The position numbers were made by a program, and so were the translations under genes. Source: Rhizophagus irregularis (Eukaryota > Glomeromycota > Glomeromycetes > Glomerales > Glomeraceae). Taken from it: a stretch of DNA of 64,000 bases. This document shows positions 1 to 64,000 of the stretch, piece after piece; the stretch's first letter is position 1, and each line of letters starts with the position of its first letter. The notes under the pieces were generated by a model, which was not told the origin of the DNA, did not search any database, and saw only the letters and a program-made list of their open reading frames with translations. The stretch is from positions 3,348,001 through 3,412,000 of the forward strand of contig NC_089432.1 in the NCBI RefSeq assembly GCF_026210795.1. The letters are read 5' to 3'.

Positions 1-1317
1 AATCGCACACCGTGATTTGGTAATTTATTTTATACTGTACTACAATTATATTTGTCAAATGTATGATAATTACTCATTCATTTTATTTTTAATGTACCGT
101 ACTTGAAATAATAGCATTCTAATAATGTATTAATTCATCAAAGTGTCATTAAGTTAACCGATTTTGGACTGTCAAAGCGAATCGAAGAATCATCAAATAT
201 TCAACCAAAATTACATGAAAAGGTCACGTATATTGATCCAAAAATATTTAATCAAGTGCAAATCTATTCATTGAATAAAAAGAGTGATATATACAGTATT
301 GGCATACTCTTTTGGGAAATATCTAGTGGCCGACCTCCTTTTTGTAATGAACCTTGTGATGATAATAATTTGGCTATAAGAATTCTACATGGTCTTAGAG
401 AAGCACCTATTTCTGATACACCTGAGGATTATATAAAACTTTATACTGGTAAATATAAATCTCAATTCAATTTTTAATACTGTTTAATTAATTTAAATTT
501 AAATTTTATTTTATACCATTTAGATTGTTGGAATAGTGAACCGGATAATCGTCCAACTATTAATCAGGTTGCTGATAAATTAAAGGCAATTAGTACAAAA
601 AATAATAATTGTAATATTAATGCGGATGTCCAGTTATTAGGTGAACAACCGTTTAAGCTTAAATCGAATGTTATTGAGGTTCCTAAAAATATTAAATATT
701 CACCATTTGAAAATTTATCACAAGTTATCCAAAATTTTGGCAAGATAAACATAGAAGAAATGGAACCTACAACATATATCGTACCTGTTAATATTATAGT
801 TGATGAAATAATAAATATTCTTAATAAATTAGAAGAAGTAGAAGAAAAACAGGAAATTCTTAATTATCTTAATAATTATAATATAACTTCACAAGAAATT
901 TATTATTGGTTATTAAATAATCAAGATAATTCCAATTCTGTTCTTCTGCTTGGTGTATTTTATTATTTAGGAATTTGGATTGATGTTAATAAACAAAAAG
1001 CATTTGAATTATACCAAAAAGCAGCAAATTTAAGTAATAGCATAGCTCAATATAATCTTGCTTTTATGTATGATAAAGGAGATTATGTTAACCAAGATAG
1101 AGAAAAAGCCTTTGAATTATTTAAAAAATCATCCGAGGGCGAATATCCAGAAAGTATATGCATGTTAGGATATTATTACCAATATGGTATTGAAACCGAT
1201 TTGGATAGTAAAAAGGCATTTGAATTATATCAAAAAGCTGCAAATTTAGGAAATATTATAGCTAAATATAATCTCGCTTTTATGTATAAAAACGGAGAAA
1301 ATTATTGGACAAGTTAG
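1..1317 (+). CDS. Kinase-Sel1 gene 1, 5' end outside the window
   Basis: The C-terminal part of a TKL-type kinase joined to Sel1 repeats. Visible exons are 2-19 (ends His-Arg-Asp-Leu), 115-448 and 524-1317; introns start GTAATT or GTAAAT and end TAG. Exon two gives the catalytic loop HSNN, then DFGLSKRI, the segment YIDPK where many kinases have APE, and WEISSGRPPF. Exon three opens with CWNSEPDNRP, the usual end of the domain. Three full Sel1 repeats follow (each with a GxxYxxG-type core and KAFELY), then a fourth that stops abruptly after KNGE with an unrelated NYWTS tail. Paralogues here continue with a complete last repeat, so a small deletion with frameshift probably shortened this protein. 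Transcribed toward the next gene. The exon structure is read directly; the kinase role is from family knowledge. Confidence 0.8.
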
Positions 1318-1757
1318 ACGATTCGTAACGTTAACCAATATAAATACAACACCGTACAATATCCATAAAGTATTGCATGTCCGGTTGATAAAAAAGCATC
1401 TGTTATTATTGTTATTATTATATTTACTTTATGGGAAATTAGCAAATTAAAGTATCAAACTCAATGTAATAATATAAAACCAATAGATTAATTTTATAAG
1501 TCGTGGCTTAAAGAATTTTAAAGATTTAATTAATTGATAAGGATTTGGGTCAATACACAATTTACAAGTGGGGAGTGTCTTTGTTTCGGAAATCATAGTG
1601 ACAACTCAGACGATTAAATTAATTATAAGAGTTTATAGATTAATTTATTTTGTGAATATAAAGCTATATAAAACTAATAATTTACAAATTTTTAATATAT
1701 ATTATGTACGAAATACAATTATATAATTTACAAATAATTATACAAAGAAATGTTTAA
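1318..1757. other. Convergent intergenic spacer
   Basis: AT-rich spacer between the 3' ends of two converging kinase-Sel1 genes. I see no gene, RNA or repeat in it. It should hold both 3' ends. Confidence 0.5.
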
Positions 1758-4129
1758 CTAAATTATCTTACAATCATCATGTCTAGTTTTTGAAAGCTGA
1801 CATAATTTATAATAAGCTTCTTTATGTCCTTGGTCAGCAGATTTTTTATACCAATATGCTGCTTTATCATAATCTTTTGCAGTTCCATATCCATTTTTGT
1901 ACATAAAAGCAAGATTATATTGAGCCTGACTATCACCTAATTCCGCTGTTTTTTGATATAATCCGAACGCTTTACGCTTATTAATTTTGGTTCCTATTCC
2001 ACTTTCATAACAGCGTCCTAACATTACAATACCGTCTAAACATTCTTCAGCTGATTTTTCAAATAATTTAAAAGCTTTACTATGATTTTTATCAACTCCA
2101 TCTCCATTTAAATATAAAAGACCAAGATTATATGTCGCTAATAAATTTTCTTTATCCGCAGCTTTTTGATACCATCGGGCGGCCAATTTTAAATCTTTAT
2201 CAACACCTATTCCCATACAATAACAATAACCTATATTTAATTGTCCCGCTGCGAAATCTTTATTCGCTACTTCGTTAAAATATCCAATAGCTAATTTTTC
2301 GTTTTTTGCAGTTCCGTATCCCTTGTGGTAGCATATTCCGACGTAATAATTTGCTAATATATAGGACTTTTTCTGTCCTGATGCATTATTATTAGATATA
2401 TTAGATGCACATTTAAATAATCGAAATGCACTTTCATAATTTTTACTTGTCTCAATTCCCACGTAATAAAAATATCCAAGCAAAAAAATGAAGTCTAAAT
2501 CATTCTGATTATCTAATAATTGTTTATAAATTTTCAGTGAATCTATCTCATTTTTATTAAAATAATCTATAATATTCTGTCCTATTGTTGTTGTTTCTTT
2601 TTTTTCTGTTATCATAAAAACAAATTCTATTAACTTGTTAACTACATTCGGATCCTCTTTTTCGGGTAAAATATTAGTGTTTCTACCGGATGATATTAAA
2701 ATTTCTGTAATTTCTTTATTAAAATCAGATAATTCTCCTCCGTTTAATGAATTGTTAATACTTACATGGAAAGGTACTGGTTCATAATTATTATTATTGG
2801 TATGTGTCACGTCAATAATTGTTTTTAATCTATTAAACACATCATTCATATTTGGACGATTATCTGGTTCACCATCCCAACATTCTAAATGAAACAAAGT
2901 AAGCTTTAGTTAAAATGTCGTTGATATTATCGTTATATTACATATAATGAGTTGACTAATAATATAAATAATTTAAATTATATTTACCAACATAAAGCTT
3001 ACTATAATTAGGCGGTGTATTTGGAACAATCGTTTCTCTGAGACCTTGTGTGATTCGTTTGGCTAATTCACGATCATATTGTTTGCCTTCGAAAGGTGGT
3101 TTACCGCTTGATATTTCCCATAGAAGCACACCAATACTGTAAACATCACTTTTCTTATTTAATAAATATGATTGTTCTTCAACGAATCCTTTTGGTTCAA
3201 AATACGGAATAACACCAACTAATCGTGATTGAGGGTTGGATATTTCTTTAATTCCTTTTGATAATCCAAAATCAGATACTTTTATTGTATTTTGATGAAC
3301 TAATACACTACCGGAATGCTATTAAATAATACAAATTAATAAAATATCAAATACAAGTAAATCTTACAAATTATTAAATTATGATAAATTACCAAATCAC
3401 GATGCACAATTTCTTCATTATGTAAACACAATACTGCACAAGTCAATTGATATGCCAAATTGTATTTGTCATTCCAAGTAAGTTTACCGAAGTTTCTTTT
3501 CAAATAGTTTTGTAAGGATCCGCCATCAGCATACTCCATTACTAATAAATAATTTATTATCTGATCATTCGAAATTTCTATATTATAAAGAAAACACGTT
3601 ATTCAAGTGTAAATATACTGTATAAAAGGATTGGTTTCATTTTTCAATTTTTTTTTTATTTTGGCATCTTTTAAATACGATTCCCGTATAGAAAAAATGG
3701 ACGCTTAACGATTTTTCTTAAACGCTGAATAAGATAATAATTAATTTATTATTTACCTTGAGTAATTCCATAATAACTTATAATATTACTATGAAAAGCA
3801 ACCTCCTGTTGAAGACCGAGCTAATTAATTATAAAAAAAAAATAACTTCGGTTAAAGTTATTTAAAGGCATATTTAAGAATAAGTATATATATATAGGTA
3901 CCTCATGAACAAGTTCTTTAATAGTAATGTTATCAAGTTTGTTAAAAGATTTTAACGCAAAATATTGTCCTGAATTTCTCCAATTTGCACGATAAACTTT
4001 ACCAGAGTTGCCAGAGCCAATTTCTTGAATATTACTAAAATGCTTATGTTCATAAAGCTTAATGTATTTTTTAGAAATAGCATCCTCAATCCATTCATTA
4101 TAATTGCCAGTTTGGTTGTTATGAGACAT
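1758..4129 (-). CDS. Kinase-Sel1 gene 2, catalytic Asn replaced by Ser
   Basis: Five exons read on the minus strand: 4129-3902, 3820-3757, 3577-3393, 3318-2988 and 2884-1758, giving 644 residues in one frame. I start at the MSHNN methionine rather than 90 bases upstream because paralogues begin the same way and the preceding codons look noncoding. The conserved N-terminal motif WIEDAISKKYIKLYE precedes the glycine loop GSGNSGKV and the ATP lysine of ALKSF (near residue 60). Exon 3 ends HRDL (156-159), but exon 4 begins HSGSVL where active kinases have Asn, so the metal-binding Asn is Ser163. DFGLSK follows. Exon 5 starts [11 protein letters not shown] and carries about six Sel1 repeats (roughly residues 370-630). 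It belongs to the longer subtype with the gene at 36.3 kb. Possibly a pseudokinase scaffold; activity is not decided by sequence. Confidence 0.87.
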
Positions 4130-5054
4130 AGTGAGCTTTTTTCTGTAAAAAAGCTTACACAATTTTACGGAAAGTTTTGTTATTCGAATGTAGAAAAAAT
4201 AAAATGGCGTTTTATGCAATTATGTCACTCTCTACTACGCCTGATTATTATGATTGGCCCAATCATTGACATTGTAACATTGTTTATCGATCATATGAAT
4301 AAATATTTACCGCCAAAATAATTAGTATTGTCGGAGTTAATATGCACAAATATTAAAATCAGGTAATTTGAATTATGTCCGGCGTATTATTATAAGAAGT
4401 ACAGTGCGGGTCCCAAAATGCGTAGCGGCAAGACATACTTGATATCGCTTTAAAATCTACAAACTTTCTTTGCTATTTATTTATCTATTTATTTATTTAT
4501 TTATTATTTATTTATTTATTTTGAATTAGTACCGCATTTCTTTATTAAAATATATAAAACTATATCATAGATTACATATTTTTAAGAAATACCTAGAAAC
4601 GCACGTTCCAAGGATTATGCATCTCTATAATTAAACATTCTATCTAAAGAGCTGATCTATGCAAATCTATACTATACTAAAATCTCTTTTGTATTTATTT
4701 TGAAATTAATTAATTAATTAGTAAATTTTGTAAGCTTAATGACGAAATATACACGTAAGTTGATTTCGGTTCACGACTCCGTTAAATCAACATACGCTTA
4801 TTACTTAATTTGGAAATGATGTTCTACAAACATATAAAATAAGGTACATAAAGGTGCTACGTTTACACATTTCTTTTATAAACTTTCCAAAAATGACAAT
4901 ATAACAAAGACTCGTCACAAAAACCTGTTAATAGAACAATGAAATCAATATATATGTGCGTTATTTTAAAAAAGTAAAATTTTTTTTTATTCAACGCACA
5001 GTTTTTTATTTTATGCTTTTAATATTACTGTAGTGATTTTTTCCAGTATTTTCC
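4130..5054. promoter_or_regulatory. Divergent promoter region with TTTA microsatellite
   Basis: About 920 bases between two divergently transcribed kinase-Sel1 genes, so both promoters should lie here. It holds a TTTA microsatellite near 4471-4523 and short AT-rich runs. No TATA box or shared motif stands out clearly enough to name. Confidence 0.45.
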
Positions 5055-7204
5055 ATGTTTTACGCTGAAACCGACTATTTAAACGAATTAACTGATTTAA
5101 TAAATCAGGTTGAGGATGCAATTTCTAAAAAATATATTAAATTTTACGAATATGAACATTTTAGAAATATTCAAGAAATTGGCGCTGGAAGTTTTGGAAA
5201 AGTTTATCGTACCAAATGGAGAAATTCCGATCAATATTTAGCATTAAAGTCTTTTTTTAATCTTGACAACATTACTATTAAAGAACTTATTCATGAGGTG
5301 ATTATAAAAATCTTTTTTTGAATTATTTCAATTGTAACCAGCGTCGGCACGGAATATTTATTCGGATGTCGTCAGATAATCGTTAAACGGAAACTAAAAT
5401 TTTTATACTTAATAAATATTTTTATATGATCTATTAGCTTGAACTTCAACGTGAAGTGGCTTTTCACGATAATATTATTAATTTTTATGGGATTACTACT
5501 TCAAATCAAGGTATAAAATAGTTAACACTTTTTTTGATATTTTAAAGACATTTTTTGTTTATAATAACCTTTTTTTATTTAGAGTTTTCGCATAATATAA
5601 TGACGAAGAATTATTTATTAGTAATGGAGTATGCTAATGGTGGTTCTCTCCGAAACTACTTGAAACATAACTTTAAGTATCTCTCTTGGAAAGATAAATA
5701 CAAATTGGCATATCAATTAGCATGTGCTGTATCATGTTTGCACAGTGAAGGAATAGTACATCGTGATTTGGTAATTTATTAATCTAATATTTATTTTATT
5801 AATAATTATAATGATTTGTTTATTAATATATTGATTTAAATCTAATAGCATTCTGGTAATGTATTAATACATGAAAATAACATCAAGCTAGCTGATTTCG
5901 GATTATCAAGAAGAATTGAAGTATTATCCAAAAAGCAATCAACTCTATTTGGAATAGTTCCATATATTGAACCAAAAAAATTTGGGACGAGCGGCAATAA
6001 TCAAAACTCTCTAAACCAAAAGAGTGATGTTTACAGTTTCGGCGTATTACTTTGGGAAATTTCTAGTGGTCAACGTCCTTTTTGCAATGATGCATATGAT
6101 GCTGGTTTGGCTACGCAAATTTTCCATGGGCGAAGAGAAACACCTATTCGTGGTACTCCCACTGAATATTCTAAAATTTATATTGGTAAATATATTGTTT
6201 AATTTTAATTATAGTAAAGCCACCTAATATTCTATTCAGGTTATTGATTATAAGCAATAATACAGTTATTGATCGAGTAAACATATTTTTTCTATCTTTT
6301 AGAATGCTGGGATGGTGAACCAGATAATAGACCGTCTATGGTTGAAGTTGTTAAAAAATTAGAACCATTTATTCCAAAGAAAGTTGGTAATTTAAAGATA
6401 ATCGAAGCAAATGATGACATCGAAAATCCGTCATCGTGCATAAAATCATCTCAATTTATTAAATCTATTCAAGTTTCTGAATATACAAAAGAAGGCACGT
6501 CTAATAAAATTAATGAAGACAATGAAATTAAAAAAGCGTTAGCTAATAAAATAGTTGAGCTTATTTTTAAGGAAATAGATGAAGAAAAAGATCAAAAAAT
6601 AAGAAACCAAGTTATTCTTGATAATCTTAATAGAAATAAGATTACTTTATTAGAAATTTATAATTGGTTACATGATAATCAAAATGAACCAAATTTTATT
6701 TTTTTGCTTGGGTACTTCAACTACTTTGGAATAGGAACGGATGAAAATAATGAGGAAGCATTTAAATTATTTAATGATGCTGCAAGAAAAAACCATATAT
6801 TATCACAATATTATGTAGGATTATGTTATGAATTTGGTCATGGGACGGAAAAGAACGAGAATTCAGCTTTTGAATATTTTAAAAAAATAGCTGATCAAAA
6901 TTATGCATTAGGGCAATTAAAAATAGGCTATTTTTATTATAAAGGAATAAACACTAAGAAGAATTTAAAAGAAGCTTTTATTTGGCATCAAAGAGCTGCA
7001 GAAAATGGAAACCTAATGGCAATGTTCAATCTCGGTAAAATGTATAAAAATGGAGAAGGTACCGATAAAGATATCGAGCAAGCAATTTATTGGTGTAATA
7101 AATCTTTCGAAGGAGGAAATCAAACTGAAAAAGTTCAAAAATTTGTAGAAAAACTAACGAAAATTAAGAATAGAAAAACATGTAAAAAATGTACGGTTAG
7201 CTAA
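5055..7204 (+). CDS. Kinase-Sel1 gene 3
   Basis: Five exons: 5055-5297, 5438-5510, 5583-5770, 5849-6185 and 6303-7204, together 580 residues without a stop. Start chosen at MFYAETDYLN; it is the only upstream methionine in the exon-1 frame and is preceded by a T-rich stretch as in the paralogues. Motifs in order: glycine loop GAGSFG (43-48), ATP lysine K65 in ALKSF, LVMEYANGGSL hinge, HRDL (165-168), HSGNVL, DFGLSRRI, PYIEPK in place of [13 protein letters not shown], and [11 protein letters not shown] at the exon 5 start. After a variable linker come four Sel1 repeats (about residues 420-560) and a basic tail ending KTCKKCTVS. All catalytic residues are present, so an active Ser/Thr kinase is likely. 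The last intron ends TTTTAG. Confidence 0.88.
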
Positions 7205-7437
7205 TAAACTAATTTATATATTTGTAATATTTATCAACTAGTCACTTCATTATACATAATAAATACAAATGTTTTTTATTTGTCGGACGGGTTTATTCGT
7301 AATTTACTCGTCTATTTTTTTTATTAATTTGGCATTGGGCTTAAAATTTCAAAATTCATCAATTCATAATTTTACGTCATTCCTACATAAAAACTATCGC
7401 GTAAATCAGAAATTAATCACGTAAATTTTAATTTTAT
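7205..7437. other. 3' spacer
   Basis: AT-rich sequence following gene 3, without a recognisable gene or repeat; probably contains its 3' untranslated region. Confidence 0.35.
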
Positions 7438-7649
7438 GATGGTAGCCGGATTCATTTTACTGGGTTACAAATAACATTATGGATGTGACAATCAATGGGC
7501 GACAATTAGAGTTTTTTTTCTCTGGATGTAACAGTTGTGACACTAAGTGTCAAATTACTCTCCTTACCCTAATCCTAATCCTAACCCTTAACCTAACTCT
7601 AGTTCTAACCTTAATTCTAAAGAACCGGCAAAATGAATCCGGCTACCAT
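7438..7649. mobile_element. Miniature inverted-repeat element with telomere-like core
   Basis: A 212-bp element with a perfect 20-bp terminal inverted repeat: ATGGTAGCCGGATTCATTTT at 7438-7457 and its complement at 7630-7649. The core at about 7562-7620 is a run of CCTAA and CCCTAA-like hexamers (TACCCTAATCCTAATCCTAA and similar). The termini point to a non-autonomous DNA transposon; the telomere-like run is either part of the element or captured. No clean target duplication is visible. Confidence 0.6.
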
Positions 7650-8152
7650 TTTTGGAGGCGACGGGTTCGTCATCCTTAACTTACGCATCATGTGTACGAT
7701 ATTAACGTACGCACCGACCGGTTATTAACGCTATCACGTGCAAGTGCATAACTCCTAAACTCCGATAGGATGTATGCGTACGTCAGCAGAGATCCGGATT
7801 TATCATTTATTTTTTTTTGTGTGTTATCTCACATATTATAGGAGGAAGTTTGAAAAAATAAAAAAATTTTTCATTCATTCATTCATTTATTTATTTATTA
7901 TTTTTTTTTTTGATATACATTTTATTCCGATAAAAAATTACTAATTATAGTAAGAACCATTTGATAATTCTAGCCGGCTTACGTCTTAATGCAGGCCAAC
8001 TTAGGTTGCGCTAGTGACACGATAATACTGTAATTTTAGCCAAAAACGATTGAAATGAGCAATAATGATAGACTAGTTCACGAGTCGGAATAAAATTGTT
8101 ATTGTTACCATCGTTTTCTGGTGTTCGGTAGGTAGTAATAGAAAGAAATATA
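7650..8152. other. Intergenic, simple repeats
   Basis: Noncoding stretch with an ATTC/ATTT microsatellite run near 7873-7905 and poly-T. No gene seen. Confidence 0.35.
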
Positions 8153-8153
8153 A

Positions 8154-8395
8154 CCCTATAAAAAAAGTTGTCCAAACACTGTTCAGTTTTTTGTTCAGAA
8201 AATTGACCCCGTTCCGAACATTTACTTGACATATATTGGACAATTATCATGATATTGTACGTTTTTTATGTGGTCGAAAATTCTCAATCTCTGCATCTTG
8301 TACTAAATGGTAACAAATATTGTATAATAACGTGCGAGCGTTCGGAAAATCGACCCCATTCCGAATATTTATCAGACAAACATTTTTTTATAGGG
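8154..8395. mobile_element. CCCTATAAA-family miniature element, copy A
   Basis: Perfect inverted ends: CCCTATAAAAAAA begins at 8154 and the complement ends at 8395; TAA lies just outside each end, a likely 3-bp target duplication. Inside, the motif GACCCCGTTCCGAA and the similar GACCCCATTCCGAA appear in the same orientation as a direct repeat. No transposase. Three more copies with the same ends but different interiors lie at 9.6, 15.0 and 26.7 kb. Confidence 0.65.
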
Positions 8396-9645
8396 TAAGG
8401 ATCGGTTAATTTATAACAATCGATAAGGTAAAGCCCGTAAAGGTGTATATGGATAGTCGATAATAAACGATTATAAGCGATAATAAATAATGTGATAGAT
8501 TAAAGGTAGATCGAGTGGTGTGTATATAAAAAAAAACGATTAGTTATCAAATGTATACGAAAAATCAACGATATATAACAAAATTAATAATTGATAATAA
8601 ATGATGGTGAACGATAATAAATAGTAATAAACAGTGTGTAAAAAAAATGATAAAATGTGTATGCACAATACGGAAACAGATCAGTGGCTTATTAACAATA
8701 AAACAAAATACGATATTACTGCTTCTATCGGCGCTCTGTAATATCCGTATATTATCGGCTGATAATAAAACCTAACTAACTTTTTCTAAACGAATTCAAA
8801 CTGAACTTTTACAACTATAAACGATGGTCCTTTTTATAATATTAGATTTTTGGTGCAATTCTGTCTTTTCGAACAGAATCGCTATTCGGCCATTATTACC
8901 TCCCGGCCAATTGTGGAGATCTGGGCACATTTGTCTATACAGCCACCTATATTCAGCCACCTATATTCAGCTACCTTTCTATCGCTAAGCTTCCGTTTGT
9001 TATCTAATCACTAAATAACTAATACTAAAAATAAACAAACAAAAATGAAAGATAAACATAGAAATAAAAATAAACAAAAATTATCCCGTGACATTAAAAA
9101 TCATAAAAATTCCGTTTTTTCTATAATACAGCAAAAATTCCGATTTATTTATTTATTATAAAAATGTAATTTTTCCGGTACGTTAAGGAACTCTCCAATT
9201 TGTAATTCTGGCCGGCATCATAAATTTGGCCTGAATTAATTCTAAATGACTCAAATGAAACAAATGACCCATATGAGGGTCATTCAGGGGTCATTTCAAA
9301 TGGCCAAATGACCTATCATTGAGTAGATAGAGGAGATAGCTTTTATATTTTTTTGGTATCAATGATTGTGTATTGTTTACTTTATATGCATTTTTTTAAA
9401 AATAATAATCATTTCCTTAGCACTTTTGGCGTGTGAAACTTATTCGCGATAGAAAGTAGTAGCGAACAAAATTGTAGAAAATTAATTACAAAAGGTATTG
9501 GCAATAGATCGGAATTTATTAACAAAGTTCTACTGTAACAAAAATATATTATTAGGAAATCTAGGAAAACGGAAACTGTTTCGCGTTTATTTAAAAAAAA
9601 ATTACGAAAGTTAGCATATAACAAAATATGCAACACCAAATAAAA
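8396..9645. other. Intergenic, no gene seen
   Basis: AT-rich DNA. It contains clusters of GATAA and CGATAA near 8410-8650, a duplicated CAGCCACCTATATT at about 8940-8970, and repeated AAATGACC/GGTCATTT words near 9245-9315. None forms a supported gene. Confidence 0.35.
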
Positions 9646-9834
9646 CCCTGTAAAAAAATCGATCCGTTTTTTATATTCCATCTTTTTTCCGTAAAAGGCA
9701 GAATTAATAAGCTTATATCACGGAATTTATCGAATTATTTTCATTTCCGTGAATGGATCTGTGAACGGATCCCGCGAAAGGCTCATTTTTTACGGAGCTT
9801 TTACAGAAATAACGGATAAAAATTTTTTATAGGG
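9646..9834. mobile_element. CCCTATAAA-family miniature element, copy B
   Basis: 189 bp with ends CCCTGTAAAAAAA and TTTTTTATAGGG. The interior holds several sub-palindromes built on GGATC and TTTCCGT. One base differs from the other copies in the left end, and a duplicated target is not clear, so this is an older or altered copy. Confidence 0.5.
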
Positions 9835-10346
9835 TAAACAGTGTTACGAAAATCAAAAAAGGAAAAAGCAAGGACTAATATGTGGAACTAGGTTTGTTTA
9901 TTAGAAGAATTGTTATATTATAAACATTATGTACTAGTGTATTTGGAAAATTGCATTACCACAAAATCGCAGTACAACTTCACTAACGCTCCGGGCAAAT
10001 TAGAGAACTTATTATATATAGTTAGATCTGTTTTTATAATACAGTGGATTAAATTAATAGACTAAAATAAATTGATTTGCTAATGTTTGTAATATATTTC
10101 AACGGATATATATGTCCATATAGAAAATAATTTCTTATAATTATCCGTTAATTAAAGAATCTTTTTATCTATTCGGATTAAATTATTGTTAGAAAATTAA
10201 CCAAATGTAATAAAAAGAAAACCATTCGTGAGAATTAAATATAAATAATTAAATTATTGGACGCACATTTATTTATACAATTACGTGTATGACGATTACG
10301 ACGCATCTAAGTGAAATGATAAAACTAGAATACAAAATACAAATTA
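9835..10346. other. 3' spacer of gene 4
   Basis: AT-rich, no open frame or repeat that I can support. Lies downstream of the minus-strand gene that ends at 10347. Confidence 0.35.
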
Positions 10347-12372
10347 TTAGCTGGTTTTACATGAATTAGTTCTTTTTCTATCCTTAATTTTCATTAATTT
10401 TTCTAAGTATTTTTGAACATTTTGATTTCCTCCTTCAAAAGATTTATTACACCAATAAATTGCTTTATCGATATCTTTATTGGTACCTTCTCCATCTTTA
10501 TACATTTTACCGAGATTGAACATTGCCATTAAGTTTCCATTGTTTGCAGCTTTTTGATACCAAATAAAAGCTTCTTTTAAATTCTTTTTAGCACTTATTC
10601 CTTTATGATAAAAATAGCCTGTTTTAAATTGTCCTAGTGCATAGTTTTTATCGGCTATGTTTTTAAAATTTTCAAAAGCTAAATCCTCGTCCTTTAAAGT
10701 TCCATGACCAAATTCATAACATAATCCTACATAATATTGTGATAATATATGGTTTTCCTTTGAAGCTTTATTAAATAATCTAAAAGCTTCGTCGTTATTT
10801 TTATCTGTTCCTGTTTCGAAATAGTTAAAATATCCCAGCAAGAAAACAAAATTTGGTTCATTTTGATTAATTAATAACCAATTATAAATTTCTAGTAAAG
10901 TTATCTTATTACTATTTAAGTTATCATAAATATTCTGATTTCTTATATTTTGATCTTTTTCTTCATTTATTTCTCCAAAAATAAGCTCAACTATTTTATT
11001 GACCAATGCTTTTTTGGTTTCATTGTCTTCATTAACTTTATTAGATTCACTTACTTCTGCATGTGTAAAAGCTTCAATTAGTTGAGACTTTTCATGTGAC
11101 GATGAATTTTTAATGTCAATTTCTTCAATTATCTTTAACATATCTGATTGTGGAGTACTAAACTCTTTTAATCTTTTAACAACATCGATTATAGAGGGTC
11201 GATTATCTGGTTCACCATCCCAACATTCTAATACATAAATAAAATATTTATTATTTAGATAAGCTTAAATAATTAAAGCGACAATACTTCACAAAAATTA
11301 AATATACTATTTACCGGTATAAAGATTAGAATATTCTCTGGGTGTGCCAGGAATAATTGATTCCCTAGAACCTACGTGAATTCTTATAGCCAATCTAACA
11401 TCATAATCGTCTTTGAAAAAAGGGCGTTGACCACTAGAGATCTCCCATAACAATACACCAACGCTGTAAACATCGCTCTTTTCATTTAGTGAGTATTCTT
11501 TATTTTCGCTCACAAATCTTTTTGGATCAATATAAGGTATTACGCCAAATAAATTTGAATGTTTTTTTGACGATGCTTCGATCCTTTTTGATAGCCCGAA
11601 ATCGGCTAACTTAATAGTGTTTTTATGAACTAGTATATTACCAGAATGCTGTACAAAAAAATTAAATACATTAAAAATATATTGCGAAACTCAACAATTA
11701 TCTTATTGTCAATAATGTTTGAATTAATTACCAAATCGCGATGCACTATTCCTTCATCATGTAAACATAGTACAGCACAGGCCAACTGATATGCCAAGTT
11801 GTATTTATTCTCCCAAGTAAGATTGCTGAAGTTCTTTTCCAAATATTTTCGAAGAGATCCTCCATCAGCATATTCCATTACTAGCAAATAATTTTGTGAT
11901 CGATCAATTTCATTATCTAATAGCAAAAGAAGCAATAAGTTTACTTGCTACAGCAAAATTAAATGATTTGATTTATCATTACCTGACGTAAGTTTTGTTA
12001 CTCCAAATAAATTGATGATATTATCATGAAAGTGTACCTCACGATGAAGGTCAAGCTAATGAAATGAAAAAAAAGAACGAAATCTATATCTTAAGAATTA
12101 TTATTTTTTTTTTTTGAAAGGAGTTATTATTATGCTTTGTATACCTCATGAGAAAGTTCCTTAATAGTAGCACTATCAAGATTAAAAAAAGACTTTAACG
12201 CCAAATATTGTTCCGAATTTCTCCATTTTGCACGATATACTTTTCCAAAACCACCTATTCCAATCTCCTCTATATTGCTAAAATGCTTATATTCATAATA
12301 TTTGATATGTCTTTTATTAATAGCTTCCTCAATCCATTCAATTGGTTTTTCAGTAACAGCGTTAGAAGACAT
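10347..12372 (-). CDS. Kinase-Sel1 gene 4
   Basis: Minus-strand gene with exons 12372-12145, 12055-11983, 11916-11732, 11648-11315 and 11227-10347, 566 residues in frame. An ATG 18 bases upstream is also in frame; I prefer the inner [10 protein letters not shown] because paralogues start with MSSN, MSRN or MSQN. Motifs: N-terminal [16 protein letters not shown], glycine loop GIGGFG (38-43), K60, [15 protein letters not shown] (159-162), [43 protein letters not shown]. Four Sel1 repeats occupy roughly residues 400-545, followed by a basic tail ending RTNSCKTS. It is closest to gene 3 in its Sel1 part ([27 protein letters not shown] shared), which fits a duplication; the two genes converge. Confidence 0.87.
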
Positions 12373-13079
12373 GGCAAAACAAAATGACAAAAAATCGAAT
12401 AAAAAAGAATAATTTTTTTTTTAAAAAAAATGTAAAGAATTAAATAAAATAATTCATGCGAAAAAAAAAAATTTTACTATTTCTATTTCGTAAGAAAACA
12501 GGTTTTTTTCAAACGCCTTTGTGCAGCTGTGATTGTCATTCTTCATTTAAAAATTTAAAGAATAAAAAAAGCTCTTGTGTAAATCTTTCATTCGTTAATC
12601 ACGTGATTGTTCTAAAAATACTTACCAGAAATAGAAAAGTACAATCACAATTTTAAGGTTTATCGGAGATTCCAATTCCCCTCCTTAATTACACAACATG
12701 ATTCATTGTTTGGATAATATTGTTGAAATCATAATTAAATTCGGAAATAAGTTGAAAGCGATAATCAAATGAGTGGTTTAATAATAATTCAGTCATGGGT
12801 ATTGAAATTTGGACTTGCCCAACTGGTTTTTTAATTGGACAATTTTGAACACTAGTTTAATTTAATAATTTTAATAATTTGAATTAAATTAAAATATTGG
12901 CCAAAATTAGTCATAATTCTCATAATTCTGGCCTTAATCTAGCCTTAAATTAAATTTTTTGTCATGTGATCTGTCCAAATGAAAAAACAAGTTTTAGACG
13001 GTTTTGGATAAATGTCCAAAACGCCCAATTGCCCAATTGCCCAACACTGAGTCAGACAGACAGACTGTCATTTCAATTG
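12373..13079. promoter_or_regulatory. Divergent upstream region
   Basis: Lies between gene 4 (minus) and a decayed kinase copy (plus), so gene 4's promoter is here. A poly-A/T tract sits directly upstream of the ATG. Near 12800-13045 short words such as CAATTGCCCAA and TTTGGAC recur in both orientations, perhaps a worn transposon; too diverged to delimit. Confidence 0.35.
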
Positions 13080-13255
13080 GATTGAAGAATCCATCTAAAA
13101 AACATATTAAATGTTATGATTTTAAAGAAACAGGTGCTGGAAGTTTATCTTGTCAATTTGCCGATTGGAAAAATTCGGAACAATGTTTAGCGTTGAAATC
13201 TTTTTCAATCTTGACAACATTGCAAGTTCACAAAGTTAATACAAAATGTTTATGA

Positions 13256-13980
13256 ATAAAAAATCGTGTCATTGATTGGTTGAGTTCTCAGAAACGTTAT
13301 AAACTTACCCGCCAATAAAATTACGTATTGATCACGTGATAAACTTTTTATATATAAACTTTTTTTATTGAAATTTGAAAAAGTGACCCAATAATAAACG
13401 GGTGAAAAGAAACGCTCACGCTCAATCAACTCTACCTTCTCTCCATCGAATTCACACCTTTTTATTTTGGCGTTCGAAATCAACAGGACCGATACGATGT
13501 ATTATTAATTTACAATCTCAGAGGCCAAATGACCATTTTGTCCCTCGTTGGATCATCCTTATTACATCAAATTACTTGCATGCGGGTGGTTGGACATCAT
13601 TTATTCATGACTGTGAGAATAGGCAGTCTTTTTATAATTCTATTAGTCCTCATTTAGATTATTTTAACTTTTTTCTAAATTTTTTAATTTTCATTCGTAT
13701 GCTATTTCTTTTCTTTCGGCGTCTAGTGTGATTGGTTCGTGATCTGGCTTTGCCTAGGAATTTTTTTTAAATAGAGGCGTGGCGGTTCCTTTTTAGGGGG
13801 ATTGGACATACTCGCATTAGCTTAGCTTAGTTTCGTTTTATGTATAACTCGTTCTGCTAGCAGTTGTTTGTAGTCCCTGATCACTGTCTAAATAATAAAA
13901 ATGAAAAAATAAAAAAGTGGCCTGACCGGGTGAAGCGAACCGAAAAATCGAATTTGTGTGGCCTTATCGTGAGGTGGTAC
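13256..13980 (+). mobile_element. Insertion in the decayed kinase copy, possibly a LINE 3' end
   Basis: Where paralogues have an intron of about 60-150 bases, this copy has over 700 bases of sequence with different composition. Its distal part (GCGGTTCCTTTTTAGGGG near 13783, then an A-rich run with AATAATAAAAATG at about 13890) resembles the 3' end of a poly-A-tailed non-LTR element. No reverse transcriptase is present. The open frame around 13402-13731 has no family I recognise. Tentative. Confidence 0.3.
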
Positions 13981-14979
13981 TTATTAGGCTTTTATGGGAT
14001 TACAACAACGGACCAGCAAGGTGCAAAGATAAATGTTAAAACAACGTATTATTACTTTAATAAATACTTTCTAATATTATCATTCGAAAATTCTAAATAA
14101 ACAAAAAATTTTTGCATTTAAATATTAAGGAATATAATTTTAATGATGCAATATTTGTGCAATTAAATTTTAGCTTACATTTTTTAGTAATGTGTTGGAT
14201 CCTATCAAATTAGTTGATTTTAGGTTATCAGGTTATCAAAAAGAATCGAAGAGGCATCTAAAAAGCAAACAGATTTATTTGAGATAGTTCCTTACATTTA
14301 TCCAAAAAAGTTTATTAATCAAAGAAACGGCGATAACTAAAAAAAAATCATATTCTTTAATGAAAAAAGCGATGTTTATGGCGTCGGTGTATTTTTATAG
14401 GGAATATCAAGCAGTAGTAGGCCACCTTTTGATACAGGTGATCGTATGATGGTAGATTGGTAGTTTAGCTATTCGAATTTTATTAGGCCTTCGAGAAACA
14501 ACAATTCCTGGTACTTCTGTTGATTATATAAAGCTTTATACTGGTAAGTAAATTATTATTTTAACGGTAATACTTATTTTATCACTCTGATTGATGCTTT
14601 ATATATTATTTAGAACGTTAGGACGGTGAACCTGCTAATAGACCATTCGTGCACGAAATTGTTAATACTAGGTTAACAATTATTTTATAATCGAATATAA
14701 CAAATTATTATCAACAATGAAGGTAGAAGTTCTTATGAGATTAGCAATCAAATAGCAAATGAAAATGAACACGCAAACGGAGTAATGATGTTAGGATATT
14801 ACTATTTTAGTGAATTGATAAACAAAAAGCGTTGAGAATTGTATCAAATAGCTGCAAATTGAAGAAATAATGCAATCCAACACGATCTTGCTCTCATGTA
14901 TGAAAATGGAGAGAGCGTTGGTAAAGAATTAATAAAGTTTTTTATTTTAGAAGTCGACCGAAGGAGGTTACTCTAATAG

Positions 14980-15087
14980 CCCTATAAAACAATTTTTCAG
15001 AAAATGATCACGTGTCTGAGTTTCTTCAGAATAAAAACTAGAAAAATGATCATTTATCGGAGTTTTTTCCAGAATTTTTTTATAGGG
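14980..15087. mobile_element. CCCTATAAA-family miniature element, copy C
   Basis: 108 bp from CCCTATAAAA to TTTTATAGGG, inserted in the Sel1 part of the decayed kinase gene: the Sel1 reading resumes directly after it (GITRLGHYY). Interior words GAAAATGATCACGTGTCTGA and TTTTTTCCAGAA match copy D at 26745, so C and D form one subfamily. Confidence 0.65.
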
Positions 15088-15200
15088 ATGGAATAACAAG
15101 ATTGGGACATTATTATAATGGTATCGGAACTAACATTAATGAACAAATAGCATTCGAATTATATCTGAAGGCGGAAATGTGATAGCTCAATACAATCCAG

Positions 15201-15890
15201 CTCTTATTGTCCGAGGCGTAAGCGTAGGGCACTATGCGTTTAAATACCAATCATATTCTAGATTTCTAGTATTTCGTGTGATTTGTGAAAGATATAATAA
15301 TTCTGTTGAATATGGGACATCAAAATTAAAAAAAAATAAGAAGGCTTACTCTAAGATATTTAAGCTAATATTTAAAAAGTTTGAAGCATATCGGACAAAT
15401 GTGTTAGCCTTTGGGCCTGGTCCTGACTCCGACTCCTAAATTAATTGTTTATAAAATAAATTAAAATTATTAATTTTTTCTTTTTTTAAAAAAAAAAGAA
15501 ATGGAAATTAACGATAAAAAAAAAGAAAATATACTCAGCTTCAATTTTATATTTATGACGCTAGGTTCTTACATACAGTATATTAAAAATAATAATAAAC
15601 TATCTTTGTACTGTACGAACATGACTTTGTACGAAAGAAAATTTTATTTTACATTGTAATTTGATATTGTGCTATAATAATTTCATATTGTTTTTAGAAT
15701 CTTAATAATTCAATTTCCATTTTCAAATTACTCACGAATATATTTAGTTATTTAACTTAATGATTGATCTAACTTCAAATCCTTCAATATTATTGGATTA
15801 ACAAGCGCTCGAATTATTTTGGAAAGATATTCCATACGCGTTTCTAAAAGAGTATCATTATTCAGCAATAAAATTTTTTTAGGTATATGT
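15201..15890. other. Spacer, no supported gene
   Basis: Begins with an open stretch on the plus strand (15179-15439) that shows no family I recognise and probably lies in the tail of the decayed gene. The remainder is AT-rich with poly-A and poly-T runs. Confidence 0.3.
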
Positions 15891-16125
15891 CTTTTTCTAT
15901 ACATCCGAAAATAATCAACGTGGAATTCAAGAAGGCAAGGCCTACATTATTTCAATATCTGCCGATGGGAATGGACCATGCACAGATATTAAATATTACT
16001 TATCTAAACGTCCACATTTAGCTAATGATAACTTTTATTTGCAATCTAATCCATCTTGGATAGGAAATGTTTGGCACAGAACTGCCCTCGTAGGAATAAA
16101 TAGATTGAGTAAATTTATAACGTGA
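15891..16125 (+). pseudogene. Tyrosine recombinase fragment (Crypton/DUF3504-like), middle part
   Basis: Plus-strand reading contains NNQRGIQEGKAY, then KYYLSKRPHLANDNFYLQ and VGINRLSKF. These match the middle of the tyrosine-recombinase-like domain found in Crypton transposons and in MYM-type zinc finger/KCTD1-like proteins, recognised from memory of the family. The reading stops right after RLSKFIT. The rest of the same domain appears immediately downstream but on the opposite strand, so this gene has been broken by an inversion. Confidence 0.6.
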
Positions 16126-16128
16126 AAC

Positions 16129-16305
16129 TCAGAGTATTAAGCTGTTGATCTTCATTGATTGTTTATAAGCTCGCACACCTTGAACACTTTTATGACCAGT
16201 GAGTTGCATAATTGAATGTTCAGGAACTTTTTCATCATATAAAACTTGGTTAGCAGATTTACATCCAGAATGATTAGAAAATAGTTCAACAGGAATATCA
16301 ATTTA
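16129..16305 (-). pseudogene. Tyrosine recombinase fragment, C-terminal part, inverted
   Basis: Minus-strand reading: DIPVELFSNHSGCKSANQ, then VPEHSIMQLTGHKSVQGVRAY and a stop. This is the C-terminal catalytic part of the same recombinase family: NHSG (usually followed by Arg; here Cys-Lys), GHKS with the conserved His, and the nucleophile Tyr in VRAY. It starts in sequence almost where the plus-strand fragment ends, which supports one ancestral gene with its 3' half flipped. Loss of the Arg is a further sign of decay. Confidence 0.6.
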
Positions 16306-17290
16306 AGTACATTAATTATAAATTATTGTCTTCTAAACAAAATAATCTATCCTTACATGATAATTCAATTAATAATAATATTGGACATATAAAATTACGT
16401 ACTCCTCTTCAAGAAATTTCTTTATCCTTAAATTCTTTAGAAATGAAATACCTGTATTTCAAAATTGTACATGTTTAAATGTTTCTTTCTACCATATAAA
16501 AAAAATTAATAAGTTCTTTATATAATAGTTAGTTGAAATGATATCGGAAAAATACATAATTCAGTACCACTAAAAATAAGATTTGTATACGGAATTTGTA
16601 CGGATTCATATGGAATTTACAAGATTTAAATAAAAAGTAACCCAAAATACATAAAGTTCATCCCCTATCAAAACCGCATATTGCGACAAAGACAAAAACA
16701 AACTTTAAGTTTCTTAAAGAAATATCAGTAGAAGTACTAGTATCCAAAGTCTCCAGAAGTAATCCTAAGAAATAATCTACTAATCCTTCAAATAAGTATG
16801 TTTCTTTAACTCATTTAGACCAGCACATTCCCTATTTACCTATAAGTTAAGGTTCCGTCCAAGTTTTTTGGAGTCAGACAACCTAAAAAACAAAAAAAAA
16901 CAAAAAAAACGTAAGAACGTTTCTTTAACTCAATTGGAAATCAAAACTTCCCATATAGTACCTGCAATCGTTCAAGTCTCCAAGGGTCAGCATTCGTGCA
17001 AAAAGAAATCCTGGCAACCTACAAAAAAGAAAGAGAATTCCAGAACGTCCGACTTACAAAAAAAAAAGAAATCCTAAGACCTGAATCAACCTACAAAAAA
17101 ATAGAAAATCTGAACTGATCTACAAAAAAGAAAAAAAAAGACCCCCGAAAAAAGAAAAAAATCTGGCCTACAAAATAAAAAAAGGATAAATATAAATAAA
17201 AAGAGTAGCGTGTGGGAATTGGGGAATAACAGAATAAATCAAAAAAAGATTTCTTTTAAAAAAAGGTGAAGACGTTAGGAATAATAAAAA
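16306..17290. other. A-rich simple sequence
   Basis: No gene supported. From about 16850 it is A-rich with repeated CCTACAAAAAAGAAA-type words, a degenerate simple repeat. Confidence 0.4.
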
Positions 17291-17359
17291 TTTTTCTTTA
17301 AAGGGAAGTAACGAAGAAAGAGAAAATTTTTTTTAAAAAAAAAACGAAAAGTGATAGGA

Positions 17360-17600
17360 GGTAAAAAGGTGTGATGGGAGACGAAAGAAGTGATGGAAGA
17401 TGAAGAGGAGTGATGAGAGACGAAAAGAAGTGATGGGAGATAAAGAGGAGTGATGGGAGACAAAAAGGAGTGATGAGAGACAAAAAGAAATGATGGGAAG
17501 TAAACAGGAGAAAAAAAGAGATAATGGAAAATGAAAGATATAAAAAATAATGGGAGACGAAGATGGAATAATGAGAAGTAATACAAAAAAAATAAAAAAA
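17360..17600. repeat. GA-rich minisatellite
   Basis: A tandem minisatellite of about 22-26 bases per unit on the plus strand, consensus close to GGAGTGATGGGAGACAAAAA with variants. On the minus strand it produces three overlapping low-complexity open frames rich in Ser, His, Phe and Leu, which I treat as artefacts. Confidence 0.7.
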
Positions 17601-18079
17601 TGATCATGATAGGAGGTTGGGTAATGATAGGAAACCAAGTAAAAAATAAAACCATAAAGTAAAAAACAAAAATGAAGTTAATAAGAAACGAAATAAAAAA
17701 ATAAATAAATAAATGAGTAAGAAACGAAACGTAAAGTGAAAAACAACTGAACCTTAATTGCAGAACCGGAAGGACTAAAGGACCTAAAAATAATGAAATA
17801 GAGTAGTAAGAAACAAAGTGTAAGCAGAATGTAAGTTAGAAATAAAAATAAAAGAAAAGAAAAATACCTTGAGACTGAGGAAACGAACCTTTACTGAAAA
17901 CGAGATTCGATGAATCATGTGGCCAATCTGGCCAATCAAAAATATTAAATCTGTCACGTGATCGAAGACCTCGATGTTTATTAGAGATAAAATTTATAAA
18001 TTAAAAAAGTATGCTAATATAAATCAAAAAGAATACCATTAATTAAATTAATTAAAGATAAAAAAAGAAAATATAGTAG
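17601..18079. other. AT-rich spacer
   Basis: Continues the A/G-rich low-complexity DNA, with GAAACGAA and AAATAAAT runs. Nothing gene-like. Confidence 0.35.
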
Positions 18080-18750
18080 AAATTCTTTATTAAAAAAAAA
18101 ATTTCAAGCCAAAATTCTCAATACTCTTATTTAAAAAAATTGTTTTCAATAAAATTTTCTATTAAAGGACTTTTAAACGAAATTCTCCATAAAAAAAAGA
18201 CTCACTTATAAAAAAACCTTTCAACCAACAAAATTGTCAAAAGAAATACCTCAATTAAAGAAAAATTTTCTAATGAAATTCTTATCAAAAAAGAATATCC
18301 CCTATTAAAGAAAAATTTCCAATAGAAATCCTCCATCAAAAAACATTTTCCCTATTAAAAAAAATTCTTACCTATTAAAAAAATTCTCAAAAGAATTACT
18401 ATATCAAAAAAACTTCCCTCCTATTAGTATAAATGTATAACAAACAATAATTATTTTCTTTATTAAAAAAAATTCTTTACCGAAATTCTATATCAAAAAA
18501 AAATCTCCCCCGTTAAAAAATTTCTAAAGAAATAATCTATCTCCACCAAGTTATATTTTCACCTAGTATTAAAAAAAATTCTCAAAAGAAATTCTTTATC
18601 AAAAAAAAAAGCTCCCTATTATTAAAAAATAATTCTTTAATGAAATACTTTATCAAAAAAAAAAAAATCTCCCCGTTAAAAAATTTTCTAACAAAATTAT
18701 CTATTAAAAAAATCCTTCCCTACTAAAAAATTCTCTAATGATTTTTTTGC
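18080..18750. repeat. Degenerate tandem repeat
   Basis: Around ten or more degenerate units of roughly 50-65 bases. The recurring order is TATTAAAAAAAATTCT, AAAAGAAATTCTTTATC, a poly-A run and CTCCC. Copies differ strongly, so this is an old array. Confidence 0.6.
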
Positions 18751-19464
18751 ATATTACTAAATATTTTTTTTATTAAATTTAATATATAATTCTTTTTTGT
18801 TATTTTTTTTCGTGTTTGAAAAGGTGATATTATCAAAGTCGTGATATGTTTTAAACCCCGTAAGACGAATCCAAAGTCACTTGTTATGTTGATCGACATG
18901 AAAAACAACAAGTGACTTGTTGTTTTTACAACATGCCTTTGAATTGTACAACAATGCTCATGAAAATATGACCAAATTAAGAAGCAGCAAATAAAGTTCA
19001 AATAAATTGCTGCGCCACAATATTTACACATGTGATGAATCTGCGTAAACAAGTAAGTTTACATGAATTTACAGCGAACCAATCATATTATATAGCCTGA
19101 AATGGAAATACAAAGGTTTGTTTCACTGACATTAGGTAATTGACTTTGCTTGTAACTCTTTTTCTTATTGTTATAATTATCAGGCCCTTTCCATTTTAGT
19201 TATATTGACAGAGTCCTGATCTGCGAATTCTTGGAACGCCTTTTTTATTTTTGTATTACCATCCGGAAAAAGATTTAAAATATTTCTCTTTTCTCGCACA
19301 CTGTTACACTTCGCTGAAAAAAATTTTTTATTTTTATTTTTTATTTACTCAAAATTTTTTTTTCTTTTTGAGAAATAATAATATTTTTTACCATTTTTTT
19401 TTAAAAAAAAATCCATATTACATATAAATTTTTTTAATATTAAAATTTTTTAAAAAGACTTGAA
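18751..19464. promoter_or_regulatory. Upstream region of gene 5
   Basis: Contains a small hairpin near 18876-18925 (AAGTCACTTGTT facing AACAAGTGACTTGTT) and, directly before the next ATG, about 150 bases of T and A runs similar to the DNA before other family members. It should include the promoter of the kinase-Sel1 gene at 19465. Confidence 0.4.
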
Positions 19465-21472
19465 ATGCAAGCTAATAATTCGATTAATTGGATTGAAGAA
19501 TCTATTTCCAAAAATCATATTAAATATTATGAATATAAATATTTTAATAATATTCAGGAAATTGGTACTGGTTGTTTCGGAAAGGTTTATCGTGCCAATT
19601 GGAAAAATTCAGAACAATATTTAGCGTTGAAATCCTTTTTTAATCTTGATAATATCACTATTAAGGAACTTATTCATGAGGTGACTATAAAAAATATAAT
19701 ATATAATATTTTTAGCTTTACTTAAATTTTTTTTCATATTAGCTTGAACTTCATCGGGATGTTGACTTTCATGATAACGTAATACGATTTTATGGAATAA
19801 CAGAAGGTACACATTTTAAGCATGTGCAAAATTGACCTTTTTTTTAAAATAATGAAATAGTTAACAATTTACATAATATAAATTTAGATCGAAATTATAA
19901 AATGATGAAGAACTATTTATTAGTAATGGAATACGCTAACGGTGGTAGTCTTCGGAGCTATTTGAAGAAAAATTTTAGTAAACTTACTTGGAATGATAAA
20001 TATAACCTTGCATACCAGCTAGCTTGCGCCGTATCATGCTTACATGACGAAGGAATTATACATCGTGATTTGGTATTTTATTATTTAATTATTGTTTTGC
20101 TAATTATATCATATATTATTTACATAATAATTCATATTATACGTTTTTTTAAAAAAAATAAATTAGCACTCTGGCAATGTGTTGATTCATCAAAATACTA
20201 TAAAATTAGCAGATTTTGGTTTGTCGAAGAGAATTGAAACATTATCCAAAAATCAATCAAGTTTATTTGGTATAGTCCCTTATATTGATCCAAAAAAATT
20301 TAATAATTTACCGTACTCATTAAATGAAAAAAGCGATATTTACAGTGTTGGTGTATTATTATGGGAAATATCGAGTGGTCAAATCCCTTTTCATAATATT
20401 GAATATGATGTTATATTGGCATTACGAATTTTAAATGGATTTAGAGAAACACCAATTTCTAATACACCCGATGATTATGTGAATATTTATACTGGTAAAT
20501 TGAATGAATTATTTAATTTTCATGAATTTTATCGTTTTGATTAAATTATAGATAATGATTTTTATTTTTTTATTAATAGCATGTTGGAATAGTGAACCAG
20601 AAGATCGACCAACGATAATTGAAGTAATTCAAAAATTAAAATCTGTCATTCCAAAATCAAATATGTTGACTATTAGTAATACATCTAGACAAATATTAAA
20701 TGAAAACTCAACATTGTATAGTATTAATTATTCATCAAATGGATCATCACAGATTATTCGAGATTTGGAAATGAGGAATACAGAATCAACAAAGATTAGT
20801 GAAGAACTTACATTTAAAAGAAAAATAATTGATGAAATTGTTAATCTTATATTCAAGGAAATTGATAAAGAAAAAAATCAAGAAATAGGAATACATATTC
20901 TTAACAATCTTAATAATGGGATTAAATTACCAGAAATTTATGATTGGTTGTCGATTAATCAAAATGAGCCAAATTTCATTTTTTTACTTGGATATTTTAA
21001 TTATTATGGAATAGTAACTGGTGAAAATAAAAAAGAAGCTTTTAATTTATTTAAAAATGCTTCTGAAAAAAATCATATATTAGCATATTATTATGTAGGT
21101 TTATGTTATGAATCTGGTAATGGAACTGTAAAGAATAAGAAGTTAGCTTTTGAATATTTTAAAAAAATAGCTGATAAAAATTATGCATTAGGACAATTAA
21201 AAGTAGGGTATTTTTATTATAAAGGAATAAGTATTAAAAAGAATTTAAAAGAAGCTTTTAATTGGTACGAAAAGGCTGCAAATAATGGAAATTTAACAGC
21301 CATGTGTAATCTTGGATTTATGTATAGATCTGGTGAAGGTACTAATAAAGACATTAACAAAGCAATTTATTGGTATAAGGAATCTGCTGAAAAAGGTAAT
21401 CAGGACGCTCAAAAATCTTTAGAGAAACTTAGTAAACTTAAAAGTAGGAAAAATTTATGTAAGCTTAATTAA
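19465..21472 (+). CDS. Kinase-Sel1 gene 5
   Basis: Exons 19465-19680, 19743-19806, 19888-20072, 20167-20494 and 20580-21472 encode 561 residues. The ATG (MQANNSINW) is the only one in the exon frame and follows an A/T tract. Motifs: WIEESISKNHIKYYEY, glycine loop GTGCFG (34-39), K56, LVMEYANGGSL, HRDL (152-155), [43 protein letters not shown] at the exon 4/5 join. A linker of about 110 residues precedes four Sel1 repeats (about 415-545) and a short basic tail. All catalytic residues are present. Its Sel1 part closely matches the genes at 30.2 and 33.2 kb (NYYGIVTGENKKEAFNLF shared with the former), indicating recent duplication. Confidence 0.88.
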
Positions 21473-22055
21473 AAATTAGTAATAAAAAAGAGGCTTTTCA
21501 ATTTTGTAATTAACTCGATAAACTGATAACCCATTTCTAAATGATACATAATTGAAAGTGAGGTTAAAATAATTCCATTTTCAGATAAAATATCTTTCGA
21601 TTTATTTGGAATCTAAAGCATTTGCACTGAAATCTAATCAAAACGATTATGTTGCATTAATACAAAATAAAATCATAGTTATGGGAAATGTCTAAATAGG
21701 GTATAAGTCATATAATGAATATATGATCTTTTGGTTTTGTTTTACCGAAATTAACCATTATAAATTTACAGATAATATTAAATTTACTGACAAATGCTAT
21801 TAAACTATATATTTAGGGGAAAAAAAGGCTATGTAAATTAAGCCCCTTATATCCGTAAGCAGAAGTAACTAATAAAGTTCAAGAAAATTATCATCAATGT
21901 TATTTAATGTTGGCTAATGTTATATTATTCCTTATATTGCTATATGGAATGTAGAACTCAAAACGGTGCTTGAAATTTAGGACTGTTAATAGTTCATGTT
22001 GCGCCAATCATTCAACACCTACCATAATATTGAATACTCCATGCCTAATACTCTA
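21473..22055. other. Intergenic with a dispersed repeat
   Basis: No gene supported. The stretch 21800-21990 resembles 43180-43280 (both read AAAAAAGCTRTGT..., GCAGAAGYAAYTAA and AACGGTGCTTGAAAT), so a dispersed repeat or duplicated gene remnant is present. Confidence 0.4.
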
Positions 22056-22494
22056 GCCATCATGTTCATTTCCGGTCGGTTGTATTTTTCGGTTTTTTTC
22101 GGTTGGTCTGTATTGCACCAATGGGATTGTTTATTTGTGGTCGCCTCAAAAACCTAGAAAAATATTGGTCTAAAAGGTCCGATCAGTCGCATTTTTCGGT
22201 CAGATTTAAGTTAATTTTGATTGGGCTGATCAGTTTGTACAACGCAACCATTTTTGAACTTTTAGCCCAATTTTTTTTGGGTTTTTTTGTCAAACGCCAA
22301 AAAATAACCAACCAAAATTATATAATTTCTGTTTAAGAAAAAAAGAAAAATATATATATCAATATAAGGAGTTCGAACTAAATTTCAATCTAAAGCAGTT
22401 TAATTTGCGATTGAAAATAAAAAAATTTTATTGGATAATTTTTGTACAACAAAATCTGACCGAAAAAATGCAACCGACTGGAAATGAACAGGGC
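22056..22494. mobile_element. Tc1/mariner-type miniature element
   Basis: About 439 bp with inverted ends: left end from GCC near 22056 with GTTCATTTCCGGTCGGTTG, right end CAACCGACTGGAAATGAAC ending GGC at 22494. TA flanks both ends (22054-22055 and 22495-22496), as in Tc1/mariner insertions. The word TTTTTCGGTCAGATTT recurs inside. The open frame at 22103-22336 is not a transposase. Confidence 0.6.
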
Positions 22495-22551
22495 TAATGA
22501 CGCTATGTGGTTTGATGGTATCTTAATCATTGGTTGTATCATCAGGAAATT

Positions 22552-22704
22552 AATCGTAAAAAAGTTAATATGATGCATTTCGCCATTAATCCAATAATAT
22601 CTCAAAGTATCATATTATTGAGATACCAATCGTAAAAAAATTTAATATGATGCATTTCGCCATTAATCCAGCAATTATCTCAAAGTATCATATTATTGAG
22701 ATAA
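22552..22704. repeat. Tandem duplication of 76 bp
   Basis: Two head-to-tail copies (22552-22627 and 22628-22704) with a few differences. Each includes ATGATGCATTTCGCCATTAA and an inverted repeat ATCTCAA...TTGAGAT. The near-identity suggests a recent event. Confidence 0.8.
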
Positions 22705-25190
22705 TTTATGAATTTTCAACAGGATATAAGCCATAGCTATTCGATGGACACTCTAGAACTTCTGAAAACTTCTTTAGAGAAAGGGTGGCAGACTGATTAA
22801 TATGCATAAGATTTTTGTCTTATGTGGAAACACCAAGTAATGACCACAGCATGTATACAAAAATCTCTGCATAAATTCAGTTCTTATGATTTAAACAAAA
22901 CAAACCTTCTTTTTCCTTTCATACATAAACCATTTCATGTAAAGATGGTCTCCTCAGCTCAGGACTTATGGTCTTTTCAGTCTTAAGACCGAAAAGACTG
23001 GACCAAAAAGACTGCAAACTCTTATAGTAGGACTGAGTAGGACCATTGACCATCTTTAATTTCATGGCATTCCTAAAAAGAGTTAAAAGGTTATTTCATA
23101 TGCCCACTCCATATGTTTTTACTTGTATGCTTGGAAAGTTTTTTTTATATAATCAACACTTAAAAGATGCCTTTCAATTGCTTATATTATTCAAATTTCT
23201 TGCTAAAGTTCTTGTCGAAAGGGGGTGCATCATGTCTTACATATTGAATATATGGGATATGGGATGCACTTACAATAATTTTTTTTTAGGTCTTCTATTT
23301 TTTTGACTCTATTTATTTATTTATTTATTTTATTTTTTGGTTTATTTTTTTATTAAATCAAACTTTTTTTAATCTCGAATGATATTTTGACCATCAATTA
23401 TAAAAATAAATAATATAATTATATTATATTAAAAATTAAACCCATTAAAATCATATATCTTCTTTTGATTTTCTATACTACTTCTGTCCATTCTTTTTCT
23501 CGTTTATTACTTTTATTTCCCGTTTAAATCTTTAGGAAATCGTTGTTCATATTCTAATTTAATCGTTAAATGCTTTTTCATAATTTTTCCTACTCTTCTT
23601 TTAAATTTTAATAATTTAAGAAAATAATATCTTCCATTTCTTCACTTTGTAGGTACCACAAAAATCCTTAGATGTCTCATTAAACGATTTTTTAGAAGCA
23701 TTTTCAAAATCTTGACTTTTAGCTTCTATAGCTTTATTTCTATAATTTAATCACGCAACCACTTGCTTTCATAAAACTTGGATCATCCAAATCAATCGCT
23801 CCGTCCTTTTCTTTCTTTCTGAAACAATCATATTTACTACCACATTTATTCTGTCTCATTATTATTGACCGTCAACCTGTTGCATCCGCTATATCATCAT
23901 AAGCGGGTTGAAATTTCTCTATGTTCGGGTTGCTTAAATTTTTTCAACAACTTCTTTCCTATCTAAAACCTTAATTAATAAATCTTCATAATCAATCGTT
24001 AGCAAAGGATACAGCTAAAATAACATCATCATTATTTAAGTTGAAGTTACGTGATTTAGACCGTTTGATTTTTTCATTTCATCTACTATAATATTCACTT
24101 CGTCTTTGTGTCTGTTTTGTGAAAGAAATTTATGATGGGATTTACAATCATTTTTTTTTTCAGTTTTTATAAAAGCCGCTTTGTATTTTTTTGAAAATAT
24201 ATTGATTTCTTCCTTTGTCTCTATTGAATTAGCCTCTTCCGAAAATCTCTGCCAACTCCATTGATCCTTGCATTACGATCTTTTTACGGTTGAATTGTCT
24301 TCATACCATCCTATTTGCCAATTACCTAGATCTGTACTGAAGGTTCCTTTTTACAGTCCTTTCTCTTATTATCATTTAATAATGCTATCTTCGCTTTCAC
24401 TATCTGATATCTATACCGTCTAGCACTGCATATAGTATCCCCTTTTGAGCGCACCCCATTTTATAAGACCCGAGTATTTTACTAGGTACCTTGTTTAGTG
24501 GCCCCTTAATTCTGGTAACAAGTTTAGGATATAAAATATCGTTCTAACAAAATACCCCGGTATAATTCAATTTTTGAATCAGGTTTTTTGTCTAGATGGT
24601 AAATCTTGATTTGATTGTGTCTAACTAATATCTTCCTTTACCTTTTATATTATATCTTGCTTGCCGGTGATTCGCGTGATTTATCCGCAGAAACTTATGG
24701 CAATCTCGTGTTTCGAATTTTTTCTTTTCGTCTGTTTATTTCTGATCTATGAATTACTAACCGAATTTAGCTTTTTTTGATTGATCTTACTTCTTTTGAT
24801 AATCTCCTTATTTTATCATTTTTTCTAAAATATGATTCGTTCTTTATTTTGAGGTTATGTTCCTTGATACCACCACCTGCACCTGCCTAGGCTATCTTTT
24901 CGTTCACTTGCAATAATAGTTCAATTATTTCGACTTTCAACTTTGCTGCTTCATTTATATTAGTGAAAAAACGAGATAATTTTGGGTTTTCACAAAAAAC
25001 CTATCTACTTTCCTAATGAACGGCGACCTTGATAATTTAAATATATTTGTAAAGCAATATCGTCTTCTTCATAAAATTTGTTACTAAACTCGTCCCGCTT
25101 GGTAAAGCCTCCTACTTTTTTTAATAAAATTAATGAGTTATAGGCCTCATATTGAAATTTTCGCCCGAAAAGGCCTCAAACATAGCCACA
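22705..25190. other. Gene-poor region, probably decayed transposon sequence
   Basis: About 2.5 kb with no frame I can support. It includes words AAAAGACTG/CAGTCTTTT around 22970-23015 and a TTTA run near 23308-23335. Composition between 23500 and 25000 looks like old coding DNA with stops, but I could not assign a family. Confidence 0.3.
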
Positions 25191-25191
25191 A

Positions 25192-27060
25192 ATGTATGGT
25201 ACAAATTTAGCGAAGTGGATCATTTTCTGTCACATGACAATTTTCTCATTTTTACTGCTATTGTTTTACATATATATAATAAAGTGTGCTACATATAGTG
25301 ATGAAAATACTAACAAACTGAAGTTAAAACATTTATGGAAGGAGCTGACATGTCAAGTTGGAAGAAGTAGTAGAGGTAAAATTCCAGAATGGTTTGAAAA
25401 AGCTTAAATACAAGAGAAGTATAACTAAGAAATTAACACTACATCAGTAGCAAATGGGATAGACTGGAAACAGTAATTGATCAAGAGATATTAAAAGATT
25501 TGCTTATAATAGATAAACGGTTTTAATTAGATAGATAAGTTAATTAAGAAAGGGGAGTTAGGAAAGAAAAAGTTGAAAGATAATTATCTAAAATTAAAAA
25601 GAGAAGTAGAGCATTTAGATGCTTGTTAAAGATGCAGCTAAATAGATGATGGGACGGTATTGGTTGGGTAGTATTTAACGATCAAGATAATTTATTAGAT
25701 AAAGGATATACTGTATATATAGGAATAGAAAATAATTTGTGTCTTAGAATTAGAATTAGTTGCGTTAGTTAAAATAGGTGATAATAGCACAGTAATGATA
25801 ATTTGGCGGTTTATCAATTGTGAGATAAATTATTTTGTAAAAATGTAGGTAGTACAAGAATTTTTCTACGGAAGAATGTATTTCAATTTCCGTGCGATTC
25901 TAATATTAGGGTTAACGTGATTAATGTTGAAGCGCATTTTAATGGAAATGGTTGATAGTTTGGCAAAATGTCAATATACGAGACCAATAAGAATCTTAGC
26001 GTAAACCCTAAGTAATACTTTGGAATTTGGTTTGATCTGGCATAAGAAATTAATAACTAAATGTCCATTAGAAATTTATAAAGAACTGAATCAAAACAAT
26101 ATGGTTAGCGCTAAACCTCAATAAGCAATATAGAATGAATCTGGAAATGGTAGAAATGATTGGAATACATCATACGGGATTATTATGAAAGAATTTAATC
26201 ATGACATATCCTTCAAAAATAATGATTTAAAGTTTGAAATTTGCCTACTATTGGAGTTATGCAATCCTGAAATATATGCGTCGGGTAGATGTATTCGTTG
26301 TGGCCATTGCATAGAAACTTGGACGCATATATGGATTTGTGAAAATTATTCATCAGGAAATTTTTTTAGGCGTAACCATGCGACCAGGGTGTAAACTTAC
26401 GTAAATTTGTGTAAATATATGAAAAGTTCGTGGACTTGTGCTTAATCTCAAGTAAGTAAAGTTTAACATTTAACGATCCCTTTATCCCTTTAATAACTTC
26501 ATGAAATACCCTTCCGTTGAAAATAACTTTAGATCTATCATTTAATATAAAAAAAGATTTCAAACTTCAGTTTAGATATTTCCAACGCTTGATTAACATC
26601 CGGAAATTAACTTAGATGTAAGAATTCGTACAGATAAAATATTCAAAGAGACCATTAAATCCTTCGTGAATAATACAAAGATTAAGTAAACAATATATTT
26701 GGGATATTAGATGTAAAGGAGTCATTGATTGGGAAAGAAAACATCCCTATAAAAATTTTTCAGAAAAATGATTACGTGTCTGAATTTCTTCGAATAAAAA
26801 CACAGTTTTTTCCGGAATTTTTTTTATAGGGCATGGCATCGCGAAACAAATGAAACGACTAAGTAGAAGGGATTATACACTCATTCCATCATATAGTTAG
26901 TAAAAAAGCTAAAGAAAGATTCGTTCTTGTATCATAGAAAGATGGATTGGTCGTCAAAATGAATATATTAGTAAATTGTAATATAGTCAAGATTTGTCAG
27001 ATTTAATAATGGTGTAGTTTATGTAGAACCTAATTATTCTAGGAATTTTTCTTTGTTAGA
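25192..27060 (+). pseudogene. Decayed LINE (non-LTR) ORF2 3' part: RNase H and zinc-knuckle remains
   Basis: Plus-strand pieces in order: LWKELTCQVGRSSRGKIPEW (25320-25400); GWVVFNDQDNLLDKGYT around 25665-25715, typical of the start of an RNase H domain in fungal LINEs; and ASGRCIRCGHCIETWTHIW (about 26275-26335), a Cys/His motif seen at the C-terminus of such ORF2 proteins. Stops and frameshifts separate them. A miniature element is inserted at 26745. The reverse transcriptase core was not found. Assignment rests on recognised motifs, not on a search. Confidence 0.55.
26745..26831. mobile_element. CCCTATAAA-family miniature element, copy D
   Basis: 87 bp, ends CCCTATAAAAA and TTTTTTTATAGGG, flanked by CAT on each side (a 3-bp target duplication). 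Interior matches copy C. Lies at the distal end of the LINE remnant. Confidence 0.7.
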
Positions 27061-30000
27061 TTGGTTTTCAATTTTTATTTTTTATTTTTTGTTATCATCA
27101 ATGTTTTAATTTTTAGAATGGGTTACGTATATATAGTATGTCTATTTCGTGATGATACATTTTCATATAAGAATTATTGATATATCGGAATTTTACTCTC
27201 ATCATGTGATCTAGATTTAATTACAGTCTGTCTTCCTTAACGTAAGGACGATGTACCATCAAATAATTAAATCAAAACATATAAAACATATGCAAAGTAT
27301 CACATAAAAAATTATTATCAGAGATTTTTTTAATAATTCTGCACGGTTAAGGATTTTAAAATGGCATTATTAATAATAACAGAAACTTGATGACCTAACT
27401 GCGAAGTGTAACAAAGGGTTACAGTTCTCGTGATGTATATAGAGGTTGATGAAATTAAATATATAATGCTCAGATCGATCATATGAATAAAAGTTGCTCA
27501 CGCGAAATGTAACACATAATCTTGATGTGAGTTTCGTCATGACTCATGAGTAATTGAGTGTAGTATAAATATAGTATCTCGACTTTTTTTTAAGTCTACC
27601 TTTTCTATGTCTAGGTCTTCTATCTCTTTATTAGGCCTTCTCTTTATTAGGTCTTCTCTTAGGCCTTTTCTTTACATCTTCCTTAAGGTATGTGGGTTTG
27701 GGAGTGTGGGTTTGTGTATGTTTGTGTATTTCCTCTTTTCATATTTTCGTTTTCCCCTTTCCCTGTCATTCTTCCCTTTCCCTTTCCACTTCCCCCCTAA
27801 GTCAGCAACAAACAATAATTACATATTACATAGGCCATAAATCGTCTAAATTACATACACCGATTAACTCTTAAATTTTTTTAAACATTTTTTATATTTA
27901 TATTAAAAAAAATTTTTTTCATTCCCTAACCATTTCTTTCTATTATATGAATTAAATAAAATAAATTAGTATCAGTTACAGTATACTTGCCCTTAGCCAG
28001 ATTTAGTAAGTAACAAGTGGAAAAAAATGGTGAGTGTAAAAAAGAGGAAAAATCGCAACAATAATTCCAGTTACTTACGTTTGGATGTTGAGACGAAGGT
28101 TACCTAGTCTCCGTTATTCTGTAGTTGCGATAAGGTGGTCATGAGCATAAGCAGGGTGGCCGAGGTCACTACCGTATGTATTGTCACTACAAGTATACCA
28201 TACAACCATCATCTGTATGGTCACTTCATAGAAAACTATATGGTGCTGCAGAGTCACTTACCCACTTTAGCTTCGCCAAATGCTTGCTTAGGCTGGTCCT
28301 AACACTCACATTGTATATTTGTAGACATGATTTATGCCCATTGTTTTCATATAGAATGTTCACGTAGGTACGTGACTCTGCAGGGAATCTCAGGTCCAAA
28401 ATTTTATCTTTCTTTTTGAACAGGCTCAAAGTGTTATTAATGGATTTACCATTATTATAGCTAAATTGTAGTTCCAGCCATAGGTAGTCCAAGTATCTTA
28501 TCTTTAATATTTCGATTATCTGGCATAAACTTTATTAATTGTAAAGGAACGAGATTGTGATTATGTGTTAAATCAATACAATCCGACCTTAAAACACAAT
28601 AACATGATCTATTTATAGTAGGTTTATTATTTACAGCTCACTTTTTGAACAAACTCTTTCTCCATCTTATTTCTTTTGTATTTGCTATGTCAAGTCTTAC
28701 ATTAAACTATATTTTGTATAATTTTTACAAAGAAATGTAATTTTATTACCTTCTTTAATATATCGTATCTATAGATATATTACTTACACTATTAGACATG
28801 TTTTCTATGAAAAAGGAGACTGCGGTTATAATGTAAAAAAAAATTCAAGATTCCGCGTATTATCTGCTATTTATTTTTAGCTTATATCTCAATATTTCCG
28901 AATAAATATTCTTCCCTTGATAAATTATCTTCTTATTAGTACCAGAATTATCGGTCTTTTACCTATATACAATAGTTTGTACAGTACATTAATAAGTATA
29001 CGTTAAGAATCTCCTATCCTGAGTGAGATCGACCTGTTAAAATGATATACGCAGTAAGTTTTGCAGGAAAACGGAAACCGTTATTAGGTCCGAAGTAGTT
29101 GTTAAATTATAAAATCTGTCATCTAAGGAACATGGGTTCAGTTTCTGGAATAAGCAGAATAATTGGGAATTATCAGACATCAGGACATGACGTCATCAAA
29201 CGTAGAAGTACATAGTCCTTCGTTACACTTCGGAGTTCGGACTAACAATTACTATGTATAATAATAACAAACAGGGAAACCGTGAAAACGTTATTACAGA
29301 GTTTGAATATCGAGAAAGAAACTGGATTTAAAAGAATGTGAACTTAGGAAACGAGAAGCAAAAGTTCATATGTAATGGAATTATCTGATCTTGAGAAGAG
29401 ATATGAATTAAATCAAAATTAGTGTTTAATTATTAGCTTAGAATACTATAAAATTCGTAATTCAATCAGTTCTAATTAGGCTAGCAGTGTAATAAATAGG
29501 AAAAATAATCTTTGATTACAGATATAAAGCATTATTTTAATAAACATGACAATTATGATAAAAAGAATAAAATAAAACAATCAAAATAAAAATTAAACTG
29601 TTGAGGTATAAAAAATGTCAATATCACACATATTAAGTTCTACATTCTATTCTCAATATCGATTTTACTATTTTAGCATCATGCAATACTCAGCAAGCTA
29701 CTATCGTCTTTCTCATCTTTCTAGGGTAGTCACACCGTACGGAGCTCTTAGTACATTTGTGTAACATTTATTATATACCATAAAAAATTTCATTATACTA
29801 TACATTTAGCCTTTTTAAAATTAACGTTTAGTGTCACCTAACTCAACTTTTAAAGAACAATATATGATCATCTTGATTGACCGATTTAAAGAATTTCAAA
29901 TATTGTAAATATTGTAAAGAAATAAAATTGAAAGTGAGAAATATTTGTTGTATTCTGTTTCGTCAAATTATTTTGTTATGCCCTCAAGTGTGAAATTTAT

Positions 30001-30222
30001 ATTGTAATTTATTGTAATTTGAATAAATGATTAACATTTTTTAATCTGTTTCTGAAAATGGAAATAACACAAAGATGTCTGACAAAAAAAAACCTGTTTT
30101 ATTACGAAATGGGAATAATAAATAAGTTTCAAAGAAATAATTTGGTTTAAAAAAAAATAAAAATTTCTTTTCCTTTGTTCAACACTTTACCGCAGTAAAA
30201 CTTTTTTTTTCTTTGATTTAAT
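27061..30222. other. Gene-poor region
   Basis: About 3.1 kb without a supported gene. It holds a pyrimidine-rich stretch with repeated TATTAGG(C/T)CTTCTC at 27625-27665; a 12-bp inverted repeat CTGCAGAGTCAC at 28246-28257 and 28372-28383; and, at about 29060-29235, a dispersed repeat whose second copy is at 32750-32930. The motif TTTCTGAAAATGGAAATAAC at 30049-30068, before the next gene, is similar to the end of the inverted repeat between the genes at 33-38 kb. Confidence 0.4.
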
Positions 30223-32280
30223 ATGTCTTCTAATATCGAAACAAAAAGCTCATTCATTTGGGTTAAAGAAGCAATATCTAAAAAACATATTAAAAGTTAT
30301 GATTATAAGTATTTTAGCAATATACAAGAGATTGGAACGGGTGGTTTTGGAAAAGTTTCTCGTGCAATGTATAAAAATTCGGAGCAATATTTGGCGTTAA
30401 AATCTTTTATTAATCTTGATAATACTACTCTTGAAGAACTTTCTCGTGAGGTGAATATAAAAATACGATAAATACTCTCTCTTCTTAAAATCTTTTCGTA
30501 ATTTTATTTACTTTTCTTAAATTACCAAGCTTGCCCTTCATCGTGATGTTGACTTTCATGATAATGTGATCAAATTTTATGGAGTTACAAATTTAGATAA
30601 AGGTATAGAAACATTTCCCAAATAATATTTTTAATTAGTAAAAATAACACTTTTTGATTTAGACTCTACTAGTGACAAAATGATGCTGGTGATGGAGTAT
30701 GCAGATAGTGGATCTCTTCGAAGCTATTTGGGGACGAACTTCAATAATCTTACTTGGTATGACAGGTATAGCCTAGCATACCAGTTAGCTTGCGCGGTAT
30801 CATGCTTACATGATGAAGGAATCGTACACCGTGATTTGGTAATTTCAATCATTTATTAATAACTATAATTCATGTAATTTATATAAAAAAGTAACATATT
30901 TAAATTATTTAATAGCATTCCGGTAATATATTAATTCATCAAAATAAAGTCAAGTTATCAGATTTTGGATTATCCAAAAGAATTGAGGCATCATCCAAAA
31001 AGAAATCAAGTTTATTTGGTATAGTTCCCTATATTGACCCAAAAAAATTTGATATGAACATTGAATATTCATTAAATGAAAAGAGCGATGTTTACAGTAT
31101 TGGCGTATTACTATGGGAAATATCGAGTGGACAAATTCCTTTTAAAGATGTTTTTTATGATGTTTGTTTAGCTACAAAAATTTTCCAAGGCCAAAGGGAA
31201 CAAACTATCGATGGTACCCCTGATGAGTATACTAGACTTTATAAAGGTAAATTTAATTATAATTGAAATTTGCTTACAGGATACAGGCTTTAGTTCATTC
31301 AAGATTCATACATTTAAATCTAACAAATATTTATTCTTAATCTAATAGAATGTTGGAATGGTGAACCAGATGATCGTCCTATTATAGTCGATGTTGTGAA
31401 GAGATTAAAGTTGATAATTTCACGATCAGATACGACAATTAAAAATAAGAATTTTCTAATTCCAAACGACAATATAAATATCGATTATATTAGTATTAAG
31501 AATTCATCCCGCAAAAATACATCTCAGCTTATCAAAGATTTGGAAAATATAGAAGTGGAACAAAACGAAAATACGCTCGCTAAGGTTGATGAGAAATTAA
31601 TTGATGAAATTGTTAACCTTATATTCAAGGAAATTGATGAAGAAAAAGATCAAGAAACAAGAAAAAAACATATTCTTAATAATCTTAATAATGAGATTAC
31701 GTTACCAAAAATTTATGATTGGTTGTCAATTAATCAAAATGAACCAAATTTCATTTTTTTACTCGGGTATTTTAACTATTATGGAATAGTAACTGGTGAA
31801 AATAAAAAAGAAGCTTTTAATTTATTTAAAATTGCCTCTGAAAAAGACCATATATTAGCATATTATTATGTAGGTTTATGTTATGAATTTGGCAATGGAA
31901 CTGTAAGGAATGAGAAGTCTGCTTTTGAATATTTTAAAAAAATAGCTAATAAAAATCACGCATTAGGACAATTCAAAGTAGGGTATTTTTATTATAAAGG
32001 GATAATCGCTAAAAAGAATTTAAAAGAAGCTTTTAATTGGTATGAAAAGGCTGCGTATAATGGAAATTTAATAGCTATGTGTAATCTTGGTTTGATGTAT
32101 AGGAATGGAGAAGGTACTAATAAAGATCTTGATAAAGCAATTTATTGGTATAATGAATCTGCTGAAAAAGGAAATCAAGACGCTCAAAAGTCTTTAGAGA
32201 AACTTAAGAAAATTAAGGAAAGAAAAAGGACGTGGTCACGTGCGTGGTCATTAGGGCCGTGGTCGCGGAATACAACTTAA
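30223..32280 (+). CDS. Kinase-Sel1 gene 6, altered C-terminus
   Basis: Exons 30223-30450, 30530-30602, 30663-30838, 30916-31246 and 31349-32280 give 579 residues. Motifs: WVKEAISKKHIKSYDY, glycine loop GTGGFG (38-43), K60, LVMEYADSGSL, HRDL (156-159), [43 protein letters not shown]. Four Sel1 repeats end near residue 555. The tail then departs from the paralogues: after KIKERKR it reads TWSRAWSLGPWSRNTT, encoded by GC-rich DNA with repeated GTGGTC words, unlike the surrounding AT-rich codons. A small insertion or local repeat expansion probably replaced the usual short basic end. All catalytic residues are kept. Confidence 0.87.
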
Positions 32281-33188
32281 TGATCGAAAATTATTGGGCG
32301 AGATTACAAAATTGCGGTTAGAGAAATGCATAATTTCCCTTTTAAGAAAATACCAAAAAAAAATTAAAAATACTTTTTAATAAATGCATCGTGATCGATT
32401 TAATGTATTTTTTAGTAAAGCAAATTTTAAATAGTTGTAATTTTTCATTTCTAATTTATGTAAATCACTTCATTTTATCGATTCTATAAAATTTTTAAAT
32501 ATATGCACAATAAATCAAATTTTCAAATGATTTTTTTTTTTACATTTTAAAAAAAAAAATATCGAAATTCGAGGTATAGGTTATTAACGTAAAAGTATCG
32601 ATCCTGATATATTAGCTTGTATCTTTGTAAGATACCTTCCATATTAATTAGTCCGAAGTGACTATATATTTCTACGCAAGGTAGTATGTACGTTTATGCA
32701 ATATCCGGATATCCATCCAGCAAAAATGTCATTCTCGGTATATTCAACTAGGAAAGCGGAAACCGTTATTAGTGGTTAAATTGCAGAATAATTGGGAATT
32801 CTTGGACATCCGGCGGACGTGACGACATCAAGCGTAGGAGTAAATAGTCCTTCGGACTATTTATTTATTTATTTATTTTATGCGAAGCTGGACAGTCAAT
32901 TAAACATAGTCCTTCGGACTAATTATATGTCTACCAAGAATAATGATATTTTTGCTTCGCACGTGACATTGTACAACAAAAAAATTTTCTTAATAATGGT
33001 TTCCGTTTCTAATATATATATACTAGAGAACGGTTTCAAAAACCTTTGTTAAGTCTGGAGCATAAGTAAAACTAGATGAACCAATTGCATACGCGTAAAA
33101 ATAAACAGTCCTTCATTACATCAGTCGTGATAGTTTATCATAAAAAAATAAATCTGAAAAAAATTCATTTTCAACATAAATTAATTTA
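32281..33188. other. Convergent spacer with dispersed repeat
   Basis: Lies between the 3' ends of genes 6 and 7. About 32750-32930 carries the second copy of the repeat at 29.1 kb (GGAAANCGGAAACCGTTATTA, ATAATTGGGAATT, GACATCAAGCGTAG-like words). It includes AGTCCTTCGGACT palindromes and a TTTA run followed by TTTTATGCGAAGCTGG, a junction seen again near 60740 (TTTTATGTGAAGTCGG). Confidence 0.5.
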
Positions 33189-35464
33189 TTAGCTAACCGT
33201 ACATATTTTCCTATTCTTAATTTTTAAAAGTTTGTTTAAAGTTTTTTGAGCGTCTTGATTTCCTTTATCAGCAGATTCATTATACCAATAAATTGCTTTA
33301 TCAAGATCTTTATTAGTACCTTCTCCATTCCTATACATAAGACCAATATTACACATAGCTATTAAATTTCCATTATACGCAGCCTTTTCATACCAATTAA
33401 AAGCTTCTTTTAAATTCTTTTTAACACTGATTCCCTTATAATAAAAATATCCTAGTTTGAATTGCCCTAATGCATGCTCTTCATCAGCTATCTTTTTAAA
33501 AGAGTCAAAGGCTAATTTACCATTCTTTACAACTCCATTACCAAATTCATAACATAATCCTACATAATATCGTGCTAATATATGATTTTTCTCTGAAGCA
33601 TTCTTAAATAAACTAAAAGCCTTCTCATAATTTTTATCTGTTCCTATTTCATGGTAATTAAAATATCCAAGCAAAAAAATATAATTTGATTCATTTTGGT
33701 TATTTAATAACCAATTATAAATCTCTAGTAAAGTAATCTTATTACTATTGAGATTATCAAGAATAAGTTGATTTCTTATATCTTGATCTTTTTCTTCATT
33801 AAGCTCTTTAAAAATAATTTCAACTATTACATTAATTAATGTTTTTTTAACTTCATTAATATCATCGATACTATTTAATGTACTTTCATTTGTATTTTCA
33901 AAATTTTGAATAGCTTGAATGATTTTAGATTTTTTATGCGATGAGTTTCTAATGTCCATATCTTCAATTACCTTTAAGTTATCAACTTCTATATTTGACG
34001 GTGAAATAAATGCTTTTAACCTTTTAACAACTTCAAACATAGATGGTCGATTATCTGGTTCAATATTCCAACATTCTAAAAGATAAAAAAAAAATTATGC
34101 CAACTTTATATAAAAACTTGATTAGGAAATTCGTAAAACAAACAATTGAGTTTAAATATATATTTACCTCTATAAAGATTAGCATATTCAATGGGAGTAT
34201 TAAAAATGGTTGCTTCTCTTTCACCTTCGCGAATTCGCATGGCCAAACAAATGTCATATGCAACATCTTCAAAGGGAAGTTTTCCACTGGAAATTTCCCA
34301 TAATAATACACCAACACTGTAAACATCACTCTTTTCATTTAATGAGTTTGGATCATTACCACTCGTAAAAAACGTTATTGGGTCAATATAAGGAATTACT
34401 CCAAATAAATCTAATTGCTGCTGTTTATGCAATGTTTCAATTCTTCTTGATAAACCAAAATCAGCTAGCTTGATTTTATTCTCATGTATTAATATATTAC
34501 TAGAATACTTTTTCAAAAAAAAAAATTTATTGTTATATAACAAATCTTATAGATATTAATGATAAATAATAAGAATTAATAAATTACCAGATCAAGGTGC
34601 ACGATTCCTTCGCTATGCAAGCATGATACAGCACATGCTAATTGGTATGCCAATTTGTATTTATCTTCCCAAGTAAGATTCTTAAAGTTCCCTTTCAAAT
34701 AGTTTTGAAGAGAACCACCATCAGCGTATTGCATTACTAATAAGTAATTCTTCGTCATTCCACTACTTGCAATTTCTAATAAAAAAGTTTCGTTGAAAAC
34801 AAGGATTATTAGATAAGGATTATATGTAACTTAAGATGTTAACATATTATATGATTATTGTAATACCTTGATCTTGAGTTGTAATCCCATAAAAGTTAAT
34901 TACGTTGTCATGAAAAGCTACTTCACGTTGAAGTTCGAGCTAATAAAATTATATAAAAATATTTAAGTATAAAAAATATAAATATATATACTAAATTATG
35001 CACGTGCAGTAGATGACAATATTCTGATTATCTTATTTATCTGACGGACTTTAGTCCCAAAATTATTTTTTTCACATCCCCTTAAATGTCACCGGTCACG
35101 TGGGCAGAATTTTAATTATAAAATTGGTGTTACAACGGTAAATCGGCCGATAATATACAACGGCGCCGGGTATAGTTAATTCTACAACGATCGAAAAAAA
35201 TTTTAATTTTATAACCACCTCGTGAACAAGTTCCTTAATAGTAGCCTTATCAAAACTAAAAAAATATTTTAATGCTAAGTATTGATCTAAATCTTTCCAT
35301 TTAGCGCGGTAAACTCTCCCAAAATTTCCATTTCCAATTTCTCGAATATTGCTAAAATGTTTATATTCATAAAATTTAATATGATTTTTAGAAATCGCTT
35401 CTTCGACCCAAAATAACAATTCATTCACTTCGTTTAAATTGTCGGTTTCAATGTTACGAGACAT
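33189..35464 (-). CDS. Kinase-Sel1 gene 7, HRD motif changed to HLD
   Basis: Minus-strand exons 35464-35219, 34939-34867, 34775-34588, 34507-34168 and 34075-33189 encode 577 residues. Motifs: WVEEAISKNHIKFYEY, glycine loop GNGNFGRV (44-51), K66 in ALKYF, LVMQYADGGSL, then HLDL (166-169) instead of HRDL, and YSSNIL where the family has HSGN. DFGLSRRI, PYIDPITF, WEISSGKLPF and ECWNIEPDNRP follow. The catalytic Asp and the loop Asn remain, but loss of the HRD Arg usually weakens control by activation-loop phosphorylation. Four Sel1 repeats and a basic end KICTVS. Transcribed head-to-head with the gene at 36.3 kb. Confidence 0.87.
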
Positions 35465-36328
35465 GGAAAGCGCTAAATTACTAAAGCGTTAAAATATTAT
35501 TCATGCGTTAAATAAAGAGATTTTTTTTTTTTTTTTTTTTTTTTTGAAAAAAAAATACATGTATACAGCATATATATATACAGAAACTTCATTAATTTCA
35601 TTGTTCTATAATTGGTAGTCTTTGTTTTCTTATTTTGAGTAAGTTAAGAAAGAGATCTTCGATCACGTGGCTAATTTTTTAAAACGTGCACTTAAATTGA
35701 TTGTCAACCGGAGTTGTAGACCGGTTCCCAATCAAGGGGTATTAAAGTTTTACTATAGTAATAAAAAATACAATTGCCATTTTCAGAAATGTTGACACAA
35801 TGTGTCGATCATTTCTACACCGAACACACAGCGAAAAAAAATTTTTTTCCTTTATAAAACAAAAAATAAAACTTTAGTAATATATTTTTAGGTAGTGTGC
35901 ATAAAAAAATGTATAAAAATTAGATAATTCACATATATATTCACATGTATTTGCTTGTGTTTACTTGTGTTCGGTGTGTTCGGTATAAATATTCACATTT
36001 CCAATTTTTAATTTTTTTTTTTCATATATAAAACTATGCAATCATATTTTTAAGTTCGCATAATTTACGGTGTGTTCGGTGTAGAAATGATCGACACTGA
36101 TTGTAAACATTTCTGAAAACGGCAATAACAACGATAAATTAAATAATATTACATATTACAAACTGTACCATACATAGTAGTATAATTTTTGTGTAACTGT
36201 AAGACTAAATTTATGGTAAAATGAAATTTTTTTTTTCGAGTAAAACAAAACTTTCTGTATTTCTATAAAATTGTATATACTTTTAATTTAATTTTTTTTT
36301 TTTAAAAAAAAAGAAAAAAATATTCACC
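35465..36328. promoter_or_regulatory. Bidirectional promoter region with poly-T tract
   Basis: 864 bases between two divergent kinase-Sel1 genes. It contains a 26-base T run near 35521 directly behind the start of gene 7, an A/T tract before the ATG of gene 8, and the inverted repeat listed separately. Both promoters should be here. Confidence 0.5.
35773..36126. repeat. 57-bp inverted repeat, likely miniature transposon
   Basis: Arms 35773-35829 and 36070-36126 are near-perfect complements (about 50 of 57), beginning ATTGCC[A/G]TTTTCAGAAATG and including GTGTCGATCATTTCTACACC. The 240-base centre holds further GTGTTCGGTGTGTTCGGT words. It looks like a non-autonomous DNA element placed in a shared promoter. 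A related end lies upstream of gene 6 (30049). Confidence 0.75.
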
Positions 36329-38723
36329 ATGTCTCAAAACAATCAAACTGATAATTGGGATGAATGGGTTGAGGATGCCATTTCTAAAAAATATATTAAA
36401 CATTATGAATATAAATATTTTATAAATATTCAAGAAATTGGTACTGGCAGCTTTGGGAAAGTTTATCGTGCCAATTGGAAAAATTCGGAACAATGTTTAG
36501 CATTAAAATCTTTTTTTAAACTTGATAACACCACTGCTAAGGAACTTATTCATGAGGTGCCTATAAAGTACACTTGTTCTTAATATGTCATTATAATAAC
36601 TTTAACTGAAATTTTATTCTATAATTATATTTAGCTTGACCTTCAACGTGAAGTTGCTTTTCATGACAATATTATAAGTTTTTGTGGAATTACAATTGCT
36701 GATCAAGGTATATAATAAGTTACTTAATTGTTTGTACTTCATGGCTGTTGGGTCCATACGAAGAACGTATGTAAAAGACACAACTTATACCATACTATAT
36801 CACACTTTTTATATATCTGGATGTTCTCGACGTTTATGTTTAAACAATTGCAGTTGTCCGTAAATACAACACTAAATAACTTTTTTTTAAAAAAAAACAA
36901 ATGTTTAGAAAATACAAATGATCAAATAATGAAGTACTTATTGGTAATGGAATATGCTGATAGCGGGTCCCTACAAAACTATTTGAAAACAAACTTCAGT
37001 AAACTTACTTGGAATGACAAATGTAACTTGGCATATCAATTGGCTTGTGCAACATTATGTCTACATAATGAAGGAATTATACATCGCGACTTGGTAATTC
37101 ATTATAATTTAATAATTCGAAAGATTTATTTGTGTCAAATAACTTATATAATTTATATCATCTCATAGCATTCTGGAAACGTGTTAGTTCATCAGAATGC
37201 TATTAAGGTATCTGATTTTGGATTATCAAAAAGAATTAAAGAAATATCCAACTCTCAATCAAAATTATTTGGCGTTATTCCTTATATTGATCCAAAAGGA
37301 TTCGCCGGACAGCAACCATATTCGTTAAATAAAAAAAGTGACGTTTATAGTATTGGTGTGCTTTTCTGGGAGATAACAAGTGGTAGACCACCTTTCGAAA
37401 ATGAACAATATAATTGTGATTTAGCCGCACGAATTGCACAGGGTCTCAGAGAAACCATTGTTCCAGGTACACCTGGTAATTATGTTGAGCTTTATGTTGG
37501 TAAATATAATTTTAATGATTTATACTAGTGGTCAACCCGTTATCAACGACATTCTATCTAATAGTTACTTTTTTTATTTAGAATGTTGGAATAGTGAACC
37601 AGATAACCGCCCAACTATTAATGACGTAGTCGCAAGATTGAAAAAAATTATTAATACGTCAGATAATGCAAAAATTATTTATGAACCAACATTTAGTTCA
37701 AGTACTCATATAAGTATTAACAATTCATTAGTTGGAGGTGAATTATCTCAAATTTTTGATGAAATAACTACAGGAGCTTTAAAATCATCCAATAAAAAGA
37801 CAAGTGTTTTACTCGAAGAAGAGGATCCGAATATAATAATTAAAGAGATATTAGATTTTGTTTTTACAATAACAGAAAAAAAGGAACTAACCTTAATAAA
37901 GCAGAACATTATTGATTATTTTAATAAAAATGAAATTGATACACTGAAAATTTACAAACAATTACTAGATAATCAGAATGACGTAGATTCCATGGTTTTG
38001 CTTGGATATTTTTATTATATGGGAGTCGAGACAAGTAAGAATTATGAAAAGGCATTTGAATTATTTAAATATGCATCTAATAAATCAAATAATAGCGCAT
38101 CAGGACAATCAAAATCATATGTATTAGCAAATTATTACGTTGGAATATGTTACCACAACGGGTATGGAATTACAAAAAATGAAAAATTAGCTTTTGGTTA
38201 TTTTGACGAAGTAGCAAATAAAGATTATGCAGCGGGACAATCAAATGTAGGTTATTGTTATTGTATGGGAGTAGGTATTATAAAAGATTTAAAATTGGCT
38301 GCTCATTGGTATCAAAAAGCTGCAGATAACGGAAATATATTAGCGATATACAATCTTGGCCTTTTATATTTAAATGGAGATGGTGTTAATAAAGATCATG
38401 TTAAAGCTTTCAAATTATTTGAAAGATCATCTGAAGAATATTTGGGTGGAATTGTTATATTAGGACGTTGTTATGAATGTGGAATTGGAACCAAAATTGA
38501 TAAGTGTAGAGCATTCGAACTATACCACAAAGCAGCAGAATTAGGGGATAGTCAAGCTCAATATAATCTTGCTTTTATGTATAAAAATGGATACGGAACC
38601 ACAAAAGATTTTGATAAAGCAACTTATTGGTATAGAAAATCTGCTGACCAAGGACATGAAGATGCACATAATAAATTATATCAACTCTCAAAAGTTAGGC
38701 GTGATGACTGTAAAATCTTGTAA
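36329..38723 (+). CDS. Kinase-Sel1 gene 8, long subtype
   Basis: Exons 36329-36556, 36635-36707, 36909-37093, 37169-37499 and 37582-38723, 652 residues in frame. Motifs with positions: WVEDAISKKYIKHYEY, glycine loop GTGSFG (38-43), K60, LVMEYADSGSL, HRDL (159-162), HSGN (163-166), DFGLSKRI (from 178), PYIDPKGF, WEITSGRPPF, ECWNSEPDNRP (from 273). After a linker of about 90 residues come six clear Sel1 repeats (roughly 390-640), including YYVGICYHNGYG, NVGYCYCMGVG, NLGLLYLNGDG and NLAFMYKNGYG. It is the closest relative of gene 2 (same six-repeat layout and SKVRRDDCKIL-like end) but keeps the catalytic Asn, so it is probably active. Confidence 0.9.
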
Positions 38724-38790
38724 TTTATTTTGGTTCGTGCATATTATTTATTAATAAATTATTAATTTTCATAAAATAACTATATTTAAC

Positions 38791-38885
38791 CGGGAAGAAA
38801 ATTAACCGGTGGCCAGAATTACATAATTCCAAGTCAAACCATAACCAGCATTAACATTAATTCCTTGCCGGTTAATTTTCCCCCG
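38791..38885. mobile_element. Small inverted-repeat element
   Basis: About 95 bp with ends CGGGAAGAAAATTAACCGG and CCGGTTAATTTTCCCCCG, a 17-19 bp inverted repeat, just past the end of gene 8. The flanks TTTAAC and GTTATC do not give a certain target duplication. Confidence 0.6.
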
Positions 38886-39127
38886 TTATCAATTTATAGA
38901 TAAATACGTTTTTTTGCTTTTATATATGATTTCTTATCTTAAAAAATAAATCAAACATATGACGCAGTTATGCATCATTTCACAATGAAAATTATTGTAA
39001 AATAAAATATCAATGATTGAACCAGGGGTGTACGATTAAAATTTTAGCGAATGTTATTAGTTTGTGTAACATTTATCTTGGACAAAAAAAATAGCACAAA
39101 AATATTAATTAAAAAGTTCAGAAACGT
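38886..39127. other. Spacer
   Basis: AT-rich, no gene or repeat seen. Confidence 0.3.
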
Positions 39128-40720
39128 TTATTTTAACAATTTTTTCTTCACGCTCAAATAGGCAATAGCAACGCATTTCTCCTTATTATTATGTACGCGT
39201 TTAAATCGTGCTACTAGATAGAGGTGATAAATGATAATTAGCCTTACATATAGGAGGAAATACCTCTCCATTGCAATGTTGTTATTTATGACACCATTAG
39301 GTACATTATGTTCACCACCTGCAGCATAAAACCAGTCCTCATCCGTATGAACATCATGTACCAGAATAATAGTTGCTCCTATTACGGTAGGAGCCATCTG
39401 GCGCAGCTATATGAGCAGCAATTATATTTGCATTATTCAAAGCTATTTCAGCAGCAATATTGCTAAGGCATTCCACATCTAATATGGGTTAATTTCCCCT
39501 TTTTGTTCTTTAGTTTTTGTTCGTACCAATCTGCAGCCTTTCCGGTTAAACATAATTCGAAAAATGCTAAAACTCTCTGTTTTCCAGCAGCATTGTTAGT
39601 TGTCATTCCAGAGGCTGTGACATATAATCTGAAATCTTTAATGAAATTGTCTACGTCTTCATGTGCTGAGTCACTAAATCTAGGCGGTGGATACCATGCC
39701 ATTCCTGGTTGTTGATTTAAAAGTCCATTATTTTGTAAGATTAAAATTTTTTGTTGTAAATTATTAATTTGCTGTTGTAAATTGTTATTTTGAGTTTGTG
39801 AGGCTCGGAATTGTTACCTCCAGTTTTGAGCTTAACGAATACAACCAGTATGACATCTCTTCCATCTTTCAGTATCATGATTATATCTTACAGTCCATCT
39901 GCGAATATTTCTCCTATAGACTGTAATTTGCCAATTTTTTCGTTGATTAAGTAATTGTAATGCAAAATTTTGCATTAATAAATCATTAATTCGCCTTTTC
40001 CTATTTTCAGCAATTTCCCAGTACTCTCTGCGAGCATTTCATTCATCTCTTTATCATCCGATCTGTTCTTAATGCCTGAGCTCGGGCTTCATTCAGCTGA
40101 TGTCTAAGATCTTCCACTACCTATTTTCTTTATTCAGTAGATTCTGGTATTGATCACGCTCTGTCGCAATATTAGCAAGATTCTGACGTTTTAAAGTTCT
40201 AAGATCCAAAGTGGAATTTTGCAATGATGTTGCATCCTGACGAATCAAGTCTAAAAAATGGTTAGTATCATCACAAAGTATGTCAAGATTAGTTTGAGTT
40301 AAAGGCACTCTTCCTTCTATAAGCTGGCGAATTGTAGTAGTCTATCAGCAATTGCTGGTAAATAATTATTTATAATGCGTTGTATTGGATCTGGATTGCA
40401 TGAGCTATTAAGGCTGTTAAAGCTGTCAAGGTTAAGATCGTTATCTATAGGAATATTTTATATGGAGATTTTTTGATATCAGTCCTAAACTTTCCTACTG
40501 TATCTTCCAACTGAATGATTCGATTTATCTTGGACAACCAATGCTTCCTCCTTTAATTCCAAATGATCTCTGCATTTTTCAAGCTCTGCCTTTAATCTTT
40601 CTATTTCGTCCTCACGTGATACAACATTTTTTTTCAAGGTATGAAATATATCGCTCACAGCATTCTAGATCATTTACAAGTTTGCGGATTTTTCTTTATT
40701 AGTAATATTGTTAATCAGCT
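39128..40720 (-). pseudogene. Decayed retroelement gag-like gene
   Basis: Minus-strand coding pieces in order: SREDEIERLKAELEKCRDHL (about 40560-40620, coiled coil), TQTNLDILCDDTNHFLDL (near 40290), RRINDLLMQNFALQLL (near 40000), LQQQINNLQQKILILQ (near 39750, coiled coil), GMAWYPPPRFSD followed by AAGKQRVLAFFELCL and GKAADWYEQ (39500-39710), and HDVHTDEDWFYAAGG (near 39330). The block with RVLAFFELCLTGKAADWYEQ resembles the capsid domain of LTR-retrotransposon gag. Stops and frameshifts separate the pieces. This family is common in glomeromycotan genomes from memory; a search would confirm. Confidence 0.5.
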
Positions 40721-40786
40721 CTGGTACTAATTTTTCCACAATTCTTAATTTCTGCGATATGCACCCGTTACACCCATCTTTATCTT

Positions 40787-41727
40787 TTGTTAACCCTAAG
40801 GGAACTTTATTATACACCTAGGTGGTATTATCGGTCAGTAGAGAAATTTCATGAGGAAGTGAAAAAACAAGGTTATAATTTTGACTTATCTGATGATGTA
40901 CATGATTTTTTACATAGACAGGTAGTATGGCAAGTGAATGCACCTCATCCTAAGTACATTTCATATGCCTCCTTTACTGCTATTCCTAATGAAGTTAATA
41001 TGTCTGACATTTAATATGCCTATGCCTTCTGACAATTATATGAGATGAATATTTAAGTATCGTTTGCTGTAAAAGATATAGCTTCACGCTATCACCGTAG
41101 TCTTGCTTTGACTGATAAGTTATCCACACATACCGCTAAGGCATTTTGAGACTTTATATGATGATCCAGATTGTCCACTCATGATAGGGGAAAAGAGTAT
41201 GTAGCTAAGTGTAAAGAATTATTGACTAAACATGGTGTAAAAATACAGTATTGCTAATTCTAAACGTAAGGTGAGCATTATTGAACGTGATCACTTGATT
41301 GCAGAAAAACACTTTTCTTACGCGTGAAGCAGTTGAAGCTAGGCTTGCTCCTAGCGAACAGTGCAGAACTTGGATTAAATATCTTTGTGTACTAGATGAT
41401 GAAAAATTTAATAATTCTGTTACAAGATTAATAGGTATGACCCTCTGCAGAAGCGATAAAAAATAAGAAAGTTTATTCCAAATCCTCTTGTAAATACAAT
41501 AGACTTGATGAGTCACGTTTATTTACTTGAACATGTGGAACTTAAAGGTGGGCCTAAACGAAGAGGTACGATATGAACTGAAGTCATGAATTATTTGATA
41601 TTGGAGAAGTTCGTGTACATAAAAATCAACCAGTCCTTTATTGAATCACTTGATGGACCAAAGCATAGGGGAACCATTACTCATTAATGATGATGTTGAA
41701 CTACCTCCTGAGAGTGTTCTTCATTAA
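40787..41727 (+). pseudogene. Decayed integrase (rve/DDE) of a retroelement
   Basis: Plus-strand pieces: LRELYYTPRWYYRSVEKFHE (from 40793), ASRYHRSLALTDKLSTHTAK (about 41085-41140), IIERDHLIAEKH (41277-41310), APSEQCRTWIKYLCVLDDEK FNNSVTRLIGM (41350-41440), and NQPVLYWLDGPKHRGT near the end, each in a different frame. The order and wording match the integrase core and C-terminal part of a Ginger/Polinton-like or LTR family I know from other genomes (IVERFNRTL, LNNEVTRLTGKKP). At least four frameshifts. It runs away from the gag-like remnant on the other strand. Confidence 0.5.
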
Positions 41728-42006
41728 TAATTACCCTCAATTTTAAGTTATGGATATAATTTTCTCATTCTAGTGATTATTTTATTTATGAATAATTACT
41801 TAATTTGATTTTATTATTCCAAAGGATAAAAAATTATTTATTAAACGATGACAACATTCAATAAAGAACAAAAGCTTTAAATTTAGACACACTTGGATTT
41901 CAATAGACTTTATCGAATATCAAATGGTAAAAATTGTATGAAAATTATAATAAATTAAATAAAAAGACTTTGGAAAAACACTGGGTGAAAGTTATCAACA
42001 CAATTA

Positions 42007-42260
42007 TCATTGGATTTTATAACCAAGCCCATTACAATATAAGCAAATCACAGAACCAGTTCCCGCACATCGTGAGCAAACTAATCTCAATTGTAACCCA
42101 TTTATGACAGGTTGGATAGCACCTCCAGCGCCACCACAAATTCCACAGCAGACCCTCCCATTACCACAACAAATACGGCACTAGAGGATTTGTTATACAA
42201 TTAGCTCAATATTAACTCTTGGAAAGTAATAACGAAAAAAAGATAACTTACTCTAGTCAT
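42007..42260 (-). CDS. Small DnaJ-type zinc-binding protein, two exons
   Basis: A gene too short for usual ORF calls. Exon 1 is 42260-42252 (Met-Thr-Arg), then a GTAAGT...CTCTAG intron of 71 bases, then exon 2 42180-42007, total 60 residues. It contains four Cys-x-x-Cys pairs, three of them followed by Gly-x-Gly: CRICCGNG, CGICGGAG, CSRCAGTG and CLYCNGLG, ending GYKIQ. This is the pattern of the DnaJ central zinc-binding domain and of small BSD2/DnaJ-like proteins, here without a J domain. Likely role: binding two zinc ions and helping thiol or chaperone functions; unproven. The density of Cys and clean splice sites make chance unlikely. Three repeats of about 80-100 bases lie upstream. Confidence 0.65.
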
Positions 42261-42462
42261 TTCGCTGTATTATAGAACGTATACGGTAAATTAGTGGTAA
42301 ACTATACTTGCACCGGAAAATATTAGCTTTAACGATAATATATAGTATGTGCGAGGAAATTCAAGAATGAAAATTCACTTTTGATTAACACAAAATGAAT
42401 AAGACGGGAGTATAAATATCTAAACAAATGATCCCATTGAATGCTGAATTGGGAATCTAATC

Positions 42463-42710
42463 AAATGATTAATCGCTCAAATTGGAATAATTAATCGTCC
42501 TATTCTATTATCTATGAAAATTTCTAAATGATGAAACAGTATGCGAATTAGGTATTTAATCAAATGATTAATTTCTCAAATTGGAATAAGTGTTAGATTC
42601 TATTATCAGTAAATAACGAAACGGAATGATTAATCGTTCAAATTGGAATAGTTATATGTTATATTCTATTATCTATGAAATTTCTAAATGATGCAAAAAT
42701 GAAATACTAT
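42463..42710. repeat. Three diverged tandem repeats upstream of the zinc-binding gene
   Basis: Words AATGATTAAT(C/T)G(C/T)TCAAATTGGAATA, then a spacer and TATTCTATTATCTATGAAA TTTCTAAATGATG, occur at about 42463, 42563 and 42623. They sit 200-450 bases upstream of the small zinc-binding gene and might carry regulatory sites. Confidence 0.6.
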
Positions 42711-43590
42711 GACGTAATTACCCTCATTCGCAATGCTAAATTCAACCTTTTGTCATTCAGAAACTAATTTTCATTTTATCTTTATTGGCGTAATTGTAAT
42801 AACAGTCAGGTGATTAACATAAAAATAGGCCAATCAATTATTGGTCACATGATAATTTATTATGAAAACGCTACAATTTTTAACGTTTATAGTTTAAGCA
42901 AGATGTTGGGCGTGTATAATACTCTTTTGTTCTTTTCACTAATCATTGACATATCACGCTATCTATTATTCTTATTATATCTAAATAAAAGAAAATAACT
43001 GATTTATATATTAACTTCATTCAAGAGGAACTTCTGTCGCACAAACAAAAAGCTTGATATAACGGAATTTCACGTGATTTTATATCCATATACCAATTAC
43101 CAGAAATTTTTACTGGAATGGATGGTTCCAGCATATCGAATCCCACTGTGTATTTAGTGAGTAAATTAGTCGATATTAAAAAAAAAGCTGTGTCAATAAG
43201 CGCCATATATCTATAGCAGAAGCAATTAACAAAATTGGCTAGAACTCATAACGGTGCTTGAAATGTAGAGTACTGTTTATAATTTTATTATTGTAGATAT
43301 GACATAATGACATAATGATACTATATATTCATTTTAAAAAATGCTCCGTAAACTAGATTATACGTTATCGTTCAGCCAAATAGGATCATGCAGATTTTCA
43401 TAGACCGATATTTTTATTAGCCATAGCAATAACACAATATTGATATAATAAAGTGGAGTAAAAAAATGACGTAAATGAATATTCTGTAGGAAAAGTTTAA
43501 ATAAAGCTTATAAAAATGAAATTTATAGAAAGCTTATTTATGATGTTATTAATTAATGCATGATCAAAAACGTCAGAACGATAACACTTT
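42711..43590. other. Intergenic, one possible fragment
   Basis: No supported gene. The minus-strand reading 43206-43021 (with KISGNWYMDIKSREIPLY) looks protein-like but I do not know the family; its surroundings repeat at 21.8 kb. Could be a remnant of a repeated gene. Confidence 0.3.
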
Positions 43591-43591
43591 T

Positions 43592-43700
43592 GTGGGGCTA
43601 TATCGGTCACAGGACCGAATGATTGGATGAAAATGGGCCACGTAGTGGCCATTTTCACCAATCAATGAAGGGCCCTGTGACCGATATAGCTACTCCCCCA
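43592..43700. promoter_or_regulatory. Palindrome in front of the F-box remnant
   Basis: Imperfect inverted repeat with arms of about 46 bases: left GGCTATATCGGTCACAGG... and right ...CCTGTGACCGATATAGCT, centred on GGCCACGTAGTGGCC at 43636-43650. A TATATATAAG sequence follows near 43712, about 90 bases before the ATG at 43803. It is either a miniature element or a promoter palindrome. Confidence 0.65.
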
Positions 43701-43802
43701 TCCAATAATATGTATATATAAGCCACATGATGTAAAGTATGATAGGTTTTGATCAATATAGAGCACTTCTCCTTTCATTTCTCTTTTTCTCTTTTAAAAC
43801 AA

Positions 43803-45457
43803 ATGGCATGTTCAAAAACATTTTCTGGTGATATACCAGAAGTGATGCAAAATATCATAAAATCACTTCATTCTTCTATTTTGATAAATAGAAATTGTTG
43901 TTTTCTCGCGATACCTTTACTTTGGAAAGATCCTTTTTCTGTTAAATATCGAAATAATTTATCACATCATTTCATTGACACATATTTTTCATTTTTAAAT
44001 GAAAATGACAGAGATAAAATTAATAAAATTAAATTTCACAAGTCAGATATAATAAGTTCATATAAACCTTTATTTAATTATCATACTTTAATAAAAACCT
44101 TATATACTTTCAGAATGGAATTACATGTTATAAATTGGCTCAACACTACAAGGAACTTCAAATGAAAAAGCTTATAATCAATTAATTACATTACAAGATG
44201 AATCTAATAAAGAAATCAGATTGGTCAAGGCAACAACCTTTTTGTAGAAATAATGTCATTTTAAACAAACTACATATAACGTTTGCATTTTATAATGAAC
44301 AACTTTTTAATTCTATTTATGAGTTGATTTTAAATTTAAATAATCCAACGTTCATATCAAATATTGAAGAATTTACTTTTCATTTATTTAATTATAACAA
44401 ATAATTCTCTATAATTAAACAATTTTTGTCTTATCTTCCATCAACTATATTAAATATATTGAATTTTTTCTTTTAGGATCAAGATAGAGAAGAAAAATTT
44501 ATTATTACAGATTTAATTAAATCACAGTCACAACTTTCTTCGATTTTCTTATGATATATTAAGTCATTCATTCTTGGATTCTTTAAAAATTCATCAATAA
44601 CATCATTAAATTTTGGCTCAGATATTCCATTTGATTTGAGTTATGATGCACTTTCTCATCCTACTCAACTTGAATCTCTTCAATTTAAAGATTGCGATTT
44701 GGATTCAAATATTTTTCGAACTTTACTTAAAATTAAAACACCATTGAAGATCAAAACTTTGGTCATTAAAAATATTCAGGTTAGAAAAAGTATCGAAATC
44801 GAATTATTCGTTCAAAAAGTTGGTTATTATATTAAAAAATTTGATTTTTGATATTGGATTTATTTATACCATTTTAAAAAACATTTATTTGATGCCATTA
44901 TTAATTATTGTGAAAGAATTCAATTTCTTACATTTATGTCATACTGATTTTAATGTTATTCCTAAATTATCTAAAATGATTTCCAATTTTAATAATACTT
45001 TTAAATTTCTTACCCTAGAAGTTAATTTTATCATTATAAACATTTTTCTTATAATGTTATTTTTTATGATGATGTTAATGTATTGAAAATTAGTTCAATG
45101 ATTTTAAAATTATTATGTGATTCTTTACCTCCTAATTTATGTTATTTAGATTTAAATCTTGTGGTTAATCCTGATGATTTAAAATTACTTTTCGATAATT
45201 GTGATCAAATTGATCTTAAAAGATTATTAATTAGAAATAGAAGTTCTCATAATTTAGATGTTACTTTAAATGTTATAAAAGATTTTATTAAGAATAAGAA
45301 TTTGAATTATTTATCCTATTCTATTAGAAATGATTCTAAATTTCGAAATAATTTGGAATTTTTATTTAAAGAAATTCAATCATTTGTTAAAATTAAGAAT
45401 TATTATGATTTAACTATTAAATTAGATAATATTGGTAATATAAAATTCAATTATTGA
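43803..45457 (+). pseudogene. F-box-like gene with LRR-type C-terminus, broken
   Basis: Starts MACSKTFSGDIPEVMQNII, followed by CFLAIPLLWKDPFS, the start of F-box-like proteins that are abundant in Rhizophagus (family knowledge). The reading continues in pieces: 43803-44165, 44198-44404, 44636-44851, about 44850-45000 in another frame, and 45083-45457 with PPNLCYLDLNL and CDQIDLKRLLIR, typical leucine-rich tail words. At least two frameshifts and one or more stops (near 44404 and 44480) separate them, and no intron borders explain the gaps. Full-length relatives are near 500 residues. F-box proteins recruit targets to SCF ubiquitin ligases; this copy probably does not. Confidence 0.7.
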
Positions 45458-48146
45458 ATTTTATTACATAATAATTTCTAATAATTGAAATTTAAATTTA
45501 TAATAAAGATACAGTATTTTTATAAAACATGATATGTTCTTTGTGTTGAAAATTATCTAAAATATCCCCAAATACTAATTTATAAGATCGATATGATGTG
45601 AACTTCAAAAAATCATTTTTTAGTTCATCTTGATTTGATTTCTACTCAACTCACACAAAAGCAATCATCGTAAAATTAAATAGAAATAGAAGGTTTGGTA
45701 CTGTGTCGTACTGTACTTCAAAGGAACTTGTATATTTTTTTCCAAAAACAGCTGTATCGGTATATAGGGGGGTTTGATGTGTTCTGGATCGCTCAAAATT
45801 AAGTTTTGAAATAATTAGTAAAATTGGTTTTATTTAATTTTTATGAGTTTGCATTTTTTGTATATTGTTTGATAATAAAGATAAATAAAATACTTGCATT
45901 TATCTATGTATAAAATCTGTAAATAAATACGTTATTTAAGATATTTCACATTTTAAAATCTTTCATGTTCTGTATTTGCTTAAATTTTAATAATTTATTT
46001 AACCAAAAATTACAAAATAAAATAAATATATAATTTAAAAAACTGGTTATTATATTTTAAACCCGTAATTTTCACTAATTTAGTTATAAAAAAAAATATT
46101 ATTCTACCAGCGAAGAAAAATAATAATCTATTCAAAATATTTTAACGTAAAAACCAACGTTAAACAGATTTTAAATTGTAGTCTTTGTTCAAAACTTTAC
46201 TGTGCTTATTAAATTCGATATTTTTGAACCTAAAAAATATTTTACTAAATAAGTTTATCATACCTTATTTGTAAAGTTTTTAAACTCTTCAACATATCAC
46301 AGAAACTCAGGGATTATATAAGCTGGGATTGACTTAAATAACATTATCAACATACGCGTAATGGATATGGCGCGTAAAATAATATTACATCATATCATCA
46401 TACTAATCACAATGATTCACAGTAAAATTATCTATAAAAACGCTTTTTTTCCTCATGGACTTTTTAGTTTCGAAAGTTTATTCTCTCAGTTTTCTAAAAG
46501 TTTTAGTTTTGAAAGTTTTTTTTCTCCTTTTACTATTTTTTATTATCTTTAAATATTATTTAAATATTTGCTATTTCTTTATTTCTTTAACATTCATTTT
46601 TTTCTTTAATATACAAACACCAACATTTTTCTAGCACCTTTAAACAACCGCCCTCCACCAACTCTTGTTAAATATTTACGCGTTATCTATAGCGTGTTTT
46701 GATATATTTAATACTCTATCATTTTCTTTTCTTGAACTTATATTTAATACATAACTTTCGTTCTTATCCTTTATACAAAAGTCTTGGAAGGTTTCTACTT
46801 AAATGTCAATAAAGATAAAGTTATTGGGCTTTTTTTGTTATTTTGGTAAGTGGAAATGACTAAGCTGGGATGTATAAGGGATTTGTGCACCTAGAGTGTT
46901 TCGGTTATCCTCCTCTTCTAGAAGTTTGGTTACCTTAAATGAGAAAACAACAGAAATAATTTCTCAAGCTATGTCGCAGACTTCTGTATGTGGGGCCCTT
47001 CCCTTTGGTGGTGGGTCTCACGTCTTATTATCAATGTGACAGTACCTCTGCACGAGTTTGATCACTCACGATATATCGTTAACGTCAGTTGATAGTAGGC
47101 GTGGGGGCTTGAATCTGTCTTTTCTGCAAAGCTTACTTAGAGTACTCGAGTCTTCTAATATATTTTTACCATATATTTTATTTTTTAGGTAATAAATAAT
47201 TCAATCTAACAAGTTGTAAATCTTAAAATCTGAGAAATATTTTTTTGGAAATAAAATTAAATTTCTTATATGGTAAATAAAATAATGAATTATATTTTTA
47301 CTTTTATCTTTAAACAATTTTTTGAATTTATTAAATTGAACTTATCCCGATATACAAAACTAACAATGAGAAAAATTTTTTGCTAATGATTTATCTAAAC
47401 GTTTGACTGTCAACTTTTAATTAATTACTATAAAGATTATATCATTTTTATATTAATTGATTAATTATCTCCCATAAGTAAGATCAGAAGCGGACCAACC
47501 TTTCCATCATACTAATTTTACGTAAAAAAGCTAATGGTAACGATCGCCTTACAAAGCTTTTCTCCCCTACTTTTGACCTCCACTTCCTTTTCCCTTCTAC
47601 CCTTTTTACTTTTCTTACCAATTTTTATTATATAAACTATTAAATAGTAACTTAGAAACTAACTCTGCCTTACTATTTGACATGTCAACTTGATTCGAAT
47701 TCATCAGTGATCATTTAATTTCCAATTCACCATCAGATGACTGTCCAGAAATCTTCAAATGTTTGTACGATTCAAGCTTTTATCCTGTTCATCGTTCATA
47801 TCAATTCTAGAATCCCTATATCATCTAGTCTTCTCCTGCTTCGTGGGCATTTACTGAAGTACTTATTGTAATCGGTGACAATTTATATGTACTATGTCTA
47901 ATAAAATATGCAGATTTAAATTCCTAATTTATGTTATATTTAGAATTACTATTTTTCAGACTATAACAGATAACTAAACAATCCTAAAAATAGTATACAG
48001 CAATATAATTTACCTTTTAAATGTTTATCGTAAGAAAGGAACATGTTTCTTAATTAAGATAATTACTAATCTTACATAACAATATTTGTTTATTAAAAAA
48101 ATGAATGCTTACCCGTTATTTATAATGAAAATTTATTCTAATTAAC
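45458..48146. other. Gene-poor spacer
   Basis: About 2.7 kb, AT-rich. Near 46465-46530 the word TTTTAGTTT(C/T)GAAAGTTT is repeated. I see no gene or RNA that I can support. Confidence 0.35.
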
Positions 48147-48148
48147 TA

Positions 48149-49858
48149 TGGTCCGGTGCAAAAAGATTTGTACCTCAAACAGAGGACCGAAAAAAAAATT
48201 TTTTATTATGTAAATTTTTTTTTTTATTTAATTATATCAATAACATGTTGGAAAAATCAAAATATGAATATTAGATTAAATAACGCAATCTTCATCAGAA
48301 TTATCATATTCGTCAAAATCTTCATCCATTAATTGTGCGTTATCGTCAAATTCTAAGTATTCCTTAGCATTTTTAAGTGCTCTTCTCCAGAACCCAATGA
48401 TTACCTGTGATGTAATTTTTTTTTTAAAAGCATTTAAAAGTGTATTTCGAACAGATAAAAGGTTTGGATGTGGGCCTGAATGTGCAACTTCACCCTTCAC
48501 AACTGACCAAATACCTTCAATTGGCTGAAGTTCACAATGATATGGAGGGGTAAATGAAACTTCATGTTCATACTGTTTTGCAATTTTAACACAAGCAAAT
48601 GTCACCTTTTCTTTGTTCATTTGAACCAGCTCCAAAAGTTCTGGTCTTCTTAATTCATCAGAAAAAACAATATTGTGAGCATTTAGCCAATCAATTATTT
48701 CCTGCTTTTTTGTATTTGAAGTTGGAATATTTTCAACCCGCCGTTTATGATAACTTGCTCCATCCATATGAATATTTACAGGTCCATATTTTTCATAAAG
48801 TGCTTTACAAAGAGTTGAAAAAAGGTCTTCAAAAATTTCTGCATTAAAATTTCCATGATAATCTACTTGATTTGGCATAATATTTGCATCTTTGACAACA
48901 TCGGGAATGTTATCCCATTCATCAGCATTGTTTCTTTTTCGTCCCCGGTTTCCAGGAGGTTTAATTGTTGGGTCCCAAATGTGAACAGAGTTGGGAACAA
49001 GTTCACCATGTAGTTTGTTGGAAGATCCATTTCGGAATACAATAATTGCTCCAAAAATTACTACTAATGGACCATGTCCAGGTGCTAAAACAACACCTTG
49101 ATGGGGAACCCATGTATTGCGTGAAGTATGATGTAAATGACAGTAAGACTCATCAAGAAAGACTTCTGGACGACGTGGAACATCATTTTTTCCTTCTAAA
49201 TTAGCAAAACGAAATCGAAGATAACGGCAACGGTATGCAACATTATTTGGTGACTCATGGAGAATGTTTCTACGTTCTCCCTGGCCAAAATAATAACCCA
49301 AGCGATGTAATACTCGAAGAAGCTTCCATTTAGAAAAATTATATCCTTGTTCTAGAAGATACTGTCGTAGGATAACTGTGGAAAGTTGCTCAGCCTTTTT
49401 GTTGGCATCCAAAATTTTTGTACGCAAAAGTTCTGAAACATTTTCATCGGGTTGAAATTTAGGTCTTCCGAGGACTTTATGTGGTGTAAAAGTATCATCA
49501 CTGCGGTTGTACCAGTCCGACACCACACTTCCAACTGTACCCTCAGCTACACCCAATATCTCAGCAATATGCTTGCGTAATGTTAGCTTATGATGATCAT
49601 TACTTGTAGAGCTATCCCCCAAAAGATAGTTGTGAATGTTAATTATCATTGATTTTTCGTTATCTGTTAATGGTGCACCATTTCGTTTCAGGAAATGAGA
49701 ATATATGGTATGGAAAAAAATTTTTGAGAGAATGTGTGTTTGGATATGTTCTAACAAATTCTTGAATATCAGCCCACCTTATTTAAGTCGTACGATATTT
49801 TTATTGGCGTAAATCCATCCCTTTTTTGGTGAGGTACAAATCTTTTCGCACCGGACCA
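48149..49858 (-). mobile_element. Intact Tc1/mariner-like transposon
   Basis: 1,710 bp with 29-bp terminal inverted repeats differing at one base (TGGTCCGGTGCAAAAAGATT... at 48149 and its complement ending at 49858) and a TA duplication on both sides (48147-48148 and 49859-49860). It contains one uninterrupted transposase gene. Near-identical ends and an intact frame suggest a young, perhaps still mobile, copy. Confidence 0.88.
48276..49757 (-). CDS. Transposase, IS630-Tc1-mariner superfamily, long D-E spacer
   Basis: 493 residues, uninterrupted. An N-terminal helix-turn-helix region (about 58-90, KHIAEILGVAEGTVGSVVSDW) is followed by GRPK at 97-100, as in Tc1-type DNA-binding domains. The DDE triad is visible: Asp202 in VFLDESYC, Asp332 in HMDGASYH and Glu414 in ELQPIEGIW. 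The gap of 81 residues between the second Asp and the Glu is much longer than the 34-39 of classical Tc1/mariner; the extra segment RRPELLELVQ...KIAKQYEH is typical of a known eukaryotic subgroup with PPYHC before the Glu. An acidic C-terminal tail (DEDFDEYDNSDED) ends the protein. It catalyses cut-and-paste at the 29-bp ends. Confidence 0.9.
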   Translation of the reverse strand: MLEHIQTHILSKIFFHTIYSHFLKRNGAPLTDNEKSMIINIHNYLLGDSSTSNDHHKLTLRKHIAEILGVAEGTVGSVVSDWYNRSDDTFTPHKVLGRPKFQPDENVSELLRTKILDANKKAEQLSTVILRQYLLEQGYNFSKWKLLRVLHRLGYYFGQGERRNILHESPNNVAYRCRYLRFRFANLEGKNDVPRRPEVFLDESYCHLHHTSRNTWVPHQGVVLAPGHGPLVVIFGAIIVFRNGSSNKLHGELVPNSVHIWDPTIKPPGNRGRKRNNADEWDNIPDVVKDANIMPNQVDYHGNFNAEIFEDLFSTLCKALYEKYGPVNIHMDGASYHKRRVENIPTSNTKKQEIIDWLNAHNIVFSDELRRPELLELVQMNKEKVTFACVKIAKQYEHEVSFTPPYHCELQPIEGIWSVVKGEVAHSGPHPNLLSVRNTLLNAFKKKITSQVIIGFWRRALKNAKEYLEFDDNAQLMDEDFDEYDNSDEDCVI

Positions 49859-50130
49859 TACAATCATTTTAAAAAATGAGTATATTCGAAAGTGAGAATA
49901 AAGCTGTATAGTAATATTTTAAAAACAAGTTAGTACTAATTATAACTCATTGTTTAAATAATTTAGTTGATGATAAAGTCATTTTTAATGTAATGTAATT
50001 TAAACTCTTCTAAATTAAATTATGTACGAGAATAAATTATTATTTATATATAATTTCTTTTTTAAATACAGTACATAGAATTTTTATATTCAATTCAATA
50101 TATGTAATTCCGAAATAATATAGACATATA

Positions 50131-50291
50131 CAGTCTAACCCGATTTACCGATATTCAAAACTTGATATACTGATAAAATTTTATTTTCCCACTATATGTG
50201 AGGACATAAATATCGGTATAACTTTGATATAACGATATTTTCTAAAAATTTCATATATGTCCCAACATATCGTTATATAAAGGTTTGACTG
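50131..50291. mobile_element. Pogo/Tigger-like miniature element
   Basis: 161 bp with ends CAGTCTAACCCGATTTACCG and ...GGTTTGACTG, TA on both sides (50129-50130, 50292-50293). CAGT[C/T]-AACC ends with CGATAT inner words are typical of pogo/Tigger-derived miniature elements. No coding capacity. Confidence 0.65.
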
Positions 50292-50371
50292 TAACATATA
50301 CAGTATGTACTAGAAAATCAAAAATACGCTCGCAGATTTATATCACATCAAATTCTTAAGAATATTTTCAG

Positions 50372-50481
50372 CGACTCAAAAAAATCTACAAAACCCAACT
50401 TATAAAGATGGACCTACAGGATTAACTGACATTGAAACAACTCTACAATTATACAAAGTAAAAACTTTAGATTTTGAGTAA
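50372..50481 (+). pseudogene. Possible terminal exon fragment (repeat family)
   Basis: After TTTTCAG a frame reads ATQKNLQNPTYKDGPTGLTD and ends in TLDFE and a stop. The family is unknown to me. The DNA right after it (GTTTAAGACAATGTGAATAT) recurs at 55.5 kb behind a Kelch-like fragment, so both may come from copies of one gene family. Confidence 0.3.
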
Positions 50482-50851
50482 TATTATTTTAAATTTTGTG
50501 TTTAAGACAATGTGAATATTATGGAAGAAAATTTTTTTTTTAAAAAAAAATAAATAATAAAGGCTTGATAGTACTTAGTTGACCTTAGTTAAAGTAATTA
50601 AAATATTTCATAAAATAATTCAGGAGATCATTATACATATTTAATTTAGACTATGTATATCATTTATTTTTTTTAGTAAAGTACAATATATTTAAACGTC
50701 TAACAAGGATACTTATTTATTATAATCAAATTAAAATTAATATAAATCTAATTCTACATAAATAATTTAATAAATTCTGGTGTTTAAATCTATGTTCTTG
50801 TATAATGGTAAAATTTACAAATAAATGGAATTATTTTTTAACTAATTTACA
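50482..50851. other. 3' spacer of gene 9
   Basis: AT-rich; nothing found besides the short repeat mentioned at 50490-50530. Confidence 0.3.
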
Positions 50852-53138
50852 TTAATTTTTTCTAATTGTTCTAAGTTCTTTTAATTTATTTTGAGCTTTT
50901 TGATGTCCTTGTTTAGCTGATTGTTCATACCAATAAATTGCTTTATCTAAATCTTTTTCAATTCCTCTTCCATATTTATACTTACTTGCAAGATTATATT
51001 GAGCCTTATTATGTCCTAAATTTGCAGCCTTCTGATATAATTCAACTGCCTTTTGCTCATCAATATTTATTCCAATTCCAAAATCATAACAATATCCCAA
51101 CATCATTATTCCACCTAAATATCCTCCTTCAGCTGATATTTTAAATAATTCAATAGCTTTTTTATCATCTTTCTCAACTCCATTTCCATTTCTATATAAA
51201 TTTCCAAGATTACACATAGATATCAAATGTCCATTATTTACAGCTTTTTCATACCAATATACGGCCATTTTTAAATCTTTTTTGACACTTATTCCATTAT
51301 CATAAAACCAACCTAATTTAAATTGTCCTACTGCATAATTTTTATTAGCTACTTTTTCATAATATTCAAATGCCAACTTTTCATTTTTTATAATTCCTTT
51401 TCCAAATTCATAACATTTTCCAGCAAAATATTGTGCCAATATATGATCCTGCTCCAGTGCATTAATAAATAAACTGAATGCTTCCTCATTATCTTTGGTT
51501 GATCCAATTCCATAACAATTAAAATATCCAAGTAAAAAAATAGAATCTGAAGTATTTTGATTATTTAATAACCAATTATAAATTACTTTTGAATTTACAT
51601 TATGACTATTAAAATAATCAAGAACATGCTGTTTTACCTTATCTATCTCGTTTTTATTAACACCCTTAAAAATAAGATCAACTATTTCGTTAATCATAAT
51701 GCTAAAATGATTCTCAGACGAAATATTTTCATTAATTTGTTCGTTTGTAGACATTTCTATTTCACTTGTATTCAGATTAGTAAAATTTTGGATCACTTTG
51801 GATAGATCTCCATGCACTGAATTTCCTACACTATTTGGAGTTAAATTCTCATTTGGCGTAAAATAAGTTTGGTTGGAAATATCATTCTGTTGATCAATCG
51901 TCGTGCTATTTGAATTTGGAATAAATACTCTTAATCTATTACCAACCTCATATATAGTTGGTCGTTTACTTGGTTCATTATTCCAACATTCTAATAATTA
52001 AAGTATTTGATTAAAATAATGACTTTATTAAGTAAAACAAACAATACATTGAAATCATATTTACCAGTATAAAGATTTGAATAATCATTAGGAGTATCAG
52101 GAATAATTTCTTCTCTTCGGCCCCGTGAAATGTCATAGCTTAAACCAATATTATTTTTCTCTTCATGAAATGGTGGTTTCCCACTTGATATTTCCCATAA
52201 TAAAACGCCAATACTATATACATCGCTCTTCTCATTTAATTTTGAATCATTACCATTCATTAATGCTTTTGGATCAATATAGGGAGTCATACCACGTAGT
52301 CTTGATTGTGAATTCGATGCTTCATCAATCCTTTTTGATAATCCAAAGTCCGCCAACTTGATAGAATTTTGATGAACCAACACATTACAGGAATGCTATT
52401 ATAATTTATAATATATAAAAGATATTAATTTAATTCGTAAAATATTTTGATTACTTTATTAAAAAAAATTACCAAGTCACGGTGAATGATCCCTTCATCA
52501 TGTAGACATAATACGGAACAAGCTAACTGATATGCCAAATTAAATTTATTATTCCAATCAAGTCTATTGAAATTTTTGTTCAAATAATCACGAAGAGTAC
52601 CACCGTCAGCGTATTCCATTACCAACAAATAATTTTTTGTTTGGTGAATTATGTTTTCTAACGTAAAAAAAAAGAAATAAGTTTTTTTTTTAAAAAAATA
52701 ATAATTACTTAAATTTTAGATATTATACTTGATATTTAAATACCTGACTCAATTCTTGCAATTCCATAAAAGCGAATAATATTACTATGAAAATCTACTT
52801 CTCTTTGAAGTTTAAGCTAAATTATGAACGTTACAATAATTAAATATTAAAAGAATACGCAAAAATTAAAATATTTTTTATGAAAACAAACTTTTTAATA
52901 ATAAAATTACCTCATTAACAATTTCTTTTAAAGTAATGCTGTTAAGATTAAAAAAAGATTTTAACACTAAATAATTATCAAAATTTTTCCAATTTGCACG
53001 AAAAACCTTTCCGAATGCTCCGGAACCAATTTCTTTAATATTTTTAAAATTTTCATATTCATAATTTTTAATATGTTTCTTAATAATAGCTTCCTCAATC
53101 CAATTAATCCATTCATCAATATCTTCGTTATTTTGCAT
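50852..53138 (-). CDS. Kinase-Sel1 gene 9, six Sel1 repeats
   Basis: Minus-strand exons 53138-52911, 52816-52744, 52657-52473, 52395-52065 and 51990-50852 give 651 residues. An in-frame ATG exists 45 bases upstream (53183); I prefer MQNNEDIDEW by length match to paralogues. Motifs: WIEEAIIKKHIKNYEY, glycine loop GSGAFG (38-43), K60 in [21 protein letters not shown] (159-162), [46 protein letters not shown] long linker rich in Asn, Ser and Thr follows, then six Sel1 repeats (about 395-640) such as YFAGKCYEFGKG, KLGWFYDNG, NLGNLYRNGNG and MLGYCYDFGIG. This copy is more diverged than the others, yet all catalytic residues remain. Confidence 0.88.
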
Positions 53139-53511
53139 TTTGTTATTATTTTTATTGTTAGAAATAGTGGATGAAATAATCAATAAAATTCTTGACGGCG
53201 GAAGTCATAAAAAAATAAAAATCTATTTATGGATTTGTGTAAATTTATATAGTTACATAACAAGACCCTGAAAAATACAATGGACCTTTTTATGTATTTT
53301 CGGGGTCCAACCTTAAATCAGTGATCAACCGGAGTCCGGAGCATTAGTCCGCGCTGCTTGTACGATGTTCTTTTATTTATTTATTTATTTTATGTTCCTT
53401 CATTACACAATGATTTGATAGTATTGCGAAACTTTGATTATTGGATGATCATTGCGCACTAATACATTATTAGTGATCAGTTATTTTATTTAGTATATTT
53501 TTATTATAGAA
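53139..53511. promoter_or_regulatory. Upstream region of gene 9 with a small inverted repeat
   Basis: Includes a short hairpin at 53264-53307 (GACCCTGAAAAATACA facing TGTATTTTCGGGGTC). A TTTA run near 53370 follows. Should contain the promoter of gene 9. Confidence 0.45.
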
Positions 53512-53540
53512 CTAGCAGTAGCCCGTTGCTTTGCACCGGG
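53512..53540 (-). mobile_element. Helitron-like 3' terminus
   Basis: Read on the minus strand: a GC-rich hairpin CCCGGTGCAAAGCAACGGG (53540-53522), six bases, then CTAG followed by T. A 16-20 base hairpin placed just before CTRR and a T at the insertion point is the standard 3' end of Helitron rolling-circle transposons. The element would extend to the right of 53512; its 5' TC end was not located. Confidence 0.5.
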
Positions 53541-55360
53541 ATTAGTAAGTTGTTTTATATTAATGTAGTAATGAATAATGAAAAGAAAATTATGATATAT
53601 GTTTAAAAACTTCAAGTTTTATTCTTGTTCATAATTAGAAATCTAAAGGAGTGTAAATAAATGATAATAAAATAAAAAATAAATTTAATAATTTAAAAAA
53701 GGTGATAAAAAAAGGCTAAGATGGAGTTCTTAGAGCTTAGAAAACGTCTCTTTTCATTTGCTAGAATTTTTTTTTTGTATATGATGGCAAAAAAATTTTT
53801 TTTTGTGTGAGATAAACTTTTTTTTTGTATATTTGAAAAATGTAGTATTATTATAGCATGTTTAAATATTTTGAAAGATTTCATTATATACAATGTTTTT
53901 GGTCTGAAGAAATATATTAATAATTTATTATATTGATAAGAATTTAATATAAATTTTATTTATTGTATAAAGTAGATGTTACAGTACTGTAGAATATTTT
54001 CAAATTTATTATAAATAGTTTTATTGATATTAGGAGAAAAAACGATAAAAAATCTTTATCCTTATTACACTGAATTATTATGATCGGGAGAAAAAAATCA
54101 ATATAAAAAAATTTTATTAGGGAAAAGGCCAAATAATTCTCTTTTATATACTAAAGTCTATTAAATTGATCTATTATTATGGGGAGAAAAAATAGAAATT
54201 ATTAAAAAAAGCTAATAATCTATCTATTCTAATAGTTATTTGTATTAGTTACTCGGGAACTAAAAATTGGTATTAGCAATCACAAATTTGCCGATCAAAA
54301 ACATTAAACACTTAAGTATAGATCAGGCGCAAATCTGGCGCAGGGGAATGATGCGTTGCACAACTCAGAAATTTAGATTAACCTGTATAAATATCGAATA
54401 ACGGTTTCACAGGAATTTTATTTTATTATTTTTTTACATTGTTTTATTTTTTTTATTGTTTTAGTATATTTTTTTATTAGTTATATTAGTTTAGAGCTAT
54501 TTTAGAGCGCTAGCCAAGGGACAATCATGATTATGTAAGCAAATTGGCGTTGGTCAACTTATCACAAAGTGACCTTTTGACAAATTGTCACTTGGACGAA
54601 GTGTGTAAGTTGTCTAACTGAAAGTCAATTTGGCCATAGACAAGTTGTCCTTTGAATTTTTCATTATAAATATCTCCCCAAATGGATGTAAGAGGGAGGA
54701 TGTTAAGTAATTTTTTTTACTTAGAATCAAGGCCTTTAAACCCTAAAACAAGGTTTTTTCTCGAGAAAGGTTGTTTTAGTGGGAAATTCTTTTGATTGGG
54801 AGTTTATTTTCGTGTGTTTGATATAATTTTGGTTACTACAGAACGCCGAGTGAGGCAGTAGTGAGAATTTTATTGAGATATCAACGCACTTTTAATAAAA
54901 TTGCTCATCAATTTGGATTTGCTCCGGTAAATTGACTAAATTACCACTAATTTGATTGTAAATCATTATTTTATTTTCTGTTATCACCTGACGCCTGACG
55001 AAAACTGATGGTAACAATAGTCTTATTTATTGAACACGTGACAAACAATTTTATGGTGTGTAAAAAAAAGATATATTTCTAAAATTCCCTTGATAAGCGA
55101 CTTAAAAGCATAAAAATCCGGCATATACAGTAAGTTATAAGCGTCAACATTCAAATTTGTTAATTAAATCAACTGCTTTATCTTCATAGTATCATTATCG
55201 GTTATAGAAGTAAATGTTTTAAACTTTTAAAAAAAAAATTTTATTGATCAAATATTGAAGTGAACTTAAGATAATTATGCTAACTAAAAATGAAATTTAT
55301 ACTTTTAATATATTCATAAACTGAACATTACACAATTTCATTTAATGGATTCTTTTTTTA
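53541..55360. other. Gene-poor region
   Basis: No supported gene. Around 54530-54660 words GACAA(G/A)TTGTC and GACAAATTGTCAC repeat in both orientations. From 54700 to 54900 the sequence is less AT-rich (CAGAACGCCGAGTGAGGCAG) and could be an old LTR, not provable here. Confidence 0.3.
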
Positions 55361-55474
55361 AGATATCTGGAATCAACAAATGGAAGAAACAATGAGATTT
55401 ATATTTTAGATACAACAAGTTCTCAAGCATATTCTTGGACAACTGCTTTTGACCCAAAACATCTACCCAATTAA
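55361..55474 (+). pseudogene. Kelch-like exon fragment
   Basis: Reads RYLESTNGRNNEIYILDTTS and YSWTTAFDPKHLPN, then a stop. The order NEIYILDTTS...YSWTTAF is that of a Kelch/galactose-oxidase blade, a type of protein frequent in these fungi. No other blades are adjacent, so this is a remnant. See 50.4 kb for the related tail. Confidence 0.4.
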
Positions 55475-57387
55475 TTAAATGGTCCCATAAAATTAACCGC
55501 AAATTAAATAGTCGTATTATTTACCTTCACTTTATATTTTGTATTTGAGACAATGTGAATATCGTAAAAAAAAAATTACCCATATTTAATATTAGGCAAT
55601 AGAGTTTATATTTTTAAAGGTACAGACGTACAGTAAGTTTTAAACGTTTTTTAATAAAAAAAAATTATTCGTTAAATTCACTGTTTGAAAAAAAACTATT
55701 TATGTATTTGAAGATTCGTGATAATAAAATTTAATAATAAAATTAGAGTTTATTAATAGGTCAAAGATATATTATAATTATTCAAGACGCGAAGATTTCC
55801 ATTATTTCGAAATAATACATTCTACGTTAATGTTGCGAAATAGAGTGTTGAAAAACTTCATTTGGAGGTTTCTCGAAAATATTTAAATAATCTGTAATGA
55901 TAAGAAATTTTTTAAGTTAAAAAATGAGTTTAGTTTGTTGTAAAATAAATTAATATAGTAAAATTCCCATCCATTAGATTGTGCAATCAATAAATGTGAC
56001 ATATTGCAACTTTAAATATTTCCAAATAATTTATGGGTTGCAAGAAATAAATGAAATAATTGTTAAAGAAATATTGCACATAAAATTTACGTAAATTGAA
56101 CAAATTATGAATAAAGTTATAATGTACTGGATTTTATAAATATAAATTTTTTAATGTAATGTAATAAATTAATTTATACTCTTTTCTATCGGAAATTCAC
56201 ATATTAAACTAGTAATAAAGACTTCCACATCATGGAATGATCATAATGTCTCATCAATTTTAACTCGGCATGTATGTATATATTAAGCAATGAAAATAAA
56301 AAAAATTATTCAAAAAATAAATCTTACGCAATAATAATGATATATGTTGATAAATATTCATTTAACTTCAATATACATAAAGAATTTTCAGAATATAATG
56401 TGCTATATTAATTTGTTCTATAATATAATATTTAGCATCTAGTAAAAGTAAAACAAATTAAATGACTAAATTCAAGTTCATTAAAATTTACTTTGTTTTC
56501 TAAATTCCACATTAGATGATGTTAATATGGACTAAAAAATTTTTATTCATCATTGCCAGCAACTTAAGTACGGTCTCAATCCTTGTAATTCTTGTCCTTT
56601 TTATTTGTATAACATTCAGAAGAGTTCACTTTGCCATTTCATTTTACAGCAAGCATAACGAAATTCTCCCAATTGTTTATCATAATTTCACTGTTCTTTT
56701 ATCCGTTAAATTTATTTCTGAAAAGTTATTAGGTTTAAAATTAATTTGTTTATTTCTTCTGTAATATTACAATAAATTACACATTAAATATAGCAATTTG
56801 TCTTATAAAATACAAATGTTATAAAGATTATTATTACTACTATCATCTGTAATTCTCTTTCAATCATTCTATTCATTGATATTTTTTCTAGCATCTAGTA
56901 GACTCTAATGATTCATCGATCAATTAGGTGATCATTGATCATGAATGTTTGAAAGATTGCGGTCAGTTGGTGTAAATCATCTTTGAGGGAGCATTAACAT
57001 CTTACACGAAGGATTATAGTTTATGTGGTGAAATTAATTTTTAGACAATATTACACTAGATAATTAATTTTATAATGTATTTTATAATTAAATTTAAATT
57101 TACGTATTTTTATATAATTAAATTTTATATTTTACAATAATTTGCTACAATCTATATTAAATATACTGTACATGTTTATAAAATAATATTACAATTAATG
57201 TTTACTAACTATTGTACGATATCCCTACAAGACTAATAATGAGTATGTTATAAATAATACAAATAAATGTATTGTAAAATTAATATTACAGTACATTATA
57301 TATATACAAACAATGTTATTATTTATTTAAATGAAAATTTTCACTAATACCTTTTGATAAATCAAATGTTTAGCTTCTTTCTATTTG
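55475..57387. other. AT-rich spacer
   Basis: About 1.9 kb with no gene or repeat I can support. The open frame at 56516-56764 is hydrophobic, without recognisable family, and probably chance. Confidence 0.35.
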
Positions 57388-57559
57388 TAAGGACCCTGAG
57401 CTATACATAAAAAGGTAGAGTAAGGGTTTGCCACCCCATTCGGGTGATCATCAAAAGTTATAACCTTACGATTTATGTCACCCATAGGCCATAATTTAAT
57501 GTCACGTGACCCGATTTTTAATTCTGGCCTGACATGCGCAATTTTGGCATGTTAATTTT

Positions 57560-58290
57560 GGAACACATTACATACATTAATTACTGTACATGTTATCCAG
57601 ATGTAACATGCGTTAATATCATCGCACGTTACTTTTATGTAATATGCGCTAATTTGAACGCATGTTCTCTGATGTAACATGCGGTGATTCAGACGCATGT
57701 TATTCATCTGTAACATGCGATAAATTGGACGCATGTTACCCATCCGTAACATGCAGTGATTCAGATGCATGTTACAGATGGGTAATTATGCATTAATTCT
57801 GGCACATGTTACTCATTCATAATATGCGTTAGTAATTTGGGCGCATGTTACACTTCTGTAATATGCATTAATTCTGGTGCATGTTATTCATCCGTAATAT
57901 GCGCTAATTTAGATGCATGTTACGCTTCTGTAATATGCGTTAATTCTGGTGCATGTTACTCATCCGTAATATGCGTTAATTCTGGTGCATGTTACGCTTC
58001 TGTAATATGCGTTAATTCAGGCGCATGTTATTTATCTGTAATATGCGTTAATTCTGGTGCATGTTTTTCATCCATAATATGCGCTAATTTGGGCGCATGT
58101 TACGAATGAGTAACATGCATTAATTTTGCCGCATGTTACACTTCTGTAACATGCGTTAATTCTGGCGCATGTTACTCATTCATAACATGCGCTAATTTGG
58201 GTGCATGTTACGCTTCTGTAATATACGTTAATTCTGGCACATATTACTCATCCGTAATATGCACTAATTCTGGCACATGTTTCCTAGTAG
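57560..58290. repeat. 36-bp hairpin repeat array, left arm
   Basis: About 20 units of 36 bases, each with a self-complementary GCATGTTAC...GTAACATGC (9-base arms, 6-base loop such as ACTTCT or TCATCC) and a 12-base spacer like GTTAATTCTGGC. Open frames through it (CYASVICVNSGA repeats) follow from the 36-base period and are not genes. Confidence 0.85.
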
Positions 58291-58599
58291 TAACTCTGAT
58301 GCATATTCCTTACTACAATGATTCTGATTTCTGACACATGTTCTTATGTTTAAAACATCAAATATTTAAACTAAGTATTACCAGAATCACTGCATTATAT
58401 TATAGAATATTGCATATTATACATCAGGAATATATGCAAGAATTGTTGTAAATACATTATAAATTTACATTGGAATATATGCTAAATTACTTCATATTTT
58501 ATTAATAAATAATATACAGCATCTGGAATATGTGCCATGATTACTACATATTATAGTAGAAAATTCATATTAAATTGTTATATTTATTTGAAATAGTAT

Positions 58600-59160
58600 T
58601 TTCAGCAAAAAAATAGCAAAACAATAAAAAATTAACAAAAAAAAAAAATAAAATTAACAAAAAAAAATAAAACTAGCAAAAAAAAAAAATAAAATTAATA
58701 AAAAAAAAATAAAATTAATAAAAAAAAAAATAAAAAAAAATAAAAAATGAAAAAGAAAAAATTAAATATATAGGAATAAGAAAAAACAAATGATTATTAT
58801 ATTTGCATCAGTAAAGTGATTTACATGATCATAAAATTAATTACTTATAAATTTTAAAATATACTATGCAAATCATTTGTTTTTTATTATTTTTATTTTA
58901 TTTTGTTTTATTTTTTTTTTGTTGTTTTTTTTGTTTATTTTTTTGTTTATTTTTTTGTTTATTTTTTTTGTTTATTTTTTTTGTTTATTTTTTTTTGTTT
59001 ATTTTTTTTTGTTTATTTTTTTTTTTGTTTATTTTTTTTTTGTTTATTTTTTTTTTTGTTTATTTTTTTTTTGTTTATTTTTTTTTTGTTTATTTTTTTT
59101 TTGTTTATTTTTTTTTTGTTTATTTTTTTTTTGTTATTTTTATTGTTTTATTATTTTTTT
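58600..59160. repeat. A-rich and T-rich centre of the palindrome
   Basis: 58610-58760 is A-rich with AAAATAAAATTAAC-type units; 58910-59150 is T-rich with TTTTTTTTGTTTAT units. They are complementary and fold back on each other. The phenylalanine-rich open frames here are low-complexity artefacts. Confidence 0.8.
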
Positions 59161-59344
59161 GATTTTAAAAAAATAGCCATCTTTAATAAAGTTATATATA
59201 TTTCTAATGCATAATATGCAATATTCTATAATATAATATGCATTGATTTTGATAATACTTAGTATTAAATATTTGGTATTTTGGATATAAAAATATGTAC
59301 TAAAATCACTGTATGTTACAGTAAGGAATATAAACTAGAGTTAT

Positions 59345-60330
59345 TGCATGTTACTGTAGGGAACATGCGCCAGTAACATGTACCCAAATTAGCACATGTT
59401 ACGGATGAGTAATATGCGCCAGAATTAACGCATATTACAGATGAGTAACATGCACCAGAATTAACGCATGTTACAGAAGCGTAACATGTACTAGAATTAA
59501 TGCATGTTATGGATGAGTAACATGCGCCAGAATTAACGCATATTATGGATGAGTAACATGCGCCAGAATTAATGCATGTTACAGAAGCGTAACATGCGTC
59601 TAAATTAGCACATGTTACAGATGAGTAACATGCACCAGAATTAACGCATATTACAGAAGCGTAACATGCGCCCAAATTAGCGCATATTACGAATTAGTAA
59701 TATGCGCCAGAATTAACGCATGTTACGGATGAGTAACATGCGCCAGAATTAACGCATGTTACGGATGAGTAACATGCGCCAGAATTAACGCATATTATGG
59801 ATGAGTGACATACGCCAGAATTAATGCATGTTACAGAAGCGTAACATGCGTCTAAATTAGCGCATGTTACAGATGAGTAACATGCACCAGAATTAACGCA
59901 TATTACAGAAGCGTAACATGCGCCCAAATTAGCGCATATTACGAATGAGTAACATGCGCCAGAATTAATGCATGTTACGGATGAGTAACATGCGCCAGAA
60001 TTAATGCATGTTACGGATGAGTAACATGCGCCAGAATTAACGCATGTTACAGATGAGTAACATGCGCCAGAGTTAACGCATATTATGGATGAGTAACATG
60101 CGCCAGAATTAACACATGTTACAGAAGCGTAACATGCGCCCAAATTAGCGCATATTATGAATGAGTAACATGCATCAGAATTAACGCATATTACCCATCC
60201 GTAACATGCGTCTGAATCACTGCATGTTACAGATAGGTAACATGCGCCCAATTTATCGCATGTTACAGATGAATAACATGCGTCTGAATCACTGCATGTT
60301 ACATCTGAGTAATATGTACAGTAATTAGCG
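59345..60330. repeat. 36-bp hairpin repeat array, right arm
   Basis: About 27 units, mirror image of the left array. Typical unit: GCATGTTAC, loop AGATGA/GGATGA/AGAAGC/GAATGA, GTAACATGC, spacer GCCAGAATTAAC or GCCCAAATTAGC. Loop and spacer types go together (AGAAGC with CCCAAATTAGC or GTCTAAATTAGC), and blocks of several units recur in the same order, showing a higher-order repeat. Confidence 0.85.
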
Positions 60331-60696
60331 CATGTAACGTGTTCCAAAATTAACATGCCAAAATTGCGCATGTCAGGCCAGAATTAAAAATCAGGTCACA
60401 TGACATTAAATTATGGCCCATGGGCCGCCTATATAAGGTTATAACCTATGCATTTGTAACATAAATCGTAAGGTTATAACCTTTGATGATCACCCGAATG
60501 GGGTGGGGTTTGCGTAGAACTGACCAAAATAATCATGTGGATCTTTCCTTTTATAGATAATACCAGCTATAATTTATTTCTTTTTTTAGACGCTGACTGG
60601 CATTATCATAATTCCGGCCCTGAAAAAATGCATAGATCTAATAGTAATTTTTTTTTGGCAGTACCTTACCTCTATATATATAGCTCGGGGTCCTTA

Positions 60697-61121
60697 TTTG
60701 TATATCTGACAATTTTTATTTATTTATTTATTTATTTTATGTGAAGTCGGCAAGAGTTTTCAAAAAGACATGATCGATCCCAAAGAAAAGACCACCAGTT
60801 TAACATAGAACCCATCATCCACCAAGGCCGAAGCCAAGCCAGGCCCTTACTTCTAATTAAATGAAGCCCTATCCCATACTAGTACGTCCAATATAGGATA
60901 GTGAAATCTGACAAATTTTATATGGTAGTTTGTGAGAAATCATAAAATTGTTGTTGTCACGTGACTATTGACACAATAATTCCGGTGCAAAATTTGTTTG
61001 TCATACATGCAAATGCTTATGATCAACATAATACATAATGCATTTTGCATACCCATACTAAAAAAAAGATATTTACATTATCTTATTTAGTCAAAAAGCA
61101 TTTTAATATAATTATATAGTA
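60697..61121. other. Spacer before the acidic gene
   Basis: Starts with a TTTA run and TTTTATGTGAAGTCGG, related to 32.87 kb. No gene found. Should include the promoter of the gene at 61122 if that gene is expressed. Confidence 0.35.
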
Positions 61122-63845
61122 ATGGCTCTCAGTAATGATAAAGGTAATGTATAGTATAAACATTTAATGCAATTAGAATTCATTTAATATTTTTAAACAA
61201 ATTTATAATATAATAAAACTAGTTTCTGGTAATATTGAATTTGAAGGAAGCAGCACTGAAGAATTTGAAGGAAGTGACTCTGGGGAATTCAAAGAAAGTG
61301 ACTCTGAAGAATTTGAAGGAAGTAGTACTAAGGAATATAAAGGTATATTAAACAAACTGAAATATTAAATAAATAATTTAAGTATTATATATAATTTTAC
61401 CTTATATGATACATATATATAATTTAAACTATCTATATTATTCAAATGATTTAGCTTGTAAGTTAATAGGTTATCTTATAATTGAATAACAAAGAAAATA
61501 CTTATTATTTTATTATATTTCATGTAACTGAATAATCCATTTAATGATACTATATCTGTAAGTTATCAGTTATTTTAAATCTTTAGTTCTTTACTTTATT
61601 TATTTTATAAAATAATCAAATAACTAAATTCCTTGTTTAAATGGTAAGTTACAACTTTATATTTATTTGACTAATATTTATATACTTTAACTAATATATT
61701 CTTAATTTAAATAATTAGATTGTAAGTAATATATTTAATTTACAGTAAATACTTTTGTATTATGTTTATATCATTAATTAATAATTGATAATACTACATA
61801 CAGGGTGTGAGTTATATTTATATTTTTATTATTTATATAATTTAAACTAACTATTTAAAAATTATTTTATAATTTTATTAGTTGGTAAGTTATAAATTAT
61901 TTATTTAATTCTATTATATTACTCATTTACATAATATTTACATATAATTTAAACTAACTAAATTCTTTATTTAATAGATCATAAGTTATAAGTTATTTAT
62001 TTAATTCTATTATTACTTTAACATATAATTTAAACTAACTAAATTCTTTATTTAAAAATTATTTATAGAGTGTAAGTTATTTATTTTTTATTACATACAA
62101 TTTATATAATTTAAGCTAACTAAATTCTTTATTTAAAAAATTATTTTGTAATTTTTTTAGTTAGAAGTAGCATCGAAGAATTTGAGGAAAATGACTCTGA
62201 AGAATTCAAAGGAAATGACTCTGAAGAATTTGAAGAAAGTAGTACTAATGAATCTAAAGGTATATTAAACAAACTGAAATATTAAATTTTTGTTTGTAAA
62301 TAATTTGAATACTATACCTTATATGATGCACAAATATAATTTAAACTATCTTATATTATACAAAAATTATTTTAAATAATTTAGCTCGTAAGTTGATAAG
62401 ATAACTTATAATTGAACAATAATGGGATTACTTACTATTTAATTATATTTCATGTAACTAAATAATTTATTTAATGCATAATAATACTATAGTCAGTAAG
62501 TTATCAGTTATTGTTCTTTACTTTACTTATTTTATAAAATATTCAAATAACTAAATTTTTTGTTTTAATAATTAATTATATTACAGATGGTAAGTTACAA
62601 CATTATATTTATTTGACAAATATTTTATATATTTTAACTAATTATATTCTTAATTTAAATAATTAGATTGTTAGTAATATATTTAATTTACAGTAAATAT
62701 TTTGTACTATGTTTACATCCAATTAATTAATAATTAATAATACTACATAAAGGGTGTAAGTTATATTTATATTTCTATTATTAATATAATTTAAACTAAC
62801 TAAATAATTTTATTTAAAAATTATTTTGTAATTTTTATTTAGTTGGTAAGTTATAAATTATTTATTTAATTCTATTATATTACTCATTATATAATATTTA
62901 CATATAATTTAAACTAACTAAATTCTTTATTTAAAAATTATTTAATAATATAGGGAGTAAGTTATTTATTTAATTCTATTATAACTTATTTATATAATAT
63001 TTATATATAATTTAAACTAACTAAATTTTTTATTTAAATAGATTGTAAGTTATAAGTTATTTAGTTCTATTATTACCTATTTATATAATATTTACATATA
63101 ATTTAAACTAACTAAATTCCTTATTTAAAAATTATTTTGTAATTTTATTTAGTTGGTAAGTTTAAGTTATTTATTTATTTATTTCTATTATTACTTATTT
63201 ACATAACATTTATAATAATTTAAACTACTTAATTCTTCATTCAATAATTTTATTTAGTTGGTAAGTTATAAGTTATCTATTTAATTTTATTATTACTTAT
63301 TTATGTAATATTTTACATATACTGTAATTTAAATTAACTAAATTTTCTATTTAATAGATTGTAAGTTACAAGTTATTTAATTCTATTATTACTTATTTAT
63401 ATAACTAAATTCTTTATTTAAATAGATTGTAAGTTATAGGTTATATTTATTTTACTTATTTATATAATATTTACATATAATTTAAACTAACTAAATTCTT
63501 TTTTAAAAAAAATTATTTAATAAATATAGGGAGTAAGTTATTAATTAATTCTATTATTACTTATTTATACTAACTAAATTCTTTATTGGAAAATTATTTA
63601 ATAATATAGGGGGTAAGTTGTTTATTTAATTCTATTATTACTTATTTATATAATATTTACATATAATTTAAACTAATTAATGCTTTATGATATCTAAAAA
63701 ATTATTGTATAATTTATGAATTTTTGTATGAAGGCTTGGCGTGGCCTTTCAAAGAAATGGTCATTCCACAAATTTATACAGTGCTGAAATTTCTGTCATG
63801 TGACTTTATCATTTCTCTATTTCAGTTCTGCGCCCTTTTAAGTAA
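61122..63845 (+). CDS. Putative acidic-repeat gene with an array of three-base microexons
   Basis: Ordinary exons: 61122-61143 (MALSNDK, ends in phase 1), 61223-61342 (40 codons, FEGSSTEEFEGSD-type acidic repeats) and 62161-62259 (33 codons, related: IEEFEENDSEEFKGND). All join in one frame, each followed by GGTATATT or GGTAATG donors. Between and after them lie units starting GTAAGT, most with a CTAAC branch-like site, ending TAG or CAG, and separated by exactly three bases: for example 61455-61457, 61719-61721, 61882-61884, 62385-62387, 62493-62495, 62587-62589, 62843-62845, 62954-62956, 63042-63044, 63153-63155, 63258-63260, 63358-63360, 63426-63428, 63530-63532 and 63610-63612. Joining the 14 pieces after 62259 reads ALNDWFGNFVDYWR without a stop; a possible last exon at 63826-63845 adds a stop. 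No known family. Expression unproven. Confidence 0.4.
61440..63620 (+). repeat. Tandem intron-like repeat array
   Basis: About 20 units of roughly 65-130 bases. Consensus: GTAAGTTATAAGTTATTTAT, TTCTATTATTACTTATTTAT, ATAATTTAAACTAACTAAAT, TCTTTATTTAAAAATTATTT and TAG. A first set (61440-62160) and the start of the second (62340-62850) align unit by unit, showing a duplication of about 920 bases that included the acidic exon. In the first set two units lack the AG and one donor is mutated to ATAAGT, while the second set keeps nearly all sites (one donor is GTTAGT). Confidence 0.8.
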
Positions 63846-64000
63846 TTATGACATGAAAACTCTTTCCCTTTTTTATGTTTTGTTAGTTTTCTGCTAATTT
63901 AGCGCAAGTTTTTTTTTTTTAGTTTCTATTAGAAACACCAAAGGGGAGAGGCCCAACTGGGTTTTTTGTTCTATACATACCCACATAATAAGGGATTATG
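63846..64000. other. Window end
   Basis: T-rich DNA, no gene seen. Confidence 0.3.

Follow-up and report, generated by a model that had tools for sequence, protein, structure and literature searches.

Positions 61122 to 63845 of the window, which is the whole 64,000-nucleotide stretch of DNA analyzed here, hold a damaged and partly degenerate copy of a gene from a large Rhizophagus irregularis family, with no kinase exon nearby. On the evidence of the sequence, genes of this family probably contain runs of one-codon exons. In the fuller members, the short start exon ends in phase 1 and would be followed by 9 to 57 three-base exons, a one-base exon (A), and the exons of a protein kinase, and in some of them an acidic exon, also in phase 1, would stand between the start exon and the array. 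The spacing seen in the window recurs across the genome, where chance is excluded because the count for a three-base gap between tandem introns lies far above those for gaps of two, four, and six bases and above the reversed-pattern controls.

All features of the window copy lie on the forward (+) strand. Putative exon 1 spans 61122 to 61143 (ATG GCT CTC AGT AAT GAT AAA G) and ends in phase 1; homologous start exons of the form M-x-x-x-x-x-[KER]-G precede other arrays. Exon 2 (61223 to 61342) is acidic, consists of E/S/D-rich 24-bp repeats, and is in phase 1 at both ends; similar acidic exons are found in loci L010, L024, and L030. The first array follows, with five intact units: CTT (61455 to 61457, in the context AG-CTT-GTAAGT) and AGT (62069 to 62071), both read by eye only, and ATT (61719 to 61721), GGT (61804 to 61806, donor GTGAGT), and TTG (61882 to 61884), which were seen in the sequence and in the donor scan. 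At least three further units, read by eye, are damaged. At 61558 to 61563, the donor GTAAGT is kept and the preceding acceptor is lost (TATAT versus TATAG in array 2, at about 62480 to 62500); at 61641 to 61649, ATG and GTAAGT stand without an acceptor (compare about 62575 to 62595); and at 61978 to 61986, the unit ATC has the donor ATAAGT, with GT changed to AT at 61981. Exon 3 (62161 to 62259) is acidic and made of 24-bp repeats like exon 2, again in phase 1 at both ends.

The second array has 14 intact units between 62385 and 63612. Its triplets are, in order, CTC (62385 to 62387; a CTC or CTT start recurs in other arrays), TCA (62493 to 62495), ATG (62587 to 62589), ATT (62667 to 62669), GGT (62753 to 62755), TTG (62843 to 62845), GGA (62954 to 62956), ATT (63042 to 63044), TTG (63153 to 63155), TTG (63258 to 63260), ATT (63358 to 63360), ATT (63426 to 63428), GGA (63530 to 63532), and GGG (63610 to 63612), the last recognizable one. 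The donor after the first ATT reads GTTAGT, and this unit type occurs at 97 places in the genome with up to two mismatches; the T of the same triplet would form a tryptophan codon with the GG of the next. A last intron-like unit (63613 to 63700, read by eye) is degenerating and has no clear acceptor, and neither a kinase exon nor a one-base exon was recognized by eye in the following 6.4 kb, covering the rest of the window and the next 6 kb (locus L003). Within bases 60001 to 64000, AG lies exactly three bases upstream of 18 of the 20 GTRAGT donors. The tandem GTAAGT...AG units with three-base gaps described in the initial annotation are thus present, and its statement that the 14 triplets of the second set join without a stop was also borne out: the joined peptide, ALNDWFGNFVDYWR, is correct, its first A using the G carried over from exon 3. 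A genome search for a contiguous relative of a joined array peptide, made with one 39-residue query, gave no match and was uninformative.

Genome-wide, the pattern GTRAGT-N(60-90)-AG-N(k)-GTRAGT has 3023 matches for k=3, versus 242 for the reversed-pattern control. The corresponding numbers are 82 (control, 143) for k=2, 107 (control, 156) for k=4, and 164 (control, 98) for k=6. A comparison with other AG-to-GT gaps close to this one had been proposed in the initial annotation, and its outcome favors a gap of exactly three. Across 27 arrays, AG lies three bases 5' of 790 of 801 strong donors; for the other 11, the nearest AG is at one base (n=2), at five bases (n=1), or missing within 40 bases (n=8). 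The counts of 801 donors and of 924 units comprise 26 kinase-type arrays plus L002, which enters none of the 26-array pools; the kinase-type pools leave out L003 (no array), L013 and L014 (another gene type), L023 (one unit), and L031 (second intron family). The tiny putative exons of these runs thus keep to a multiple of three, as do those of schistosome micro-exon genes.

The array introns look like ordinary spliceosomal introns (GTAAGT...CTAAC...TAG) with a median length of 95 nt, a value bounded by the chaining of units up to 135 bases apart with longer gaps penalized. A CTRAY or TTAAC motif is absent from the last 60 nt of 140 of the 808 introns, and retention of the intron would lead to a stop in 803 of the 808 cases. 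The reading frame around the arrays follows a common scheme. The exon before the array supplies one base, and the kinase exon requires two upstream bases in 19 of the 20 loci with a script-found kinase exon (27 loci were examined, and the acceptor had to precede A), so that a direct fit fails. A one-base exon A between array and kinase exon, which would restore the frame, is present in eight of the nine loci of the first set with a kinase exon; in the 12 loci fetched later, it was part of the search pattern. The start-exon search matched 14 of 16 loci, and since its pattern demanded phase 1, these matches confirm homology and not phase.

Stop codons formed across the putative introns are avoided in one phase. 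In phase 1, that of the upstream exons read before the arrays, the 829 adjacent triplet pairs of the 26 kinase-type arrays contain no stop, versus 27.6 expected from shuffling of their order. The same holds when each distinct pair is counted once (0 of 318; 5000 shuffles gave a mean of 15.1 and never fewer than 6). In phase 2, stops are about as frequent as expected (47 versus 46.2). The 12 loci fetched after the hypothesis had been formed again have no stops in phase 1 (11.87 expected) and 61 in phase 2 (50.6 expected). Triplets that are themselves stops (phase 0) number five, two of them chain artifacts at array ends, versus 27.5 expected from independent base composition; these are therefore also rarer than composition predicts, and only the across-intron test is phase specific. 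Moreover, the least variable base of the triplet is the third codon position in all 25 phase-1 arrays of 10 or more units (L019, with nine units, is left out of this entropy count). The initial annotation had proposed an extreme micro-exon gene, and the main sequence tests, including the absence of stops in the later loci, support that reading.

A second intron family obeys the same rule. L002 has 69 chained units, and its introns are, by eye, unrelated to those of the main family. It shows no stops in phase 2 (0.77 expected), the phase required by its next exon, versus three in phase 0 and six in phase 1. Units 1 and 2 share a split Met codon that may be the start (by eye), and the least variable base is again the third codon position, although this is a different base of the triplet than in the phase-1 arrays. 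A short array of this family, L031, is less regular. Of its chained units, the first three seem spurious; one stop occurs in phase 1 and none in phase 2; the exon that follows has two usable acceptors, giving phase 1 or 2; and the least variable base of the array is N3, versus N1 predicted.

The triplets are far more variable than the introns that adjoin them, and the same intron sequence is found in arrays on many contigs. One identical flank of 25+30 nt carries 13 different triplets over seven loci. In pairs without any flank substitution, 30 to 58% of the triplet sites differ (three samples from 15 kinase-type arrays; the comparison also took in L002). The unit alignments cover 10 arrays, one set having been cut to a random 140 units. 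Within groups of identical flanks, differences number 75 at N1, 61 at N2, and 76 at N3, a codon-position signature of selection that has the expected direction and is not strong. A gradient of divergence near differing triplets, expected if conversion stopped at selected triplets, was not found in 1111 pairs from kinase-type arrays, where divergence is 0.034 in the six sites nearest to a differing triplet and 0.09 in the farthest; in L002, it is higher in the nearest bin (0.161, 29 pairs). Duplications of multi-unit blocks are plain in L009, L015, and L022. Block duplications were also picked out from equal spacings only; in the 15 of these 23 runs with intron divergence below 0.15, differences fall on 4 of 150 internal triplet sites, 21 of 5985 intron sites, and 27 of 90 boundary triplets. 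In L015 the triplets travel, by eye, with the 3' end of the preceding intron. Targeted hypermutation of every triplet, suggested by identical flanks with different triplets, is not needed, since very recent copies mostly keep their triplets.

Chance or a plain minisatellite is ruled out by the three-specific spacing, measured with reversed-pattern controls, together with the phase-specific stop test. The arrays might instead be noncoding tandem duplicates of introns, removed as one large intron, with the triplets never entering the mRNA. The block duplications are in keeping with this, and duplication alone would preserve the spacing; to that extent, the argument of the initial annotation that noncoding repeats would have no reason to keep a fixed gap loses force. 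Against this reading, splice sites and the three-base length are kept while the bases vary freely, and stops across introns are missing in the predicted phase but not in phase 2; free substitution of triplets at constant number, combined with the phase-specific absence of stops, is unexplained by duplication alone. A single large intron, which the initial annotation had named as a refuting outcome, would also bring a phase-1 exon against a phase-2 kinase exon; of the 12 loci with both a start exon and a kinase exon, 11 would lose the frame if the two were joined directly. The exception is L005, where the script placed the kinase exon in another phase without a one-base exon, possibly by error. 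We regard this explanation as quite improbable. Less probable still is that the units are recursive-splicing (ratchet) points within a large intron, with the three bases erratically lost or kept. Such points have acceptor and donor almost back to back, as here, but in known ratchet points AG stands directly before GT and no exon is left; among 575 donors of the first 18 regions, AG is at distance three for 523 and immediately before the donor for two. Re-splicing that leaves three bases would give the same mRNA as micro-exons unless units were skipped, and the phase-specific avoidance of stops suggests that the triplets are read.

A different question is how the arrays arose. Propagating introns, an alternative given in the initial annotation, may have been the route, in view of near-identical introns beside differing triplets. 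In its specific form, mobile introns of the introner-like type would have invaded a coding stretch between codons, so that the triplets would be old and the introns young. This agrees with the 13 triplets found on one flank, with the extent of triplet difference at zero flank substitution, and with divergence not being raised beside differing triplets in kinase-type arrays. Against it, random insertion should also leave exons of 6, 9, and 12 nt, and the spacing is three almost throughout, in short arrays too; paralogous arrays differ in length, from 9 to 57 units; internal triplets are copied together with duplicated blocks; and in L015 triplets go with the preceding intron end. We consider this origin rather unlikely. 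An assembly or base-calling artifact is hardly credible: the assembly is Nanopore based and the repeats are AT rich, but two unrelated intron families obey the same rule and 26 arrays are frame consistent. The assembly is also described as polished to Q36 (PMC10234402).

If the arrays are runs of one-codon exons, as we infer from their sequence, each unit would be spliced and translated. Intron definition would recognize each intron by its very strong donor and short length, and the introns would be removed singly, each removal adding one codon's worth to a growing exon, so that an intron would interrupt every real codon. The array would then encode a segment of variable length and sequence ahead of the kinase domain. 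The two kinase-body translations searched (L012 and L008) both match PF07714/PF00069, with E values from 2.9e-27 to 1.7e-33; the downstream protein of L012 matches PF07714 (1.7e-33) and PF00069 (3.6e-33). In the same protein-family search, the N-terminal exon of L012 and a stretch of L031 had no family match, and the coiled coil of L002 gave two weak matches below curated cutoffs. Inspection of the start exons by eye showed no evident signal peptide; some of them begin with MGQC, which would presumably suit myristoylation.

Several known systems share features with these genes. Aphid bicycle genes have longer exons and are not known to contain tandem near-identical introns. They share a fast-evolving protein and a gene structure better conserved than sequence, but are putative insect effectors (PMC9168663). 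Schistosome micro-exon genes, which have been proposed as a source of protein variation, likewise build much of a protein from consecutive tiny symmetric exons that allow in-frame skipping and gain; their exons, however, measure 6 to 36 bp and account for about 80% of the coding region, and their products are almost always secreted or membrane anchored (PMC5825161). In Rhizophagus, the exons would be uniformly of 3 nt, the array precedes a kinase domain whose ordinary exons form most of the protein, and the introns are near-identical repeats, with the exons as the variable part in runs of tens. Single-nucleotide exons are reported for Arabidopsis APC11 (PMC4674806) and Fusarium CYP621A, the latter presented as the second exon of its kind and the first from a fungal gene and restoring the frame as would be the case between array and kinase exon here (PMC12940212). 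Those exons are isolated, whereas the one-base exon of Rhizophagus recurs in a family after an array of three-base exons. Fungal introner-like elements are also near-identical introns multiplied across a genome, but they are reported as separate gains, with four genes carrying two each, and not tandem with one codon between them (PMC4457414). The titles and abstract openings listed by the searches held no description of three-nucleotide exon arrays or micro-exons in Rhizophagus, a weak negative, and the gene set is apparently undescribed.

A unit of one intron plus exactly three bases would allow gain, loss, skipping, and exchange of units without disturbing the frame. We infer that introns recombine unequally and that the array segment is under diversifying selection, perhaps for recognition; alternative inclusion of units may also occur. 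A tentative extension, which we hold to be somewhat doubtful, is a genome-wide system of codon-by-codon diversification, in which thousands of single-codon exons between homogenized introns would permit frame-safe addition, loss, skipping, and recombination between genes, giving a hypervariable recognition segment before a conserved kinase. If the arrays are spliced as proposed, a single gene would carry an unbroken run of tens of three-base exons, and several thousand would exist in the genome, about 7,000 by rough extrapolation. Such variable segments would easily be missed by ordinary gene prediction, and annotation unable to call three-nucleotide exons would omit them. Exons too small to accommodate a pair of spliceosomes simultaneously would be commonplace in R. 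irregularis, a root symbiont of many crop plants, offering a natural system to test intron definition and ordered splicing. Conservation would be inverted, with hypervariable codons set between introns that hardly change, which would be an uncommon route to a variable protein region.

Tandem introns beginning with GTAAGT and separated by exactly three bases, which the initial annotation had described as a run of three-base microexons at 61122-63845, were confirmed in the window, bases 3348001-3412000 of contig C4, where the second set comprises 14 intact units (one intron plus one triplet) and the first set comprises five intact units and at least three damaged ones. The spacing was also sought across the 146.7-Mb assembly of 32 contigs, as had been proposed, using the pattern GTRAGT, 60 to 90 bases, AG, k bases, and GTRAGT, with the reversed pattern as a control. 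A gap of three bases gave 3023 matches versus 242 for the control. The corresponding values were 82 versus 143 for k = 2, 107 versus 156 for k = 4, and 164 versus 98 for k = 6, where many of the matches listed belong to another repeat. For comparison, 31 loci were fetched from the genome. Counting the window plus the first 17 loci that have candidate arrays, 523 of 575 strong donors are preceded by an AG at exactly three bases; inside 27 arrays the figure is 790 of 801, and for the other 11 donors the nearest AG is at 1 base (2 donors) or 5 bases (1 donor), or there is none within 40 bases (8 donors). These 27 arrays contain 924 units in total but just 380 strict pairs of the k = 3 type, from which a rough extrapolation suggests that the genome may hold some 7,000 units. 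One unit type, which in many arrays stands close to the 5' end, has 97 genome matches at up to two mismatches (control, 0), counted as about 90 loci because some loci hold two or more matches and some matches represent a similar inner unit.

When the triplets are joined, each codon is made of the third base of one unit and the first two of the next (N3+N1N2), spanning an intron of about 95 bases. No stop occurs in this phase in the first 15 kinase-type arrays, which belong to the main family, whose fuller members have a protein kinase exon downstream. Identical chaining code was run on 12 further loci picked by their 3' end pattern alone, one of which (L023) has a single unit, with expectations taken from random reorderings of the triplets within each array. 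These loci gave 0 stops versus 11.87 expected, and 61 versus 50.6 expected in phase 2. In the 26 arrays pooled, 0 of 829 pairs form a stop versus 27.6 expected. Because blocks are duplicated, distinct pairs were also counted once: 0 of 318 form a stop, versus a mean of 15.1 and a minimum of 6 in 5000 shuffles, with 47 stops versus 46.2 expected in phase 2. Triplets that are stops as such are also rare (5 of 855, versus 27.5 under independent bases, a null that ignores the shared descent of the triplets), perhaps because an overlapping donor arises where TAA or TGA stands between AG and GT. The case for coding triplets is built on the across-intron test and not on this scarcity.

The flanking exons, as read from the sequence, fit the same frame. 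A short start exon (e.g., MAQSNDK-G, MGQCISK-G, or MDQCIDK-G) ends one base into a codon, as does the acidic exon that follows it in some genes. Arrays often open with CTC-T[TC]N-NNN-ATT-GGT (Ala-Leu-x-Asp/Asn-Trp) and often end with CTT-TTG, followed by TTTAG|A|GTAAGT, a 1-nt exon (A), and then the kinase exon. The frame of the latter is set by the conserved segment ..SG.KI.D.FI..KLKWIPYNKFKN.EYL..GGFGTIYKA, and the exon opens with one base of a codon. If the start or acidic exon is joined directly to the kinase exon, the reading frame is lost; inserting the 1-nt exon, together with any number of triplets, restores it. A script looked for the conserved segment plus an acceptor with A directly after it; of 27 loci, 20 yielded a kinase exon, and 19 of these have the expected phase. 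In the exception, L005, the script probably took an inner acceptor. Of the 9 loci in the first set that have a kinase exon, 8 also have the 1-nt exon; in the 12 later loci its presence is no evidence, since the pattern used to select them already contains it. Farther downstream, exons match protein kinase models (PF07714, 1.7e-33, in L012). The kinase exons of L012, L004, and L006 have the catalytic loop H-C-D-x-H-D-G-N and D-L-G as the DFG motif. The proteins of L004, L022, and L005 start with MGQC or MGQS, which would suit N-myristoylation, and paralogues start with MAQ, MAH, MDQ, and similar. In L011, L005, L017, and L027, the array seems to be broken within one intron by unrelated sequence a few hundred bases long, as might follow from the insertion of a mobile element.

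Conservation within the units is inverted. Alignment of units from 10 arrays places the three exonic columns among the least conserved (identity of roughly 0.3 to 0.8 by decile), and most intron columns reach 0.8 to 0.99, a few being as variable as the exonic ones. Where two units show no substitution over 50 or more flanking sites, 30 to 58% of triplet sites differ (three samples, 15 kinase-type arrays). One 25+30-base flank common to seven loci encloses 13 different triplets. More than one triplet occurs in 20 of the 70 identical-flank groups with at least two units; the triplet pairs in such groups number 29 with one differing site, 39 with two, and 35 with three. The 25+30-base flank alone supplies 78 of the 103 pairs, and the corresponding counts from within single loci are 11, 14, and 9. 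When false triplets were taken at eight other offsets, 0 to 8 of 55 to 68 groups varied, with at most three two-site differences per offset and no three-site difference. In all 25 phase-1 arrays of at least 10 units, variation is lowest at the codon third position; these are not 25 independent cases, given that kinase-type arrays are related. The number of triplet bases stays at three despite heavy substitution, and intron lengths of 60 to 129 (bounds set by the chaining rule) leave about equal modulo-3 remainders (277, 275, and 256). Alike introns with different codons may result from conversion acting against selection, or they may result from intron copying.

A second intron family occurs in L002 (C1:1723676-1731445), where 69 units were chained whose introns (CTAAT...ACCAG) are unrelated by eye. 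Here stops are absent from phase 2 (0.77 expected), with three in phase 0 and six in phase 1, and the next exon, by eye, needs phase 2. A Met codon split over the first two units is possibly the start. Of the 43 occurrences of the acceptor motif, 34 lie in L002 and the other 9 at C17:3901245-3902841 in L031, where a kinase exon bearing two CxxC pairs follows. Stop counts in L031 are too small to weigh (phase 2, none versus 0.61 expected; phase 1, one versus 0.77), and two readable acceptors of its next exon give phase 1 or phase 2. The codon third position is again the least variable in L002, though it is a different triplet base; L031 disagrees.

The window copy carries the family start exon, a pair of acidic exons, and two arrays, in which three or more units are damaged; inspection by eye to 6 kb past the window revealed neither a recognizable 1-nt exon nor a kinase exon. 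This copy has probably been truncated or is decaying, which would explain why the finding seemed strange in isolation. Upstream of the gene lies a 36-bp minisatellite of about 27 copies (59372-60335), with related 36-bp repeats at 58000-58281.

What the sequence itself shows is the anatomy, the three-base spacing, the phase-specific avoidance of stops, the fit of the frame, the inverted conservation, and the duplication of blocks. The donor is GTAAGT in 725 of 855 units, and such strong donors with short introns would allow splicing by intron definition. Since two spliceosome complexes cannot share three bases, the introns would be removed in an order, every step joining three more bases, so that the product would be a segment of about 9 to 57 residues ahead of the kinase domain. 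Units would be added or removed, always in frame, when near-identical introns undergo unequal exchange, and selection would keep the segment open while letting, or driving, its residues vary. From this pattern of variation, a role in recognition may be guessed.

Tiny exons of other kinds occur in the same genome. On the minus strand, L014 (C14:3874000-3878500) has a signal-peptide-like first exon and then exons of 3, 6, and 8 nt between unrelated introns; these join by eye to a cysteine-rich stretch, and the locus looks like a secreted peptide gene of the micro-exon type. L013 (C13:247000-253500, minus strand) has a long run of apparent 3- to 12-nt exons, many of them 6 nt long, whose introns are of a further type, and 12 of its 25 strong donors have an AG at 6.

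The nearest known kind is the micro-exon genes of schistosomes, whose exons measure 6 to 36 bp (PMC5825161), in contrast to the apparent three-base exons here. Single-nucleotide exons are known in Arabidopsis (PMC4674806) and Fusarium (PMC12940212), the smallest before the Arabidopsis case being 3 nt (alternatively spliced) and 6 nt (constitutive), according to PMC4674806. Introner-like elements multiply introns, but codon-spaced tandems go unmentioned in the abstract of PMC4457414. Such triplet arrays are described in none of the literature matches listed, from a search with bioRxiv and most subscription journals outside its scope. If transcripts confirm the arrays, this codon-by-codon design may merit a class of its own.
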